This document shows, piece after piece, positions 1-64,000 of a DNA stretch of 64,000 bases. Each line of letters begins with the position of its first letter. The first letter of the stretch is position 1. The notes below the pieces were generated by a model. That model was not told the DNA's origin and did not search any database. It worked only from the letters and a program-made list of their open reading frames with translations. The translations under genes were made by a program, and so were the position numbers. Source of the stretch: Pseudomonadota bacterium (GTDB taxonomy: Bacteria > Pseudomonadota > Gammaproteobacteria > Burkholderiales > Burkholderiaceae_C); contig JAKOYD010000106.1 of assembly GCA_029780695.1 (NCBI GenBank), positions 1 to 64,000 on the forward strand. Reading direction: 5' to 3'.

Positions 1-130
1 CCTTCACCCGCTCCACCACGCAAATTCACGCGCGCGGTCAGGCGCCGTCTCCGCGTGGGTCCTCGCGCTTGGGTCGTCGTGCACGCTGGTGGCCCAGCCC
101 ACCGCACCGGCGTCAGGCCCGGTCAGCCAT

Positions 131-1417
131 TCATCCGCGCCCCTGGGCCGCCTGCTTCCATGCGGCGGCGGCCTGTGCTTCGTCGCCCCGTTGTTCCGCC
201 AACCTGGCCAGGGCGCGCCAGGCGCTTCGGCGCAGGCTGTCGTCGGTCAGCGCGCGCGCGGCCTGCGCCAGCAGCAGTTGCGCGCGACCCCACAGTCCGC
301 GGTGCAGGCAGGCCATGCCGGCCAGGTATTGCAGGGTGGCGTCGCGCGGATTGGCTTGGGCCGCGGCTTCGACGCGGGCCAGCCACTCCTGGTCGGACGG
401 CTCGCCCGTGGCGACCATGCCGGCCTCCAGCACATCCGCCAGGCGCACACGGTGCGTGGCGCTGAAGGATTCGGGCAACGCCAGCATTTCGTCCCACACC
501 GGCCGCAGCCACTGCCGCGCCAGCGCGTGGTCGCCACCCACGGCCAGCAGACGCTGCGCGGCGCGTAAGGCCAGCTCGGGCATGGTGCGTTCGGCCGGGT
601 CGAGCGAATGCCACACGGTCTGCAGTTGCGCCGGGTCGTGCGCCTGGGCGATCAGTTCGGCGGCCAGGCCACGCATCAGGCTGCGCGCGGCGGCGGGCGA
701 AAACGCGCCGTGCTTGGCCAGCAGGCGGGCGGTGTCCAGCGCCTCGGCCACGCGGCCGGCCTGGCGCGCGGCCTTGAGCTTGATGCGCAGCGCCGCCGTG
801 CGGCGCGTGGCGCCCGCGGGCAACTGTTCCAGCCGGGCCAGCGCGCCGGCCGGGTCGTGCTGGTTGAGCGCCCAGCGCGCGGCGCGCAGCAGCACGCCTT
901 CGCGCAGTTCGGGCGCGGCGCCGGCGCGCGTGGCGGCGTCCAGCGCATGCTCCAGATGCGCATCGCGCGTGGCATGGTCTTGCAGGGCGTGGGCGCTTTC
1001 GGCGACGGTGATGTGCGCCAGCGTTCGCAGCGGCAGGGCGTGCGGCAGCGTGCCGGCGCCTTCGCCTAGGGCTTGCTCGCGCGCCAGCGCACCCTCGGCG
1101 GCCTTGCGCGCGCGCAAAAAGCGCCCGGCGCCGAGTTGCGTCATGGCGTCCAGCAGCAGGGCGTGGGTGGCGCGTTCGCGCTGCAGCGCCCGCCAGCGGC
1201 GCGCCTGGCGCGGCAGTTCCAGCGCGGCGGACAGCGCCCGCAGCGCCAGATGCAGCAGCACGAACAGGCCGACCAGCAGCAGCAGCGCCAGGTTGATCGA
1301 TACGTCGATGCGGTGCGGCGGCCAGAAAACCGTGAGCGTGCCCTGGTTGTGGCCGGTGAACAGCGCCAGCGCCACCGCCGCGGCGAACAGGCCAACCAGC
1401 CACAACGCGGCGCGCAT
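131..1417 (-). CDS. hemY: HemY-like inner-membrane TPR protein of haem synthesis
   Basis: Proteobacterial HemY (unrelated to the oxidase of the same name) is an inner-membrane protein coupled to late haem synthesis; its exact biochemical role is unclear. The 428-residue product has two N-terminal hydrophobic helices (about residues 4-20 and 43-60) followed by an Ala/Leu/Arg-rich helical region of the tetratricopeptide type, the family's usual layout. The ATG at 1417 was chosen because it gives exactly this layout; the reading frame stays open further upstream inside hemX. It is the last gene of the hemC-hemD-hemX-hemY run, starting a few bases after the hemX stop, so it is probably cotranscribed and translationally coupled. 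Identification rests on topology and position. Confidence 0.9.
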   Translation of the reverse strand: MRAALWLVGLFAAAVALALFTGHNQGTLTVFWPPHRIDVSINLALLLLVGLFVLLHLALRALSAALELPRQARRWRALQRERATHALLLDAMTQLGAGRFLRARKAAEGALAREQALGEGAGTLPHALPLRTLAHITVAESAHALQDHATRDAHLEHALDAATRAGAAPELREGVLLRAARWALNQHDPAGALARLEQLPAGATRRTAALRIKLKAARQAGRVAEALDTARLLAKHGAFSPAAARSLMRGLAAELIAQAHDPAQLQTVWHSLDPAERTMPELALRAAQRLLAVGGDHALARQWLRPVWDEMLALPESFSATHRVRLADVLEAGMVATGEPSDQEWLARVEAAAQANPRDATLQYLAGMACLHRGLWGRAQLLLAQAARALTDDSLRRSAWRALARLAEQRGDEAQAAAAWKQAAQGRG

Positions 1418-1421
1418 GCGG

Positions 1422-2561
1422 CTACCGGCCTCCCGCCGATTCCAGCGTGCCGGTCGCGCTGGCGGCGGCCATGACGTTGCCCAGCGCGGTGAGCGTGTCG
1501 TCGATGCGCGGCAGGTCGGCCGACTTGGTGCCGGCCTGGATTTGCTGCAACGTGGTGGCGGCCGACTGGGTGCGGCGCGAAGCGGGGTCGAACCAGGTGC
1601 CCAACAGGGTAGAAGCGGCGGACAAGTCGGCGCGCACCGCTTCGTACTGCCGCGCCAGCAGCGCCAGGCGCGCGCCATGCAGGCGCAGCTTGAAGTTTTC
1701 GCGCACGAAAAACGCCTGCTCGGGGCTGAGCATGCTGGCTTCGGGCCGCTCGACCCGGCTGACGCGCAGCAGCCCGTGCGCCTGGTCCAGCGCGCTGTGC
1801 CACAGCCGCGCCCAGGCGCTTTCAGGCGTGGGCGCGACAGCGCCGCCACGCGGTGCCTGCCCTGGCCGGTCGCGGCCGACGTCGTTGGCCACCGGCAATT
1901 CGTCCGCCTGCCGCAGCAGCAGGTCGATGCGCGCCAGTAGACCGGCGGTGTCGGCAATGCTGGCGCGCTTGACCGCCTCCAGCTCGCGGGTGACGGCACG
2001 CGCCACCGGCGCCAGGCGCGGGTCGCTCGACCGCGACAGGCGCCGCTCGGCCGTGCGCAGCGCTGCCAGCAACGGCTCGACGCTGCCGGTCAGCTGGGTC
2101 TGATCCTGCGCCACGCGCAGCGCCGCGTCCAGATCGACGGCCAGGTTTTCGTCGCGCGCGCGCGCCACGCTTTGCACCAGCGCGTCCAGCTGCGTGCGGT
2201 AGGCGGCCATGTCGGCGACCTTGGTTTCAAGCGTGGCCACCTTGCCAGACAGGCTGCGCGCGTTTTCCTCGGCCTGGCGCGCCAGCGTGCGGGCTTCGAC
2301 CGACTGCGTGCCGGCGTCGGCGCTCTGGCGTGCCAGCTGCTCCTGCATGCCGGCGACCTTTTGCCACAGCAGCGCGCTGACCACCAGCCCGATGGCGGCC
2401 AGCAGCCACGCCACCACCAGGCCCGGCTGCAGCCCGGCAGGCCGTGGCGTCGCGTCCAGGCGCGCTGCCGACGTGGCGCTGTTGGCGGGCTCGGCCCCGG
2501 CGTCCGGCGCCGGCGGCGCGGGGTGCGCAGACGGCAACGCGGGGGTCGGCTCGGGCATCAT
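1422..2561 (-). CDS. hemX: HemX-like membrane protein (uroporphyrinogen-III methyltransferase-related family)
   Basis: A 379-residue protein with a Pro/Ala-rich cytoplasmic N-terminus, one membrane helix at about residues 47-66 and a long periplasmic coiled-coil/helical domain. This is the HemX layout; the methyltransferase name attached to this family is historical and no SAM-binding fold is visible. The start is one of two adjacent ATGs (2561 or 2558); the first overlaps the hemD stop as TGATG, a sign of translational coupling. Its place between hemD and hemY matches the order found in many Beta- and Gammaproteobacteria. Function in haem synthesis is inferred from family and position only. 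Confidence 0.9.
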   Translation of the reverse strand: MMPEPTPALPSAHPAPPAPDAGAEPANSATSAARLDATPRPAGLQPGLVVAWLLAAIGLVVSALLWQKVAGMQEQLARQSADAGTQSVEARTLARQAEENARSLSGKVATLETKVADMAAYRTQLDALVQSVARARDENLAVDLDAALRVAQDQTQLTGSVEPLLAALRTAERRLSRSSDPRLAPVARAVTRELEAVKRASIADTAGLLARIDLLLRQADELPVANDVGRDRPGQAPRGGAVAPTPESAWARLWHSALDQAHGLLRVSRVERPEASMLSPEQAFFVRENFKLRLHGARLALLARQYEAVRADLSAASTLLGTWFDPASRRTQSAATTLQQIQAGTKSADLPRIDDTLTALGNVMAAASATGTLESAGGR

Positions 2562-3349
2562 CAAAGCGATTCTATCGACGCGGCCACCGCCTCCAGCGTG
2601 GGCCGGGTGTCGTACACCGCGCCAAAACCGGCGGCGCGCGCCGCCTCGCCAATGCGGGTGTGCGTGACCAGCGCGCGCGCGCCGCGCCAGTCCGCGCCCG
2701 GCTGGCATTCCAGCAGGTTGGCGATGGCCTCCGAACTGCTGAACAGCCACAGCGTGCCATCGCCCGCCGCCGTGAGTGCGCGCGCGGCTTGCACGGCATC
2801 CAGCACCGGCGCCAGCCGTCGGTAGGCCGCCACCTGGTCGACCACGGCGCCCGCCGCCGCCAGCTGCGCCACCAGCCAGTCGCGGCCCGCGGCCACGCCG
2901 TCCGCCGCCGAGCCGCGCACGATCAGCACCCGCGTGCCATGCACGGCCTGCGACGAGACGCGCGCCCACAGCGATTCCGAATCAAACTGCGGTGCGTCGG
3001 GCGCAGGCGCGTCGATGCGGTCGGCGGGCCAACCCGCCTTCATCAACGCCGCCGTGGTGCCGGGGCCGGGCGACCAAGCTCTTGTTTCAATAGCGTCCAG
3101 CGCAGGCACAGCAAGCGCTACCGCCTGATTCGATGCCAAAAACCCCAGCACCGCATTGCCGCTGACGAACATCGCGGCGTGGTAGTCGGCCAGCCGCTGG
3201 CGCGCGCGCAGCAAGTCGCCCTGCAGGGGCGCCGGCACGATGTCAATCAGCGGCAGGGCTTCGGCGTGGATGCCGCGCGCGCCCAGCTCACGCGCCCAGC
3301 GCTGCGCCTCGGGCGCCGGGCGGGTCACCAGCACGCGCGGCACCGTCAA
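2561..3349 (-). CDS. hemD: uroporphyrinogen-III synthase
   Basis: HemD closes the linear hydroxymethylbilane made by HemC into uroporphyrinogen III. The N-terminus ([14 protein letters not shown]) and the later segment [10 protein letters not shown] are typical of the family, whose overall sequence is poorly conserved. The frame is open for another 63 codons inside hemC, but that part is GC-rich noise. The likely start is the TTG at 3349 (262 residues), which overlaps the hemC TGA, or the GTG at 3343. The segment at about 3084-3130 (residues around [18 protein letters not shown]) carries a class-A repeat fragment in the coding sequence. Confidence 0.9.
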
Positions 3350-4266
3350 TGCGCCCCGCCGGCGCGCAGCTCGGCCGCCACGCGCTGGCCCAGCGCCTCG
3401 GCGTCGGCCCCTTCGGCCACGTCGGCCTGGCCCGACGCGGTGACCAGGCGCGGCGCGCCTTCGGGGTCGCCCCAGGCGGCATCCAGCTGCAGCCGTGCCC
3501 CGTCCAGCGTGGCGTGGGCGGCCAGCGGCATCGAGCAACTGCCGCCCATGGCGCGGCTGACGGCGCGCTCGGCCGCCACGGCCAGCCAGGTGGCGCGGTC
3601 GGCCAGCGGCGCCAGCGCGGCCAGCAGGTCGGCGCGGCCCGACCGCACCTCGATGCCCAGCGCACCCTGCCCGGCGGCCGGCAGCATGTCATCGGCACTA
3701 AAGATGTGGCGAATGCGCTCGCCCAGCCCCAGCCGCTTGAGCCCCGCCGCCGCCAGCACGATGGCGGCGTACTGGCCCTCGTCCAGCTTGCGAAGACGGG
3801 TGTCCAGGTTGCCGCGCAGCGGCTCGATGCGGATGTCGCTGCGATTCATTTTTGATAGCATGCTGCGCAGCAATACCGTGCGCCTCAGGCTGGAAGTGCC
3901 GATGACCGCGCCCGCAGGCAGGTCGGCCGGTGTGGCGCAGCTGGCCGACACCCAGGCATCGCGCGGGTCTTCGCGCGCCATCACGCAGGCCAGTTCAAAG
4001 CCGGGCGGCAGTTCCATCGGCACGTCCTTCAGCGAATGCACGGCGATGTCGGCACGGCCTTCTTCCAGCGCGGTCTCCAGCTCTTTCACGAACAGGCCCT
4101 TGCCGCCCACCTTGCTCAAGGTGCGGTCCAGGATCTGGTCGCCGCGCGTGGTCATGCCCAGCAGGGTGACGGCGTGGCCGCGTTGTTCGAGCAGCGCCTT
4201 GACGTGTTCGGCCTGCCACAGGGCCAGGCGGCTTTCGCGGGTGGCGATGGTGATCTTCATGGACAT
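3346..4266 (-). CDS. hemC: hydroxymethylbilane synthase (porphobilinogen deaminase)
   Basis: HemC joins four porphobilinogen molecules into hydroxymethylbilane in the cytoplasm. The 306-residue product starts [20 protein letters not shown] and contains the dipyrromethane-cofactor loop [12 protein letters not shown] with Cys244, close to Cys242 of E. coli HemC. Length is normal. The ATG at 4266 gives the standard N-terminus; 4260 is a second ATG two codons in. It lies 56 bases downstream of the algR-like gene and overlaps hemD, so the whole block probably forms one operon, as in Pseudomonas where algZ-algR precede hemC-hemD. Confidence 0.97.
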
Positions 4267-4322
4267 GGGCGCCGATGCTACACGGGCGCTGCCGAAGGGC
4301 CGCGCGGGCACACGTGACCGCC

Positions 4323-5066
4323 CTACTCGCCCAACGCCTCGCGCACCGCCGCCACCTGCCGGCGCGAGACCATCAACAGCTCGTCGATGCCGGCCAGCCG
4401 CACGGCCCAGCCTTCCCCCTCGTCCGCGTCGTGGTGGCGCACCAGCGCGCGGACGGCATTGCGGGCCACCAGCGCGTTGCGGTGGATGCGCAGGAAGCGC
4501 CCCGCAAAGCGCTCTTCCAGCTGGCTCAGGCTGCCGTCCAGCAAGTGGCTGGCGTCGGCGGTGCGGACGGTGACGTACTTCAGCTCGGCCTTCAGGTACA
4601 GCACCTCGGACAGCGGCACGCGCAGCGTGCGGCCGCGCTCGGTGATCAGCAGCCAGTCGGGTACCGAAGGGGCCGCCAGCCCCTGCTTCAACTGCGCCAG
4701 CAGCTGCGTTTTTTGTAGCGCCGCCTGCAGGCGCGCCAGGCGCACGGGCTTGGTCAGGTAATCGACGGCGTCCAAGTCGAACGCCGCCACCGCGTGTTCG
4801 GCGTGGGCCGTCACAAACACCACCAGCGGCGCCTGCGGCGCCTGGCGCAGCGCCGTCGCCAGCTGCAGGCCGTCGGCGCCGGGCATGTGGATGTCGAGCA
4901 GCGCCACATCGAAGCGCTGGCGCGACACCAGTTCCATGGCCTGCGCGGCGCTGCCCGCCTCGCCCGCGGCGATGGCTTCGGGCTGGCTGCAGTCGCCCAG
5001 CAGGGTGCGCAGGCGCGCACGGGCCAGCGGCTCGTCGTCGACGATCAGCACGCGCAGCGCCGTCAT
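4323..5066 (-). CDS. algR: LytTR-family response regulator, AlgR-like
   Basis: A 247-residue regulator: receiver domain at residues 1-120 with the acidic pair Asp10/Asp11 and phosphoacceptor Asp58 (ALLDIHMPG), then a LytTR DNA-binding domain at about 145-240. The start ATG at 5066 overlaps the stop of the kinase gene as ATGA. Kinase upstream, haem genes downstream and argH divergent is the algZ-algR neighbourhood known from Pseudomonas. In that genus AlgR controls alginate and type IV pili; targets here are unknown. The symbol is given by family and neighbourhood, not by evidence for alginate control. Confidence 0.92.
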
Positions 5067-6106
5067 GGTGACAGGGGCACTTCGATGCGTGCCTGGTACA
5101 CGTCGTTGACCAGCGCCGTGCGAAAGCCGCCCTGCAGGTCGTGCAGCAGGCGCAGGCGGTCGCGCACGTTGTTCAGCGCGATGCCGTGGCCGGCCTCGCC
5201 CTGCCCGGCCGGCACGGTGTTGGTGACCTTGATGAGCGCCATCTGCCCGCGCGCCCGGGTGGATATGCGCACCTGAGCGCCTTGCGCGCTGGGCTCGACG
5301 CCGTGCTTGACGGCGTTTTCGACCAGCGGTTGCAGGATCAGCGGCGGCAGGCGCGCCCCGTCGGCACGCTCGTCCAGCGACCATTCGACGCGCAGACGCT
5401 TGCCAAAGCGCACCTGCTCGATCTCGAGGTAGCGGCGCGCCAGTTCGATTTCCTGCCGCAGCGTGGCGCTGTCCTGCCGGTCGGCCAGCGCGTGGCGGAA
5501 CAGGTCAGACAGGTCTTCCAGCACCGCCTCGGCCTTGGCCGGCTCGTCACGCACCAGGGCGATGGCGCTGTTGAGCGTGTTGAAAAGAAAGTGCGGCCGG
5601 ATACGGGACTGCAGTTCGGCCAGCCGTGCGGTGGTGGCGGCCGGGGTGCGCCCGCGCACACGCCACATCAGCCCCGCCACCAGCCCGGTGGCCAACAGCG
5701 CGCCGGTGCAGGCGCAGGCCAGCCAGGGCGGGCGGTCGGCCGCGCCCAGCAGCGCCAGCGTGCCGCAGGCGTACACGCCGGCCAGCGCCCCCAGCACCAC
5801 GCCGGCGCCCATCTGCGCCGGCCAGGCCAGGCGCGCCAGGCGCTGCTTCAGCCCGCAGCCCACCACCAGCCACAGCAGCGTGGCCGGCAGCGCACCAGCG
5901 GTGACCAGCGCCGCGCGCCAGAGCCAATCGACCGGCGTGACGGCCACGTACATCAGCCCGACGGCGATCACCGCCTCCACATACAGCACGGCGCGCAGGA
6001 TCACGCCGGCCTGGCAGGCGTCGAACACCAGCACCGGCGCCGGCTGGCGCGGCACGCGCGGCGCCCGGCGCTCGGCGAAGGTCGATAGAATTTGCGAGTC
6101 TTTCAC
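5063..6106 (-). CDS. algZ: LytS/AlgZ-type sensor histidine kinase
   Basis: Partner kinase of the AlgR-like regulator. After four to five hydrophobic segments (about the first 150 residues) comes a His_kinase domain with the phosphoacceptor motif [11 protein letters not shown] (His172 from this start) and an ATPase domain containing [14 protein letters not shown]. Two GTG starts are possible. The one at 6106 has a GGGAGGGG element immediately upstream; the frame also runs up to a GTG at 6181, which has no ribosome-binding site and would add 25 polar residues. The gene shares an ATGA overlap with the regulator. No periplasmic ligand domain is visible. Confidence 0.9.
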
Positions 6107-6339
6107 GCCCCTCCCTGAATCGCCTTCGGCGCCTTCCTCCTCCAGGGGGACAACGCTGGTGTCCGGGGGAACCGAGTCCACGGCGTTCGCTCAGGGCTTG
6201 CGCCGCGGCCTTTCGTCGGTGTGCGTTTCATGCTTGGCGGGTCGTGATGAAATCCGGTGCAGTTTAGACCGGCAGTCGGCACGCTCGTCCGTCCTGCGGC
6301 GCCGTCCGTCGCGGCGGCGTCCCATTATTCTCTTTTGCC

Positions 6340-7779
<1,440 letters not shown>

Positions 7780-7780
7780 T

Positions 7781-7836
7781 TTGCTTCTTTATTAATAGCG
7801 CGATGCGCTGATGGGTCAAGCGCCAGGCGCGTTTTT
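7781..7836. repeat. class-A interspersed hairpin repeat
   Basis: Copy of the dispersed repeat described in the findings: an AT-rich TTGCTTCTTTATTAATAGC head, then a GCGCT...CAAGCGC stem, then a six-base T-run at 7831-7836. It sits immediately downstream of argH, where the stem plus T-run could serve as a transcription terminator. Confidence 0.65.
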
Positions 7837-8056
7837 TATTGAATCTGACGCCTTGTGCGCTGAGCGATATGCGCACGGAGCACGAAGGCACGCAGCCACG
7901 CGGCACGCCACCCCCTTGCGACGAGGACGCCTGAGTCCGCCCCACCCAGGCCGCGCCTGCGGGTTACGGGCGCTGAGTCATCCGTTTGATACCCTCGCAG
8001 CACAGCCGACGCTGCCCGCGCAAGCGGCGGCCGCGGCGCCTTTGTCTGGAGTTTGC

Positions 8057-11000
8057 ATGCCTCTGGCGTTTTCCGGCGTAAGCACCTGGCTGCGCCGTCC
8101 TGCCCCATTCATCCGCCTTGGCGCGCTGGCGGGCCTGTGGCTGGCCGCGCCCCTGGCGCAGGCCGTCACGGTCGCCAGCTTCAGCCCGCAAGGCGAAGTC
8201 AGCCGCGTGCGGCAAATCACCGCCCAGTTCAGCGAAGCCATGGTGGCCTTCGGCGACGCCAAGGCCCCGGCCCCGCTCACCGTGAGCTGCGACAACGCCG
8301 CCGCATCGCGCGGCCAGGGCCGCTGGACCAGCGCGCGCGAGTGGGTGTACGACTTCGAGGCCGACCTGCCGCCCGGCGTGCGCTGCCGGGCCGACGCGGT
8401 GGCGGGCTTCAAGTCGGCCAGCGGCGGCGCCTGGGCGGGGCCGACCAGCCACGCCTTTCAGACTGGCGGACCGTTCGTGCAGCGCATCGCGCCAGACACC
8501 TCTCAGCCCATCGAGGAAGAACAGGCCTTCGCGATCCGCCTGAACGGCGATGCCACGCCCGAGAGCCTGGCGGCCCACCTGTGGTGCGCGGTCGACGGCC
8601 TGGGCGAGCGCGTGCCGGTGCGGCCGCTGGCCGCCGACGTGCGCGCCGCGCTGTTCAAGCACCTGGGCTGGACCAAGGACGCCGAGCGCGCGCCACTGCG
8701 GCACGCCGCCTTCCAGTGCAACCGCCGCCTCACGGCAGGCAGCCGCGTGCAGGTGGTCTATGGCGCGGGCGTGGCTACGCCCAGCGGCGTGGCCAACCGC
8801 GTCGAGCGGCGCTTCGCCTTCTCCGTGCGCGAGCCGTTTACCGCCAGCCTGGGCTGCGAGCGTGAGACCGCGCAGGCCGGCTGCATGCCGATTCGCCCGG
8901 TCGAATTGCGTTTCAGCGCACCGGTGCCGCGCCGGCTGGCGGCGCTGGTGCGGCTGCGTGGCGACAAGGTCGAGCACGAGCCGGTGTTCGACGATGGCGC
9001 CGACGCCGACGCGCTGGTCGAGCGCGTTCGGTTTCCGCACCCGCTGCCCGAGCGCAGCGCCTTCACGCTGACGCTGCCGCCCGACCTGAAGGACGCCAGT
9101 GGCCGCCCGCTGACCAACGCCGCGAGCTTTCCGATGCGCGTGGCCACGGGGCCGATGCCGCCGCTGGCCAAGTTCGCCGCCGCGCCGTTCGGCATCGTCG
9201 AGCGCTTTGCCGAAGGGCCGGGCGGCCCGGCGCTGCTGCCGTTGACGCTGCGCTATGTCGAGCCCACGCTGAAGGCCCAGACGCTGCCCATCCGCCATCT
9301 GCAGCCGCAAAGTGACGCCGACATCATTGCCTGGTTCACCCGCGTGCAGCGCTACGACCAGGCCCTGCTGCCGCGCGCCTGGGCGGCGAAAGATCTGAAG
9401 CGCCCGCTGCCGGCGCCGGTGAGCGACGAAACCAAGGACATGGTCGAATCGCGCACGCTGTCGCTGCTGCAGGATCGCGCGGACGCCAAGGCCATCGACG
9501 TGCCCCCGCCAGCGCGCCAGGGCGGCGGCAGCGCCGAGCGGCCGTTCGAGGTGGTGGGTATTCCGCTGCCGCCGGGCTTTCATGTGCTGGAGCTGCAGTC
9601 GCCGCGCCTCGGGCAGTCGCTGCTGAACGAAAAATACGGCGCCCAGCGCGCCATGGTGGTGCGCACCTCGGCGCTGGTCACCAACCTGGGCGTGCATTTC
9701 AAGCTGGGGCGCGGCGACGCGCTGGCCTGGGTCACCACGCTCGACACCGGCCGCCCGGTGGAAGGCGCGCGCGTGCAGGTGTCGGACTGCCACGGCAAGC
9801 CGCTGGCCCAGGCCAGCACCGACGCGCAGGGCATCGCGCGCTTCAAGGGCCTATCGCCCGAGCCGCCGCGCTGCTCGCAGGGCGAGGACTTCTACGCCGA
9901 CTTTCAGCAGGCGTATTTCGTCAGCGCGCGCGCCGACAGCCGTGGCGCGCCCGACATGGCCTTCACCTGGTCGTCGTGGCAGCGCGGCATCGAGCCGTGG
10001 CGCTTCAACGTGCCCACCAGCAGCGATGCCCGGCCCGACGTGCGCGCGCACAGCGTGCTTGACCGCGTGCTGCTGCGCGCCGGCGAAACGGTGTCGATGA
10101 AGCACCTGCTGCGCACCGAAACGCCCGGCGGCTTTGGCCTGCCGGCGGCCAACCCGGCCACGCTGGTCATCACCCACGTCGGCAGCGGGCAGGAATTCAC
10201 CCAGCCGCTGGCTTGGCGCGCCACCGCCAGCGGCGGGCGCAGCGCCGAAAGCAGCTTCGCCATCCCGACCGCGGCGCGCCTGGGCGTCTACCAGGTGTCG
10301 ATGCGGCTGCCGCGCCGCGCCAGTGCGGCCGGCGGCGAAGAAGGCGGCGAAACGGTGCAGACCGGCCAGTTCCGCGTCGAGGAATTCCGCCTGCCGGTCT
10401 ACAAAGGCAGCATCGCCCCGCAGTCGCAAGAGCCGCTGGTGGCGGCCGCCAGCGTGCCGCTGCAGCTGCAGGTGGGCTACGTGGCGGGCGGGCCGGCAGC
10501 CAGCCTGCCGGTGCGCGTGTCGGCGCTGACGCGCGCCCGGGTACCGCGCTTCGACAGCTATGACGAATTCAGCTTCGAGCCGCCGCGCGCGCGCGCCGAA
10601 GCGCAGACCGGCACCGAGGGCGAGGAAGAAGCCGCCGCCCGCCAGGACCAGCGCGTGGTGGCCGACAAGCTGCCCGTCACGCTCGACCGCCAAGGCCAGG
10701 GCCAAGTGACGGTGCCCGATCTGCCCGCCGCCGCGCGCCCGCGCGACCTGGTGCTCGAAGCCACCTACGCCGACCCCAACGGCGAGCTGCAAACGCTGCG
10801 CGGCAACGCCACGCTGTGGCCGGCCGCGGTCATCGCGGGCGTGCGCGCCGAAGGCTGGGTGTCGGCCAGCCAGTCGATGCAGTTGCAGGCGCTGGCGCTC
10901 GACCTGAACGGCAAGCCGCAGGCTGGCGTGCCCCTGGACGTGAAGGCCGTTGCCCGCATCACCACCACCAGCCGCAAGCGCATGGTGGGCGGCTTCTACA

Positions 11001-14000
11001 CCTATGACAACCGCACCGAAACCAAGGACCTGGGCACCGTGTGCACCGGCACCAGCGACGCGCGCGGCCTGCTGGTGTGCAACGCCAAGCTCAGCCAGCC
11101 GGGCGAGGTCGAGCTGGTGGTGAGCGCGCGCGACGCGCAAGGCCGCGTGGCGCAGGCGGCCACGTCGGTGTGGGTCACGCGCCAGGGCGAGCTGTGGTTC
11201 GGCGGTGACAACCACGACCGCATGGACGTGCTGCCCGAGAAGAAGCAATACGCCGTGGGCGACACCGTGCGCCTGCAGGTGCGCATGCCGTTCCGCCGCG
11301 CGACGGCGCTGGTGGCGGTCGAGCGCGAAGGCATCGTCGAGACGCAGGTGGTGGAGCTACGCGGCGACGACCCGACCGTGAGCCTGAAGGTCGGCGCCGA
11401 CTGGTCGCCCAACGTCTACATCAGCGTGCTGGCGCTGCGCGGGCGGCTGATCGACGTGCCGTGGTACAGCTTCTTCACCTGGGGCTACCAGCGCCCGCGC
11501 GAATGGTGGGACGCGTTCTGGAACGACCGCAAGGAGTACGTGGCGCCGACACCGATGGTCGACCTGAGCAAGCCGGCGTTCCGGCTCGGCATGGCCGAGA
11601 TCCGCGTCGGCAGCGAGGCGCACCGCATCGACGTCGCCGTGAAGGCCGACAAGGACAGCTACCCCGTGCGCGCCACCGCGCATGTGACCATCGAGGCCAG
11701 GCTGCCCGACGGCCAGCCCGCCGCCCACGCCGAAGTCGCCGTGGCGGCGGTGGATGAGGCGCTGCTGGAGCTGATGCCCAACCGCAGCTGGGACGTGCTG
11801 GAGGCCATGCTGCAACGCCGCGCCTGGGGCGTGCAGACGGCCACGGCGCAGATGGAAATCGTTGGCCGCCGCCACTACGGGCGCAAGGCGGTGCCCGCGG
11901 GCGGCGACGGCGGCGGTGGCGCGCCCACGCGCGAGTTGCTGGACACCCTGCTGCTGTGGAACCCGCGCGTCGCGCTGGACGCGCAGGGCCGCGCGCGCGT
12001 GGACGTGCCGCTGAACGACGCGTTGACCACCTTCCGCGTCGTCGCCATCGCCGACAGCGGCACCGGCCTGTTCGGCACCGGCCGCGCCAGCCTGCGCGCC
12101 ACGCAGGACTTGCAGATCATCAGCGGCCTGCCGCCGCTGGTGCGCGGCGGCGACGCCTTCCGCGCGCTGCTGACGGTGCGCAACACCACCCAGAAGCCGA
12201 TGAAGGTGCAGCTGGCCCCGCGCACCCCGCTGCTGACGCTGCAGCCGCAGACCGTCGACGTGCCCGCCGGCGAGGCGCGCGAACTGGCCTGGGACGTGAC
12301 CGCGCCGCCCGAGCTGGCGGCGCTGCGCGCCGGGCAAATGCTGTGGCAAATCGAGGCGCGCGACGACGCCAGCGGCGCGCGCGATGCGCTCAAGGTCAGC
12401 CAGCGCGTGCTGCCCGCCGTGCCGGTCACGGTGCGGCAGGCCACGCTGGTGCAGCTCAACGGCCCGTTCGCGCAAGACGTGGCGGCACCGGCCGGCGCCC
12501 TGCCTGGGCGCGGCGGCGTGCGGCTGGCGCTGCAGCCCAAACTGTCCGACGGTCTGCCGGGCGTGCGCGACTGGTTTGCGCGCTACCCCTATTCGTGCCT
12601 CGAACAAAAGGCCAGCGTCGCCATCGGCCTGCGTGACGAGAAGCTGTGGCAGCAGACCACCGCCCAGTTGCCGGCCTACCTGGACGGCGACGGCCTGGCC
12701 TACTACTTCCCGCCCCGCGCGGGCGATGACAACCGCGGCAGCGACATCCTCACCGCCGCGCTGCTGTCGTCCACGCACGAAGCGGCGCGGCTAAACCCGG
12801 CCTTTGCCCTGCCCGACAGCGCCCGCGCGCAGATGATCGCGGGGCTGACCGCCTTCGTCGAAGGGCGCATCGAGCGCAAGTTCTGGTCGCCGCAAGCCGA
12901 CCTGGACGTGCGCAAGATCGCCGCGCTGGAAGCGCTGTCGCGCCACGGCGCGGCGCGCGCGGCCATGCTGGGCAGCATCACGGTGGCGCCCAACCAGTGG
13001 CCGACCAGCGCGGTGATTGACTGGATCGGCGTGCTCAAGCGCGTGCCCGGCGTGCCCGAGCAGCGCGCCAGACTGCAGCAGGCCGAGCAGGTGCTGCGCG
13101 CGCGCCTGTCCTACCAGGGCACGCGCCTGGCCTTCAGCACCGAAGCGCAGGACCACTGGTGGTGGCTGATGGCCGGCGGCGACGTCAACGGCGCGCGCCT
13201 GCTGCTCACCGTGCTGGACGACCCGGCCTGGAAGGACGAGCTGCCGCGCATTGCCAACGGCTTCATCGCACGCCAGCAGGGCGGCGCCTGGGACACCACC
13301 GCCGCCAACCTGTGGGGCGGCCTGGCGCTGCAGGCCTTTGGCCGCGCGCGCGAGTCAGAGCCCGTGGCCGGCACCACCCGGGCCACGCTGGGCGACGCCA
13401 AGGAGCAAATCCACTGGTCGCAGGTCGCGCGCGCCAAGCCCGCCGACCCGCAGGGCGCGGCCACCGCCGATCCGCGCTTCGGCGCGCCAGGCCAATACGT
13501 CAACAACACCCTGCTGCTGCCCTGGCCCGCCGGCCCCGCGCCGCTGACGGTGGCACACGAAGGCAGCGGCAAGCCCTGGCTCACGCTGCAGTCGCTGGCC
13601 GCCGTGCCGCTGACGGCGCCGCTGGCGGCCGGCTACCAGATCAAGAAGACGGTGACCCCCGTCGAGCAGGCCGACAAGAGCCTGCCACCCGGCCAGTATT
13701 CGCGCGGCGACGTGCTGCGCGTGACGCTGGACGTGACCGCCAGCAGCGACATGACCTGGGTCGCCATCACCGACCCGGTGCCGGGCGGCGCCACCATTCT
13801 GGGCAGCGGGCTGGGGCGCGACTCGCTGGTCGCCGCGTTGGGCGAGCGGCTTGAAGGGCGCGGCTGGCCAGCCTATGAAGAGCGCAGCTTCGAGGCTTTT
13901 CGCAGCTATTACGAGTACCTGCCCAAGGGCAGCGTCAAGATGGAATACACGGTGCGGCTGAACAACCCCGGCCACTTTCAGTTGCCACCCAGCCGCGTCG

Positions 14001-14062
14001 AAGCCTTGTACGCGCCCGACATGCATGGCGAGGCGCCCAACGCGCCGGTGCGCGTGAAATGA
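8057..14062 (+). CDS. alpha-2-macroglobulin family protein (bacterial MG, YfhM-like)
   Basis: A 2001-residue periplasmic protease-trapping protein. The start at 8057 is preceded by TCTGGAG and gives a signal peptide (residues 1-37, ending LAAPLAQA) without a lipobox cysteine, so it appears to be exported but not lipidated. The rest is a chain of macroglobulin domains; the bait-like and A2M_N2/A2M domains are followed by the thioester motif SCLEQ with Cys1514 and Gln1517, the bacterial counterpart of GCGEQ. The thioester is therefore intact. Family knowledge: such proteins bond covalently to attacking proteases and are usually encoded next to PBP1C, which is the case here apart from one inverted gene in between. 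Confidence 0.95.
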   Translation: MPLAFSGVSTWLRRPAPFIRLGALAGLWLAAPLAQAVTVASFSPQGEVSRVRQITAQFSEAMVAFGDAKAPAPLTVSCDNAAASRGQGRWTSAREWVYDFEADLPPGVRCRADAVAGFKSASGGAWAGPTSHAFQTGGPFVQRIAPDTSQPIEEEQAFAIRLNGDATPESLAAHLWCAVDGLGERVPVRPLAADVRAALFKHLGWTKDAERAPLRHAAFQCNRRLTAGSRVQVVYGAGVATPSGVANRVERRFAFSVREPFTASLGCERETAQAGCMPIRPVELRFSAPVPRRLAALVRLRGDKVEHEPVFDDGADADALVERVRFPHPLPERSAFTLTLPPDLKDASGRPLTNAASFPMRVATGPMPPLAKFAAAPFGIVERFAEGPGGPALLPLTLRYVEPTLKAQTLPIRHLQPQSDADIIAWFTRVQRYDQALLPRAWAAKDLKRPLPAPVSDETKDMVESRTLSLLQDRADAKAIDVPPPARQGGGSAERPFEVVGIPLPPGFHVLELQSPRLGQSLLNEKYGAQRAMVVRTSALVTNLGVHFKLGRGDALAWVTTLDTGRPVEGARVQVSDCHGKPLAQASTDAQGIARFKGLSPEPPRCSQGEDFYADFQQAYFVSARADSRGAPDMAFTWSSWQRGIEPWRFNVPTSSDARPDVRAHSVLDRVLLRAGETVSMKHLLRTETPGGFGLPAANPATLVITHVGSGQEFTQPLAWRATASGGRSAESSFAIPTAARLGVYQVSMRLPRRASAAGGEEGGETVQTGQFRVEEFRLPVYKGSIAPQSQEPLVAAASVPLQLQVGYVAGGPAASLPVRVSALTRARVPRFDSYDEFSFEPPRARAEAQTGTEGEEEAAARQDQRVVADKLPVTLDRQGQGQVTVPDLPAAARPRDLVLEATYADPNGELQTLRGNATLWPAAVIAGVRAEGWVSASQSMQLQALALDLNGKPQAGVPLDVKAVARITTTSRKRMVGGFYTYDNRTETKDLGTVCTGTSDARGLLVCNAKLSQPGEVELVVSARDAQGRVAQAATSVWVTRQGELWFGGDNHDRMDVLPEKKQYAVGDTVRLQVRMPFRRATALVAVEREGIVETQVVELRGDDPTVSLKVGADWSPNVYISVLALRGRLIDVPWYSFFTWGYQRPREWWDAFWNDRKEYVAPTPMVDLSKPAFRLGMAEIRVGSEAHRIDVAVKADKDSYPVRATAHVTIEARLPDGQPAAHAEVAVAAVDEALLELMPNRSWDVLEAMLQRRAWGVQTATAQMEIVGRRHYGRKAVPAGGDGGGGAPTRELLDTLLLWNPRVALDAQGRARVDVPLNDALTTFRVVAIADSGTGLFGTGRASLRATQDLQIISGLPPLVRGGDAFRALLTVRNTTQKPMKVQLAPRTPLLTLQPQTVDVPAGEARELAWDVTAPPELAALRAGQMLWQIEARDDASGARDALKVSQRVLPAVPVTVRQATLVQLNGPFAQDVAAPAGALPGRGGVRLALQPKLSDGLPGVRDWFARYPYSCLEQKASVAIGLRDEKLWQQTTAQLPAYLDGDGLAYYFPPRAGDDNRGSDILTAALLSSTHEAARLNPAFALPDSARAQMIAGLTAFVEGRIERKFWSPQADLDVRKIAALEALSRHGAARAAMLGSITVAPNQWPTSAVIDWIGVLKRVPGVPEQRARLQQAEQVLRARLSYQGTRLAFSTEAQDHWWWLMAGGDVNGARLLLTVLDDPAWKDELPRIANGFIARQQGGAWDTTAANLWGGLALQAFGRARESEPVAGTTRATLGDAKEQIHWSQVARAKPADPQGAATADPRFGAPGQYVNNTLLLPWPAGPAPLTVAHEGSGKPWLTLQSLAAVPLTAPLAAGYQIKKTVTPVEQADKSLPPGQYSRGDVLRVTLDVTASSDMTWVAITDPVPGGATILGSGLGRDSLVAALGERLEGRGWPAYEERSFEAFRSYYEYLPKGSVKMEYTVRLNNPGHFQLPPSRVEALYAPDMHGEAPNAPVRVK

Positions 14063-14070
14063 CGACTTCT

Positions 14071-14116
14071 ACAAAAACAATAGCATCGTGCGCTTGCCAG
14101 TCAAGCGCCGGCGCCG
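14071..14116. repeat. class-A interspersed hairpin repeat
   Basis: Contains AATAGCATCGTGCGCTTGCC and its partner arm TCAAGCGCC, the class-A core, in the 57-bp gap between the convergent A2M and GAF genes. It is followed by GCCGTTTTT, so it may terminate the A2M transcript. Confidence 0.65.
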
Positions 14117-14119
14117 TTT

Positions 14120-14848
14120 TTACCGGCTGGTTTGCGCCCGCGCGCCCAGCAACAGCGCGGTTTGCCGCGCCAGCAGCTGCAGGGTACGCAACTGCACCGG
14201 CGTGAAGTCGCGCGGCTGACGGTCGGCCACCCACAAGGTGCCAATGCCCACGCCTTGCGCAGTGGTCAGCGGAACCGCCGCGTAAGAGCGGATGCCCTCG
14301 CGCGCCAGCGCCGGCACCGGGGTGCTGAAGCGCGGGTCGTGCACCACGTCGCGCAGCACCGTCATGCGGGCGCGCGGCTGGGCGATGTCGTCGCAGGCCA
14401 ACGCCAGCGCCGTGGCGCGCTCGGCGCTGACGCCCACGCCGGCCTCCAGCCGCAGCTCGCCGCCGCCAAACAGGGTGATCGCGGCAATCGGCGTCTGGCA
14501 AATGCGCACGGCGGCTTCGGCCACGTATTGGTAGGCCGCGTCGCCATGGGCGTCCAGCGCGGCCACGCGGCGCTGCTCGGCCTCGGCGCTGTCGGCCAAG
14601 GCGGACGTGGGCGTGGGCGCGGCGGCAGGCCGGGCGTCGTGCGGCGCCCACTGGCAGGCGGCTGGCGTGGGTTGGGCCTCAGCCAAGGGCGAATCGGCGG
14701 CCTCGGGCGCATCTGTGAGATGCAGCGGCAGCGTGTCCTGCCATGCGTCGGGCTCTTGCGCGGCGGCGGGGTCGACACCGACGGCCGCGCCCACCGGCAC
14801 GCGCGCCTCGGACGATGCGTTTCGCTTCCTGCCAAACCAGCCCAACAT
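14120..14848 (-). CDS. GAF-domain protein
   Basis: A 242-residue cytoplasmic protein: basic start MLGWFGRKRNAS, a low-complexity Ala/Pro/Glu linker to about residue 90, then a GAF domain (RVAALDAHGDAAYQYVAEAA through LLGARAQ). This subtype is often fused to kinases, cyclases or PAS domains; here it stands alone with no output domain, so a small-molecule or redox sensing role is only a guess. It is inverted between the A2M gene and pbpC, which otherwise form a known pair, and shares an 81-bp AT-rich divergent promoter region with pbpC. Confidence 0.8.
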   Translation of the reverse strand: MLGWFGRKRNASSEARVPVGAAVGVDPAAAQEPDAWQDTLPLHLTDAPEAADSPLAEAQPTPAACQWAPHDARPAAAPTPTSALADSAEAEQRRVAALDAHGDAAYQYVAEAAVRICQTPIAAITLFGGGELRLEAGVGVSAERATALALACDDIAQPRARMTVLRDVVHDPRFSTPVPALAREGIRSYAAVPLTTAQGVGIGTLWVADRQPRDFTPVQLRTLQLLARQTALLLGARAQTSR

Positions 14849-14929
14849 GCTCCAGATACACCCTGTATGTAACTATCTGTATGGGATTATGAGCCTAATT
14901 AAGCGTTTTGTCTTGCTTCTGCCATCAAA

Positions 14930-17299
14930 ATGGCTGCCAGAATGCCGCCCATGATGATGCGGCAGGCTCGTGGCGGCGTCGCCGCGCTGGCACTGTGCGC
15001 GGCTTGGGCGGCGCATGCGACGCCCGGCTTTGCCGAGGTTCGCGCCCACTGGCAGCCGTCCGACACGGTGCTGCTCGACCGCGCCGGCCAGCCGATTCAC
15101 CGCCTGCGCAGCGACGACCGCGCGCGGCGCGGCGCCTGGGTGGCGCTGGTCGACGTGTCGCCCGCGCTGCGCCAGGCGGTGCTGTTTTCGGAAGACCGGC
15201 GCTTTTACGAACACAGCGGCGTCGACTGGCGCGCCGTGTCGGCCGCCGCCTGGGCCAACCTGTGGAACACCCGCACGCGCGGCGCCAGCACGCTGACGAT
15301 GCAACTGGCCGGGTTGCTGGACGACGACCTGCGGCAATCCGCCAGCGGCCGCAGCCTGGGCCAGAAAGCGCGCCAGGCCGTGCTGGCCACGCGACTGGAA
15401 GGCAGCTGGCGCAAAGACCAGATCCTGGAGGCCTACCTGAACCTGGTGCCATTTCGTGGCGAGCTGGTGGGCATCGACGCGCTGTCGCGCACGCTGTTCG
15501 ACAAGGCGCCGCACGGCCTGCAAGAAAGCGAAGCAGCCATCGCCGCCGCCTTGCTGCGCGCGCCCAACGCGCGCGCGCCGGCGGTGGCGCGGCGCGCATG
15601 CGGCGTGCTGCGCACCCTGCGCGGCGACGCCGGCGCCGACTGCGTAGCGCTGGACATGCAGGTCGAAGCCGTCCTGGGCCGCCGCGCGTTCGCCGCCAGC
15701 GAAGGCGTTGCGCCACACGCCGCGCGCCGCCTGCTGGCCGCCGCGCCCGCTGCCGGCGCGCCCGCCACGCTGCACAGCACGATCGACGGCGCGCTGCAGC
15801 GCCTGGCGCTGCAGACGCTGCAACGCCAGGTGCGCGAACTGCACGGCCGCAACGTGGCCGATGGCGCCGTGGTGGTGCTGGACAACGCCAGCGGCGACGT
15901 GCTGGCCTGGGTCGGCTCGACCGGCCCGCTGAGCGCGGCGGCCGAAGTGGACGGCGTCACCGCGCCGCGCCAGGCCGGCAGCACGCTCAAGCCCTTCTTG
16001 TACGCGCAGGCGATTGCCGAACGGCGCCTGACCGCCGCCAGCCTGCTGGACGATTCGCCCGAGCAGTTGCAAACCGCCAGCGGCCTCTACATTCCGCAAA
16101 ACTACGACCGCCAGTTCAAGGGCCACGTGTCGGTGCGCGTGGCGCTGGCCGCGTCGCTCAACGTGCCGGCGGTGCGCACGCTGGTCATGGTGTCGCCCGA
16201 CGCCTTCGCGCGCCAGCTCAACGCGCTGGGCATCGCCCTGAAGCACGGCGGCGACCACTACGGCTACAGCCTGGCGCTGGGCAGCGCCGAAGTCAGCCTG
16301 CTGCAGCTGACGAACGCGTTTCGCGCGCTGGCCAATGGCGGGCAGCTGTGCCCGGTGCGCTTGCAGGCAACGTCGCTCCCTCCCTCGCTGCGGCAGGGCC
16401 GGGGTGGGGGCCGCGCGGCGTCCGATTCCAGTGACGGCCCGCCCACCCCAGCCCTCTCCCCAGAGGGACGAGAAAGCAAGCCCCCGGCGCAGGCGGGGGC
16501 GAGCACCTGCACGCCCGCCATCGACCCCGCCGCCGCCTTCATCGTGGGCGACATCCTGAGCGACCCGAACGCCCGTTCGCGCACCTTCGGCACCGACTCG
16601 GTGCTGGCCACGCGCGCGTGGACCGCCGTCAAGACCGGCACCAGCAAGGACATGCGCGACAACTGGGCGGTGGGCTACAGCCAGCGCTACACCGTCGGCG
16701 TGTGGCTGGGCAACGCCAGCGGCGCCGCCATGTGGGACGTCAGCGGCACCAGCGGCGCAGCGCCGGTCTGGGCCACGCTGATGCGTCACCTGCACGCACA
16801 CGCGCCGTCGCGCCCGCCCGCGCCGCCCGCGGGCGTCGTGCGCCGTGCGGTGCGCTTCGGCGACCCGCTGGAAGCGGCGCGCGACGAATGGTTTCTGCCG
16901 GGCACCGAGCAGGCGTTGTTTGCTATTGATTCAGAAGCTGCTGGCGCGCGCCCGGCCAGCGCTGCAGCCCGAATCGAACCCAAATCCGTCAACCAGCCGG
17001 CGGTGCCGGCCCGCATCACCGCGCCGGCCGACGGCACCATCCTGGCGCTCGACCCCGACATCCCGCCCGCGCGGCAGCGCCTGACGCTGCTGGCCGACGC
17101 CGGTGGCGCCGCGCCGGCCAGCCTGCGCTGGTGGATCGGCGCGCGCGCCATCGGCCACGGCCCGCGCGCGCAATGGCTGCCCTGGCCCGGCCGCCACGTG
17201 GTGCAGCTGCGCGACGCCTCGGGCCGCGTGCACGACGAGCGGCGCCTTGAAGTGCGCGGCGCCGCCGTCAAGCCCGCCGCCGCGCGCACGCCGCGCTGA
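14930..17299 (+). CDS. pbpC: penicillin-binding protein 1C
   Basis: Bifunctional peptidoglycan glycosyltransferase/transpeptidase of 789 residues: N-terminal signal-anchor, GT51 domain with EDRRFYEHSGVD (near residue 88) and STLTMQLA, transpeptidase domain with active-site Ser351 in GSTLKPF, SLN, and KTGTS near 568, and a C-terminal PBP1C-specific domain. All catalytic motifs are present. Two parts are odd: residues about 480-523 are a Gly/Ser/Pro-rich insertion encoded by class-B palindromic repeats, and residues around FAIDSEAAGARPASA (16920-16965) are encoded by a class-A fragment. Several in-frame ATGs (14930, 14942, 14951) follow one another and the start is uncertain. Confidence 0.95.
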   Translation: MAARMPPMMMRQARGGVAALALCAAWAAHATPGFAEVRAHWQPSDTVLLDRAGQPIHRLRSDDRARRGAWVALVDVSPALRQAVLFSEDRRFYEHSGVDWRAVSAAAWANLWNTRTRGASTLTMQLAGLLDDDLRQSASGRSLGQKARQAVLATRLEGSWRKDQILEAYLNLVPFRGELVGIDALSRTLFDKAPHGLQESEAAIAAALLRAPNARAPAVARRACGVLRTLRGDAGADCVALDMQVEAVLGRRAFAASEGVAPHAARRLLAAAPAAGAPATLHSTIDGALQRLALQTLQRQVRELHGRNVADGAVVVLDNASGDVLAWVGSTGPLSAAAEVDGVTAPRQAGSTLKPFLYAQAIAERRLTAASLLDDSPEQLQTASGLYIPQNYDRQFKGHVSVRVALAASLNVPAVRTLVMVSPDAFARQLNALGIALKHGGDHYGYSLALGSAEVSLLQLTNAFRALANGGQLCPVRLQATSLPPSLRQGRGGGRAASDSSDGPPTPALSPEGRESKPPAQAGASTCTPAIDPAAAFIVGDILSDPNARSRTFGTDSVLATRAWTAVKTGTSKDMRDNWAVGYSQRYTVGVWLGNASGAAMWDVSGTSGAAPVWATLMRHLHAHAPSRPPAPPAGVVRRAVRFGDPLEAARDEWFLPGTEQALFAIDSEAAGARPASAAARIEPKSVNQPAVPARITAPADGTILALDPDIPPARQRLTLLADAGGAAPASLRWWIGARAIGHGPRAQWLPWPGRHVVQLRDASGRVHDERRLEVRGAAVKPAAARTPR
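16372..16500. repeat. class-B palindromic repeat pair inside pbpC
   Basis: Two inverted arms, CTCCCTCCCTCGCTGCGGC...GGGGTGGGGG and CCCACCCCAGCCCTCTCCCC...AGAGGGACGAG, inserted between the conserved segment NGGQLCPVRL and the rest of the transpeptidase domain. The same family occurs in rsgA, at the start of the Mla lipoprotein gene and in the spacer at 23.6 kb. Confidence 0.75.
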
Positions 17300-17393
17300 A
17301 CCGCCACCGCGCCGAATGGCCTTGCCTTCGCCGGGCGCGCGCAGCTTGCCTACACTCGGCACCACCCCCTTGAATACATCAGCGACGACACAC

Positions 17394-18782
17394 ATGGCAG
17401 AACACGACTTCGACCTTTTCGTGATTGGCGGCGGCTCCGGCGGCGTGCGGGCGGCGCGCGTGGCGGCGCAGCGCGGCGTGCGGGTGGGCATGGCCGAAAG
17501 CGGGCGCATGGGCGGCACCTGCGTCAACGTCGGCTGCATCCCCAAGAAGCTCTACAGCTACGCCGCGCACTACGCCGAAGCCTTTGTCGAAGCGCGCGGC
17601 TTCGGCTGGGAACTGGCGCACGCGCCCTCGCTCGACTGGCCGACGCTGAAGGCGAACCGCGCGCGTGAGATCGAGCGGCTGAACGGCATCTACGACGGCC
17701 TGATGGTCAACGCCGGCGTGCAGCGCCTGCAGGGCCGCGGGCGCATCGTGGACGCGCACACGGTGGAGGTGACGGCCGAAGACGGCGGCACCACGCGCCA
17801 CACGGCCCAGCACATCCTCATCGCCACCGGCGGGCGGCCGCACGTGCCCGCCATCGAGGGTGCCGACCTGGCCGTCACGTCGGACGACATGTTCGACCTG
17901 CCCGTGTTTCCGCAACGCCTGGTGGTGGTGGGCGGCGGCTACATCGGCTGCGAAATGGCCAGCATCTTTCACGGCCTGGGCGCGCAGGTCACCCTGCTGT
18001 ACCGCGGCGAGCAAATCCTGCGCGGTTTTGACGACGAGGTGCGCAACTTCACCGCCGACGAAATGCGCAAGGCCGGCGTGGACGTGCGCGTGCACTGCGA
18101 CGTGGCCCGCATCGAGCCTGGCGCGGGCGGCGCCCGCCGCGTGGTGCTGAGCGACGGCACGCGCGTCGACGCCGATGTGGTGCTGTACGCCACCGGCCGG
18201 CGCCCCAACGTCGATGGCCTGGGCCTGCAGGACGTGGGCGTGACACAGGCCGACAACGGCGCCGTGGTGGTCGATGCGCACTTCACCACGCAGGTGCGCA
18301 GCATTCACGCGCTGGGCGACGTGGTGGGCCGGCTGGAGCTGACGCCCGTGGCGCTAGCCGAGGCCATGGCGCTGGTCGACCACCTATTCGGCCCGGCGCC
18401 GGGCAAGCCGGCGCGCACCATGGACTACGACAACATCCCCACCGCCGTGTTCACCCATCCACCCATCGGCACCGTGGGCTTGACCGAGGCCGCGGCGCGC
18501 GCGAAATGCGGCGCCATCCAGGTCTTTCGCGGCGACTTCAAGCCGCTCAAGCACACGCTGTCGGGCAGCGGCGAGCGCACGCTGGTCAAGCTCATCGTCG
18601 ACGCCGCCAGCGACCGCGTGGTGGGCCTGCACATGGTCGGCGCCGACGCCGGCGAAATCGTGCAGGGCTTTGCCGTGGCGCTGAAGTGTGGCGCCACCAA
18701 GGCGCAGTTCGACGCCACCATCGGCATCCACCCCACCAGCGCCGAAGAATTCGTGACGCTGCGCGAGGTGGCGCGGACCTGA
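17394..18782 (+). CDS. gor: glutathione-disulfide reductase
   Basis: NADPH-dependent reductase that keeps glutathione reduced in the cytoplasm. The 462-residue product has an N-terminal FAD-binding motif VIGGGSGGVRAARVAA, the redox-active pair Cys43/Cys48 in GGTCVNVGCIPKK, an NAD(P) motif VVGGGYIGCEMASI and the C-terminal HPTSAEEF catalytic histidine segment. The frame is open upstream into pbpC; the ATG at 17394 was chosen because it matches the family N-terminus. It is monocistronic between pbpC and an inverted repeat region. Confidence 0.96.
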   Translation: MAEHDFDLFVIGGGSGGVRAARVAAQRGVRVGMAESGRMGGTCVNVGCIPKKLYSYAAHYAEAFVEARGFGWELAHAPSLDWPTLKANRAREIERLNGIYDGLMVNAGVQRLQGRGRIVDAHTVEVTAEDGGTTRHTAQHILIATGGRPHVPAIEGADLAVTSDDMFDLPVFPQRLVVVGGGYIGCEMASIFHGLGAQVTLLYRGEQILRGFDDEVRNFTADEMRKAGVDVRVHCDVARIEPGAGGARRVVLSDGTRVDADVVLYATGRRPNVDGLGLQDVGVTQADNGAVVVDAHFTTQVRSIHALGDVVGRLELTPVALAEAMALVDHLFGPAPGKPARTMDYDNIPTAVFTHPPIGTVGLTEAAARAKCGAIQVFRGDFKPLKHTLSGSGERTLVKLIVDAASDRVVGLHMVGADAGEIVQGFAVALKCGATKAQFDATIGIHPTSAEEFVTLREVART

Positions 18783-18783
18783 G

Positions 18784-18835
18784 ATTGCTTCCGTTTTCAT
18801 AGCTGCTGGCGATTGCCAGACAAGCGCCAGCGGCC
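18784..18835. repeat. class-A interspersed hairpin repeat
   Basis: ATTGCTT...CATAGCTGCTGGCG then TTGCCAGACAAGCGCCAG directly behind the gor stop codon. It belongs to the class-A family by its ATAGCTGCT head and CAAGCGC arm. Confidence 0.7.
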
Positions 18836-18926
18836 AGAATAGCGTGAATCAGGTGGGTCTTGTGCCCGCACGGCAGCCACGTGGTCGGCGACGGGGCTTC
18901 GCGACCACGGCGCTTCCTCACTCGTC

Positions 18927-19005
18927 ATTCCCGCGCAGGCGGGATCCATGTATCGATCACCGCTGTTGCTGGAACTGCCGGATGGATCCCCGCCTGCGCG
19001 CACTG
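18927..19005. repeat. class-D inverted repeat (GCGCAGGCGGGATCCA family)
   Basis: GCGCAGGCGGGATCCA at 18933-18948 and TGGATCCCCGCCTGCGC at 18983-18999 form a near-perfect inverted pair around a 34-base loop. The arms resemble the CCCGCGCAGGCGGGATCC intergenic repeats seen widely in Proteobacteria. The whole 294-bp spacer between gor and the DedA gene (18783-19076) otherwise holds only the class-A copy and no gene I can support. Confidence 0.7.
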
Positions 19006-19076
19006 ACGGCGGAATGTGAAAGCTTGCGCCGGCAGCGTTTGACCACGGAAACCCAAGCCCCCCATCGGTCACCCCA

Positions 19077-19676
19077 TCAAGCGCCCGAATTCCGCTCCTC
19101 ATTGCCTTCGGCCGCGCGCCGCACCCGCCCCCGCCAGCCGCGCCACGCCGCCAGGCCCAGCGCCAGCGCCAGCAGCGCACCCAGCACCCAGCCCTGTACT
19201 TCGTGCACGTCTGCCAGCATGGCCTGGGCGGCGGCGCCGAACATCCAGCCGGCGCCCGCGGCCAGAAAACCCCACAGCGACGCGCCCACCAGGTTGAAGG
19301 CCAGAAAGCGCGGCCACGGCATGTCGGACATGCCCAGCAGGATCGGCCCCGCCCAGCGCATGCCGTACATGAAGCGCATGCCGATCACCACCAGCATGCC
19401 CCAGCGCGCCACCAGCCGGTTGAATTGCTCGCGGTAGCGCAGCACCTGCGGCCAGCGCGCCAGCACCTGCGGCCCGCGCCAGCGCCCCACGCTAAACAGC
19501 AGCACGTCGCTGGCCGCGCCCATGAACGCGCCGACCGCCATCACCGCCGGCAGGTCCAGGTGGCCCAGCCGCGCCGCAAAGCCGGCCAGGATCAGCAGCG
19601 TCTCGCCTTCTACCAGGCCGCCGAGCACCACCGCCCAGTAGCCGTACTGCGTCACAAATTGCCAAAGGGTATCCAT
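19077..19676 (-). CDS. DedA family membrane protein
   Basis: A 199-residue multi-pass membrane protein of the DedA/SNARE-associated family (VEGETLLILAGFAARLGHLDL near the N-terminus; GRWRGPQVLARWP; RFMYGMRWAGPILLG). Members act in lipid flipping and membrane energetics; several are undecaprenyl-phosphate translocases. The essential acidic residue and the arginine-rich cytosolic loop of the family are visible. The ATG at 19676 gives the family start (MDTLWQFVTQYGYWAVV). It diverges from the lactate dehydrogenase gene. The substrate cannot be told from sequence. Confidence 0.9.
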   Translation of the reverse strand: MDTLWQFVTQYGYWAVVLGGLVEGETLLILAGFAARLGHLDLPAVMAVGAFMGAASDVLLFSVGRWRGPQVLARWPQVLRYREQFNRLVARWGMLVVIGMRFMYGMRWAGPILLGMSDMPWPRFLAFNLVGASLWGFLAAGAGWMFGAAAQAMLADVHEVQGWVLGALLALALGLAAWRGWRGRVRRAAEGNEERNSGA

Positions 19677-19877
19677 GCATGCCCTGTCAAGATGGGGCTG
19701 CATTCTGCCGTGGATCAGCAGCCCGGATGTTTCATCGTGGCGACGCCCAGCGCGCCCGGCCGCGGGATGCATGTGTGTGCGGCGTGGCGCAGCAGGGGCC
19801 GGGTGCCCCTGCAAGACAGGCCGTGCACCCAGGCGCCCGCCGCCGGGATGCGATGGACGTCGAGTGTTTTTGCCAAC

Positions 19878-19919
19878 GAAATGGATTCGACCATTTCACC
19901 CACTTTTCAATGCGAAAAG
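19878..19919. promoter_or_regulatory. operator-like inverted repeats upstream of the lactate dehydrogenase gene
   Basis: GAAATGG-ATTCGA-CCATTTC (19878-19897, perfect 7-bp arms) and CTTTTC-AATGC-GAAAAG (19903-19919, 6-bp arms) lie 64-105 bases before the start codon in an AT-richer stretch of the 306-bp spacer. They look like regulator sites or a hairpin; the regulator is unknown and no regulator gene lies beside them. Confidence 0.4.
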
Positions 19920-19982
19920 GCCGGCAAAAACACGGCCACGGTGAAATATCCGGGCTAGCATCCGTGTCAGAGGAGACGCCCC

Positions 19983-21146
19983 ATGACCGACCTTTCCAAG
20001 ATCTGCTGCATCGAAGACCTGCGCCTGCTGGCCAAGCAACGCGTGCCGCGCATGTTCTACGACTACGCCGACAGCGGCAGCTGGACCGAGAGCACCTACC
20101 GCGCCAACCAGGACGACTTCCAGAAAATCCTGCTACGCCAGCGCGTGGCCGTCAACATGGAAGGCCGCAGCACCGCCACCACCATGATCGGCCAGCCGGT
20201 CAGCATGCCCGTGGCCATTGCGCCCACGGGCCTGACCGGCATGCAGCACGCCGACGGCGAAATCGCCGCCGCGCGCGCCGCACGCAAGTTCGGCATCCCG
20301 TTCACCCTGTCCACCATGAGCATCTGCTCGATCGAGGACGTGGCCGAACACGCCGGCAAGGGCTTCTGGTTTCAGCTGTACGTGATGCGCGACCGCGACT
20401 TCATCGAGCGCCTGATCGACCGCGCCAAGGCCGCCGGCTGCGGCGCGCTGGTCATCACGCTGGACCTGCAGATCCTGGGCCAGCGCCACAAGGACATCCG
20501 CAACGGCCTGTCCACCCCGCCCAAGCCCACGCTGGCCAACCTGATCAACCTGGCCACCAAGCCGCGCTGGATCATGGGCATGGCCGGCACGCCGCGCCGC
20601 AAGTTCGGCAATATCCACGGCCACGTCAAGGGCGTGACCGACATGAGCAACCTCGGCGCCTGGACGGCCGACCAGTTTGACCCCAGCCTGAATTGGGGCG
20701 ACGTCGAATGGATCAAGAAGCGCTGGGGCGGCAAGATCATCATCAAGGGCATCATGGAGCCTGAAGACGCGCGCCTGGCCGTCGACAGCGGCGCCGACGC
20801 GCTGGTGGTCAGCAACCACGGCGGCCGCCAGCTGGACGGCGCGCCCTCCGCCATCGCCGCCCTGCCCGGCATCGTCGACGCCGTGGGCAGTCAGATTGAA
20901 GTCCACATGGACAGCGGTATCCGCAGCGGCCAGGACGTGCTGAAAGCCTGGGCCCTGGGCGCGCGCGGCACCTACATCGGCCGCGCCTTCCTGTGGGGCT
21001 TGGGCGCCGCGGGTGAAGCCGGCGTGACCAAAGCGCTGCAGATCATCCACAAGGAACTCGACCTGACCATGGCGTTCTGCGGGCACACGCGGATCGAGAC
21101 GGTGGATACGGGCATCTTCAGGCCGGGAACGCATCCGGTGGCGTAA
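19983..21146 (+). CDS. lldD: FMN-dependent alpha-hydroxy-acid dehydrogenase (L-lactate dehydrogenase type)
   Basis: A 387-residue flavoenzyme of the lactate/glycolate/mandelate oxidase family, expected to oxidise an L-2-hydroxy acid at the membrane and pass electrons to the respiratory chain. Visible marks: N-terminal FYDYADSGSWTE, APTGLTGMQHADGE, and the active-site signature SNHGGRQLDG with catalytic His279 followed by the FMN-phosphate site SGIRSGQDVLKA. Start at 19983 has a good ribosome-binding site (AGAGGAG). L-lactate is the most likely substrate but the family cannot be separated reliably by eye. Confidence 0.9.
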   Translation: MTDLSKICCIEDLRLLAKQRVPRMFYDYADSGSWTESTYRANQDDFQKILLRQRVAVNMEGRSTATTMIGQPVSMPVAIAPTGLTGMQHADGEIAAARAARKFGIPFTLSTMSICSIEDVAEHAGKGFWFQLYVMRDRDFIERLIDRAKAAGCGALVITLDLQILGQRHKDIRNGLSTPPKPTLANLINLATKPRWIMGMAGTPRRKFGNIHGHVKGVTDMSNLGAWTADQFDPSLNWGDVEWIKKRWGGKIIIKGIMEPEDARLAVDSGADALVVSNHGGRQLDGAPSAIAALPGIVDAVGSQIEVHMDSGIRSGQDVLKAWALGARGTYIGRAFLWGLGAAGEAGVTKALQIIHKELDLTMAFCGHTRIETVDTGIFRPGTHPVA

Positions 21147-21325
21147 ACGACACGACAGTCAAAACGACATAGCCTGTGCGGAGGCTCGAATTGGCATAGG
21201 GACAGTCACTGTAGCTATCTAGCCTAATGTTCCGGGTGATGCCAGAGGGGCTGGTGGCATTGGCCGGAAGATTTATGGCTTGTGCAGAATTTTTATCTGA
21301 CCAATTTTCTTGCAAATGAGGAAGG

Positions 21326-22240
21326 TCAGCAGCCCGGCTTTCGGCGGTAGTAGCCTCGCACGTGAGTGCCGTTGTCGCGGTAGTACCCATTCACCCACAC
21401 CAATGCGCAGCTTGTGGGCTGGGTAGGCGCGACAGTCGGCGGGGCCGGGGCCGGTGTGGCTGGAGGGGTTGACGATCCGACGAGCGGCGCAGACGGCGTG
21501 GACGACCATGTGGGCAGGGTGGAACTGCAGGCGGGTATTGCCGGCTCAACCCCATTTCGGTACACCCAGGGCGCAGTTGCCGTGTAGGCCCACAGCCCTC
21601 GGTCGGCTGCCTGGGCGGCAGCCTGCGCTGCGGCGTACTCATTGCGTGCAGAGGCGCTGATTTCGCACTGGTACGCTTGGTAGTACCACGCAGAGCCTGA
21701 TCGCACTTGCTCCAGGTTGATCAGCGTGCAGTCCGAGAACACGGAGCCGACGACACGCCCGTACCTGTCTTTCTTGGCGTAGTAGACGGTGACGAACTTG
21801 TTCAAGGCGAGGCCTTGCAACGCCGACTTTGATTGGCTGCCATAGGTCTGCGAGATCTCCGGCGCGTCGATGCTATCAAGCCGCACCGCGGTTCCGGCAA
21901 CCGTCAGAGTGTCTCCGTCTGCCACCGCTGAAACGACGCCGGTCAGCGAGTTACGCCCCACTGATCGCCCGCAGTGCGTAGTGGCCAGCGTCGAGTAGGA
22001 GGTGACGGATCCTGTGAGCGGCAGCAGGTCGTCGTTGGGCGCCAGCGGCGTCAACGAAATCTCTGGTTCTGGCTCTGGGGTTGTGGGGGCCGGCTCTGAC
22101 GCGACGGGGGCAGGAGTTGACGCGGCTGGGGCGGGTGTACTTGGCACGGCCGCAGCGGGTGGCGGAGGTTCGGTATCGCCTCCTCCACCGCACGCCGAGA
22201 GGGTGACGACGAGCGCCAGCGCTGCAATTTTTAGTTTCAT
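21326..22240 (-). CDS. secreted lipoprotein with staphylococcal-nuclease-like domain
   Basis: A 304-residue lipoprotein: lipobox LSAC with Cys17, a Pro/Ala/Thr-rich tether (residues 20-65), a thermonuclease-like domain (about 97-215) with VADGDTLTVAGTAVRLDSIDAPE, KDRYGRVVGSVF and the helix AQAADRGLWAYTA, another Pro/Thr linker, and a C-terminal aromatic motif VNGYYRDNGTHVRGYYRRKPGC. The catalytic Asp/Arg/Glu positions of the SNase fold seem present. Base composition is AT-richer than the surroundings, and the next gene upstream is a phage-type repressor, so the pair may be acquired. Extracellular DNA degradation is a reasonable guess. Confidence 0.85.
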   Translation of the reverse strand: MKLKIAALALVVTLSACGGGGDTEPPPPAAAVPSTPAPAASTPAPVASEPAPTTPEPEPEISLTPLAPNDDLLPLTGSVTSYSTLATTHCGRSVGRNSLTGVVSAVADGDTLTVAGTAVRLDSIDAPEISQTYGSQSKSALQGLALNKFVTVYYAKKDRYGRVVGSVFSDCTLINLEQVRSGSAWYYQAYQCEISASARNEYAAAQAAAQAADRGLWAYTATAPWVYRNGVEPAIPACSSTLPTWSSTPSAPLVGSSTPPATPAPAPPTVAPTQPTSCALVWVNGYYRDNGTHVRGYYRRKPGC

Positions 22241-22269
22241 AGTCCTACCCGCTGTTAATGGTGGGCAGT

Positions 22270-22995
22270 TTAGCGCCTGCGTTTGACGCCCTCCTGCCGC
22301 CTGTACAGCGGCTTCATGGCCTCCTCCACCACTCCGGCGTACTGGTGGTGCTCCTGGTCAAACGGAAACGGCTGAAACAGCGGATTCAGCGGCACCAGCC
22401 ACTCTGCCCCCTCGCGTTGCACGACCTTCTTGAACGTGGTGGTCGAGTCTCGAGAGTCGAAAACCACGGCGAAGTCCCCGGACATCGGGGCTACGTTCGG
22501 GTTAATGAGGGCCTTCGTGCCCTCCGGGAAATCTACGGAAGCGGTCCCGTCCGTCATGGACTCGCCGCGCACTTCCAGAACATAGGGCTCCCCCCGCTCG
22601 CCAGGGTCTAACTCGGTGGCGGAGTAGTAGAACTCATCGGAAACACCGCCGGGCACCAAGTGATCGGAGCCGTTGAACAGCCCGGCCTGAACCTTGCCAT
22701 ACACCGGGTACAAGCGAACCATCCTGCTGCCCCGCTTGGCTCTGTTCCTCAGCCTATCTGGCACCAGATCCGGGCTGAACGCCTCAACGTAACTGATCAG
22801 CCTGGACAGTTGAGACTGCTTGATGCCGGCACGCTGCGCCACGCTTGTTAGCGTCTCAGTGTCGCGCAGCGCCTCGTTCACAGGACGGTAAGCGAGGAGC
22901 TGCTCCAGCGTCCACGGCTTGTTGCTGGGCTTTTGAGGCGGCTCGTCGACCAGATCCACCTTGTCCAACAGTGATATCACACTATCTTTTTTCAT
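22270..22995 (-). CDS. LexA/CI-like self-cleaving repressor (HTH plus S24 peptidase)
   Basis: A 241-residue regulator. An HTH-like segment (SVAQRAGIKQSQLSRLISYV, residues 51-70) is followed by an S24 LexA-like domain with a VQAG cleavage site (Ala104-Gly105), nucleophile Ser146 in GESMTDG and general-base Lys189/190. All pieces of RecA-stimulated autocleavage are present, so an SOS-sensitive repressor is likely. No cro, integrase or structural phage gene is near: it is an orphan. The start at 22995 (MKKDSVISLL) was preferred because upstream codons are AT-rich and non-conserved. Inverted repeats around the start suggest autoregulation. AT-rich codon use supports horizontal origin. Confidence 0.88.
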   Translation of the reverse strand: MKKDSVISLLDKVDLVDEPPQKPSNKPWTLEQLLAYRPVNEALRDTETLTSVAQRAGIKQSQLSRLISYVEAFSPDLVPDRLRNRAKRGSRMVRLYPVYGKVQAGLFNGSDHLVPGGVSDEFYYSATELDPGERGEPYVLEVRGESMTDGTASVDFPEGTKALINPNVAPMSGDFAVVFDSRDSTTTFKKVVQREGAEWLVPLNPLFQPFPFDQEHHQYAGVVEEAMKPLYRRQEGVKRRR

Positions 22996-23014
22996 ACTTT
23001 CACTATATCTAGTG
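22972..23014. promoter_or_regulatory. likely operators of the S24 repressor
   Basis: AGTGATATCACT (22972-22983) is a perfect 12-base palindrome inside the first codons, and CACTA-TATC-TAGTG (23001-23014) is a perfect 5-bp inverted repeat just before the start codon. The element TCACTAT occurs in both, 21 bases (two helical turns) apart, as expected for cooperatively bound repressor dimers. Confidence 0.55.
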
Positions 23015-23088
23015 CTGAAGAATAACGCAAGCAAAAGTTTGAAAAATGTAGCGCGTGGCGATGGGGTCAGATCACCATTGAAGGGCAA

Positions 23089-23586
23089 CTAAACCCACCG
23101 CCGCACCCTCGCCGCATACCGTACATATTCCGCCCCAAACCGCTCGCGCAGAACTCGTTCTTCGGCCTTGATCTGCAGGTTATTCAGCAGCCACACGAAC
23201 ACCGGCAGCGCCAGCCACGCCGCCGCGTTGCCCAGATAGACGCCCCAGCCAACGAGCACCAGCAGCATGCCCAGGTACATGGGGTTGCGGGTGAAGCGGT
23301 AGATGCCGGTGGTCACCAAGGCGCTGGCGCGGTGGGGCGACAGGGGGTTGACGGTGGTGCGGGCGCGGCGGAAGGCCAGCGCCCCGGCCAGCGCGAACCC
23401 GCCGCCGGCCAGCGCGATGGACAGGCCCACCACCGTGGCGACGGACCATGGCTGCGCGGGCCAGAGTTGCGCCGACGGGACGCCGCGTGCCAGCGCCCAC
23501 ATGAGCGCGCCGACGGCGAAGTCGATGACCGGCGGCGGGATCTTGTGTTCGTACCAGCGGGATGAGGGGTTGGGGCTGGCGGGCAT
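23089..23586 (-). CDS. isoprenylcysteine carboxyl methyltransferase-like membrane protein
   Basis: A 165-residue integral membrane protein with four to five hydrophobic segments and the phospholipid/ICMT methyltransferase signature: GIYRFTRNPMYLGMLLVLVGW followed by EERVLRERFGAEYVRYAARVRRWV. These bind SAM and methylate a small lipid-like or thiol substrate; bacterial substrates are mostly unknown. GC content returns to the chromosome average here, which marks the edge of the AT-rich patch. Start ATG 23586 gives the usual length. Confidence 0.88.
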   Translation of the reverse strand: MPASPNPSSRWYEHKIPPPVIDFAVGALMWALARGVPSAQLWPAQPWSVATVVGLSIALAGGGFALAGALAFRRARTTVNPLSPHRASALVTTGIYRFTRNPMYLGMLLVLVGWGVYLGNAAAWLALPVFVWLLNNLQIKAEERVLRERFGAEYVRYAARVRRWV

Positions 23587-23909
23587 GTTCCCCCTTATCT
23601 TAGAGAAGCCGCGGCTACATGCGCGTCGCTGGCCGTCACCCCCGCGCCCCGCCTTCGCGGGGCCACGCTCTCTCCCGGGGGTAGCGGGAGTTTCCAGCGG
23701 GAATGAATCGCTGCTCGCCCTGCCGAAAATGCTTCAGAAAAGATAGCTGCCTGCGCTGTTCCAGCGCTGGCTGCGGGCTGAATTGATCTTGAATCGCACC
23801 GCCGTCCGGGGCGCATGGACGCCTTCATCGCCGGCTGATGCGCGCGGCACGGCCATCGCGCTGCCGCCCGTGCCGCGTTCTCAACGAGCGGGCGCTGGGC
23901 GGCGCGACC
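23587..23909. repeat. repeat-filled spacer (class-B arm and class-A copy)
   Basis: This 323-bp spacer has no supportable gene. At 23636-23700 it carries CCCCCGCGCCCCGCCTTCGCGG and a CTCTCTCCC...GGGAG class-B arm; at 23731-23792 a class-A copy (AAAAGATAGCTGCCTGCGC...CAGCGCTGGCTGCGGGC, then AATTGATC). It separates the methyltransferase gene from the 3' end of the DUF349 gene, both on the minus strand. Confidence 0.6.
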
Positions 23910-26900
23910 TCACTTGCGCATGAGCACCTTCAGCGCATTCTGGAGGCGGCGCGCGGTGGCTTCGTCGTGCGCGGTGGCCAGGACCTTGCCGGCGTCCTGC
24001 GCCCAGGTGTCGGCGGGGGACGGGTCGTTGCGGCGGGTCAGCAACTGCAGCTGCAGGGCGCGGCGGGCGTCAAGGTGCTCGGCGGGGGTGGGCACTTCGG
24101 CGGCCATTTCTAGGCGCAGCAGCGACTCGTTGGCGCTGCCTTGCGGGGCAGCCTGCAGGGCCTGTGCCCAGGCGCCGCGGGTGCCGCCGCTGACGCCGCG
24201 GCCCAGATCTTGCGCGCTGGGCAGTTGGTCGGGCTGGCGGTCGGCCCAGGCGCCGAGCAGCTGGGTCAGCGTTTCGCCGTGGGCCTGCGCGGCCAGCTTG
24301 CGCAGCTGGGCCTGGGCGGCTTCGACGGCGTCGCGCTGGGCGCGGAAGGCGGCGTCGCCCAGGCGCGGGCCGCGCGGCTCGCGGTCGTCGCGCGGCGGGC
24401 GGTCGCCAAAGCGGCCACCGCCGGGGCGGTCACCGAAGCGGCCGCCCCGGTCGCCACCGGGGCCGCCGCGCGCGTCGCGGCCACCTGGGCGATTGCCTGG
24501 CCGGTCGCCGAACTTGCCGCCGCGGCCGGCAGGCGCGGATTCGGCACGCTTGGCGCCGGGCCGGTCGTCGCCACGCATGGCGATGAGCGGTTTGGCGGGC
24601 TTGGGGGCGGGCGCCGGCGCAGCGGCCTCGGCGGCAGCGGCGTCACCGCCCTCGCCTTCGGGCGCCGGGCTTGCTTCGGTTTCAGTAGCGGCGGGCGCGG
24701 TATCGGCGGGCGCTGCGGCGGGTTTTGCGGCCGATGCCGGTGCGGGCGCGGCGGCAGCGGCCGCCTGGCCACGCGTGGCGGCTTCGAGCTGCGCCATGGC
24801 GGCGCGGATCTGCTGCGCGTCGCCGCTGGCGTTGGCGGCTTCCAGCGCCTTGGCGGCTTCGAGCACGGCGCGGTCGTGCGCGCTTAGGGCGGCGGCGTGC
24901 TGTTCGCGCTCGGCGCTCTTGCGGTTGAAGGCGTCGTCGATGGGCTTGCGGAAGGCGTCCCACAGTTTCTGTTCGTGCTTGCGGTCGAGCGGCACGGCCT
25001 GCGCCTCGGCCTGCCAGCGCTGCTGCAGGGCGCGCACGGCGTCGATGCGCAGCTGCGGCGCGGCGCCCAGGGCTTCGGCTTCCTGGATCAGCGCCTGGCG
25101 GCGCGCGGTGCTTTGCTTCTGCGCGGCTTCCAGCGGCTGCGCGGCGGCGTGGATGGCTTCCTTCCACTGCGGCTGCAGTTCGGCAAACTGCTTTTCAGAC
25201 AGGTGGCCGGCGTTGCGCCAGCGGTCGGAAAACTGGTGGATGCGGCGGTTGATGGCCTTCCAGTCGGTGCCTTCGCCGGTGTGGGCCTGGGCCGCAATGC
25301 CAAAGGCCTTGACCTCTTCGATCAGCGCCAGGCGCTGGGCGCGGTGTTCGGCGGCTTCGGCGCGCACCTTGGCCAGCCATTCGTCGACGTGCTTGTGCGC
25401 GGTGTTGACGGCGCGGTCAAAGCGCTTCCACAGCGCATGGTTGGGCGCGCCGCCCTGGTCGGCGGCCTTCCATTCCTCGCGCAGCTTGCGGATGGTTTCC
25501 TGCAGCTTGCGGCCGCCCATGGCGGGCGCCCATTCCTCGTCGGGCGCCAGGGTGCGCGCGGGCGGGGTTTTGGCGACCGCCGCAGGGTCTTTTGCGGGCT
25601 GGTCGCCCGTGCTGTCTGCGGAAGATGCTACGGTTTCTGCAGCAGGCTCGACGGCGGCATCGGCGAGCGGTGTGGCCACAGCGGCGCTGTCGGCCGCGGG
25701 ATCGTCGGCCGCGGCAGCCGGGGCGGCCGGGGCGTCAGCGTGCGTAGTGGCGGCAGCGGGCTCGGTCACGGGGGCAACAGCCTCGTGCGCGGGCGCGGCG
25801 GCTGCGGCCACCGGCTCAATGGTTTCGACCAGGGGCGCGGCGGCGTCGGCCGGGGCTTCAGCCGGCGCCTGTGCCGCCGTATCGGCGCTGGGCGCTTCGG
25901 CCACCGCATCGCTGGGCGCTGGGGCCGCCGCGGGCGTTTCGGCCGCCAGCGCCGCCTGGTCGCGCGCGCCCGGCTCGGCTACCCCGTCTTTCTTTTTGCG
26001 CTTGACCAGCAACGCCTCGGCGCGCGCCACCAGTTGCTCGCGCAGCTTGTCGGCGCTCCAGCGCTGCCAGCCTTCGAGTTCGCCCGCGCTGACCAGCGCG
26101 GCGTGCACGCGCGCTTCCAGCGCGTCGTCGATCAGCCGACCATGGGCCTTGAGCGACTGGCGCAGCGCCTGCGTGGCGCTGTTCATGTTCTTGGTGTGCC
26201 CGGCGGCGACGGCCTGCTCCAGCAGCATGGCGCCGGTTTCGACGGCCTTCTGCGCGGCGGCGCGCTGTTCGGGGTCGATCTTGGGGCGCGCGGGCTTGGC
26301 GGACTCGGCGGCGGCGGCCGGCGCTTCGCCGCGCGCGGCGCGCAGCTCGTCGGCCCACACGGGCACTGGCGGCAGCGGCGCGGCGGGGTCCTGCGCGGCG
26401 GCGGTGGCCTGCGCCAGCACGGCGCCAAAGGCGTCCCACACGGCGGTCAGCTGGCCTTGTGCCGACTCCAGCTGCGGCGCATGGCGCGCGTCGACGCTGG
26501 GCCATTGCGGGTCGGCCAGCAGCTGGGCGGCGTGGCCGCGCCACTGCTCGACGTCGGTCTGCAGGCCGGTCTGTTGGGCCTGGGCGTCGGCCAGCGGCTT
26601 GGTGGACAGCAATTCGATGCGCTGGGCCAGCAGCAGCGCGGCTTCGCGCTGCACCATCACCTGCTGCTGCAGGTCTTCGACTTTCTTGATGCGTTCGACC
26701 AGCTGCGCGCGCAGGCTGCTGAGTGGCTCGCGCGACAGCGGCGCGCCGGCCTTGGCGGCGTCGCGCTGCCAGGCCATGGCGTCGGCGATGTTCAGGCGCG
26801 CCGACTGCAGCAGCGCGTCGGCCTTGGCCTGCCATTCGGCGGCGACGGCTTCCTGGCCCTTGGCGCGGCGCAGGTCGTCCAGCCGCTCGCGCAGCGCCTT

Positions 26901-27131
26901 GGCAGCGCCCTTGTCCTTGGCGGACAGATCCTTGTAGACCTCCTGCATCTGCTCGGGGCTGGGGTCGGTGGCCAGCCAGTCGCGCACGCGCTGGGCACGT
27001 TCGCCCGAGGTCGCGGCCGAGAAGACGCCGCCGGTCACGGCGTCGAGCGGGTGCGCTTCGGGCGCCGCCTTGGGCGCAGCGGCCGGAGTCTCGGGCTGCG
27101 GGTCTTGTTTGTCGCGTGAAAAGGGGAACAT
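23910..27131 (-). CDS. DUF349-domain protein with RGG-box region
   Basis: A 1073-residue Ala/Glu/Gln-rich, largely helical protein. About residues 540-760 hold three DUF349-type repeats (QETIRKLREEWKAAD..., TDWKAINRRIHQFSDRWRNAG, AVRALQQRWQAEAQ). Two Ala/Pro/Glu low-complexity linkers flank them, and near residues 875-935 is a Gly/Arg/Asp-rich stretch (GRGGKFGDRPGNRPGGRD and repeats of GRFGDRP), an RGG-box-like region unusual for bacteria. DUF349 has no settled function. The ATG at 27131 is the first ATG; the frame opens at a TTG four codons earlier. A nucleic-acid-binding scaffold is a guess from the RGG box. Confidence 0.85.
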   Translation of the reverse strand: MFPFSRDKQDPQPETPAAAPKAAPEAHPLDAVTGGVFSAATSGERAQRVRDWLATDPSPEQMQEVYKDLSAKDKGAAKALRERLDDLRRAKGQEAVAAEWQAKADALLQSARLNIADAMAWQRDAAKAGAPLSREPLSSLRAQLVERIKKVEDLQQQVMVQREAALLLAQRIELLSTKPLADAQAQQTGLQTDVEQWRGHAAQLLADPQWPSVDARHAPQLESAQGQLTAVWDAFGAVLAQATAAAQDPAAPLPPVPVWADELRAARGEAPAAAAESAKPARPKIDPEQRAAAQKAVETGAMLLEQAVAAGHTKNMNSATQALRQSLKAHGRLIDDALEARVHAALVSAGELEGWQRWSADKLREQLVARAEALLVKRKKKDGVAEPGARDQAALAAETPAAAPAPSDAVAEAPSADTAAQAPAEAPADAAAPLVETIEPVAAAAAPAHEAVAPVTEPAAATTHADAPAAPAAAADDPAADSAAVATPLADAAVEPAAETVASSADSTGDQPAKDPAAVAKTPPARTLAPDEEWAPAMGGRKLQETIRKLREEWKAADQGGAPNHALWKRFDRAVNTAHKHVDEWLAKVRAEAAEHRAQRLALIEEVKAFGIAAQAHTGEGTDWKAINRRIHQFSDRWRNAGHLSEKQFAELQPQWKEAIHAAAQPLEAAQKQSTARRQALIQEAEALGAAPQLRIDAVRALQQRWQAEAQAVPLDRKHEQKLWDAFRKPIDDAFNRKSAEREQHAAALSAHDRAVLEAAKALEAANASGDAQQIRAAMAQLEAATRGQAAAAAAPAPASAAKPAAAPADTAPAATETEASPAPEGEGGDAAAAEAAAPAPAPKPAKPLIAMRGDDRPGAKRAESAPAGRGGKFGDRPGNRPGGRDARGGPGGDRGGRFGDRPGGGRFGDRPPRDDREPRGPRLGDAAFRAQRDAVEAAQAQLRKLAAQAHGETLTQLLGAWADRQPDQLPSAQDLGRGVSGGTRGAWAQALQAAPQGSANESLLRLEMAAEVPTPAEHLDARRALQLQLLTRRNDPSPADTWAQDAGKVLATAHDEATARRLQNALKVLMRK

Positions 27132-27299
27132 GCTGTGCTGCAAAGGTCAGAGGGTCGCGCGCGGCAGGCCGCGCGTGGGCAGAAAGACGTATTTTCGCCG
27201 GGATTTGGGGTCAGCCCCTGTCAGCCGGCCACTTGCCTGCGCACGGGCGTGCAAACCGGGCGCCGGGGCGGCCTCCCAACAGCGTGGCACGACCGGCGA

Positions 27300-30200
27300 T
27301 CAGCGCGCGGCCAGCGTCAGTTCGGCACGCGGCGACCAAGCGGCGGGCGCGGCGCCGCTGGCGGCATCGGCGGGTGCGCTGGCGGCATCGCCGGCGCGCG
27401 GCGCGCCCAGAAACAGGCGCTCGGCCGGCAGCTTGCGCGCCGCCAGGTAGTCCTTCACCGCCACGCCGCGCGCCAGCGCCAGTTGGCGCATGGCGTCTTC
27501 GCCGACGTCGATCTGCGCCATCAGCAGCGATTCCATCTCGGGCACGCCGATGTCGCGCTGCACGCCAACGGCGTTGCGCGGCTTGCCCGGCAGGTCGGCG
27601 CGGCGGTACAGGCGGCGCAGCAGTTGCGGGTATTCGGCGGCGGACACGGTGGCCTGCGCGTCGGGCGCGGCGTCGGCCACGGCGGTTGCGGGCGCCGCAT
27701 CAGACGCGCTGGCCGCTGGCGCCGACGCAGCGCCGGCCGGCCCGGCGGCCGCGCCACCGGCGCGCCGCTCGGCGGCCACCATGGCCTTCAGGCGTTCGCG
27801 CCGGTAGCCGTCGCGCTCGGCCGCCAGCCGCGCGCTGCCCACCACCGTCAGCTTGAGCTGCGGGCGGTCGGCCAGCGCCTTGGCAATCTTGTCGAGCTGT
27901 TCGCGCGCCTTCGGCTGCAGTTGGGCGCTGCCGGGCGCGAAGGCAATGCTGCTCATGTCGTCGCCCGCGCTGCCGCCCAGCGCGCGCGCCAGCAGCGTGA
28001 AGGGCGCGGTAATGGCCTTGCCGATGAGGTTGACGATGGCCTTGACGATGATCGGGCCGACCGAGAACTGCGGGTCGTTCAGCGATCCGCTGATGGGCAG
28101 GTCAAGGTCGATCACGCCGCGGCTGTCGGCCAGCAGCGCGGTGGCCAGCTTGACCGGCAGGCTGGCCGGCGCGCCGGGCACCGGCTCGCCAAATTCGAGC
28201 TGGTTCAGCACCAGCTTGTTGCTGGCCGTCAGGCGGCCGTCGGGCTGCACGACGTAGGCCACGTCCATGCTGAGCTTGCCGCGCTCGATGCCGTGGCCGG
28301 CGTACTTCACCGAATAGGGCGACAGCGGCGGCAGTTCCAGATCGGTCACCTTGGCCTGAATGTCGAGCGCCAGCGGCTTGGCCAGCGGGTTGAGCTTGCC
28401 TGTGACGGCCAGCGCGGCGGTGCCTTCGGCGCGGCCGGTCAGGTTCAGTTCGGCCATCTGCGGCGCACCGGCCGGGGCGACGGAGCTGAAGGCGCCCAGG
28501 CTGCCGTTCAGCTCGGTCAGGTCGGCCGAATAGTTGGGGCGGATGAAGCGGTCGGAAAACGCCACGCGCCCGTTGGCCAGCCGCACCGGTCCGAAGCGGA
28601 TGACGGGTGCGTTGGGGTCGGCAGGGGTGACGTTTTGGGCGCTGGGCGCTGTGGCCACGGCGTTGCTTGCTATCGAAGCAGAAGCACCCTCGCCGCTCGA
28701 TTCGCCCGCGGCGGGCATGGTGGATGGTGCTGCGCGGGCCACCGGCGCGGGCGCGGCAGCGGCGGCCGGCGCATCGCCGCCCTTCGACTTGACCACGTCC
28801 TGCAGGTTGATGCGTCCGCTGGGGTGGATGATGAGCCGCGCGTAGAAGTCCGACAGCGCGGTGTCCTTCACGTCCACCTGCGTGGGCTTGCCGGGTTCCA
28901 GTTGCACGTCCAGCCCGGCCAGGCGCAGCAGCTTCCAGCTCAGCAGTTCTTCGCCCAGGCCGCCGGGGCGGCGCGCCGCGGCGGCGTCGGGCGCGATGGG
29001 CGCCTGCGAACTGGCGCCGCGCACGCTGGCGGGCAGCGGGCGCGCGGGCGCGGCGGCGGTGGCCACGGTGGTGCCGTCGGGCGCGCGGCGCACGCTGGGC
29101 GCGGACGTGGGACTGGCAGCAGCCGACGCCGCCGTCTGCGTGTTTTCGTCGGCCGCGGTGCCGGGGCGGCTGTGGGTGCGCAGGTCGTGCACGCTGGCGT
29201 CGCCGGTGACGCGGGCGCGCGGGCCCTGCGCGGTCTGTGTAAAGGCCAGTTGCCCCTTGAAGCTGGTGTCGGCGCGCAGGATGTCGATGTTGAGCGCGTC
29301 GCCAAAGTACGGCTCGAACGCGTGCACCGGCAGGCGCTCGGCCTCCAGCTGGCCCTGCGCGGCCAGCGCGGGCTGCAGGCCGACGGTGCCGCGCCACGCC
29401 ACGCGGCCTGGGTCGGTGCGGCCGGCGCCCAGACGCGCCGACAGGTTGACCGGCATCGGCGTGCGGCTGTCCAGGTCGATGCGCTGGGCATGGACCTGCA
29501 GTTGCGTCAATTCGGCCTGCGCTGGGCGCGGCGTGGCGGCGTCGCGCCAGCCGACGGTGCCGCCGGTCAGGCCGAATTCGTTCAGCACCACCTTCCAGGG
29601 GAAGTCGGTGCGCGGGCCGCTGCGCGGACGCGGTTTCGCGTCGGCGGCCTTGTCGGGCGCGGGGGCGGCGCTGTCCTGGCGCAGCCAGTCCTGCGGGCTC
29701 AGGCGGCCGTCGGCGCGGCGCTCGACGGCCACGCGCGGCGCCTGCACGCCCAGCTTGCCCACGGTGACGGCGCGCGTGCGCCAGTCGAGCAGCACGTCGG
29801 CCACGTCGATGCGGTCGATGCTGGCCAGCGGCCCTTCGGCACGGCGCGGGGTGGCCGCGCCCTTGGCGGGCACGGCGGCGGCCGGCGCGTCGGCGAGCAT
29901 CAGCTGCCGCAGCGCCAGCGTTTCGACGGCCAGCTTGAATTCGGGCGCCAGGTCGCGCACGGGCGCCGGCGCCCACTGCAAGCCGACGTGCGCGTCCAGG
30001 TCACCCGTCAGGTGCGGCACCAGGTGCGGCGTCAGGTAAGGCGCGGCCAGCGCCAGCGGCACGCCGGCGATGCGGGCGTTCAGCTCGGCCGCCTGGCTGC
30101 CCAGGTTGCCCTGGAATTCGATGGACGGCACCGACTCGCGCGCCGACGCAGCGGCGGCCGACGCGGCGGCCAGCCGCGAAGGCGCGGCAGGTGGGGCGGC

Positions 30201-31667
30201 GCGGGCCGCCCGGCGCGGCGGCGCGGTTTCGGGGATGGGCGGCGTCAGCCCTTCGGTGCCGACCAGCGCGGCCGAGCCGGAAAAATGCACCGGTTTGGCC
30301 AGCGGGTAGCCCAGCGTCTGCGCGTTCAGGTCGACTTCGTTCAGCCGCACGCGGGCCGCCGGCACATCGCCCTGCGCCGTCGTGTCGTCGGTGAAGTCCA
30401 CCGTGCCGCCGCGCAGCGCCAGCTTGTCCACCGTGACCTGCCACGGCGCAGCGGCCGCCGCCGGCGCGGCGGGGTGCGAGGCCGCGGGCGCGGGCGCCGA
30501 TGCAGGCTTCAATGTGGCCTCAGCGCCCTTCCCTCCTGCGCTGGATGCTCCTGAATTAGAAGCATCTGCGTTCACTTCGACCGGCAGCAGGTTGATGCGC
30601 CCGTCCTTGTCGCGGTGCACCACCAGTTGCGGGCCAACCAGTTCGACCGAGGCGAGGTGCACCTGGCGTTCCAGTGGGCGGACGTCGCCCAGGGCGATCT
30701 TCAGCGCGTCCCACGCCAGCGCGTCGGCGCCGCGGCCGTCCACCGACTTCAGCCCCTGCAGCGCCAGCGTGCCGGCCAGCCGCAGCGACGGCCGGCCCTG
30801 CGACTGCACAAAGCCCAGGCGCACGTCGGCGTCCACCTTGCCGCCCTGCAGCTTGATCGGCAGGCCGGCCGGCACATAGCCCAGGTAGGGCGCCAGATCC
30901 AGCCCCGACAGGCGCAGCACGGCGTCGGTCTGGCGCGAGGCGTCGAACGGCAACGCCTGCGCCTGCGAGTCGAACGCGGTGCCGTTGGCGACGAAGGCCA
31001 GGCGCGGCTGCACCTTGATCTGGCGTTCGGACGGCAGGTTGCTGATGAAGGGCAGCGCCAGCCGCACATCGCGCACCTGGTGCTGGCGCCCGACCACGCG
31101 GTCGTCAAAGTCGATGCTGCCGCCGTCCAGGCTGATGTTGTAGAGCGCAAAGCGGGCCGGCTCGCCGGTGTCGGGCGCGGCCGGGCGGGCCGCCAGGCGG
31201 GCCAGGATGTCGTCGATGTCGTAGCGCCCGTCGCCCAGGTGCGACAGGCGCACGGCGGGCGATTCGATGCGGATCGCGTCGATCACCGGCGCCAGGCGCA
31301 GCACCGACTGCAGTTCGGCGTCGACATAGGCGCGCTTGACCGCCAGTTGCGCCGGCGCGCCGGGCAGGCCGTCGATCGACACGTCGTCGAGCGTGAGTTC
31401 CAGCGTCCAGGGCTTGAAATCCACCCGGCCGATGTGCACAGCGCGGCCCAGTTGCGCGCTGGCGATCTTCTCGCCCTGCCATTTGAGCAGCGGCGGCACC
31501 GCCAGCCAGCCCACGCCCCACAGCGCCGCCAGTCCGCCCACGGCGTACAACGCGCGGCGCGCCCAGCGGCGTTGGGGCGACGCCACAGGCCGGGCCGGCG
31601 CAGGCGCCTGGGCGACAGCGGGGGCCGCGGGATGGTCGGAAGGGGTGCTGGGGGAATCGCCGGACAT
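27300..31667 (-). CDS. DUF748/AsmA-like envelope protein with C-terminal OmpA-like domain
   Basis: A 1455-residue protein: cytoplasmic Pro/Ala-rich N-terminus, one membrane helix at about residues 38-58 (RALYAVGGLAALWGVGWLAV), then a very long beta-rich DUF748 region with AsmA-like repeats (VDFKPWTLELTLDDVSIDG, GGTVDFTDDT, NEFGLTGGTVGWRD) and an OmpA-like end (PGSAQLQPKAREQLDKIAKAL). AsmA-like proteins of this size form periplasmic bridges thought to carry lipids between membranes, so a lipid-transport role is a fair inference. The ATG at 31667 was chosen since upstream codons are non-conserved. Low-complexity segments at 28.7 and 30.5 kb include AGAAGCA/GAAGCA pieces resembling repeat fragments. 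Confidence 0.88.
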   Translation of the reverse strand: MSGDSPSTPSDHPAAPAVAQAPAPARPVASPQRRWARRALYAVGGLAALWGVGWLAVPPLLKWQGEKIASAQLGRAVHIGRVDFKPWTLELTLDDVSIDGLPGAPAQLAVKRAYVDAELQSVLRLAPVIDAIRIESPAVRLSHLGDGRYDIDDILARLAARPAAPDTGEPARFALYNISLDGGSIDFDDRVVGRQHQVRDVRLALPFISNLPSERQIKVQPRLAFVANGTAFDSQAQALPFDASRQTDAVLRLSGLDLAPYLGYVPAGLPIKLQGGKVDADVRLGFVQSQGRPSLRLAGTLALQGLKSVDGRGADALAWDALKIALGDVRPLERQVHLASVELVGPQLVVHRDKDGRINLLPVEVNADASNSGASSAGGKGAEATLKPASAPAPAASHPAAPAAAAAPWQVTVDKLALRGGTVDFTDDTTAQGDVPAARVRLNEVDLNAQTLGYPLAKPVHFSGSAALVGTEGLTPPIPETAPPRRAARAAPPAAPSRLAAASAAAASARESVPSIEFQGNLGSQAAELNARIAGVPLALAAPYLTPHLVPHLTGDLDAHVGLQWAPAPVRDLAPEFKLAVETLALRQLMLADAPAAAVPAKGAATPRRAEGPLASIDRIDVADVLLDWRTRAVTVGKLGVQAPRVAVERRADGRLSPQDWLRQDSAAPAPDKAADAKPRPRSGPRTDFPWKVVLNEFGLTGGTVGWRDAATPRPAQAELTQLQVHAQRIDLDSRTPMPVNLSARLGAGRTDPGRVAWRGTVGLQPALAAQGQLEAERLPVHAFEPYFGDALNIDILRADTSFKGQLAFTQTAQGPRARVTGDASVHDLRTHSRPGTAADENTQTAASAAASPTSAPSVRRAPDGTTVATAAAPARPLPASVRGASSQAPIAPDAAAARRPGGLGEELLSWKLLRLAGLDVQLEPGKPTQVDVKDTALSDFYARLIIHPSGRINLQDVVKSKGGDAPAAAAAPAPVARAAPSTMPAAGESSGEGASASIASNAVATAPSAQNVTPADPNAPVIRFGPVRLANGRVAFSDRFIRPNYSADLTELNGSLGAFSSVAPAGAPQMAELNLTGRAEGTAALAVTGKLNPLAKPLALDIQAKVTDLELPPLSPYSVKYAGHGIERGKLSMDVAYVVQPDGRLTASNKLVLNQLEFGEPVPGAPASLPVKLATALLADSRGVIDLDLPISGSLNDPQFSVGPIIVKAIVNLIGKAITAPFTLLARALGGSAGDDMSSIAFAPGSAQLQPKAREQLDKIAKALADRPQLKLTVVGSARLAAERDGYRRERLKAMVAAERRAGGAAAGPAGAASAPAASASDAAPATAVADAAPDAQATVSAAEYPQLLRRLYRRADLPGKPRNAVGVQRDIGVPEMESLLMAQIDVGEDAMRQLALARGVAVKDYLAARKLPAERLFLGAPRAGDAASAPADAASGAAPAAWSPRAELTLAAR

Positions 31668-31756
31668 CGTTGAAGGGATTGTGCCTGTCACCGAACAACG
31701 CCTGGGGCGGCGCGGCGCCGACAAGGGCATGCGTGCCACGGCGTGCGCAGCAACGA

Positions 31757-31799
31757 GAAAGCCCGGCATCGAGGCCTGGAGCCTGCCCGCCGGGCTTTC
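31757..31799 (-). terminator. strong inverted repeat (terminator-like)
   Basis: GAAAGCCCGGC (31757-31767) and GCCGGGCTTTC (31789-31799) are perfect 11-bp arms with a 21-base loop. On the minus strand it follows directly the TGA that closes an open frame running from about 32100, and it lies about 90 bases before the DUF748 start codon. There is no clear T-run. Confidence 0.5.
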
Positions 31800-32090
31800 A
31801 AGGCAGCGTGACGGTCGTCGTCTCTGTCTGCCCAGGGGCCGCATCGGAAAGCGTGCTGTTTCCGGCTGCGGGAGAAGGCAAGGGATTGCCTTCGATGAAT
31901 GGCTGGGAGCGATCCCATTCGGTGTATCGGCTACGACCGACGGGTGCCTTTCCAACCGTTTGTCCGGGTAACCCGGACGGCTCCAATGTAGGCCGTGGCG
32001 GGGCACCGGGCCAGCGATAAATTTCAATCGCGGCGCGGCGCGTATTGGGGTTGTCAATCGGACGGTGACACCATCGCGCTGGGCCAACGG
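31798..32090 (-). other. possible remnant of an unidentified gene
   Basis: A minus-strand frame without an obvious start stays open for nearly 100 codons and ends at 31798 (for example IDNPNTRRAAIEIYRWPG, then SRYTEWDRSQPFIEGNP, ending TETTTVTLP). The 11-bp inverted repeat at 31757-31799 sits exactly on its stop. I do not recognise the product. It may be the 3' end of a displaced gene or chance; codon use is mixed. The whole spacer between the DUF748 and transglycosylase genes (31668-32449) contains only this and the RNA candidate. Confidence 0.25.
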
Positions 32091-32183
32091 GCCGACCGGC
32101 GGGGTGCTACGAAGCCTTGAGCAGGGCCGCGGCGTAGGACTCGTCTTATATCGAAAATAGAATTTCAACTCCAAAAATCAGGG

Positions 32184-32275
32184 TTGACGAGAAATTAAGA
32201 CGACTCCTAGAATCGCTGATCCCTACTAATCTAGTGGGAAACCCTGAAGGCGCCGCGCACCCAAGCGGCCTTTTT
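32184..32275 (+). ncRNA. candidate small RNA with its own promoter and terminator
   Basis: TTGACG (32184-32189), 18 bases, TAGAAT (32208-32213) make a near-consensus sigma-70 promoter with AT-rich DNA upstream (GAAAATAGAATTTC). A transcript starting about 32220 would contain a bulged hairpin CCCTACT-AATCT-AGTGGG (32221-32238) and end at a GC-rich stem with five Ts (GCCGC-N8-GCGGCCTTTTT, 32247-32275), giving roughly 55 bases. No open frame fits. It could instead be a leader of the transglycosylase gene 175 bases downstream, but the terminator argues for an independent RNA. I cannot assign it to a known family. Confidence 0.5.
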
Positions 32276-32449
32276 CCTGCCTTACAGCCGTTTGCGCGCC
32301 AGCTGTCATGGGCGCGGCAGGAACAGATTTCAGGGCTTCAACATCAAGCTCGACAGCGTCCATCCCCCTCCACCGCCGCTTGTGATGCAGCTTTCGCATC
32401 GAAGCTTTGAGATGGCAGGCCGACGCCGAGCGCCATGACAAGGAGTGCC

Positions 32450-33280
32450 ATGACGTCGTCTGGAAAACTCGCCGCCCTGGGAAGCGGCATGCGCACCTTC
32501 GCCACCGACGTGGCCGAGGGTTTTTTTGAAATCACGCACAACAGCCTGGCGCTGGTGGGCATCGTGGTGGTGGTGGCCGTGGCCCTGCTGAGCGCGCGGC
32601 CCGACCTGCGCGACGAGGGCGAGCAGCGCCTGGCCGAGTGGCTGACCGCCCGCAAGGTGGCAGCGCTGGGCATCACGCCCGAGCTGGGCGCCATCGAGCG
32701 CGCCACCGCCGCCAACCCCGGCCAGCTGCCGCGCGAGCAGGCCAACGTGGCGTTGTGGATCAGCAAGAAGTACCGCGTGGCGCCCGAGCCGGTGGCCGCG
32801 CTGGTGGCCGAGGCCTACGACGTGGGCCGCGCCAACAAGATCGACCCGACGCTCATCCTGGCCGTGATGGCGATCGAATCCAGCTTCAACCCGTTTGCCC
32901 AGAGCACCGTGGGCGCGCAGGGGCTGATGCAGGTGATGACGCAGATCCATTCGGACAAGTACGCCCACTTCGGCGGCCAGTACGCGGCCTTTGACCCCAA
33001 GAGCAACCTGCGCGTGGGCGTGAAGATTCTGCAGGAATACATCGGCCGCGCCGGCTCGGTCGAAGCCGGCCTGAAGTGGTACGTGGGCGCCGCCAACCTG
33101 GCGACCGACGGCGGCTATGCCGACAAGGTGCTGGCCGAACATGCCCGCCTGAGCCAGGTGGCGCGCGGCCGCACGGTGTCGCCGTTCGACAACAGCACGC
33201 CTTTGCGGGCCGAGAACGCGCCCGCGCCGACGGCGCCGGCCAACGCTGGCACCGGCGTCAAGGTCGCAGCGCTGTCCTGA
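32450..33280 (+). CDS. lytic transglycosylase (SLT domain)
   Basis: A 276-residue membrane-anchored peptidoglycan lyase: short cytoplasmic N-terminus, one helix (LALVGIVVVVAVALL, about residues 35-50) and an SLT domain with catalytic Glu in ILAVMAIESSFNPFA, then GAQGLMQVM and NLRVGVKILQEYI with the AGSVEAGLKWYVGAAN end of the fold. The ATG at 32450 has AAGGAG six bases upstream and was preferred to the ATG at 32435. It is probably cotranscribed with the DUF1304 gene 21 bases downstream. The exact transglycosylase subfamily is not clear. Confidence 0.9.
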   Translation: MTSSGKLAALGSGMRTFATDVAEGFFEITHNSLALVGIVVVVAVALLSARPDLRDEGEQRLAEWLTARKVAALGITPELGAIERATAANPGQLPREQANVALWISKKYRVAPEPVAALVAEAYDVGRANKIDPTLILAVMAIESSFNPFAQSTVGAQGLMQVMTQIHSDKYAHFGGQYAAFDPKSNLRVGVKILQEYIGRAGSVEAGLKWYVGAANLATDGGYADKVLAEHARLSQVARGRTVSPFDNSTPLRAENAPAPTAPANAGTGVKVAALS

Positions 33281-33301
33281 CCGCCAGCCGCCCTGCTTGC
33301 C

Positions 33302-33661
33302 ATGCGCACCGCTTTCGACATCGTGGTCGGGCTGATTGCGCTGTTGCATGTCTACATCCTGGTGCTGGAGATGTTCCTGTGGAACACGCCGCGCGGGCGC
33401 AAGGCGTTTGGCCTGACGCCTGAATTTGCCGCGGCCACGCGCACGCTGGCGGCCAACCAGGGGCTCTACAACGGCTTTCTGGCCGCCGGCCAGTTCTGGG
33501 GCCTGAGCCAGGGCGCGGCGGGCGACAGTATCAAGCTGTTCTTTCTGGGGTGCGTGTTGGTGGCTGGCCTGTACGGCGCAGCCACGGCCAGCCGGCGCAT
33601 CCTGTTCGTGCAGGCGCTGCCCGCGGCGGTGGCGCTGGTGCTGTGGGCGCTGGCCCGCTAA
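33302..33661 (+). CDS. DUF1304 small membrane protein
   Basis: A 119-residue protein with four predicted membrane helices (FDIVVGLIALLHVYILVLEM at the start; LYNGFLAAGQFWGL; IKLFFLGCVLVAGLYGA; ALPAAVALVLWALA), the size and pattern of DUF1304. The conserved NQGLYNGFLA motif is present. Function is unknown. It lies between the transglycosylase gene and the ZTP riboswitch. Confidence 0.88.
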   Translation: MRTAFDIVVGLIALLHVYILVLEMFLWNTPRGRKAFGLTPEFAAATRTLAANQGLYNGFLAAGQFWGLSQGAAGDSIKLFFLGCVLVAGLYGAATASRRILFVQALPAAVALVLWALAR

Positions 33662-33699
33662 AGCGCGGCGGGCCGCGCACGTCGGCTAAACTCCGCACC

Positions 33700-33806
33700 G
33701 TGCGCGACTGGCGATAGGCGTCTTCTTCACGACGCCGACGTGGGCCACCACGGGGAAGCGTGCCGCCCGCTGACGCAGCGGGTGATCAGCCGTTCGCCTG
33801 GGCAGC
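33700..33806 (+). promoter_or_regulatory. ZTP (pfl motif) riboswitch upstream of glyA
   Basis: The leader contains the hallmarks of the ZMP/ZTP aptamer in order: GCGCGACTGGCG (33702-33713), GTGGGCCACCACGGGGAAGC (33740-33759), a variable hairpin (CCCGCTGACGCAGCGGG), and the terminal pseudoknot strand CGCCTGGGCA (33795-33804). It lies 40 bases before the glyA start. Family knowledge: this riboswitch senses the alarmone ZMP/ZTP made when 10-formyl-tetrahydrofolate is short and switches on folate and purine genes, glyA being a classic target. A hairpin CCTTG-CTCAC-CAAGG (33807-33821) right after the aptamer could be part of the expression platform. Confidence 0.9.
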
Positions 33807-33844
33807 CCTTGCTCACCAAGGGACGACCTTCTCGAAGGACTGCC

Positions 33845-35095
33845 ATGTTCAACCGTTCCACGCACACCATCGCCGCCACCGATCCCGCCGTCTGGGCCGC
33901 CATTCAGGACGAGCACCAGCGCCAGGAAGACCACATCGAGCTGATCGCCAGCGAAAACTACGCCTCGCCCGCCGTACTGGCCGCCGCCGGCACGCAACTC
34001 ACCAACAAGTACGCCGAGGGCTACCCCGGCCGCCGCTACTACGGCGGCTGCGAGCACGTCGACGTGGTCGAGCAGCTCGCCATCGACCGCGTCAAGCAGC
34101 TGTTTGGCGCTGAAGCCGCCAACGTGCAGCCGCACTGCGGCGCCAGCGCCAACATCGCCGCCTTCATGGCATTTTTGAAGCCGGGCGACACCATCATGGG
34201 CATGAGCCTGGCCGAAGGCGGCCACCTGACGCACGGCATGCCGCTGAACATGTCGGGCAAGTGGTTCAACGTGGTGTCATACGGACTGAACGCGCAGGAA
34301 GCCATCGACTACGACGCGATGGAAAAAAAGGCGCACGAGACTAGACCGAAGCTCATCATTGCCGGCGCCTCGGCCTATTCGCTGGAAATCGACTTTGCCC
34401 GCTTTGCCAAGGTGGCCAAGGACGTCGGCGCCATCTTCATGGTCGACATGGCGCACTACGCCGGTCTGATCGCCGGTGGCCAATACCCCAACCCCGTGCC
34501 GCACGCCGACGTGGTGACCAGCACCACGCACAAGAGCCTGCGCGGCCCGCGCTCGGGCTTCATCCTGATGAAGGCCGAGCATGAAAAAGCCATCAACAGC
34601 GCCGTGTTCCCCGGCCTGCAGGGCGGCCCGCTGATGCACATCATCGCCGCCAAGGCGATTGCCTTCAACGAAGCGCTGCAGCCCGAATTCAAGCAGTACG
34701 CGCAACAGGTCAAGAAAAACGCCAAGGTGGTGGCCGACACACTGACCGAGCGCGGCCTGCGCATCGTCAGCGGCGGCACGCAAAGCCACGTGATGCTGGT
34801 CGATCTGCGCCCCAAGGGCATCACCGGCAAGGAAGCCGAAGCCGTGCTGGGCAGCGCGCACATGACGATCAACAAGAACGCCATCCCCAACGACCCCGAA
34901 AAGCCGATGGTGACCAGCGGCGTGCGCATCGGCACCCCGGCCATGACCACGCGTGGCTTCAAGGAGGACGAAGCGCGCGCCACCGCCCACCTGGTGGCCG
35001 ACGTGCTGGACAACCCGCGCGACGAAGCCCACCTGAACACCGTGCGCGCCAAGGTGGCCGAGCTGACCAAGCGGTTTCCGGTCTACGGCGCTTGA
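33845..35095 (+). CDS. glyA: serine hydroxymethyltransferase
   Basis: PLP enzyme converting serine and tetrahydrofolate to glycine and methylene-tetrahydrofolate. The 416-residue product shows [14 protein letters not shown], the [14 protein letters not shown] substrate loop and the PLP-lysine motif [16 protein letters not shown] with Lys230. Full length. The start at 33845 follows GAAGGAC. The ZTP riboswitch in the leader links expression to one-carbon supply. nrdR follows after a class-A repeat, the usual glyA-nrdR order in Burkholderiales. Confidence 0.98.
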
Positions 35096-35102
35096 TTCAC
35101 GC

Positions 35103-35153
35103 TACTGAATGAATAGCTGCCTGCCCTTGCCAGACAAGCGCGGGCAGCCTGTT
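35103..35153. repeat. class-A interspersed hairpin repeat
   Basis: ACTGAATGAATAGCTGCC followed by CTTGCCAGACAAGCG and GGGCAGCC in the 74-bp gap between glyA and nrdR. The hairpin CTTG-CCAGA-CAAG could attenuate read-through from glyA into nrdR. Confidence 0.7.
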
Positions 35154-35169
35154 TGATTCATAAGTCTGC

Positions 35170-35619
35170 ATGCGCTGCCCCTTCTGCGGCCACACCGAGA
35201 CGCAGGTCGTTGACACGCGGGTGTCGGACGAAGGTGACTTTATCCGCCGCCGCCGCCAGTGCGGGCACTGTGCCAAGCGCTTCACCACCTACGAGCGGCC
35301 GGACGTCAGCTTTCCCACCATCATCAAGAAAGACGGCCGCCGCGTGCCCTACGCGCGCGCCAAGCTGCAGGGCTCGCTGGACCTGGCGCTGCGCAAACGC
35401 CCCGTCAGCACCGAACAAATCGATGCCGCCATCGAACGCATCGAAGAAAAGCTGCTCGCCACCGGCGCGCGCGAAGTGGCGTCGGCACGCTTGGGCGAAC
35501 TGGTGATGCGCGAGCTGAAGAAGCTCGACAAGGTGGCCTACGTGCGCTTTGCCAGCGTCTATCGCAGCTTCGAGGACATCGACGAGTTTCGCGCTCTGGT
35601 GGACGAAGTGCGGCGCTGA
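35170..35619 (+). CDS. nrdR: transcriptional repressor NrdR
   Basis: Represses ribonucleotide reductase genes in response to ATP/dATP. The 149-residue protein has the N-terminal zinc ribbon (CPFCGH near residue 3 and CGHC near residue 31) and an ATP-cone domain ([23 protein letters not shown]). Length and ending ([16 protein letters not shown]) are canonical. It lies behind glyA, separated by one class-A repeat. Confidence 0.97.
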
Positions 35620-35709
35620 CGGCCCACAGGCCTGCGGGTGGTCGCGTCTGCGCCGGCCTGGCTTTCGTTGTGGGCAACGCGGCGCGCACGCCTTGCCCGC
35701 CAGTCAGCG

Positions 35710-36303
35710 TCAGGGCGGGGTCGCGCGGATGAAGTGCGCGCGGTAGTGCTGCAGTTCGTCGATCGACTCGTGCACGTCGGCCAGCGCCGTGTGCGACTGC
35801 TGCTTCTTGAAGCCATCGACCACGTCCGGGCGCCAGCGGCGCGCCAGCTCTTTCAGCGTGCTGACGTCGATGTTGCGGTAATGAAAAAACGCCTCCAGCC
35901 GCGGCATGTACTTGACCAGAAAGCGCCGGTCCTGCCCGATGGTGTTGCCGCACATGGGCGAGCAGCCCTTGCCGACGTAGCGCGACACAAACGCCAGCAA
36001 CTGGTCGGTGGCCTGCTCCTCGGTCAGCGTCGAGGCGCGCACCTTGTCGATCAGGCCGCTGCGGCCATGCGTCCCCTTGTTCCAACTGTCCATCGCGTCC
36101 AGCACGCCGTCAGGCTGGTGAATGACCAGCACCGGGCCTTCCACGCGCGGCGTCAGTTGCGGGCCCGTCACGACGACGGCGATTTCGATGAGGCGTTCCT
36201 TTTCCGGGTCCAGCCCGGTCATTTCGCAGTCGAGCCAGATCAGGTTCTGGTCGGATCGGGCCAGCGCGGGCGCGATCTGGGGGGAGCAAGCGGTCTCGGT
36301 CAT
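35710..36303 (-). CDS. orn: oligoribonuclease
   Basis: Essential 3'-5' exoribonuclease that finishes RNA decay and degrades pGpG from cyclic-di-GMP. The 197-residue DEDDh protein has Exo [13 protein letters not shown], Exo II around [10 protein letters not shown]...[10 protein letters not shown] and Exo [18 protein letters not shown]. The ATG at 36303 was taken over an earlier one at 36324 since family proteins begin shortly before the LIWLD block. It diverges from the M48 protease gene, with which it is commonly linked in this order. Confidence 0.96.
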
Positions 36304-36400
36304 GGCGCCCGATTGTCCACGCACGCGCCTCGCGGTCTTGCGAGCGGCGCCAGCGCCCTAAACTTGGGGGCTTGGCCATTTCCACATCCTAGCCCCCGCC

Positions 36401-37705
36401 TTGACCGCCACGCCGTCCCCCGCCCTTCTCACCAGCCTGGTGTTCGCCCTGGCGCTGCTGGCCAGCCTGGCGCTGAAATACTGGCTGGCCTCGCGCCAGA
36501 CGCGCGCCGTGGCGCGCCACCGGAGCGCCGTGCCGGCCGAATTCGCCGCCTCCATTGACCTGGCAATCCATCAGCGCGCGGCCGACTACACCATCGCCCG
36601 CCTGCGTGTGGGCCTGCTGGAGCTGGCGCTGGCCGGCGTGGTGCTGTTGCTGTGGACGCTGTTGGGCGGCCTTGACGCGCTGAACGGCGTGCTGATGAAC
36701 CTCGTCGGCCCGCGCCCGCTGCTGCAGCCGCTGGCGCTGCTGGTGGCGTTCACGGTCATCAACGCGCTGATCGACCTGCCGCTGTCGCTGTACCAGACTT
36801 TCGTCATCGAGCAGCGCTTTGGCTTCAACAAGATGACGTTTCGGCTGTGGCTGGCCGACCTGCTGAAGTCCACCCTGGTGGGCGTGGTCATCGGCGTGCC
36901 GCTGGCCGCCGGGGTGCTGTGGTTGATGCAGGCCACGGGCGAGTGGTGGTGGCTGTGGACCTGGGGCGCCTGGGCCGCCTTCAGCCTGCTGATGCTGGTG
37001 ATCTATCCCACCGTCATCGCCCCGCTGTTCAACCAGTTCCAGCCGCTGCAGGACGAATCGCTGAAAGACCGCGTGACGCAGCTGATGGCGCGCTGCGGCT
37101 TTGCCGCCAAGGGCCTGTTCGTGATGGACGGCAGCCGCCGCAGCGCACACGCCAACGCCTATTTCACCGGCTTTGGCGCCGCCAAGCGCGTGGTGTTCTT
37201 CGACACGCTGCTGAACCAGCTGACGCCGCCCGAAGTCGAGGCCGTGCTGGCGCACGAGCTGGGTCACTTCAAGCACAAGCACATCGTCAAGCGCATCGCC
37301 GGGATGTTCGCCGCCAGCCTGATCGGCCTGGCGCTGCTGGGCTGGCTGGCGCAACAGCCGTGGTTCTACGCCGGACTGGGGGTCACGCCCAACCTGCCCC
37401 CGGCCATGGGCGGCGCGGTGCCCAACCACGCGCTGGCGCTGCTGCTGTTCATGCTGGCGGTGCCGCTGTTCACGTTCTTTTTGTCGCCGCTGATGGCGCA
37501 GCTGTCGCGCAAGCACGAGTTCGAGGCCGACGCCTACGCCGCCACCCAGGCCAACGCGCAGGATTTGAGCAACGCGCTGGTCAAGCTGTACAAGGACAAC
37601 GCCAGCACGCTGACGCCCGATGCACTGTACGTGCGCTTCTACTATTCGCACCCGCCCGCCCGCGAACGCATCGCGCGCATGGGCGCGCGCGTGCAGCCGG
37701 TGTGA
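36401..37705 (+). CDS. Ste24-like M48 metalloprotease
   Basis: A 434-residue integral membrane zinc protease of the CAAX-prenyl-protease-1 type: hydrophobic helices at the N-terminus, catalytic HELGHFKHKH (near residues 286-295), a later membrane pair (LIGLALLGWLAQQPWFY; LALLLFMLAVPLFTFF) and the third zinc ligand in RKHEFEADAYA. In bacteria it probably takes part in membrane protein quality control. The start is a TTG at 36401 without a strong ribosome-binding site and is somewhat uncertain. First gene of the protease-phhB-rsgA run. Confidence 0.93.
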   Translation: MTATPSPALLTSLVFALALLASLALKYWLASRQTRAVARHRSAVPAEFAASIDLAIHQRAADYTIARLRVGLLELALAGVVLLLWTLLGGLDALNGVLMNLVGPRPLLQPLALLVAFTVINALIDLPLSLYQTFVIEQRFGFNKMTFRLWLADLLKSTLVGVVIGVPLAAGVLWLMQATGEWWWLWTWGAWAAFSLLMLVIYPTVIAPLFNQFQPLQDESLKDRVTQLMARCGFAAKGLFVMDGSRRSAHANAYFTGFGAAKRVVFFDTLLNQLTPPEVEAVLAHELGHFKHKHIVKRIAGMFAASLIGLALLGWLAQQPWFYAGLGVTPNLPPAMGGAVPNHALALLLFMLAVPLFTFFLSPLMAQLSRKHEFEADAYAATQANAQDLSNALVKLYKDNASTLTPDALYVRFYYSHPPARERIARMGARVQPV

Positions 37706-37740
37706 CGCGCCTTTTTCTATCCACCAAGGCCCCTGCGCTG

Positions 37741-38070
37741 ATGGAATCACGGCTTTCAGCTATCGAAATTGATGCATTCCTGGCGCGTCACCCCGGCTGG
37801 GACTACCGCCCTGCCGACGGCGGCGCGCTGCACAAGACCTGGCGCTTCGCCGACTTCCACCAGACCATGGCCTTCGTCAACGCCGTCGCCGCCATCGCCC
37901 ACGCGCGCGACCACCATCCGGACCTGCAGGTCGGCTACGACCACTGCGCCGTGCGCTGGACGACCCACGACGCCGGCGGCGTCACCGCGCGCGACGCGGC
38001 CGCTGCCGCCGAAGTTGACGCGCTGCCCGAAGCCGCCCCGCCCGCGCCTGGCGCGGCGGCGCGCGACTGA
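37741..38070 (+). CDS. phhB: 4a-hydroxytetrahydrobiopterin dehydratase
   Basis: Recycles the pterin cofactor of phenylalanine hydroxylase. The 109-residue product has the family motif HARDHHPDLQVGYDHCAVRWTTHDAGGVT split by normal spacing, here HHPDL then THDAGGVT. The C-terminus has a short Ala/Pro-rich extension. The start ATG is at 37741; its first codons (SAIEIDAF) include a CAGCTATCGAAATTGATGC stretch that resembles the AT half of a class-A repeat. No phenylalanine hydroxylase gene is in view. Confidence 0.93.
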   Translation: MESRLSAIEIDAFLARHPGWDYRPADGGALHKTWRFADFHQTMAFVNAVAAIAHARDHHPDLQVGYDHCAVRWTTHDAGGVTARDAAAAAEVDALPEAAPPAPGAAARD

Positions 38071-38078
38071 ACCGCCGC

Positions 38079-39185
38079 ATGGCCAAGCCGCGCCGCTCAC
38101 CCCCCGCCACGCCGGCCAGCCTGCAGCCTGGCCTTGTCGTCAGCAGCCACGGCCGGCACTGTGTGGTCGAAACGCCCGAGGGCGAGCGCTTCATCTGCCA
38201 CCCGCGCGGCAAGAAACTGCAGGTGGTGGTGGGCGACCGCGTCGGCTGGCTGCCCAGCCAGGACGAAGGCACCATCGAGCGCATCGACGAGCGTCGCAAC
38301 CTGCTGTACCGGCAGGACGAAGTGCGCACCAAGAGCTTTGCCGCCAACCTGGACCGCGTGCTGATCCTCGTCGCCGCCGAGCCGGAGTTTTCCGAACACC
38401 AGCTGGCGCGCGCCCTGATTGCGTGCGAGGCCGAGCACATCGAGCCGCTGATCGTGCTGAACAAGGCCGATCTGGCCGAGCCTTTTGCCCGCGCCTGGGC
38501 GCGGCTGGCGCCGTATCGCGCCATGGGCTACGCCGTGCTGCCGCTGGCGGCCAAGGCGCGGACTTCACGCCCTCTCCTCCCCCTGGGAGAGGGGGGCGGC
38601 GAGGGCCGCGTCGCCAGCTCCCCCGCGCCCAACCCCCATCCCTACCTTCCCCCAAAGGGGGAAGGCGCAACTTCCCCTCACCCCACTCCTCCCCCGCTGG
38701 CGGGAGAGGCAGACATGCTCGCCTCCGTGGTCTCCCACCTGCGGGGCCGCACCACCCTCATCCTCGGCCCTTCCGGCGCCGGCAAGAGCACGCTGATCAA
38801 CCGCCTGATCCCTGGCGCCGCCGCGCAGACGGGCGAAATCTCGCAGGCACTGAACAGCGGCAAGCACACGACGACGACGACGACCTGGTACTGGCTGGAC
38901 GACGCCAGGACCACGGCCCTGATCGATTCTCCCGGCTTCCAGGAATTCGGCCTGCGCCACATCGACCCGATGCAGCTGGCCGCCTACATGCCCGACATCA
39001 AGCCGCACGTGGCCGAGTGCCGGTTCTACAACTGCACCCATTTGCACGAGCCGGGGTGCGGCGTGCGCGCCGCCGTCAACCCGGATGCGAAATCAGCCGC
39101 CAGCGCCCAGCAGATCAGCGCGAACCGCTACAAAATCTACAGCGATCTGTTCGGCGAGCTGACCCGCAGCGACGGACCCAGGTAG
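38079..39185 (+). CDS. rsgA: ribosome small-subunit GTPase RsgA with repeat-derived insertion
   Basis: Circularly permuted GTPase that matures the 30S subunit. The 368-residue protein has an OB-fold N-terminus, NKAD (128-131), the P-loop GPSGAGKST (230-238), switch residues GKHTTTTTTWYW and a zinc-binding end (CRFYNCTHLHEPGC). The oddity is residues about 162-209, between the NKAD subdomain and the P-loop: about 48 Pro/Gly/Ser-rich residues (LLPLGEGGGEGRVAS, NPHPYLPPKGEGA, HPTPPPLAGE) encoded by four class-B repeat arms. Normal RsgA has only a short linker here. All catalytic motifs remain, so the protein is probably functional. Start ATG 38079 follows phhB by eight bases. Confidence 0.96.
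   Translation: MAKPRRSPPATPASLQPGLVVSSHGRHCVVETPEGERFICHPRGKKLQVVVGDRVGWLPSQDEGTIERIDERRNLLYRQDEVRTKSFAANLDRVLILVAAEPEFSEHQLARALIACEAEHIEPLIVLNKADLAEPFARAWARLAPYRAMGYAVLPLAAKARTSRPLLPLGEGGGEGRVASSPAPNPHPYLPPKGEGATSPHPTPPPLAGEADMLASVVSHLRGRTTLILGPSGAGKSTLINRLIPGAAAQTGEISQALNSGKHTTTTTTWYWLDDARTTALIDSPGFQEFGLRHIDPMQLAAYMPDIKPHVAECRFYNCTHLHEPGCGVRAAVNPDAKSAASAQQISANRYKIYSDLFGELTRSDGPR
38567..38706. repeat. class-B palindromic repeat cluster inside rsgA
   Basis: Four arms in a row: CCCTCTCCTCCCCCTGGGAG, AGGGGGGCGGCGAGGG, CCCCATCCCTACCTTCCCCC with AAAGGGGGAAGG, and CCCCTCACCCCACTCCTCCC with CTGGCGGGAGAGG. Each is a GC-rich CTCTCCC/GGGAGAG hairpin. Total length added keeps the rsgA frame and contains no stop codon. 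Confidence 0.8.
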
Positions 39186-39210
39186 TCTGCGTACAGCGCA
39201 ACCCAGACGC

Positions 39211-39981
39211 TCAACGCTGGCCCGGCTGCACCAGATCCATTCGCCTCTTGATCCGCGCCGCTTCCGCGGCATCACCGCGCTGCTCGGCCAGCCTGGCTTG
39301 CACGCCCAGCCACGCCAGCAACGGGCGGCGCCAGCCCTGCTGCGAGGCTGTGTCCACCGCCTGATCGACCACCGCCGGGCTGGCCTGGGTGCGGCGCAGC
39401 AACACACCGGCGGCGACCAGGCGGCCTAGCGGGTCATCGGCCGGCGGCAGTGCGGCGCTGGCCGCGCCGCTGGCGACGGCACGGTGGTGCTCGGGCAGCA
39501 GCGCGGCTTGGGCAGCGGTGAGCACGCGGCCGTCCAGATAGTCGGCGTAGGCGCGTTCGGCATCGCCCGCGTCGGCGCGCAGCGGCTCAAAGCCCGCGCA
39601 GGGCTCGAAAACCAGGCTGGCGACGCGGGTGGCGCAGCGGTTGAGTTCGATGCGCGCGACCTGGTCGGGGCGGCCGGTGCGCGCGGTTTCGGCCCGCGCC
39701 AGGTCAAATTCGCGCGCCTCGACGCGGCTGTCGCCCTTGAGGTAGGCCTCGGTAAAGCGCTCGACGTGGCCGATGGCGTTGATCTTCCAGTCGGGCACTT
39801 TCGGGCCGCTGCTGCAGCCGGCCATGGATACTATCAATAACGTAGCTGCAAGCGCTTGTCGGACAAGCGCTGGCGGCTTGTTTGACTTGTATTTCGGTGG
39901 ATGCGCCAGCCCCTCACCCCTGCCCTTTCCCCAGCGGGGCGAGGGAGAAAGACCGACGCTCGGGCGGCTGCGAGAGATCAT
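39211..39981 (-). CDS. lipoprotein of an Mla-type transport cluster with repeat-derived leader
   Basis: A 256-residue predicted lipoprotein, last gene of the permease-MlaD run. The mature part (CSSGPKVPDWKINAIGHVERFTEAYLKGD...) is helical and Ala-rich; I do not recognise a family. The ATG at 39981 overlaps the mlaD-like stop as ATGA, which supports it as the start. From there to the lipobox-like MAGC, nearly every codon is repeat-derived: a class-B arm (encoding PSVGLSPSPRWGKGRGEG) then a class-A copy (encoding PPALVRQALAATLLIVSM). If translation starts at 39981, the leader is about 55 residues with the hydrophobic part at its end, unusually long. A later start at the TTG/ATG near 39830-39840 would lose most of the signal peptide. 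Confidence 0.8.
   Translation of the reverse strand: MISRSRPSVGLSPSPRWGKGRGEGLAHPPKYKSNKPPALVRQALAATLLIVSMAGCSSGPKVPDWKINAIGHVERFTEAYLKGDSRVEAREFDLARAETARTGRPDQVARIELNRCATRVASLVFEPCAGFEPLRADAGDAERAYADYLDGRVLTAAQAALLPEHHRAVASGAASAALPPADDPLGRLVAAGVLLRRTQASPAVVDQAVDTASQQGWRRPLLAWLGVQARLAEQRGDAAEAARIKRRMDLVQPGQR
39831..39885. repeat. class-A repeat forming a signal-peptide coding region
   Basis: GCGCTTG-TCGGA-CAAGCGC is a perfect core hairpin, with ACTATCAATAACGTAGCTGC on one side and TGGCGGCTTGTTTGACTTG on the other. Read on the minus strand in the lipoprotein frame it supplies the hydrophobic stretch LAATLLIV. Confidence 0.75.
39900..39975. repeat. class-B palindromic repeat at the lipoprotein start
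   Basis: CCCCTCACCCCTGCCCTTTC and CCCAGCGGGGCGAGGGAG form a class-B arm read through as SPSPRWGKGRGEGLA in the lipoprotein leader, directly after its first codons and the mlaD-like stop. Confidence 0.7.
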
Positions 39982-41054
39982 GGCAACTTGACTTCCTTGT
40001 CCTTCGGCGCGAACGGCCATTTGCGGTTGATCTCGGTGATCAGCGAATCGATCTTGCGCAGGCTGGCTTCGACGTCGGCGCGCAAGTCGCCCAGGTTCGT
40101 GGTGGCCTGGTTGGCGTTGCTGGCCACGCCCTGCACTTCCTTCAGCACGGCATCGGCCTTGACCACCGTGTGGCGCACGTCCTGCAGCAAGGCGTTGAGC
40201 TGGCGCACGGCGGCCTGCGCGTCGGGCACCAGGCCGTCCTTGCCCAGCACCTGGCTGTCGGCCTTGCGGATGACGCCGTCGACCCGCACGGCCACGGCGT
40301 CGAGGTTCTTCACCAACTGGTTGGTGCGGTCCAGCAACTCGGCCACGCGGCGGGCGTCGGCGTCGTTGCCGGTGACGGCGCCCATCAGCCCACCCTTGCT
40401 GCTGTTCAGGCGTTCGGTGAAGGTGCGGACCTGGTTCAACGAGGCGTACAGCGCCGAATCGGCGCCGGTCAGTCGGTTGACGCTTTGCAGCACGTCGCGC
40501 GCATCGGCCACCATCTTGGGGATTTCGGCCGACACGTCGCCGCGCAGCACGACGCGTTCGCTGTTGGGCGGCAACGGCGGGTCGTCCAGGATGCCCGAGA
40601 ACGCGCGCAGGCGCGCCGCGCCGACGAGGCCTTTTTCCAGCGTGTAGACGCTGGACGTGCGCAGCCAGTGCGCCGACTTCACCGGCACGTCGACCTGGAT
40701 GCGCACCGTGCCGCCGGGGGCCAGCTCGATGCGGCTGACGCGGCCGATGGGAAAGCCCGAAAACGTCATGTCCATGCCGACCACCACGCCTTCGGAGTCG
40801 TCGGTGGTCAGGTACACCTTTTGCGTGGCCTCGAACGCGCCGCGCACCCACATCAGGTACAGCACGGCCACGCCGATGATCAGCACCATGAGCAGCAGCA
40901 GCAACGCGGCGCGCAGCTCCAGCGCGCGCTGCGCGCGGCGCGAAGCCGGCGTGGCCTCGGGCTCGCGCCCGTCCGCCGCCACGGCCGCGGATGGCAGTGC
41001 GGGCGGCTGCGGCTCGGGCAGGGGCGGCGGTGAATCGGGCGGCGGCGTGTTCAT
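39978..41054 (-). CDS. MlaD/MCE-domain lipid transport protein
   Basis: A 358-residue periplasmic-facing substrate-binding protein of an MCE system: Pro-rich N-terminus, a membrane helix at about residues 48-68 (ALLLLLMVLIIGVAVLYLMW), an MCE domain (VYLTTDDSEGVVVGMDMTFSG is the core region) and a long helical tail. MCE proteins form hexameric rings that hand phospholipids between membranes. It follows the permease gene by seven bases. No ATPase gene lies in this cluster. Confidence 0.9.
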   Translation of the reverse strand: MNTPPPDSPPPLPEPQPPALPSAAVAADGREPEATPASRRAQRALELRAALLLLLMVLIIGVAVLYLMWVRGAFEATQKVYLTTDDSEGVVVGMDMTFSGFPIGRVSRIELAPGGTVRIQVDVPVKSAHWLRTSSVYTLEKGLVGAARLRAFSGILDDPPLPPNSERVVLRGDVSAEIPKMVADARDVLQSVNRLTGADSALYASLNQVRTFTERLNSSKGGLMGAVTGNDADARRVAELLDRTNQLVKNLDAVAVRVDGVIRKADSQVLGKDGLVPDAQAAVRQLNALLQDVRHTVVKADAVLKEVQGVASNANQATTNLGDLRADVEASLRKIDSLITEINRKWPFAPKDKEVKLP

Positions 41055-41061
41055 CGGTTCG

Positions 41062-41865
41062 TCAATAGTAGTTGCCGACCAGCGAGGCGATCTCGATCAC
41101 CAGCATCAGCACGAACATCTGCACCAGTCCCTGCAGCTCGACGCTGGTGCGCGAAGCGCGGCGCGAGATGTCGCGCAGCGCGTTGGCCACCGGCAGCAGC
41201 GCCACGGCCAGGGCAAACAGCAGCGTCTTCAGGCAGAAGATGATCGACACCATGGGGTTGAAGATGTTGCCCACCGCATGGTTGTACGACGCCGCGCCCG
41301 CCAGGGTAAAGCCGTGCACCGCGATGTAGGCCAGCGCCAGCGAGATCAGGCACGACAGCAGCGCCAACAGCAAAACGGCGAACATGCCCGCCAGCACGCG
41401 CGGCAGCACTTCGTGGCTGAGCGGCTCGACGCCGCGCGCGCGCAGCGCGTCCAACCCGCCGGCGCGGCGCAGCTTGTACAGCTCCGACCCGCCGGGAATG
41501 GTGTATTCCACGGCCACGTACAGCGCCGCCACCAGCGGAATCAGCTCGAGCACCAGCACGCGCACCACGGCGTCCAGCGCGTATTGGGTCAATCCGTAGG
41601 CGAAGGCGGTGACCACCAGAATGCGGATCAGCACCACGTTGAACAGCGCCATCAGGGTGGTGAAGCCCGGCAGCCCCGGGCCGGCAGCGTAGTAGACGTG
41701 GCGCAGCACGGCGCGCCGCGCGTCAGGCCCATAGCTGGAGGGCGAAAACGCCAGCACCACCAGCTGGGCGCCGATGAAGATCACCGTCCACCACCCGTGC
41801 AGCCAGCGCACAACGCCGCGCCCGACGCCCAGCAGCCAGCCGTACAGCGAAAACCCGGTGGTCAT
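41062..41865 (-). CDS. MlaE-family permease
   Basis: A 267-residue multi-pass inner-membrane permease of the MlaE type, with the family stretches GFTTLMALFNVVLIRILVVT, LVLELIPLVAALYVAVEYTI and a conserved acidic/hydrophobic C-terminal half (KTLLFALAVALLPVANA). Start ATG 41865 is preferred to upstream frame. In MCE systems it normally pairs with an ABC ATPase encoded next to it; here the next gene is the MCE protein. The gene diverges from phaZ. Confidence 0.88.
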   Translation of the reverse strand: MTTGFSLYGWLLGVGRGVVRWLHGWWTVIFIGAQLVVLAFSPSSYGPDARRAVLRHVYYAAGPGLPGFTTLMALFNVVLIRILVVTAFAYGLTQYALDAVVRVLVLELIPLVAALYVAVEYTIPGGSELYKLRRAGGLDALRARGVEPLSHEVLPRVLAGMFAVLLLALLSCLISLALAYIAVHGFTLAGAASYNHAVGNIFNPMVSIIFCLKTLLFALAVALLPVANALRDISRRASRTSVELQGLVQMFVLMLVIEIASLVGNYY

Positions 41866-42086
41866 GGCCGGGCATGATACCCGCGGGCCCCGCACCGCGC
41901 CGGCGCCGTCAGCCCGGCGCAATCCGCCGCCGTAAGATGGCGGGTTCACCGTGGGAGGCCCAGCGGTGAATCACGCGCGCGCCGGCAACCCGTCGCGGCC
42001 ACGGCTGCGGCAATCTAGAGGTTAGTTCCCACTGCTTTTCCCGCGTCGCTGCGTTATATTGCATCGCAACAACCGAGAAGATCTCC

Positions 42087-43748
42087 ATGCTCTATCAAAT
42101 CTACGAGGCGCAGCGGTCGCTGCTCGAGCCCTTTGCGGACATGGCCGACGCCGCCGCCAAGCTGTACGGCAACCGTCACACCCTGCTGGGCCAGATGCCC
42201 ATGGCGCAGCGCGTGTCCGCCGCCTATGCGCTGTTCCACCGCCTGGGCAAGGACTACGAAAAGCCCGAATTCGGCATCCGCAAGGTCGAAGTCGACGGCG
42301 TCGAAGTCGCCATCGACGAGCGCGTCGAGATTGAAAAACCGTTTTGCCAGCTGCTGCGCTTCAAGCGCTTCTCGGACGATCCGGCCACGCTGACCAAGCT
42401 CAAGAGCCAGCCGCCGGTGCTGATCGTGGCGCCGCTGTCCGGCCACTACGCCACGCTGCTGCGCGACACCGTGCGCACCATGCTCGAAGGCCACAAGGTC
42501 TACATCACCGACTGGAAGAACGCCCGCATGGTGCCGTTGTCCGAAGGCGAGTTCCACCTGGACGACTACGTCAACTACGTGCAGGAATTCATCCGCCACC
42601 TGCAGGCCAAGTACGGCAACTGCCACACCGTCAGCGTGTGCCAGCCCACGGTGCCGGTGCTGGCGGCGGTGTCGCTCATGGCCAGCCGGGGCGAAAAGAC
42701 CCCCGTCACCATGACCATGATGGGCGGCCCCATCGACGCGCGCAAGTCGCCGACCACCGTGAACAACCTGGCCACGCAGCGCAGCCACCAGTGGTTCGAG
42801 AACAACGTGATCTTCCGCGTGCCGCCCAACTACCCGGGCGCCGGCCGCCGCGTGTACCCCGGCTTCATGCAGCACGCCGGCTTCATCGCCATGAACCCGG
42901 ACCGCCACGCCAGCAGCCACTACGACTACTTCAAGGACCTGATCAAGGGTGACCAGTCCAGCGCCGATTCGCACCGCCAGTTCTACGACGAATACAACGC
43001 CGTGCTCGACATGGACGCGGACTACTACCTGGAAACCATCCAGACCGTGTTCCAGGACTTCAAGCTGGTCAACGGCACCTGGGACGTGCGCTCGCCCGAA
43101 GGCAAGCTGGAGCGTGTGCGCCCGCAGGACATCACCGGCACCGAACAGCTGACGGTCGAAGGCGAACTCGACGACATCTCCGGCTCTGGCCAAACCAAGG
43201 CCGCGCACGCGCTGTGCAAGGGTGTGCCGCGCCGCGAAGGCGACCACCTCGAGGTCAAGGGTGCGGGCCACTACGGCATCTTCAGCGGCCGCCGCTGGCG
43301 CACCGTGGTGTATCCGCAGGTCAAGGCCTTCATCGCCGAATTCCATGCCAAGGCGCTGGCCGACAAGAGCATCGTGCCTGAACGCGTGGCGCTGCAAGCG
43401 CAGGCCGCTGCCGCTGCGCCGGCAGCTGTCGCGGCTCCCGCTGCCGCCACGCCTGCTGCCGCCGCCATGCCTGCTGCTGCACCCGCCGCTCCGGCCGCCG
43501 CCGCCGCTGCCCCTGCAGTCGTCACCCCTGTGGACAGTGCGCCCACGGCACGCACCGGTAGCCGCGCCGCCCGTGGCGCGGCCCAAGGCGCCAGCAGCAC
43601 CGCGCGCCCGGCGGCCAAGACGGCCTGGCGCACCGCCAATGGCACGGCTCCAGTCGACCAGCCTGCCGCGGCGGCCAAGCGCCCGGCCCGCACCGCCGCC
43701 GCCAAGAAAGCCCCCGCGCGCCGTTCTGGCGGTGCCTCGGTGCGATGA
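42087..43748 (+). CDS. phaZ: intracellular polyhydroxyalkanoate depolymerase with basic tail
   Basis: Degrades stored poly-3-hydroxybutyrate in the cytoplasm. The alpha/beta-hydrolase-like domain fills residues 1-430, with the nucleophile motif SVCQPTVPV, Cys185 corresponding to the catalytic cysteine of Ralstonia PhaZ1, and conserved MMGGPIDARKSPT and GAGHYGIFSGRRW segments. Residues from about 435 to 553 are extra: an Ala/Pro linker followed by Arg/Ala/Lys-rich repeats (AKRPARTAAAKKAPARR) like the histone-H1-like tail of PhaF-type phasins. Ribosome-binding site GAGAAG lies upstream of 42087. Confidence 0.94.
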   Translation: MLYQIYEAQRSLLEPFADMADAAAKLYGNRHTLLGQMPMAQRVSAAYALFHRLGKDYEKPEFGIRKVEVDGVEVAIDERVEIEKPFCQLLRFKRFSDDPATLTKLKSQPPVLIVAPLSGHYATLLRDTVRTMLEGHKVYITDWKNARMVPLSEGEFHLDDYVNYVQEFIRHLQAKYGNCHTVSVCQPTVPVLAAVSLMASRGEKTPVTMTMMGGPIDARKSPTTVNNLATQRSHQWFENNVIFRVPPNYPGAGRRVYPGFMQHAGFIAMNPDRHASSHYDYFKDLIKGDQSSADSHRQFYDEYNAVLDMDADYYLETIQTVFQDFKLVNGTWDVRSPEGKLERVRPQDITGTEQLTVEGELDDISGSGQTKAAHALCKGVPRREGDHLEVKGAGHYGIFSGRRWRTVVYPQVKAFIAEFHAKALADKSIVPERVALQAQAAAAAPAAVAAPAAATPAAAAMPAAAPAAPAAAAAAPAVVTPVDSAPTARTGSRAARGAAQGASSTARPAAKTAWRTANGTAPVDQPAAAAKRPARTAAAKKAPARRSGGASVR

Positions 43749-43777
43749 GGGCCTGACGCGGCTCATCCGCCCTGCCA

Positions 43778-43801
43778 CAACGCCCGCTTCGGCGGGCGTT
43801 G
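43778..43801 (+). terminator. intrinsic terminator-like hairpin after phaZ
   Basis: CAACGCCCGC-TTCG-GCGGGCGTTG, a perfect 10-bp stem with a UUCG tetraloop, 30 bases after the phaZ stop and just before the RnfB-like gene. Only a short T-run follows, so termination may be partial. Confidence 0.7.
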
Positions 43802-43823
43802 GCGTTTGCAACCCCGCCATCGC

Positions 43824-44492
43824 ATGACACCGTCCGAGCAAGCCGCCCTGGCCCGCCGCCTGCTGGACGCCCTGCCGCAAACGCAGTGCACGCGCTGCGG
43901 CTACCCGGATTGCGCCGCCTACGCGCAGGCCATCGCTGCAGGTGACGCCGCCATCAACCAGTGTCCGCCCGGCGGCGCCGAGGGCATTCGCCGCCTGTCC
44001 CGGCTCACCGGCCTGCCCGCCCTGCCCCTCAACCCCGAGCACGGCGCCGAGGGCCCGCGCAGCGTGGCCTGGATCGACGAGGCCTGGTGCATTGGTTGCA
44101 CGCTGTGCATCAAGGCCTGCCCGGTCGACTGCATCGTCGGCGGCAACAAGCGCATGCACACGGTGATCGAATCGCAATGCACCGGCTGCGAGCTGTGCAT
44201 TCCCGCCTGCCCGGTCGACTGCATCGCGCTGGAGAACGTCACCGGCCAGCGCACGGGCTGGGATGCGTGGTCGACGCAGGACGCCTGCGCCGCCCGGGAA
44301 CGCTATGAATTTGTGAGCGTGCGACGCAAGTGGGATGAGCGCCAGCACGCCGAAACGCTTGAAAAAAAGGCCGAGCACAAGCTGGCCCATCTGGCGGAAT
44401 TGACGCACACCGACAGCGAGGCCGAGCTGGCCCGCAAGCGCGCCGTCATCGAGGCCGCGCTGGCGCGGGCGCGGCAAAAACGCGATACGTGA
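43824..44492 (+). CDS. RnfB/RsxB-like ferredoxin
   Basis: A 222-residue iron-sulfur protein. It starts with the Rnf/Rsx B-type [4Fe-4S] domain ([16 protein letters not shown] then NQCPPGG), followed by a two-cluster ferredoxin domain ([15 protein letters not shown] near residue 92 and [15 protein letters not shown] near 122), and a charged helical tail. The membrane anchor of true RnfB is missing, so it is probably soluble. It is convergent with the oxidoreductase operon, whose reduced product could be its substrate or electron partner. In related genomes it stands alone near nth-like genes; none is here. Confidence 0.9.
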
Positions 44493-44498
44493 CGCGCT

Positions 44499-45554
44499 TC
44501 AGCGCAGCTGCGCGTTGAGCTTGTCCAGCGCCGCCGCGCCGGGGCACAGGTCGGCCTTGCCCAGGCTGTTGAGCGGGCGTGCGCTGGTGTGCTGCGAGGC
44601 ATGCAGGTCGCCCGCTTCGGCTTCGACAAACAGCAGGCCCGTGAGCAGCTCGCCCTCGGCGGCGCGGGCGTGCATGTAGCTCATGGCGGCCACGCGGTCG
44701 GTCGGGTCGTAGTCGGTGTGCAGCTTGCGCAGGCGCAGGGTGGTGCCGTCGTGCTGCTCCACGTCGACCACCTCGCCCGGCTGGATGGTGGCGGTGATTT
44801 CCTCGCGTCCCGTGATGAAGTCGATGCGGCTGACGGCCTCGTTGTGCTCGCGCACCCAGTCGTAGCTGCGCGTGCTGCCGGCGTGGTTGTTGAAGGTGAC
44901 GCAGGGGCTGATGATGTCGATGAAGGCCGCGCCGCCGTGGCCGATGGCGGCCTTGATGAGCGGCACCATCTGCGCCTTGTCGCCCGAGAAGCTGCGCGCC
45001 ACGAAGCTGGCGCCCAGCTGCATCGCCAGCCCGACCAGATCGACCGGGCTGTCGGCGTTGACCACACCCTTCTTGCTCTGGCTGCCCTTGTCGGCGGTGG
45101 CCGAGAACTGGCCCTTGGTCAGGCCGTAGACGCCGTTGTTCTCGACGATGTAGACCATGTTGACGTTGCGCCGCATGGCGTGGGCGAACTGCCCCAGGCC
45201 AATGGAGGCCGAATCGCCGTCGCCCGACACGCCCAGGTACAGCAGATCACGATTGGCCAGGTTGGCGCCCGTCAGCACGCTGGGCATGCGGCCGTGCACG
45301 GTGTTGAAGCCGTGGCTGGCGCCTAAAAAATAGTCGGGCGTTTTCGACGAGCAGCCGATGCCCGAGAGCTTGGCCACGCGGTGCGGCTCGATGTCGAGCT
45401 CCCAGCAGGCCTGGATGATGGCGGCCGAGATCGAGTCGTGCCCGCAGCCGGCGCACAGCGTGGAGACCTTACCCTCGTAATCGCGCCGCGTGTAGCCGAC
45501 CTTGTTGCGCGTCAGCGAGGGGTGGTGCAGGCGGGGTTTGGCGATGTAGGTCAT
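44499..45554 (-). CDS. korB: 2-oxoacid:ferredoxin oxidoreductase, beta subunit
   Basis: TPP-binding subunit of 351 residues: CAGCGHDSISAAI near residue 35 and the TPP/Mg motif GDGDSASIGLGQF...VENNGVYGLTKGQFS. Together with the alpha subunit it oxidises a 2-oxoacid, most likely 2-oxoglutarate, to an acyl-CoA while reducing ferredoxin. Its ATG overlaps the alpha-subunit stop as ATGA. It is the third gene of the operon. Substrate is inferred; pyruvate or a branched 2-oxoacid cannot be excluded. Confidence 0.93.
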   Translation of the reverse strand: MTYIAKPRLHHPSLTRNKVGYTRRDYEGKVSTLCAGCGHDSISAAIIQACWELDIEPHRVAKLSGIGCSSKTPDYFLGASHGFNTVHGRMPSVLTGANLANRDLLYLGVSGDGDSASIGLGQFAHAMRRNVNMVYIVENNGVYGLTKGQFSATADKGSQSKKGVVNADSPVDLVGLAMQLGASFVARSFSGDKAQMVPLIKAAIGHGGAAFIDIISPCVTFNNHAGSTRSYDWVREHNEAVSRIDFITGREEITATIQPGEVVDVEQHDGTTLRLRKLHTDYDPTDRVAAMSYMHARAAEGELLTGLLFVEAEAGDLHASQHTSARPLNSLGKADLCPGAAALDKLNAQLR

Positions 45555-47380
45555 GCCTTGCTCTCTTGCGGTGAAACCACGGCGTCGTGCACGTGGTCAG
45601 TGATGAACTGGGTGATGAAGCGCGCGGTGATCGGCGTGCCATCGTAGTGCAGCACCTTGCACAGCTTGGCGGGGTTGATTTCCAGCTCGTTCACCAACAG
45701 GCTGCGCAACTGCGCGTCGCGATTCTGTTCAACCACGAACACGGTTTCGTGGGCATCGATGAACTCTTTGACTGTGTCGGGAAACGGGAAGGCACGCAGG
45801 CGCAGCGCATCGACGTGGATGCCGTGGCCGGCCAGCACATCCAGCGCCTCGTGCATGGCTGGGCTGGTCGAGCCGTAGAAGATCACGCCCAGGCGCGTGC
45901 GCTTGGCCGCTGGGCGCGGCACCGGCTGCGGCACCAGCGTGGCCGCTGTCGCGAACTTGTGCAGCAGGCGCTGCACGTTGTAGATGTAATCCGGCCCGCG
46001 CTCGGAATAGCGCGCGTAGGCATCGCGCGTGGTGCCGCGCGTGAAGTAGCTGCCGCGCGTTGGGTGCGTGCCCGGGAGCGTGCGCCACGGGATGCCGTCG
46101 CCGTCCACGTCCTTGTAGCGGCCGAAGTCCTTGTGCTCCAGGTCTTCGGCCGTCATCACCTTGCCGCGGTCGTAGTCGCGCGCGTCGTCCCAGGTCAGCG
46201 GCTCGCACAGGCGCTGGTTCATGCCGATGTCCAGATCCGTCATCACGAACACGGGCGTCTGCAGCCGGTCGGCCAGATCGAGCGCGGTGGCGGTGTGCTC
46301 GAAGCACTCCTTGGGGTCCTCGGGGAACAGCAGCACGTGCTTGGTGTCGCCGTGCGACGCATAGGCGCAGGCCAACACGTCGGCCTGCTGCGTGCGCGTG
46401 GGCATGCCGGTGGACGGGCCGCCCCGCTGCACGTTGATGATGGTGACCGGAATCTCGGCAAAGTAGGCCAGGCCGATGAACTCCGTCATCAGCGACACGC
46501 CGGGGCCCGAGGTGGCGGTGAAGGCGCGCGCGCCGTTCCAGCCCGCGCCCACCACCATGCCGATCGAGGCCAGTTCGTCCTCGGCCTGCACGAAGGCGTA
46601 GTTGTGCCTGCCATCGGCGTCGATCCTGAACTTGTTGCTGTACTTTTGATAGGCCTCGGCCACCGACGTGGACGGCGTAATCGGGTACCAAGCGCACAGG
46701 GTGGCGCCGCCGTAAACCGCGCCCAGCCCGGCCGCCGTGTTGCCGTCGATGAAGATGCGCTGGCCCACGCGGTGCGCGCGCTCCACGCGGATCGGCAGCG
46801 GGTGCTTCAGATGTTCCCTGGCAAAGTCGCGGCCCAGGTTGAGCGCCTGCACGTTGGAGGCGATGAGTTTTTCCTTGCCCTTGTACTGCTCGCCCAGCAG
46901 CCCTTCAATGGCCGCCGGGTCCATGTCCAGCAGCACCGACAGCGCGCCCACGTACATGATGTTCTTGAACAGCTGACGCTGGCGCGGGTCGCTGTAGACG
47001 GCATTGCAGATCTCGGTCAGCGGCATGCCGATGACGGTGATGTCGTCGCGCAGTTCCGACGGTGGCCGCGGGCGCGTGGAGTCGTAGAACAGGTAGCCGC
47101 CGGGCTCGATCTCTTCCACGTCGGCGGCCCAGGTCTGCGGGTTCATCGCCACCATCATGTCGATGCCGCCGCGCCGGCCGAGGTAGCCTTTTTCGCTGAC
47201 GCGTACCTCGTACCAGGTCGGCAGGCCCTGGATGTTGCTGGGGAAGATGTTGCGCGGGCTGACCGGCACGCCCATCCGCAAAATGGCCTTGGCGAACAGC
47301 TCGTTGGCGCTGGCCGAGCCCGAGCCGTTGACGTTGGCAAACTTGATGACGAAGTCGTTCGTCGCAGTGATCTGTGTCAT
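45551..47380 (-). CDS. korA: 2-oxoacid:ferredoxin oxidoreductase, alpha (fused gamma) subunit
   Basis: A 609-residue subunit: N-terminal gamma domain (FVIKFANVNGSGSASANELFAKAILRMG) fused to the alpha pyrimidine-binding domain (AVYGGATLCAWYPITPSTSVAEAY, then ATSGPGVSLMTEFIGLAYFAEIPVTI). The ATG at 47380 overlaps the stop of the flavoprotein gene as ATGA. The fused gamma-alpha form is typical of 2-oxoglutarate enzymes (KGOR) such as that of Thauera aromatica. Confidence 0.94.
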   Translation of the reverse strand: MTQITATNDFVIKFANVNGSGSASANELFAKAILRMGVPVSPRNIFPSNIQGLPTWYEVRVSEKGYLGRRGGIDMMVAMNPQTWAADVEEIEPGGYLFYDSTRPRPPSELRDDITVIGMPLTEICNAVYSDPRQRQLFKNIMYVGALSVLLDMDPAAIEGLLGEQYKGKEKLIASNVQALNLGRDFAREHLKHPLPIRVERAHRVGQRIFIDGNTAAGLGAVYGGATLCAWYPITPSTSVAEAYQKYSNKFRIDADGRHNYAFVQAEDELASIGMVVGAGWNGARAFTATSGPGVSLMTEFIGLAYFAEIPVTIINVQRGGPSTGMPTRTQQADVLACAYASHGDTKHVLLFPEDPKECFEHTATALDLADRLQTPVFVMTDLDIGMNQRLCEPLTWDDARDYDRGKVMTAEDLEHKDFGRYKDVDGDGIPWRTLPGTHPTRGSYFTRGTTRDAYARYSERGPDYIYNVQRLLHKFATAATLVPQPVPRPAAKRTRLGVIFYGSTSPAMHEALDVLAGHGIHVDALRLRAFPFPDTVKEFIDAHETVFVVEQNRDAQLRSLLVNELEINPAKLCKVLHYDGTPITARFITQFITDHVHDAVVSPQESKA

Positions 47381-49206
47381 GCCGCGGTCCTTTCTGCGCA
47401 AACCACCACCGGATTGATCGCATCGCCGGCCTTGGCCGTGTTCAGCAGGAATTTCTGCATGTCCCACGCACCTGTCGGGCAGCGCTCGGCGCACAGGCCG
47501 CAGTGCAGGCACACGTCTTCGTCCTTGACCAGGATGCGGCCGGTCTGCAGCGTCTGCGAAACAAAGATGTCCTGGTCCAGGTTCTCGGCCGGCGCGTTCA
47601 GGCGCTGCCGCAGTTGGGCCTCGGTGCCCGGCGCAGTGAAGGTGATGCAGTCCATCGGGCAGATGTCCACGCAGCCGTCGCATTCGATGCACAGCTTGGG
47701 CGCAAACACGGTCTGCACGTCGCAGTTCAGGCATCGGCCCGCTTCCTTGAACGCGGTGCGCGCGTCAAAGCCCAGTTCCACCTCGACCTGGATGCTGGCC
47801 AGCGCCTTCTCGGCCTTGGCCCACGGCACCTTGTAGCGCAGGTCGTTGCTGGGGTCGTTGTCATAGCCCCATTCGTGGATGCCCATCTTCTGCGACATCA
47901 GGTTGCTGCGCGGCGGCGGTCGGGCGGCCACGTCCTGACCGTTCAAGGCCAGGTCGATCGACACCGCCGCCTCGTGGCCCTGCGCCACGGCGGTGATGAT
48001 GTTCTTGGGGCCGTAGGCCGCGTCGCCGCCGAAAAAGACGTTGGGCAGGCTGGACTGGAACGTGCCGTCCTTCAGCACCGGCAAACCCCATTTGTCAAAG
48101 TCGATGCCGCAGTCGCGCTCGATCCACGGAAAGGCGTTTTCCTGGCCGACGGCGATCAGCACCTCGTCGCAGCCGAAAAACACGTCCGGCTCGCCGGTGG
48201 GCACCAGGCTGCGGCGACCTTTGTCGTCGTATTCGGCGCGCACCACCTCGAAGGTCATGCCCGTCAGCTTGCCCGCTTCATGCACGAAAGCCTTGGGCAC
48301 GTGCATATTGATGATGGGAATGCCCTCGTGCTGGGCGTCTTCCTTTTCCCAGGGCGAGGCCTTCATCTCGTCGAAACCGCTGCGCACGATGACCTTGACG
48401 TCCTCGCCGCCCATGCGCCGGGCCGAGCGGCAGCAGTCCATCGCGGTGTTGCCGCCGCCCAGCACGATGACGCGCTTGCCCACCTGGGTGACGTGCCCGA
48501 ATGACACCGAGGCCAGCCAGTCGATGCCGATATGGATGTGCTTGGCCGCTTCCTGCCGGCCCGGAATGTCCAGGTCGCGCCCGCGCGGCGCGCCGCTGCC
48601 GACGAAGATGGCGTCGTAGCCTTCGGCCATCAGCGCCTTCATCGAATCGATGCGTTGGCCGCTCTTGAACTCCACGCCCAGCGCGAAGATGTAGCCCGTC
48701 TCCTCGTCGATCACGCTCTCGGGCAGCCGAAAGCGCGGAATCTGCTGGTGCATGAAGCCACCCGCCTTGCGCTCGCCGTCGAACACCGTCACCTGGTAAC
48801 CCAGCGGCGCCAGGTCGCGCGCCACGGTCAGCGATGCCGGCCCCGCGCCCACGCAAGCGATGCGCTTGCCGTTGGCCGGCAGCGGGCGCGGCATGCGTGC
48901 CACCACGTCGTCCTTCAGGTCGGCCGCCACGCGCTTCAGGCGGCAGATGGCGACGGGTTCGGGCTTTTCGGCATTGGCCTCTTCCACCCGGCCGCGCCGG
49001 CAGGCCGGCTCGCACGGGCGGTCGCAGGTGCGCCCCAGGATGCCGGGAAACACGTTCGACACCCAGTTGACCATGTACGCGTCGCCGTAGCGACCTTGCG
49101 CAATCAAGCGGATGTATTCAGGAACGGGCGTGTGCGCGGGGCACGCCCACTGGCAATCGACGACCTTGTGGAAGTAGGCCGGATCGGCGGTATTCGTGGG
49201 TTGCAA
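47377..49206 (-). CDS. FAD-dependent NAD(P)H oxidoreductase with two ferredoxin domains (KorC/GltD-like)
   Basis: A 609-residue iron-sulfur flavoprotein. N-terminal cysteine motif CQWACPAHTPVPEYI and CDRPCEPACRR, then an FAD fold (VGAGPASLTVARDLA) and an NAD(P) fold (VLGGGNTAMDCCRSARRMG) as in the glutamate synthase small subunit, then two [4Fe-4S] motifs (CIECDGCVDICPMDC, CLHCGLCAERCPTGA). The start is a TTG at 49206 preceded by AAGGAGG with six bases between, which settles it. As first gene of the operon it probably couples NADP(H) to the ferredoxin side of KorAB, as KorC does in Thauera. Confidence 0.93.
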   Translation of the reverse strand: MQPTNTADPAYFHKVVDCQWACPAHTPVPEYIRLIAQGRYGDAYMVNWVSNVFPGILGRTCDRPCEPACRRGRVEEANAEKPEPVAICRLKRVAADLKDDVVARMPRPLPANGKRIACVGAGPASLTVARDLAPLGYQVTVFDGERKAGGFMHQQIPRFRLPESVIDEETGYIFALGVEFKSGQRIDSMKALMAEGYDAIFVGSGAPRGRDLDIPGRQEAAKHIHIGIDWLASVSFGHVTQVGKRVIVLGGGNTAMDCCRSARRMGGEDVKVIVRSGFDEMKASPWEKEDAQHEGIPIINMHVPKAFVHEAGKLTGMTFEVVRAEYDDKGRRSLVPTGEPDVFFGCDEVLIAVGQENAFPWIERDCGIDFDKWGLPVLKDGTFQSSLPNVFFGGDAAYGPKNIITAVAQGHEAAVSIDLALNGQDVAARPPPRSNLMSQKMGIHEWGYDNDPSNDLRYKVPWAKAEKALASIQVEVELGFDARTAFKEAGRCLNCDVQTVFAPKLCIECDGCVDICPMDCITFTAPGTEAQLRQRLNAPAENLDQDIFVSQTLQTGRILVKDEDVCLHCGLCAERCPTGAWDMQKFLLNTAKAGDAINPVVVCAERTAA

Positions 49207-49427
49207 GACTTGCCTCCTTGCCCCGGGATGGCCGCCGCGTGGACGCGGTCTGTGCCGCCGGGTCAGGCCACAGTCTACGGCAGGCGCGGCGTCCCGCGCG
49301 GCGCGCGAGACCGCCGCGCCGCGCGATTGTTCACGCTGGCACCGGCTGGCGGCGCGGTCCTACGAGGCAGCGACACGGCCAAACCTAGACTGGCGTCGCC
49401 CCCAAACCCGTCTCCCGTGTCGGCCCC

Positions 49428-50714
49428 ATGCTCCCGCGAAAAAAGAAGATGTTCTGGACCATCGCCCTCACCGCGCTTGTCACCGTTCTGGCCGTGGTGT
49501 TGGCAATGAACTTCGCCACGCCCGAGAAAAAGCTCGAGCGCAAGATCGACCACCGCTACGCCATCAGCGACCCGCAATACCGGCGCGAGATGAGCGTCAT
49601 GCTCGGCCCCGCCATCGTCGGCGGCAACCGCGTCGAAGATTTGCAGAACGGCGACGAAATCTTTCCCGCCATGCTCAAAAGCATCCGCGCGGCGAAGAAA
49701 ACCATCACCTTCGAGACCTATATCTACTGGTCGGGCGACATCGGCAAGGAGCTGGCCGAAGCGCTGGCCGAGCGCGCGAAGGCGGGCGTCAAGGTGTCGG
49801 TGCTGCTCGACTGGGTGGGCAGCATCAAGATGGAAGATGCCCTGATTCAGACCATGAAGGACGCCGGCGCGCAGGTCGAGCGCTACCGCCCGCTGCATTG
49901 GTACAACCTGGGCCGCATGAACAACCGCACCCACCGCAAGCTGCTGGTGGTGGACGGGCGGATCGCCTTCACCGGCGGCGTGGGCGTGGCCGAACAATGG
50001 ACGGGCCACGCGCAAGACCCCGACCACTGGCGCGACATGCACTTCCGGGTGGAGGGCCCGGTGGTGGCGCAGTTTCAGGCCGCATTCAACGACAACTGGA
50101 TCAAGACCACGGGCGAAGTGCTGAACGGCGACGGGTACTTTCCGCCCGCGCAAAAGGCGGGCGATATGGACGCGCACATGTTCATCTCGTCACCCGCGGG
50201 CGGCAGCGAGAGCATGCACCTGATGTACCTCATGGGCATTGCCGCGGCCGACCAGTCCATCGACCTGCAGGCGTCGTACTTCGTGCCCGACGAGCTGATC
50301 CACAAGACGTTGATCGCGGCGCGCCAGCGCGGCGTTAAGGTGCGCATCCTGGTGCCCGGCGAGCACATCGATTCGGACACCGTTCGCCTGGCGTCGAAGG
50401 CCGAATGGGGGCCGCTGCTGCAGGCCGGCGTGGAGATCTACGAATACCTGCCGACGATGATGCACAACAAGCTGCTCATCATCGACCAGGAGATGGTCTC
50501 GGTCGGCTCGACCAACTTCGACGTGCGCTCATTCCGCCTGAACGACGAGGCGAGCCTGAACGTGTACGACCGCGGCTTCGCGCAGAAGATGACGCTCGTC
50601 TTCGAGCAAGACCTGAAGCACACCAAGCGCTACACCTACGAGGTGTGGGAAAAGCGCCCGCTGAAGGACAAGCTGATCGAGCGCTTCGTGCTGCCGATCA
50701 AGTCGCAGCTCTGA
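49428..50714 (+). CDS. cardiolipin synthase-like phospholipase D protein
   Basis: A 428-residue membrane-anchored enzyme: one N-terminal helix (residues 9-28) then two PLD domains with HKD motifs THRKLLVVDG (His169-Lys171-Asp176) and MHNKLLIIDQ (His346-Lys348-Asp353). Probably condenses phosphatidylglycerol into cardiolipin; a PLD-type lipase is the alternative. Closest to the ClsB/ClsC type by its single helix. It diverges from the oxidoreductase operon over a 221-bp spacer with nothing further recognised. Confidence 0.9.
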   Translation: MLPRKKKMFWTIALTALVTVLAVVLAMNFATPEKKLERKIDHRYAISDPQYRREMSVMLGPAIVGGNRVEDLQNGDEIFPAMLKSIRAAKKTITFETYIYWSGDIGKELAEALAERAKAGVKVSVLLDWVGSIKMEDALIQTMKDAGAQVERYRPLHWYNLGRMNNRTHRKLLVVDGRIAFTGGVGVAEQWTGHAQDPDHWRDMHFRVEGPVVAQFQAAFNDNWIKTTGEVLNGDGYFPPAQKAGDMDAHMFISSPAGGSESMHLMYLMGIAAADQSIDLQASYFVPDELIHKTLIAARQRGVKVRILVPGEHIDSDTVRLASKAEWGPLLQAGVEIYEYLPTMMHNKLLIIDQEMVSVGSTNFDVRSFRLNDEASLNVYDRGFAQKMTLVFEQDLKHTKRYTYEVWEKRPLKDKLIERFVLPIKSQL

Positions 50715-50763
50715 TTGCTATTCTTTAAATAGCTGCTCGCGCTTGCCCATCAAGCGCCAAGGG
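50713..50763. repeat. class-A interspersed hairpin repeat
   Basis: ATTGCTATTCTTTAAATAGC, then TGCTC, then the core hairpin GCGCTTG-CCCAT-CAAGCGC. It links the cls-like stop codon (50712-50714) with the VOC gene, whose own stop codon TGA lies inside the right arm (GGCGCTTGA on the minus strand). Confidence 0.85.
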
Positions 50764-51223
50764 CCGAAAAGGCTTGAACCACCTCGGGCGGCGCCTGCAC
50801 CAGTTCGATCAGCACGCCCTCCCCCGCAATCGGAAATTCGTCGTTCGCTTTCGGGTGCAGGAAGGTGATGTCGTAACCCGCCGCGCCCTTTCGGATGCCG
50901 CCAGGCGCAAAGCGCACGCCTTGCGCCGTCAGCCATTCGACGGCCTTGGGCAGATCGTCGATCCACAGGCCGATGTGGTTGAGCGGCGTAGTGTGCACCG
51001 CCGGTTTCTTCTCGGGGTCGAGCGGTTGCATCAGGTCAACCTCCACCTTGAACGGGCCTGAACCGATGGCGCAAATGTCTTCATCGACGTTTTCGCGCTC
51101 GCTCTTGAACGTGCCGGTTTTTTCCAGGCCGAACATGTCGACCCACAGCGTCTGCAGCCGTTGCTTGTCGGGGCCGCCGATGGCGATTTGCTGAATGCCG
51201 AGCACTTTGAAGGGACGGGTCAT
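50750..51223 (-). CDS. VOC-superfamily protein, possible methylmalonyl-CoA epimerase
   Basis: A 157-residue glyoxalase/bleomycin-resistance-fold protein. Layout suits methylmalonyl-CoA epimerase: N-terminal [33 protein letters not shown] and [10 protein letters not shown] supply metal-ligand positions Gln, Gln, His and Glu; the first is His in characterised epimerases. No other epimerase is visible near the pcc-mut cluster 3 kb downstream, which makes the assignment attractive but unproven; a lyase or dioxygenase of the same fold is possible. The last codons come from a class-A repeat. Confidence 0.75.
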
Positions 51224-51246
51224 GATTTTTTCCTCTTTCTGAAATA

Positions 51247-51292
51247 ACTATTGATTCGATAGCTGCTCGCGCTTTCCCATCAAGCGCTGGAG
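51247..51292. repeat. class-A interspersed hairpin repeat
   Basis: CTATTGATTCGATAGCTGCT followed by GCGCTTTCCCATCAAGCGC, in the gap between the VOC and nicotinamidase genes (both minus strand). Confidence 0.8.
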
Positions 51293-51303
51293 GTCGATTT
51301 GAC

Positions 51304-51930
51304 TTAAATTTTCGCGGATGTGGCACGCGCCACGCCGGACGCCGCCATGTCAGCCCAAGCCTTGGCCAGCGAGCCGTTCAGATCGATGGCGCGGCAGGCG
51401 TCCTCCACCACCGTGGCTTCAAAGCCCGCCGAGCGCGCATCCAGCGCGCTCCACGCCACGCAATAGTCGGTGGCCAGCCCGCACAGGTACAGCTTCGTGA
51501 TGCCGCGCGCCTTCAGGTAGGCGGCCAGGCCGGTGCTGGTGCGGCGGTCGGCTTCCATGAAGGCCGAGTAGCTGTCCACATCGCGGTGGAAACCCTTGCG
51601 AATGACGAGCTGCGCCTGCGGCACCTGCAGATCGTCGTGCAGCGCGGCGTCGCGCGTGCCCTGCACGCAGTGCGTGGGCCACAGCACCTGCGCGCCATAA
51701 GGCAACGCGATGGTCTCGAACGGCGCGCGGCCAGGGTGGTTGGCGGCAAACGAGATGTGGTCGGCCGGATGCCAGTCCTGCGTCAGTACCACGTTGGCAA
51801 AGCGCGGCGCGATGCGGTTGATGACGGGCACGATGGCATCGCCCTCCGCCACCGGCAAGCCGCCACCGGGCATGAAGCCGTATTGGGCGTCCACAATGAT
51901 CAGGGCGGTGGTGTCGTCAAAGGTCTTCAT
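51304..51930 (-). CDS. pncA: nicotinamidase
   Basis: Hydrolyses nicotinamide to nicotinate for NAD recycling in the cytoplasm. The 208-residue isochorismatase-fold protein has the catalytic triad Asp14 (IIVDAQYGF), Lys112 (VIRKGF) and Cys157 (GLATDYCVAW), and metal ligands Asp52, His54 and His58 in DWHPADH. Length is as expected. It is flanked on both sides by class-A repeats. Confidence 0.96.
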   Translation of the reverse strand: MKTFDDTTALIIVDAQYGFMPGGGLPVAEGDAIVPVINRIAPRFANVVLTQDWHPADHISFAANHPGRAPFETIALPYGAQVLWPTHCVQGTRDAALHDDLQVPQAQLVIRKGFHRDVDSYSAFMEADRRTSTGLAAYLKARGITKLYLCGLATDYCVAWSALDARSAGFEATVVEDACRAIDLNGSLAKAWADMAASGVARATSAKI

Positions 51931-51950
51931 GCGAATCGAGCAGTAAAAAA

Positions 51951-52000
51951 AGCCGCCAGCGCCCGCCAGACAAGCGCAAGCAGCTATTAATTTAAAAGCA
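51951..52000. repeat. class-A interspersed hairpin repeat (reverse)
   Basis: AGCGCCCGCCAGACAAGCGC followed by AAGCAGCTATTAATTTAAAA: the class-A order read in reverse, between the pncA start and the serine hydrolase stop. Confidence 0.75.
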
Positions 52001-52008
52001 AACCATCA

Positions 52009-53130
52009 TCACAAACGTTGCAGCGCGGGCAGGATATCGCGCCGGATCAGCGTCAACCCCTGGCCGCGCGCCATGCTGTCCGCGGTGCGGCGCGACGTGA
52101 CAGCCACCACCAGGTCGAGCGGCGGATAGACGTAAATCCACTGCCCACCATAGCCGTTGGCCATGGCGGTGCGGCGCTCGGCCTTGCGGCTGGCGGCGGT
52201 GGGCGACACCCACCACAGGTAGCCGTAAGCCGAGAACAGCGGCGCGCCGCCCGCGTTCTGGCGCTCGGTGGCCGCGCGCACGAAGTCCGCGGGCACCAGC
52301 GCGTGGCCCTGCCAGCGGCCTTCGTTCAACGCCAGTTCGCCCAGCCGCGCCATGCCGCGCGTGGTGAGCGACAGGCCCAGCGCGCCCAGGTCGTACCCCT
52401 GCGCGCCCTGGCGCCAAGCAAAGCTGTGGATGCCCAGCGGCTCAAACAGCCGCTGGCGTGCGTAGGCCGACAGCGGCTGCCTGACCGCGCCCGCCAGCGC
52501 CATGGCCAGCAGGTTGGCGGCGCCGTTGTCGTAGGCAAAGCGCGCGCCCGGCTCGGCCAGCAGCGGACGGCGCGCGATCCAGGCCAGGTCGTCGTCGCGG
52601 TCGCGCTGCGCGGTCTGTTCGCCAGGCCAGCCGGCGGTCATGGTCAGCAAATGCTCGAAGCGCAAGCGCTGCACGCGCACGTCGGCCCCCACGCGCAACA
52701 GCTGCGGCAGGCGCAGCGCCACCAGCTCCTGCGGGCCGCGCACGAAGCCATCGGCCTGGGCCTGGCCAAAAAGCAGGGCCAGCACGCTCTTGGTGACGGA
52801 CTGGGTGTCTTGCAAGGTGTCGGCCGTGACGCCGGGGCGGTAGAACTCGAACGCCAGGTGGCCGCGATGCACCACGGCCACGCTTTGCACGTCGGCCAGC
52901 TGCGACTGGATGCGCGCGGGCAGCCCGGCAAAGGCGCGCTGGTGCTGCGCCGCCAGCAACGGCGGGGCGGACGGCCAAGACACGGGCGGCTGGGCCGCCG
53001 ACGTGCTGGCCGCGCGCTGTGCCCATGCGGGCGGCGCCAGCGAAGCGCCGCCGAGCGCCGCCAACGTCGCCGCAAACTGGCGGCGAGGCCAGCGCGACGG
53101 CGTGAGGACGTCAGTCGTTGAGAACGGCAT
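52009..53130 (-). CDS. beta-lactamase-family serine hydrolase (Tat exported)
   Basis: A 373-residue penicillin-binding-fold hydrolase. Twin-arginine leader SRWPRRQFAATLAALGGASLAPPAWA (residues 12-37, here cited in parts) predicts Tat export. The active-site SxxK is Ser111 in QSVTKSV; the YDN motif is in FAYDNGAANLLA. Members include esterases, D-aminopeptidases and peptidases; substrate cannot be told. The ATG at 53130 is used; an upstream TTG at 53139 is possible. A class-A repeat lies on each side. Confidence 0.88.
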   Translation of the reverse strand: MPFSTTDVLTPSRWPRRQFAATLAALGGASLAPPAWAQRAASTSAAQPPVSWPSAPPLLAAQHQRAFAGLPARIQSQLADVQSVAVVHRGHLAFEFYRPGVTADTLQDTQSVTKSVLALLFGQAQADGFVRGPQELVALRLPQLLRVGADVRVQRLRFEHLLTMTAGWPGEQTAQRDRDDDLAWIARRPLLAEPGARFAYDNGAANLLAMALAGAVRQPLSAYARQRLFEPLGIHSFAWRQGAQGYDLGALGLSLTTRGMARLGELALNEGRWQGHALVPADFVRAATERQNAGGAPLFSAYGYLWWVSPTAASRKAERRTAMANGYGGQWIYVYPPLDLVVAVTSRRTADSMARGQGLTLIRRDILPALQRL

Positions 53131-53150
53131 CGGGATCAACGTTTAAAGCA

Positions 53151-53204
53151 TTTTTGGCCTCTGGAGCTTGCCTAGCAAGCGCGAGCAGCTATTATTTTCA
53201 TATC
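53151..53204. repeat. class-A interspersed hairpin repeat (reverse)
   Basis: GCTTG-CCTAG-CAAGC core then GCGAGCAGCTATTATTTTCA, in the gap between the serine hydrolase start and the DUF167 gene stop. Confidence 0.75.
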
Positions 53205-53228
53205 AGCACACCAACGAGCGGATCGGCT

Positions 53229-53534
53229 TCAGCCCGCATCGCTCAACCACTGGGCCACCCGTGCCTGCGCCGTGGACAGATCTTCGGCACTGCCGAAACT
53301 CACACCCAACACCTTCTGCCGCCCCGAAGCGCCATGCAGCAGCTCGACCTGCTTCTTGGGCACACCGAACGCCGCCGCCGCCCAGTCGATCAGGGCCGCA
53401 TTCGCCTTGCCATCGACCGGCGGCGCGCCCAGCCGCACGCGCAACGCGCCGCCGTGTGAACCCGCGGCCTCGGTGCGCTTGGCGCCGGGGGTGGCGTGAA
53501 TGGCCAGCTTGAGCACGTGCGCAGCCACGGCCAT
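53229..53534 (-). CDS. DUF167 family protein (YggU-like)
   Basis: A 101-residue small alpha/beta protein with the family motif RLGAPPVDGKANAALIDWAA and the SGRQKVLGV segment. Function is unknown. The ATG at 53534 overlaps the doc-like stop by one base (TGATG), so it is likely translated with the toxin-antitoxin pair, or the pair was inserted in front of it. The frame stays open upstream; that part is noise. Confidence 0.9.
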   Translation of the reverse strand: MAVAAHVLKLAIHATPGAKRTEAAGSHGGALRVRLGAPPVDGKANAALIDWAAAAFGVPKKQVELLHGASGRQKVLGVSFGSAEDLSTAQARVAQWLSDAG

Positions 53535-53935
53535 CAACGCGGCTGCAAGTGGCGGAGCAGCCAAGCGGCGAAGGCGGCTTCGTCGATGTCGCTGGCGGCA
53601 AGGGCCAGGGTGGTCAGCACGCAATCCACATGCGGCGCCTGGATGCGATGTCCGTTGAGCCGCAAGAACAACTGAGCCGCGACGAAGCCGGTGCGCTTGT
53701 TGCCGTCAATGAACGGGTGGTTGCGTACCAGACCAAACGCGTACGCGGCAGCCAAGTCAGCAATGTCAGGCTCGCCGTAGTTGGCCAGTTGCCGCGGGCG
53801 CGCCAGCGCGGAATCAAACAAACCCTCGTCGCGCAAGCCGCTGGCGCCGCCGTGCTCGGCCAACTGCTCCTCGTGCACAGCCAGCACCACCTCGCGCGGC
53901 AGCCAGCGCCACGCCTGGTTGGCGGCGCTCGTCAT
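53534..53935 (-). CDS. Doc/Fic-family toxin
   Basis: A 133-residue Doc-type protein carrying the Fic core HPFIDGNKRTG at residues 73-83, with the catalytic His and the Asn/Lys/Arg of the flap intact. Doc of phage P1 phosphorylates EF-Tu and halts translation. Here its partner is not Phd-like but an AbrB/MazE-type protein encoded just upstream with an ATGA overlap. The mixed pairing of Doc with an AbrB antitoxin is known from other bacteria. Confidence 0.93.
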   Translation of the reverse strand: MTSAANQAWRWLPREVVLAVHEEQLAEHGGASGLRDEGLFDSALARPRQLANYGEPDIADLAAAYAFGLVRNHPFIDGNKRTGFVAAQLFLRLNGHRIQAPHVDCVLTTLALAASDIDEAAFAAWLLRHLQPR

Positions 53936-54165
53936 TTGGCCAACTCGCGCAACACGTCGCGGTATTCCTTCATGATCTCGCGCGCGACCTCCATCTGCTC
54001 GGCGAACTCCTGGTCGTAGGCGCGCAGCGCCACGCCATCGGGCAAATCGGTGACGAACAGCGAATCGCCCTTGCTCACCTTCAGCCGTGCCAACACCTCC
54101 TTGGGCAGGATGACGCCGACCGAATTGCCGATCTGGGTGACTTTGAGGGCGACGGATGTGGACAT
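53932..54165 (-). CDS. AbrB/MazE-like antitoxin
   Basis: A 77-residue protein with an N-terminal SpoVT/AbrB swapped-hairpin domain (VALKVTQIGNSVGVILPKEVLARLKV, motif around residues 4-29) and a charged C-terminal helix (EQMEVAREIMKEYRDVLRELAK) that should bind the toxin. It comes first and overlaps the toxin by ATGA, the usual antitoxin-toxin order. A perfect palindrome 24 bases upstream fits autoregulation. Confidence 0.92.
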   Translation of the reverse strand: MSTSVALKVTQIGNSVGVILPKEVLARLKVSKGDSLFVTDLPDGVALRAYDQEFAEQMEVAREIMKEYRDVLRELAK

Positions 54166-54188
54166 GGCGGCTCGCAAGGGCTGATGGT

Positions 54189-54204
54189 TATAACAATTGT
54201 TATA
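54189..54204. promoter_or_regulatory. operator palindrome of the toxin-antitoxin pair
   Basis: TATAACAATTGTTATA is a perfect 16-base palindrome, 24 bases before the antitoxin start codon and within the only AT-rich stretch of the area. It very probably includes or overlaps the promoter and binds the AbrB-type antitoxin. Confidence 0.8.
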
Positions 54205-54238
54205 TTAACCTGCGCTCAACCACTTGCCAAGCTTGGCA

Positions 54239-54432
54239 TCAAGGCCGCCATTCGACCTCGGCCTCGATCTCGACGGGAATGTCGAACGGCAGTTCGGCCC
54301 TGCCCACGGCGCTGCGCGCGTGCCGCGCCACGTCTGGCTCGAATACCTGCAGGATCAGTTCGGCAAAGCCGTTGTCATGGGCCGCGGCAGCACCAGGTTC
54401 AGCGCCCCCAGCCGGCTTTCAACGCGCGCCAT
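54239..54432 (-). pseudogene. RidA-family pseudogene (internal deletion)
   Basis: Minus strand. It begins MARVESRLGALNLVLPRP, as RidA-like proteins of this group do, and shortly after, in the next frame, continues GFAELILQVFEPDVARHARS and AVGRAELPFDIPVEIEAEVE to a stop, the normal RidA C-terminus. The central part, about 90 residues including the Arg that binds the carboxylate, is missing and the two parts are out of frame. It sits right behind the pccA stop. RidA proteins hydrolyse reactive enamines. Confidence 0.8.
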
Positions 54433-54438
54433 GCGGCC

Positions 54439-56505
54439 TTACTCGAACTCCACGATGGCCTGATCCACCGCCAGGCTGTCGCCCTTTTGCGCCCTCACTT
54501 CCTTCACCACGCCATCGGCGCTGGCGAACAGCACGTTCTCCATCTTCATGGCCTCGATCACGGCCACGCGCTCGCCGGCCTTGACCTCCTGCCCCGGCTG
54601 TACGGCCACCTGCACCAGCAGGCCCGGCATGGGCGAGAGCACGAACTTGCTCATGTCGGGCGGCGCCTTGTAGGGCATCAGCTTGTGCAGCTCGGCGGTG
54701 CGCGGATGCATGACGATGGCGTCCAGCTGCGTGCCGTTGTGGATCACGCGCGTGGCCAGCGGGTTCTTGGCCAGCCCGCGCGCCATTTGCACCGTGAACG
54801 GCTTGCCATTGACGGTGCCGGTCACGCGCGCATCGCCCACGTAATGGTCGATGATCATCTGGTAGACCTTGGCGCCTTCCGGCGCCTGCACGGTGACGGC
54901 GCAGGGCTGGCCCAAGGCGACTTCGCCCAGATGCACGTCGACATAGCGGTTGTCGCCCTCCTTGCCCAGCATGCAGACGGTGAACTCACGCCCCGGCAGA
55001 CGCTTGTAGCCTTCCCAGAACTGGCCCTGCAGCCCTTGCGCGCGGTTGCGATACCACATGTGCAGGCGCGCGGCCAACGCGACCAGGAAATACGGGTCGT
55101 CGTGTGGCACGTCGACGGCCGAAAAACCGTGCGCGTAGTGCTCGGCGATGAAGCCGGTGTTGAAATCACCGCTCACGAATTTGGGGTGCGCCAGCAGCGC
55201 GGCCTGGAACGGAATGTTGCTCTGCACGCCCTTGATGACGAAGGCATTCAGCGCCTCGCGCATGCGCGCAATGGCGTCATTGCGGTCGCTGCCGTGCACG
55301 ATGAGCTTGGCGATCATCGAGTCGTAGTACATGGGAATTTCGCCGCCATCCACCACGCCCGTGTCCACGCGCACGCCCACCTCGGTGGTCGCCTGGCCCT
55401 GAAACAGGTTCTGCGCCGGCGGCTCAAAGCGCACCAGGCGGCCAGTGGACGGCAGGAAGTTGCGGAACGGGTCTTCGGCGTTGATGCGGCACTCAATGGC
55501 CCAGCCGACTTTTTTCACGTCGGCCTGCGTGAAGGCCAGCTTTTCGCCCGCCGCCACGCGAATCATCTGCTCGACCAGATCAAGCCCCGTGATCAGTTCC
55601 GTCACCGGGTGCTCCACCTGCAGGCGCGTGTTCATCTCCAGAAAGTAGAAGTCCTGGTTCTTGCCAACCACGAATTCCACCGTGCCCGCGCTCTGGTACT
55701 TGACCGCCTTGGCCAGCGCCACCGCCTGCTCGCCCATGGCCTTGCGCGTGGCGTCGCTGATGAAGGGCGACGGTGCTTCCTCGATCACCTTCTGATGCCG
55801 GCGCTGAATCGAGCACTCCCGCTCGTTCAGGTAGACCACGTTGCCGTGGCTGTCGCCCAGCACCTGAATCTCGATGTGGCGCGGCTGCTCGACGAACTTC
55901 TCGATGAACACGCGGTCGTCGCCAAAGCTGTTGCGCGCCTCGTTCTGGCAGGCCGCAAAACCGTCGAACGCTTCTTGATCGTTGAAGGCCACACGCAAGC
56001 CCTTGCCGCCGCCACCGGCCGAGGCCTTGATCATCACCGGGTAGCCGATGCCCTTGGCGATTTCCACCGCTTTTTCGGGCGTCTCAATCGCGTCGTTGTA
56101 GCCTGGGATGGTGCTGACCTTGGCCTCATTCGCCAGCTTCTTGGATGCGATCTTGTCGCCCATCGCCGCGATGCTGTGCGCCTTGGGGCCGATGAAGGCG
56201 ATGCCGTTGTCTTCGCACGCTTTGGCAAAGGCTTCGTTCTCGCTCAGGAAACCGTAGCCGGGATGGATCGCCTGCGCGCCGGTCTGCTTGGCAGCTTCGA
56301 TGATCTTGTCGGCCAGCAGGTAGGACTCACGCGACGGCGGCGGGCCCAGGCGCACGGCCTCGTCGGCCATTTGCACAAAGCGCGCGTATTTGTCCGCGTC
56401 GGAATACACCGCCACGGTGGCGATGCCCATTTTCTTGGCCGTCGCAATCACGCGGCAAGCGATTTCGCCACGGTTGGCAATCAGAATCTTCGTAAACATG
56501 TTCAT
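54439..56505 (-). CDS. pccA: propionyl/acetyl-CoA carboxylase, biotin-containing alpha subunit
   Basis: Biotin carboxylase plus biotin carrier of acyl-CoA carboxylase, 688 residues: BC domain with ILIANRGEIACRVIATAKKMG at the N-terminus, ATP-grasp GGGGKGLRVAF and ECSIQRRHQKVIEEAPSP, a BT linker, and BCCP end with biotinyl Lys654 in VIEAMKMENVL. The ATG at 56505 has GGAG six bases upstream and fixes the start. Lying next to pccB, meaB and the mutase, it most likely carboxylates propionyl-CoA. Confidence 0.96.
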   Translation of the reverse strand: MNMFTKILIANRGEIACRVIATAKKMGIATVAVYSDADKYARFVQMADEAVRLGPPPSRESYLLADKIIEAAKQTGAQAIHPGYGFLSENEAFAKACEDNGIAFIGPKAHSIAAMGDKIASKKLANEAKVSTIPGYNDAIETPEKAVEIAKGIGYPVMIKASAGGGGKGLRVAFNDQEAFDGFAACQNEARNSFGDDRVFIEKFVEQPRHIEIQVLGDSHGNVVYLNERECSIQRRHQKVIEEAPSPFISDATRKAMGEQAVALAKAVKYQSAGTVEFVVGKNQDFYFLEMNTRLQVEHPVTELITGLDLVEQMIRVAAGEKLAFTQADVKKVGWAIECRINAEDPFRNFLPSTGRLVRFEPPAQNLFQGQATTEVGVRVDTGVVDGGEIPMYYDSMIAKLIVHGSDRNDAIARMREALNAFVIKGVQSNIPFQAALLAHPKFVSGDFNTGFIAEHYAHGFSAVDVPHDDPYFLVALAARLHMWYRNRAQGLQGQFWEGYKRLPGREFTVCMLGKEGDNRYVDVHLGEVALGQPCAVTVQAPEGAKVYQMIIDHYVGDARVTGTVNGKPFTVQMARGLAKNPLATRVIHNGTQLDAIVMHPRTAELHKLMPYKAPPDMSKFVLSPMPGLLVQVAVQPGQEVKAGERVAVIEAMKMENVLFASADGVVKEVRAQKGDSLAVDQAIVEFE

Positions 56506-56520
56506 TGGCTCCAATTCGCC

Positions 56521-56594
56521 GTTCGCCCTGAGCTTGTCGAAGGGCCATCGCGGCGGGTCGGACAGGGCTTCGACAGGCTCAGCCCGAACGGTTG
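56521..56594. repeat. class-C inverted pair between pccB and pccA
   Basis: GTTCGCCCTGAGCTTGTCGA and, inverted, CTTCGACAGGCTCAGCCCGA with an 18-base loop region between. In the pccB-pccA transcript the pair would fold into a long hairpin, which may set the ratio of the two subunits. Confidence 0.85.
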
Positions 56595-56595
56595 G

Positions 56596-58128
<1,533 letters not shown>

Positions 58129-58177
58129 GGGGTTCCTTCGCTTTGGATTCGCTCGTTCTATGAATTGAATGGGGCTC

Positions 58178-58234
58178 TGACGCTTGCCAGATCAAGATGT
58201 TTTGCTATCTTTTATGAAGTATTGGATAGCTGCG
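58178..58234. repeat. degenerate class-A repeat
   Basis: CTTGCCAGATCAAG core, then GCTATCTTTTATGAAGTATT and GGATAGCTGCG, between pccB and the MeaB gene; its right end forms the last MeaB codons. Confidence 0.5.
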
Positions 58235-59807
58235 CCGCCAGCAGCGTGCGCGCCGCCGTCGATGGCGCCACGCGCCCGGCGGACACGGCCTCCAGCATCG
58301 CCGGCAACTCCGCCCTGACGCCCGGATGTGCGCGAAAGGCGCTTTTCAGGCCCGCGTCGATGCGCTCCCACATCCAAGCCAGGTTCTGCTGCTGGCGCCG
58401 TGCGGCCAGGCGGCCATTGGCGGTTTGCAGGCTGCGGAACTGCGTGACGGCTTGCCAGAAATCGTCCAGCCCCTCTCCCTTCAAGCCGCTGATCTGGATC
58501 ACGCGCGGGTGCCACAACGCCTCGTCGTGGTGGGCATGTTCAGGATTGCCATGCAGGCCGAACAGGCGCAACGCCGACTGGATTTGCGCCCGCGCGCGCG
58601 TAGCGGCAGCCGGGTCGATATCGGACTTGTTGATGACCACCAAGTCGGCCAGCTCCATCACGCCCTTCTTGATGGCCTGCAAATCGTCGCCCGCGTTGGG
58701 CAGTTGCAGCAGCACGAACATGTCGGTCATGCCGCTGACCGCCGTTTCGGACTGGCCCACGCCCACGGTCTCGACCAGCACCACGTCGTAGCCCGCGGCT
58801 TCGCACACCAGCATGGCTTCGCGCGTTTTTTCGGCCACGCCGCCCAGCGTGCCGCTGCTGGGGCTGGGGCGGATATAGGCGGCTTCGAGCGCCGAGAGCC
58901 GGTCCATGCGCGTCTTGTCGCCCAGTATGGATCCGCCCGAGACGGTGGACGACGGGTCGATGGCCAGCACCGCGACGCGATGGCCGTGCTCGATCAGGTG
59001 TACGCCGAGCGATTCGATGAAAGTGCTTTTACCCACGCCGGGCACGCCGCTGATGCCGATGCGCAGGGACTTGCCGGTGTGCGGCAGCAACGCGGTCAGC
59101 AGTTCGTCACCCTGCGCACGGTGGTCGGCGCGGGTGGATTCGAGCAGCGTGATGGCCTTGGCGATGGCGCGGCGCTGGGCGGGGCCGGTTGCGCCGGTAA
59201 TGCCATCGACCAACCCACCCCCCTCCGTTCGCCCTGAGCCTGCCGAAGGGTAGCCCGCTTCGAGCACAGCCCGCTCCTGACCCGTTCGCCCTGAAGCTGT
59301 CGAAGGGTAGATCCCGTCGAGCCCAGCCCGCTCCTGACCCATTCGCCGTGAGTCCGTCGAAGGGTAACCCGCTTCGAGCACAGCCCGTTCCTCACCCGCT
59401 CGCCGTGAGTCTGTCGAAGGGTAACCCGCTTCGAGCACAGCCCGTTCCTGACCCGTTCGCCCTGAGCCTGTCGAAGGGCCCGTCCCCAAGACCGGCGCTG
59501 AATCCCGCGATGACCCGTGCCCATCGCCGCCCCTGGAACGCGCCAGCGCCTTGACACGCTCCCAATCCCCCGCAATCAACGCCCCCTTCTTGGCACGCGA
59601 CCACCCCTTGACCTGCTGTTCGAATTCGAGCGCGGCGGCGCGCGATTCGAACTCGCCGTGCCACACCATTTCGACAGGCCGGCGCGTAGCCGTGTATCCG
59701 CCAGCACCCACATGGTGCTGCTCCAGACGCGCGGCCAGTTCATCGGTGTGCCCGCAGTAATACGAGCCGTCGGCGCAGCGCAGCAGGTAGACGTGGAACG
59801 GCTTCAT
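58212..59807 (-). CDS. meaB: MeaB GTPase with in-frame N-terminal GIY-YIG domain and repeat linker
   Basis: MeaB is the G-protein chaperone that loads and protects adenosylcobalamin in methylmalonyl-CoA mutase. The MeaB part (333 residues) has GPAQRRAIAKAITLLESTR, Walker A GISGVPGVGKSTF, DPSSTVSGGSILGDKTRM, VETVGVGQSE and NKSD. One open frame of 531 codons, however, starts far upstream at 59807 with a GIY-YIG nuclease domain (residues 1-95), continues through four-and-a-half translated 57-bp repeats (residues about 108-195) and runs into MeaB without a stop. MeaB probably has its own start: TTG at 59213 with GGAGG eight bases before it, giving the normal length. Both readings may occur. Confidence 0.9.
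   Translation of the reverse strand: MKPFHVYLLRCADGSYYCGHTDELAARLEQHHVGAGGYTATRRPVEMVWHGEFESRAAALEFEQQVKGWSRAKKGALIAGDWERVKALARSRGGDGHGSSRDSAPVLGTGPSTGSGRTGQERAVLEAGYPSTDSRRAGEERAVLEAGYPSTDSRRMGQERAGLDGIYPSTASGRTGQERAVLEAGYPSAGSGRTEGGGLVDGITGATGPAQRRAIAKAITLLESTRADHRAQGDELLTALLPHTGKSLRIGISGVPGVGKSTFIESLGVHLIEHGHRVAVLAIDPSSTVSGGSILGDKTRMDRLSALEAAYIRPSPSSGTLGGVAEKTREAMLVCEAAGYDVVLVETVGVGQSETAVSGMTDMFVLLQLPNAGDDLQAIKKGVMELADLVVINKSDIDPAAATRARAQIQSALRLFGLHGNPEHAHHDEALWHPRVIQISGLKGEGLDDFWQAVTQFRSLQTANGRLAARRQQQNLAWMWERIDAGLKSAFRAHPGVRAELPAMLEAVSAGRVAPSTAARTLLAAQLSNTS
59211..59228 (-). promoter_or_regulatory. internal ribosome-binding site and TTG start for stand-alone MeaB
   Basis: On the minus strand the sequence reads ACGGAGGGGGGTGGGTTG: a GGAGG Shine-Dalgarno with eight bases to TTG at 59213. 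Starting here gives a 333-residue protein, the normal size of MeaB/ArgK. The site lies at the edge of the 57-bp array. Confidence 0.7.
59227..59482. repeat. 57-bp tandem array of class-C repeats
   Basis: The element CGCCCTGAGCCTGTCGAAGG (with variants) recurs with starts at 59227, 59284, 59341, 59398 and 59455, exactly 57 bases apart. The spacers between elements are also conserved (CCCGCTTCGAGCACAGCCCG). 57 is a multiple of three, and translated on the minus strand the array gives copies of ERAVLEAGYPSTDSRR. Confidence 0.95.
59520..59807 (-). other. GIY-YIG endonuclease-like domain flanked by inverted class-C arrays
   Basis: Residues 1-95 of the long frame: FHVYLLRCADGSYYCGHTDE has the VYL and YCG counterparts of GIY and YIG, followed by the arginine in AARLEQH and the catalytic Glu region ALEFEQQVKGWSRAKKGALI. 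This is a complete UPF0213/YhbQ-size nuclease domain. Class-C repeats read TTCGCCCTGAGC... on one side and TTCGACAGGCTCAGG... on the other, so the domain is bracketed by inverted arrays. No ribosome-binding site is clear before the ATG at 59807. Confidence 0.85.
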
Positions 59808-59827
59808 GCGGTCGGGGTGCTGGCCTG

Positions 59828-60105
59828 CCCTTCGACAGGCTCAGGGCGAACGGGTGTGCTGGACATGGCGGCGGCTCGGGTCACTTCATGCCCTTCGACA
59901 AGCCCAGGGCGAACGGGTGTGCTGGGCATGGCAGCGGCTCGGAGCACTTCATGCCCTTCGACAGGCCCAGGGCGAACGGGTGTGCTGGACATGGCGGCGG
60001 CTCGGGTCACTTCCTGCCCTTCGACAAGCCCAGGGCGAACGGGTGTGCTGGACATGGCGGCGGCTCGGGTCACTTCATGCCCTTCGACAGGCCCAGGGCG
60101 AACGG
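59828..60105. repeat. 63-bp tandem array of inverted class-C repeats
   Basis: CCCTTCGACAGGCTCAGGGC and variants start at 59828, 59891, 59954, 60017 and 60080, exactly 63 bases apart, with conserved spacers (GTGTGCTGGACATGGCGGCG). The AGGC/AAGC variant alternates between successive units. Orientation is opposite to the 57-bp array. This fills the 414-bp spacer between the GIY-YIG start and the mutase stop (59808-60221), in which I see no gene. Confidence 0.95.
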
Positions 60106-60140
60106 CGTGAGGGGTACGGTGTGGGATGACACGGCGCGCA

Positions 60141-60170
60141 CGGCTTCGACAGGCTCAGCCCGAACGGTTG
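60141..60170. repeat. single class-C repeat
   Basis: CGGCTTCGACAGGCTCAGCC then CGAACGG, a lone copy between the 63-bp array and the mutase gene. Confidence 0.8.
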
Positions 60171-60221
60171 TTGAGTGCCATGCCATCCATACAAACGCTT
60201 GGGTCAGGCGAAATAACCACC

Positions 60222-62387
60222 TCAAGCCCGCGCCTTCCTGATCTGCTCCAGCACATCCTTGGCGCTGGCCGGAATCGGCGTGCCCGGCCCGTAGATGCCC
60301 TTGACGCCCGCCTCGTACAAAAAGTCGTAGTCCTGCCGCGGAATCACGCCGCCGACGAAGACGATGATGTCGTCGGCGCCCTGCTCTTTCAGCGCTTTCA
60401 GAATGGCCGGCACCAGCGTCTTGTGACCAGCCGCCAGCGTGCTGACGCCGACCGCGTGCACGTCGTTCTCGACGGCCTGGCGCGCGCATTCCTCGGGCGT
60501 CTGGAACAGGCTACCAATGTCCACGTCGAACCCTAAGTCGGCAAACGCCGTGGCCACCACCTTGGCGCCGCGGTCGTGACCGTCCTGGCCCAGCTTGGCG
60601 ATCATCACGCGCGGGCGGCGGCCTTCTTCGTCGGCGAAGTCGGCGATTTCTTTCTTGAGCTTGTCCCAGCCTTCGGCCGAGTCGTAGGCGGCTGCGTACA
60701 CACCGGTCACCTTTTGCGTGTCGGCGCGGTGGCGCCCAAAGACTTTTTCCATCGCGTCGCTGATTTCGCCCACCGTGGCGCGGGCGCGAATCGCCTTCAC
60801 GGCGGCGTCGAGCAGGTTGCCTTGCCCGCTATCCGCTATCTTTGTAATAGCTTCAAGCGCTTGCTGCACCTGCGCTGCGTCCCGTTTTTTCTTGATATCG
60901 TTCAGGCGCGCGATCTGCGATTCGCGCACCTTGACGTTGTCCACCTCCAGAATTTCGATGGCGTCTTCCTTCGCCAGCTTGTATTTGTTGACGCCGACGA
61001 TCACGTCCTTGCCAGAGTCGATGCGCGCCTGCTTTTCGGCGGCAGCGGCTTCGATCTTGAGCTTGGCCCAGCCCGAATCCACCGCCTTGGTCATGCCGCC
61101 CATGGCATCGACCTCTTCGATGATGGCCCACGCGGCATCGGCCATGTCCTGCGTCAGCTTCTCCATCATGTAGCTGCCGGCCCAGGGGTCGACCACGTTG
61201 GTGATGTGCGTCTCTTCCTGGATGATGAGCTGGGTGTTGCGGGCGATGCGGGCTGAGAATTCGGTGGGCAGCGCAATGGCTTCGTCGAAGCTGTTGGTGT
61301 GCAGGCTCTGCGTGCCGCCGAACACCGCCGCCATCGCCTCGATGGTGGTGCGCACCACGTTGTTGTAGGGGTCTTGCTCGGTCAACGACCAGCCCGAAGT
61401 CTGCGAATGCGTGCGCAGCATCAGGCTCTTGGGGTTCTTTGGGTCGAATTCCTTCATGATCCGGCACCACAAGAGGCGCGCGGCGCGCATCTTGGCGATC
61501 TCCAGATAGAAGTTCATGCCCACGGCCCAGAAGAAGGACAGGCGCCCGGCGAACTCGTCCACGTCCATGCCCTTGGCCAGCGCCGTCTTCACGTATTCCT
61601 TGCCGTCGGCCAGCGTGAAGGCCATCTCCAGCGCCTGGTTGGCACCGGCTTCCTGCATGTGGTAGCCGCTGATGCTGATCGAGTTGAACTTCGGCATGTT
61701 CTTGGCCGTGTACTCGATGATGTCGCCAATGATTCGCATGCTCGGCTCAGGCGGGAAGATGTAGGTGTTGCGGACCATGAACTCCTTGAGGATGTCGTTC
61801 TGGATGGTTCCGCTGAGCTTATCTTGCGGCACGCCCTGCTCTTCCGCCGCGATCACATAGCCTGCCAGCACCGGCAGCACGGCGCCGTTCATGGTCATGG
61901 ACACGCTCACCTTGTCCAGCGGGATCTGGTCGAACAAGATCTTCATATCCTCGACCGAATCGATCGCCACGCCGGCCTTGCCCACGTCGCCCGTCACGCG
62001 CGGGTGGTCGCTGTCGTAGCCCCGGTGCGTAGCCAGGTCGAAGGCCACACTCACGCCCTGCCCGCCGGCGGCCAGCGCCTTGCGGTAGAAGGCGTTGGAT
62101 TCCTCGGCCGTGGAGAAGCCCGCGTACTGCCGGATCGTCCAGGGCCGCACGGCGTACATGGTGGCCTGCGGGCCGCGCAGGTAGGGCTCGAAGCCCGGCA
62201 GCGTGTCGCTGTACTGCAGGCCCTTCAGGTCGGCTGCGGTGTAGAGCGGCTTCACCGTGATGCCGTCCGGCGTGATCCAGTTCAGCGCATCCACGTTGCC
62301 GCCGGGTGCCGACTTGGTGGCGGCCTTGGTCCAGGCCTCCAGGGTGGCGGTTGCAAACACAGGGCTGGATTCGGGCTTGGCGGACAT
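60222..62387 (-). CDS. scpA: methylmalonyl-CoA mutase
   Basis: Adenosylcobalamin enzyme converting (R)-methylmalonyl-CoA to succinyl-CoA. The 721-residue single-chain protein has the TIM-barrel N-terminal half ([39 protein letters not shown]) and a C-terminal B12 domain with [10 protein letters not shown], the cobalt-ligating His604 and GGVIP. Length matches the large catalytic chain of homodimeric (ScpA-type) mutases. The linker at about 60828-60868 ([15 protein letters not shown]) is encoded by DNA resembling a class-A repeat (CAAGCGCTTGAAGCTATTAC). Divergent from the GntR regulator gene. Confidence 0.97.
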
Positions 62388-62533
62388 GGTGGACTCAGGT
62401 GGAATGAGAAAGAAGTGCCGGCAAAAAAGCGGTGCCTCCTCGGGTTTGTACCCGGGTTTGCACTGGCGTGGGCGAGTTTACATCATTCATAATTATTCAT
62501 TCAAAATATTTTTCCAGCCTTACAATCCACCGC
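62388..62533. promoter_or_regulatory. divergent control region between mutase and GntR regulator
   Basis: A 146-bp spacer with an AT-rich centre: CATTCATAATTATTCATTCA (62482-62501 approximately), containing two ATTCAT direct repeats, followed by TACAAT at about 62521-62526 just eight bases before the regulator start, which hints at a nearly leaderless regulator mRNA. A GntR-type operator here would control both directions. Confidence 0.45.
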
Positions 62534-63181
62534 ATGTCCGCCGTGTTCACCGACGCCCGCCTCGCTCCCCGCGCCCTCTACGAAGAAGTGGCGGAGCTGC
62601 TGCGCCAGCGCATCTTCCAGCGCGAGCTGGAGCCCGGCAGCTGGATCGACGAACTCAAGATTGCCGAGGAATACGGCATCAGCCGCACCCCCCTGCGCGA
62701 AGCCCTGAAGGTGCTGGCCGCCGAAGGCCTGGTCACCATGAAGGTGCGCCGTGGCGCCTATGTGACCGAGGTCAATGAAAAAGACCTGCGCGACGTGTAC
62801 CACCTGCTGAGCCTGCTGGAGAGCGACGCCGCCGGCGTGGTGGCCGAACGCGCCACGACCGCCCAGCTGCGCGAACTGCAGGGCCTGCACGCCGAGCTGG
62901 AAGCCGCAGTGAACGATCGCGAAACCTTCTTCGCCATCAACGAGCGCTTCCACATGCGCATCCTGGAGATCTCGGACAACCGCTGGCGCAGCCAGATGGT
63001 GGCCGACCTGCGCAAGGTGATGAAGCTCAACCGCCACAACTCGCTGCTCAAGAGCGGGCGCATCCAGGAATCCCTGGCCGAGCACCGCGCGGTGATGGCG
63101 GCGCTGGAGCAGCGTGACGCGACAGGCGCCATGGCCCGGATGCAAGCCCATTTCGCCAGCGGGCTTGAGGCAGCCGTCTGA
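62534..63181 (+). CDS. GntR-family regulator (FadR/FCD type)
   Basis: A 215-residue repressor/activator: winged HTH at about residues 12-75 (YEEVAELLRQRI...YGISRTPLREALKVLAAEGLV) and an all-helical FCD ligand domain (residues 85-205) with metal-binding-type positions (FHMRILEIS; EHRAVMAALEQRD). Being divergent from methylmalonyl-CoA mutase it is a good candidate to control propionyl-CoA metabolism. The ATG at 62534 gives the family start. pdxH follows 27 bases later in the same direction. Confidence 0.92.
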   Translation: MSAVFTDARLAPRALYEEVAELLRQRIFQRELEPGSWIDELKIAEEYGISRTPLREALKVLAAEGLVTMKVRRGAYVTEVNEKDLRDVYHLLSLLESDAAGVVAERATTAQLRELQGLHAELEAAVNDRETFFAINERFHMRILEISDNRWRSQMVADLRKVMKLNRHNSLLKSGRIQESLAEHRAVMAALEQRDATGAMARMQAHFASGLEAAV

Positions 63182-63208
63182 CCTGCTCCTACGCGGCACA
63201 ATGCTGTT

Positions 63209-63859
63209 ATGAGCACCCTCCCCCACGACATTGCCCAGCTGCGCAAGAGCTATGAACGCGCCGAGCTGGATGAAACCGCCTCCCGCGCCGACCCGCTGCA
63301 GCAGTTTGAGCAATGGCTCAGCGAGGCCATGGCCGCCGAGGTGCCCGAGCCCAACGCCATGACCCTGGCCACGGTGGGGCCCGACCTGCGGCCAAGCACC
63401 CGGGTGGTGTTGGTCAAGGGTTTTGATGCGCAGGGCATCGTCTGGTACACCAACTATGACAGCCGCAAGGGCCGCCAGCTGGCGGGCAACCCGTTTGCCG
63501 CACTGCAATTCCACTGGGTGGAGCTGGAGCGGGTGGTACGTATCGAGGGCCGCGTGGAGAAGGTCAGCGACGCCGAGAGCGACGCCTATTTCAAAAGCCG
63601 CCCGCTGGATTCACGCATCGGCGCCTGGGCCAGCCCGCAGAGCCAGGTCATCAGCGGGCGCAGCGTGCTGGTGGCCAATGCCGCCAAGTACGGCGCGCAG
63701 TTCCTGCTCCAGCCGCCCCGCCCGCCGCACTGGGGCGGGTTCCGGCTGGTGCCCGACACCTGGGAGTTCTGGCAGGGCCGCAAGAGCCGGCTGCATGACC
63801 GGCTGCGCTACCGCGCCGGTGAGGGCCAGGGATGGGTGCGCGAGCGGCTGGCACCCTGA
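63209..63859 (+). CDS. pdxH: pyridoxamine 5'-phosphate oxidase
   Basis: FMN enzyme making pyridoxal phosphate from its amine or alcohol form. The 216-residue product shows the family blocks [63 protein letters not shown] and the C-terminal [16 protein letters not shown]. Complete. A class-A-like repeat follows the stop. Confidence 0.97.
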
Positions 63860-63867
63860 CTCACCCG

Positions 63868-63930
63868 ATTGCTATCGAATAAATAGCTATATGCCCGCGA
63901 AGAATGGTCGCGGGGGCCGTATCAGGCTAT
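63868..63930. repeat. class-A-like repeat with alternative hairpin
   Basis: GATTGCTATCGAATAAATAG with CTATATG, then the hairpin CCCGCGA-AGAATGG-TCGCGGG (63894-63914), and GCTATC at the far end. Head matches class A but the stem sequence differs. It lies between the convergent pdxH and transporter genes. Confidence 0.5.
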
Positions 63931-64000
63931 CAAAAACATCACAATGGGCACTGTCACCAAGGCCAGCGCCGTGGACACCGCCACCCCCGCCGTCACCACC
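63922..64000 (-). CDS. 3' end of a membrane protein, probably an AEC-family transporter (partial)
   Basis: The minus strand reads VVTAGVAVSTALALVTVPIV followed by MFLIA and a TGA at 63922-63924: a hydrophobic last helix resembling the C-terminus of auxin-efflux-carrier-type transporters (VSTALSLVTLP). The gene enters from beyond the window's right edge, so only about 25 codons are visible and the family assignment is tentative. Its last codons overlap the repeat at 63868-63930. Confidence 0.5.
   Translation of the reverse strand, partial: VVTAGVAVSTALALVTVPIVMFLIA

Follow-up and report, generated by a model that had tools for sequence, protein, structure and literature searches.

Small GIY-YIG nuclease genes of two clades mostly lie between inverted copies of clade-specific REP-like repeats and are candidate partners in their spread

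Introduction

Do some families of short dispersed repeats in bacterial chromosomes have a small GIY-YIG nuclease as their resident enzyme? The question is raised by a locus at which a GIY-YIG domain lies between two arrays of the same repeat. GIY-YIG enzymes are classic homing endonucleases, i.e., I-TevI and its kin, and we know of no case in which GIY-YIG chemistry drives bacterial DNA transposition. REPIN-RAYT systems, reportedly treated by Nunvar in 2010, offer a comparison. REPINs are inverted doublets that form clusters beside RAYTs, according to the excerpts used here of Bertels and Rainey (2011; PMC3116915). A second group, the CGTC REPs, which include Neisseria dRS3, is described as apparently having no dedicated transposase in the part of Di Nocera (2013; PMC3733652) on which we draw. 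Among the matches listed for open-licence PMC, which leaves aside preprints and most subscription journals, none linked a GIY-YIG enzyme to REPs, and six terms counted in the main text of PMC12306157 all gave 0.

Results

A GIY-YIG gene between facing repeat arrays

The window, i.e., the whole stretch of 64,000 nucleotides that was analysed, carries inward-facing arrays of one REP-like repeat on both sides of a GIY-YIG domain (59526-59807, minus strand). Its relevant features are:

56519-56591, no strand: REPIN-like facing doublet of the window repeat, with the polarity seen around the gene
58212-59807, minus strand: 531-aa ORF with GIY-YIG domain, repeat-coded linker and MeaB GTPase (PF03308, E 7e-110)
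59225-59478, minus strand: array of five repeats with 57-bp spacing on the 3' side of the gene, forming the linker inside the ORF
59453-59478, minus strand: proximal downstream repeat, inverted relative to 59828-59853 (29-bp arms, 100% complementary)
59526-59807, minus strand: clade-A GIY-YIG nuclease (94 aa as cut; PF01541, E 3e-14), start codon at 59807
59828-59853, plus strand: upstream repeat closest to the gene, with 20 bp between its TCGAAGG end and the start codon; its CCGTTCG end is the distal one on the gene strand
59828-60105, plus strand: array of five repeats with 63-bp spacing on the 5' side of the gene
60142-60167, plus strand: variant repeat copy GGCTTCGACAGGCTCAGCCCGAACGG
60222-62387, minus strand: methylmalonyl-CoA mutase gene mcm, the upstream neighbour (PF01642, E 1e-240)

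A preliminary description of this DNA had placed the domain between oppositely oriented arrays of 57-bp and 63-bp period, and we confirmed this arrangement, with five copies in each. It had also put the repeat at 12 or more copies in the window; we counted 13 matches to the core CCCTGAGCCTGTCGAAGG at up to three mismatches, where shuffled sequences gave an expectation of 0.07. Absent from it were the neighbouring mcm and the fusion frame: the GIY-YIG domain is the N-terminus of the 531-aa ORF, whose reading frame crosses the 57-bp array, at 19 codons per unit, into MeaB. GIY-YIG and MeaB likewise form one frame in genomes G148, G090, G103 and G038, and are two separate genes in G100.

The window's own MAG (84% completeness, 6.5% contamination) had 33 matches to a 26-base repeat pattern with up to three mismatches and 59 to a 24-base degenerate core with up to one, the reversed control being zero in both cases. 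Rfam returned no family at gathering score for 56000-61000, and a plasmid DNA search with 59480-60140 gave zero matches. The sole Pfam match of the GIY-YIG domain was PF01541, with no match to a Y1 HUH transposase. The clade-A profile A1, of which the window sequence is itself one row, matched the window protein with an E of 1.1e-44. Elsewhere in the window, at 53534-54177 (minus strand), a Fic/DOC ORF immediately follows a MazE-antitoxin-type ORF, likely a toxin-antitoxin pair.

A structure model of the 94-aa protein had a pLDDT of 91.5. Among solved structures, Foldseek placed two proteins of UPF0213 closest (E 2e-5 and 2e-4), followed by the branched-DNA nuclease Slx1 (E 0.004, probability 1.00). 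The GIY-YIG motif, with active-site Arg and Glu, is present, and Y7, Y17, G19, R27 and E63 were invariant in 39 sequences; we take the conserved Arg and Glu to have catalytic roles.

Bracketing of GIY-YIG genes across Pseudomonadota

The window's MAG has three PF01541 matches: the window gene, a 665-aa open frame whose length would fit UvrC, and a gene of another subfamily (L002), which lies between inverted copies of another repeat, GTCATTCCCGCGAAGGCGGGAATCC-like in sequence. Because the latter was a second bracketed case in the same genome, we tested bracketing in general. PF01541 was searched in 397 Pseudomonadota genomes and the best 150 places were listed; 80 of the first 90, from 70 genomes, were fetched with 6-kb flanks, ten having been skipped without a fixed rule. 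The bracketing score was the best local match obtained when the 300 bp before a gene were compared with the reverse-complemented 300 bp after it.

A score of at least 14 was reached by 37 of the 80 genes, versus 9 of 782 shifted positions (1.6-4.8 kb) and 16 of 800 permuted pairs of flanks; raising the threshold to 18 left 30/80, 0/782 and 7/800, respectively. With real ORFs as the control, 36 of 79 GIY-YIG genes were bracketed versus 28 of 924 neighbouring ORFs, the figure for short ORFs being 6/334. Direct repeats around GIY-YIG genes were enriched too (24/80 versus 24/782 shifted positions, score at least 14). In a later check, two of the ten places previously skipped and three of the next ten were bracketed. 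We regard the association between GIY-YIG genes and inverted repeats as settled.

Two bracketed clades and an internal control

A tree of 113 proteins (the initial 80, 20 extra and 13 from the window's family), based on 92 columns and with many forks open, contained three groups with SH-aLRT values of 91, 98 and 97. Bracketed genes accounted for 22 of 26 in clade A, to which the window gene belongs, and 40 of 44 in clade B, but for just one of 43 in a third clade that we take to be UPF0213-like; that single case was an AT-rich match with a score of 14. Sharing its domain with clades A and B and resembling them in gene size, the third clade provides a strong internal control. For the initial 80 loci alone, the counts for A, B and the third clade were 9/10, 27/29 and 1/41. 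A further 20 loci, assigned to clades by best BLAST hit, gave 1/1, 4/6 and 0/13; one of the two clade-B misses was cut by a contig end and the other had mixed nearest hits. Among the 20 extra genes, which came mostly from genomes with several GIY-YIG genes and were not a random draw, 17 were bracketed, as were nine of the 13 window-family genes. At the unbracketed clade-A loci L035 and L038, the repeat was found on the downstream side only. NCBIfam gave no family for three GIY-YIG proteins, one per clade, and PHROGs, searched with two proteins, returned one weak match, for clade B only (0.008, homing endonuclease).

Clade A was then sought in named genomes by a scan with profile A1. The best 80 of 571 confirmed stretches came from Burkholderiales, other betaproteobacteria and many Sphingomonadales, and also included two Chloroflexota MAGs and one Planctomycetota MAG. 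The preliminary description had proposed that repeats should flank this gene more often than random genes, and this was borne out in those 80: 61 were bracketed versus 30 of 779 neighbouring ORFs at a score of at least 14 (52 versus 6 at 18 or more), while 19 were not. Without three loci that duplicate earlier genes (L244, L247 and L290), the count was 60/77. Two of 72,556 plasmid records had a match at 1e-20, and both were bracketed; RAYTs are reported absent from plasmids in the excerpt of PMC8049555 cited here.

Repeat type, polarity and structure

Clade A pairs with repeats of the form CCGTTCG..CTGAGC.TGTCGAAGG (A repeats), and clade B mostly with CGTC-tagged REPs. A first regular-expression typing, which had a loose B rule, assigned 15 of the bracketed clade-A loci to type A, five to mixed, one to other and one to type B (22 in all); of the 40 bracketed clade-B loci it assigned 33 to type B, five to other and two to mixed. 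Under a stricter rule applied afterwards, a TGAG..TCGA-like core was found at 21/22 clade-A and 2/40 clade-B loci, and a GTC with a hairpin of at least 6 bp at 1/22 and 28/40; the 12 clade-B brackets that fail the latter rule include other hairpins. Seven genomes carried both clades (G000, G013, G172, G272, G329, G390 and G466), and in these 15 of 16 genes were bracketed, each by its own clade's type as judged partly by eye, so that the repeat type follows the enzyme and not the species. The clade-A brackets at L142 and L144 have the form TCATCCTGAGGAG..CTCGAAGGATGA and look intermediate between the two repeat types.

Among the 61 bracketed clade-A loci of the best 80 of 571 stretches, 51 had the CCGTTCG end distal and the TCGAAGG end proximal to the gene, five the reverse, and five were unclassed; the median gap between repeat and gene was 16 bp on the start side and 18 bp when measured from the far end of the matched stretch. 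In clade B, the GTC tag was distal at 23 of 38 bracketed loci, proximal at four and unclassed at 11. In the fetched loci, neighbouring A repeats up to 40 bp apart faced inward in 64 of 82 pairs (outward 6, same way 12), i.e., gene-less doublets share the polarity of the gene's brackets. Wider A pairs, up to 120 bp, were mixed (68 inward, 41 outward). Clade-B doublets in the fetched loci were few and of mixed polarity, with tags inward in ten, outward in five and pointing the same way in ten.

The two bases on each side of CTTCGACARGCTCAG can pair in 169 of 182 A copies (distinct by 130-bp context, with many related), compared with a mean of 56 and a maximum of 73 after shuffling, and the flanking stem uses nine pair types. 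These values indicate a covarying stem around a fixed loop. A possible TTCG–CGAA pseudoknot was considered by eye. The predicted single-strand stability of one A copy was not unusual (z -0.7), while that of one CGTC copy was (z -4.2). The GTAG tag was found at the TCGAAG end in 0 of 213 exact-core A copies, and within 6 bases of the other end in one; GGGTAG does appear in the 57-bp array of the window, in two copies that have diverged.

Co-occurrence of gene and repeat

The preliminary description had also predicted that gene and repeat occur together, and this too was borne out. In 150 genomes of the window's family, all ten with a strong clade-A match (E below 1e-39) carried the repeat, at 45, 60, 69, 59, 20, 46, 246, 55, 7 and 2 copies. 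Sixteen genomes reached 20 copies, and eight of these had the gene, compared with 2 of the 134 below that number (Fisher p 1e-7, relatedness ignored). In genus g109, identified as Variovorax because G527 matches the contig of L247, the gene (E below 1e-20) occurred in 4 of 46 genomes, with 129, 230, 88 and 9 copies, the genome with nine being 73% complete. Among the 42 gene-less Variovorax genomes, G549 had 109 copies and G548 had 43, and the remaining 40 had 0-7; copy number differed between genomes with and without the gene by a rank test that ignores relatedness (p 6e-4). Copies of the CGTC-1 pattern occurred in 7 of the 11 genomes whose A1 match was weaker and clade-B-like, only some of which were placed by the tree, versus 13 of 139 others (p 6e-5, relatedness again ignored); G004, without a clade-B-like match, had 184 CGTC-1 copies.

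Eight repeat-rich family genomes had no strong clade-A match. One of these (G064) carries a decayed clade-A remnant together with its upstream repeat in the slot between mcm and meaB (tblastn 41% over 51 aa, E 1.7e-9). The slot lacks an insert in four (G101, G106, G117 and G142), with 71-95 bp to the MeaB motif, and is occupied by other genes in two (G005 and G027); in G098 the gene before meaB is a different one, and the stretch yielded no mcm. A search for facing A repeats 150-2500 bp apart, which might enclose another partner gene, found none in nine stretches of G117 and G101. According to the part of PMC8049555 used here, REPINs persist in E. coli genomes without a RAYT, in lower number. 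Since REPINs can thus outlast their RAYT, gene-less repeat-rich genomes are compatible with a similar model here, yet they weaken it.

The mcm-meaB slot

The gene is flanked by both mcm and meaB in G000, G013, G100, G038 and three Variovorax genomes; meaB is in frame with GIY-YIG also in G148, G090 and G103, and the mcm side was observed in G089. Because the gene of the window's family is mostly in this slot, those cases are not independent, and the gene seems to stay or disappear there more often than it relocates. G131, which belongs to the window's genus, lacks both the gene and the repeat. DNA was viewed for 30 of the 45 Variovorax meaB loci: in 13 the gap measures 79-89 bp; in 14 it measures 544-564 bp and contains a gene that reads as acetyltransferase-like; and three combine that same kind of gene with a repeat-GIY-repeat unit. 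The unit has thus been gained or lost within the slot. Neither a target-site duplication nor a base-exact empty site could be detected at the Variovorax slot, where the junction flanks are too diverged. The gap is a variable slot at L322, L324, L323 and the Variovorax loci; in other genera it holds, by reading, toxin-antitoxin-like pairs or an acetyltransferase-like gene.

Y1 transposases

Y1_Tnp matches were found in 113 of the 150 window-family genomes. The A repeat lay beside the gene at none of 20 Y1 loci from 18 family genomes, the nearest copies being 1.5 kb away at one locus, and this upholds the earlier proposal of a partnership not tied to RAYTs. Nine of the 20 were bracketed (score at least 14) by their own GGGGTCAGA-like terminal repeat, i.e., the bracketing test does find transposase ends. 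Y1/RAYT-type genes were accordingly disfavoured as partners of the repeat. The Y1 genes L196, L199, L200, L203, L207 and L210 are bracketed by AATTAATTGGGGTCAGATTCCAATTA-like ends, and G013, from the window's genus, has 20 Y1_Tnp matches, several with identical scores, which point to a recently active IS200-like element.

Discussion

Each of clades A and B goes with a single repeat type, and the repeats are more numerous where the gene is present. The gene mostly has a repeat on either side, usually in the inward polarity and at a distance of a few to some tens of bp from the gene's ends. Because both clades mostly sit between facing copies of a clade-specific repeat, their nucleases are good candidates for the role of the missing partner in repeat spread, and the GIY-YIG–repeat partnership read by the preliminary description is supported. 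Our preferred reading, with a probability of roughly 0.6, is that the window may hold a representative of REP systems in which a dedicated small GIY-YIG nuclease spreads repeat doublets. The mobilisation itself we infer from sequence patterns. In such a system, the enzyme would recognise the repeat hairpin (fixed loop and tails, covarying stem) as a single strand or in extruded form, would cut beside it, and would act in trans to place copies of facing doublets at new sites, a role ascribed to RAYTs in the case of REPINs. The autonomous form would then be the repeat-gene-repeat unit, and the non-autonomous one the gene-less doublet.

The likeness to REPIN-RAYT systems is extensive: short palindromic repeats occur in inverted doublets, a small chromosomal enzyme gene adjoins copies of its repeat, the enzyme is matched to the repeat class, and repeats persist in gene-less genomes. 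However, the enzyme here is a GIY-YIG protein rather than a Y1/HUH tyrosine transposase, and the GTAG tag is missing from the repeats. Several clade-B repeats closely match the published form of CGTC REPs (CGTC, AT-opening stem, CCA tail), but clade-B genes sit between such repeats, whereas the published account, in the part cited, has no dedicated enzyme; the window's clade-A bracket type, in contrast, fails the GTC and hairpin rule at all but one of 22 loci. UPF0213/YhbQ and Slx1 provide the nearest structures to the clade-A enzyme, yet the UPF0213-like clade is not bracketed.

The main rival, and a live one, is that the enzyme is a homing guest that would attack REP doublets and insert a copy of its own gene there through break repair, the repeats spreading by other means. 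The catalytic fold and gene-sized mobile context are those of homing endonucleases, the classic role of GIY-YIG enzymes; the gene occupies the spacer position of a doublet, with the doublet's polarity; and gene-less repeats are common. Unlike known homing endonuclease genes, the gene here lies in no intron or intein that we could see and is bracketed by a dispersed repeat, and a separate DNA-binding domain would not fit into about 94 aa. Genomes with many copies are mainly those that bear the gene, in Variovorax as in the window's family, and the family gene is mostly in one slot rather than in many doublets. A repeats do not flank Y1 genes (0/20), and a dedicated spreading enzyme for CGTC REPs was not found in the cited part of PMC3733652. 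We consider this explanation unlikely, although it comes closest to the preferred reading.

Less probable still is that the nuclease processes the hairpins of its own repeat, in repair, gene conversion or copy-number control, without transposition. Its fold is near that of the structure-specific nuclease Slx1, and the 57-bp and 63-bp tandem arrays beside the window gene suggest local copy changes, but maintenance by itself leaves the scattering of repeats to many sites unexplained. That RAYT-type (Y1) transposases move the repeats, with the GIY-YIG gene as a bystander, is very improbable: Y1_Tnp is widespread in the family, but the 20 fetched loci lack the A repeat beside the gene and nine of them have ends of their own, and bracketing tracks the GIY-YIG clades. 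Equally improbable is chance hitch-hiking of small GIY-YIG genes into intergenic regions where repeats gather as terminators or RNA stabilisers; REPs lie mostly downstream of coding regions (PMC3733652, in the part cited), but neighbouring ORFs were rarely bracketed in either control set (28/924 and 30/779), the third clade hardly ever was (1/43 and 0/13), and neither polarity preference nor clade-specific repeat type would be expected.

A broader statement stands at about even odds: GIY-YIG nucleases may be dedicated mobilisers of two widespread REP super-families, the CGTC REPs and the TTCGACARGCTCAG family. These would then form a class of miniature mobile DNA that evolved in parallel to REPIN-RAYT systems and extends from Proteobacteria to Chloroflexota. 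The finding of a clade-matched nuclease between CGTC REPs turns the question of their transposase into a direct biochemical test. If the reading is true, two enzyme clades without an NCBIfam family would acquire a function, and the lifestyle of a repeat with a resident enzyme would have arisen at least twice, with unrelated enzymes.
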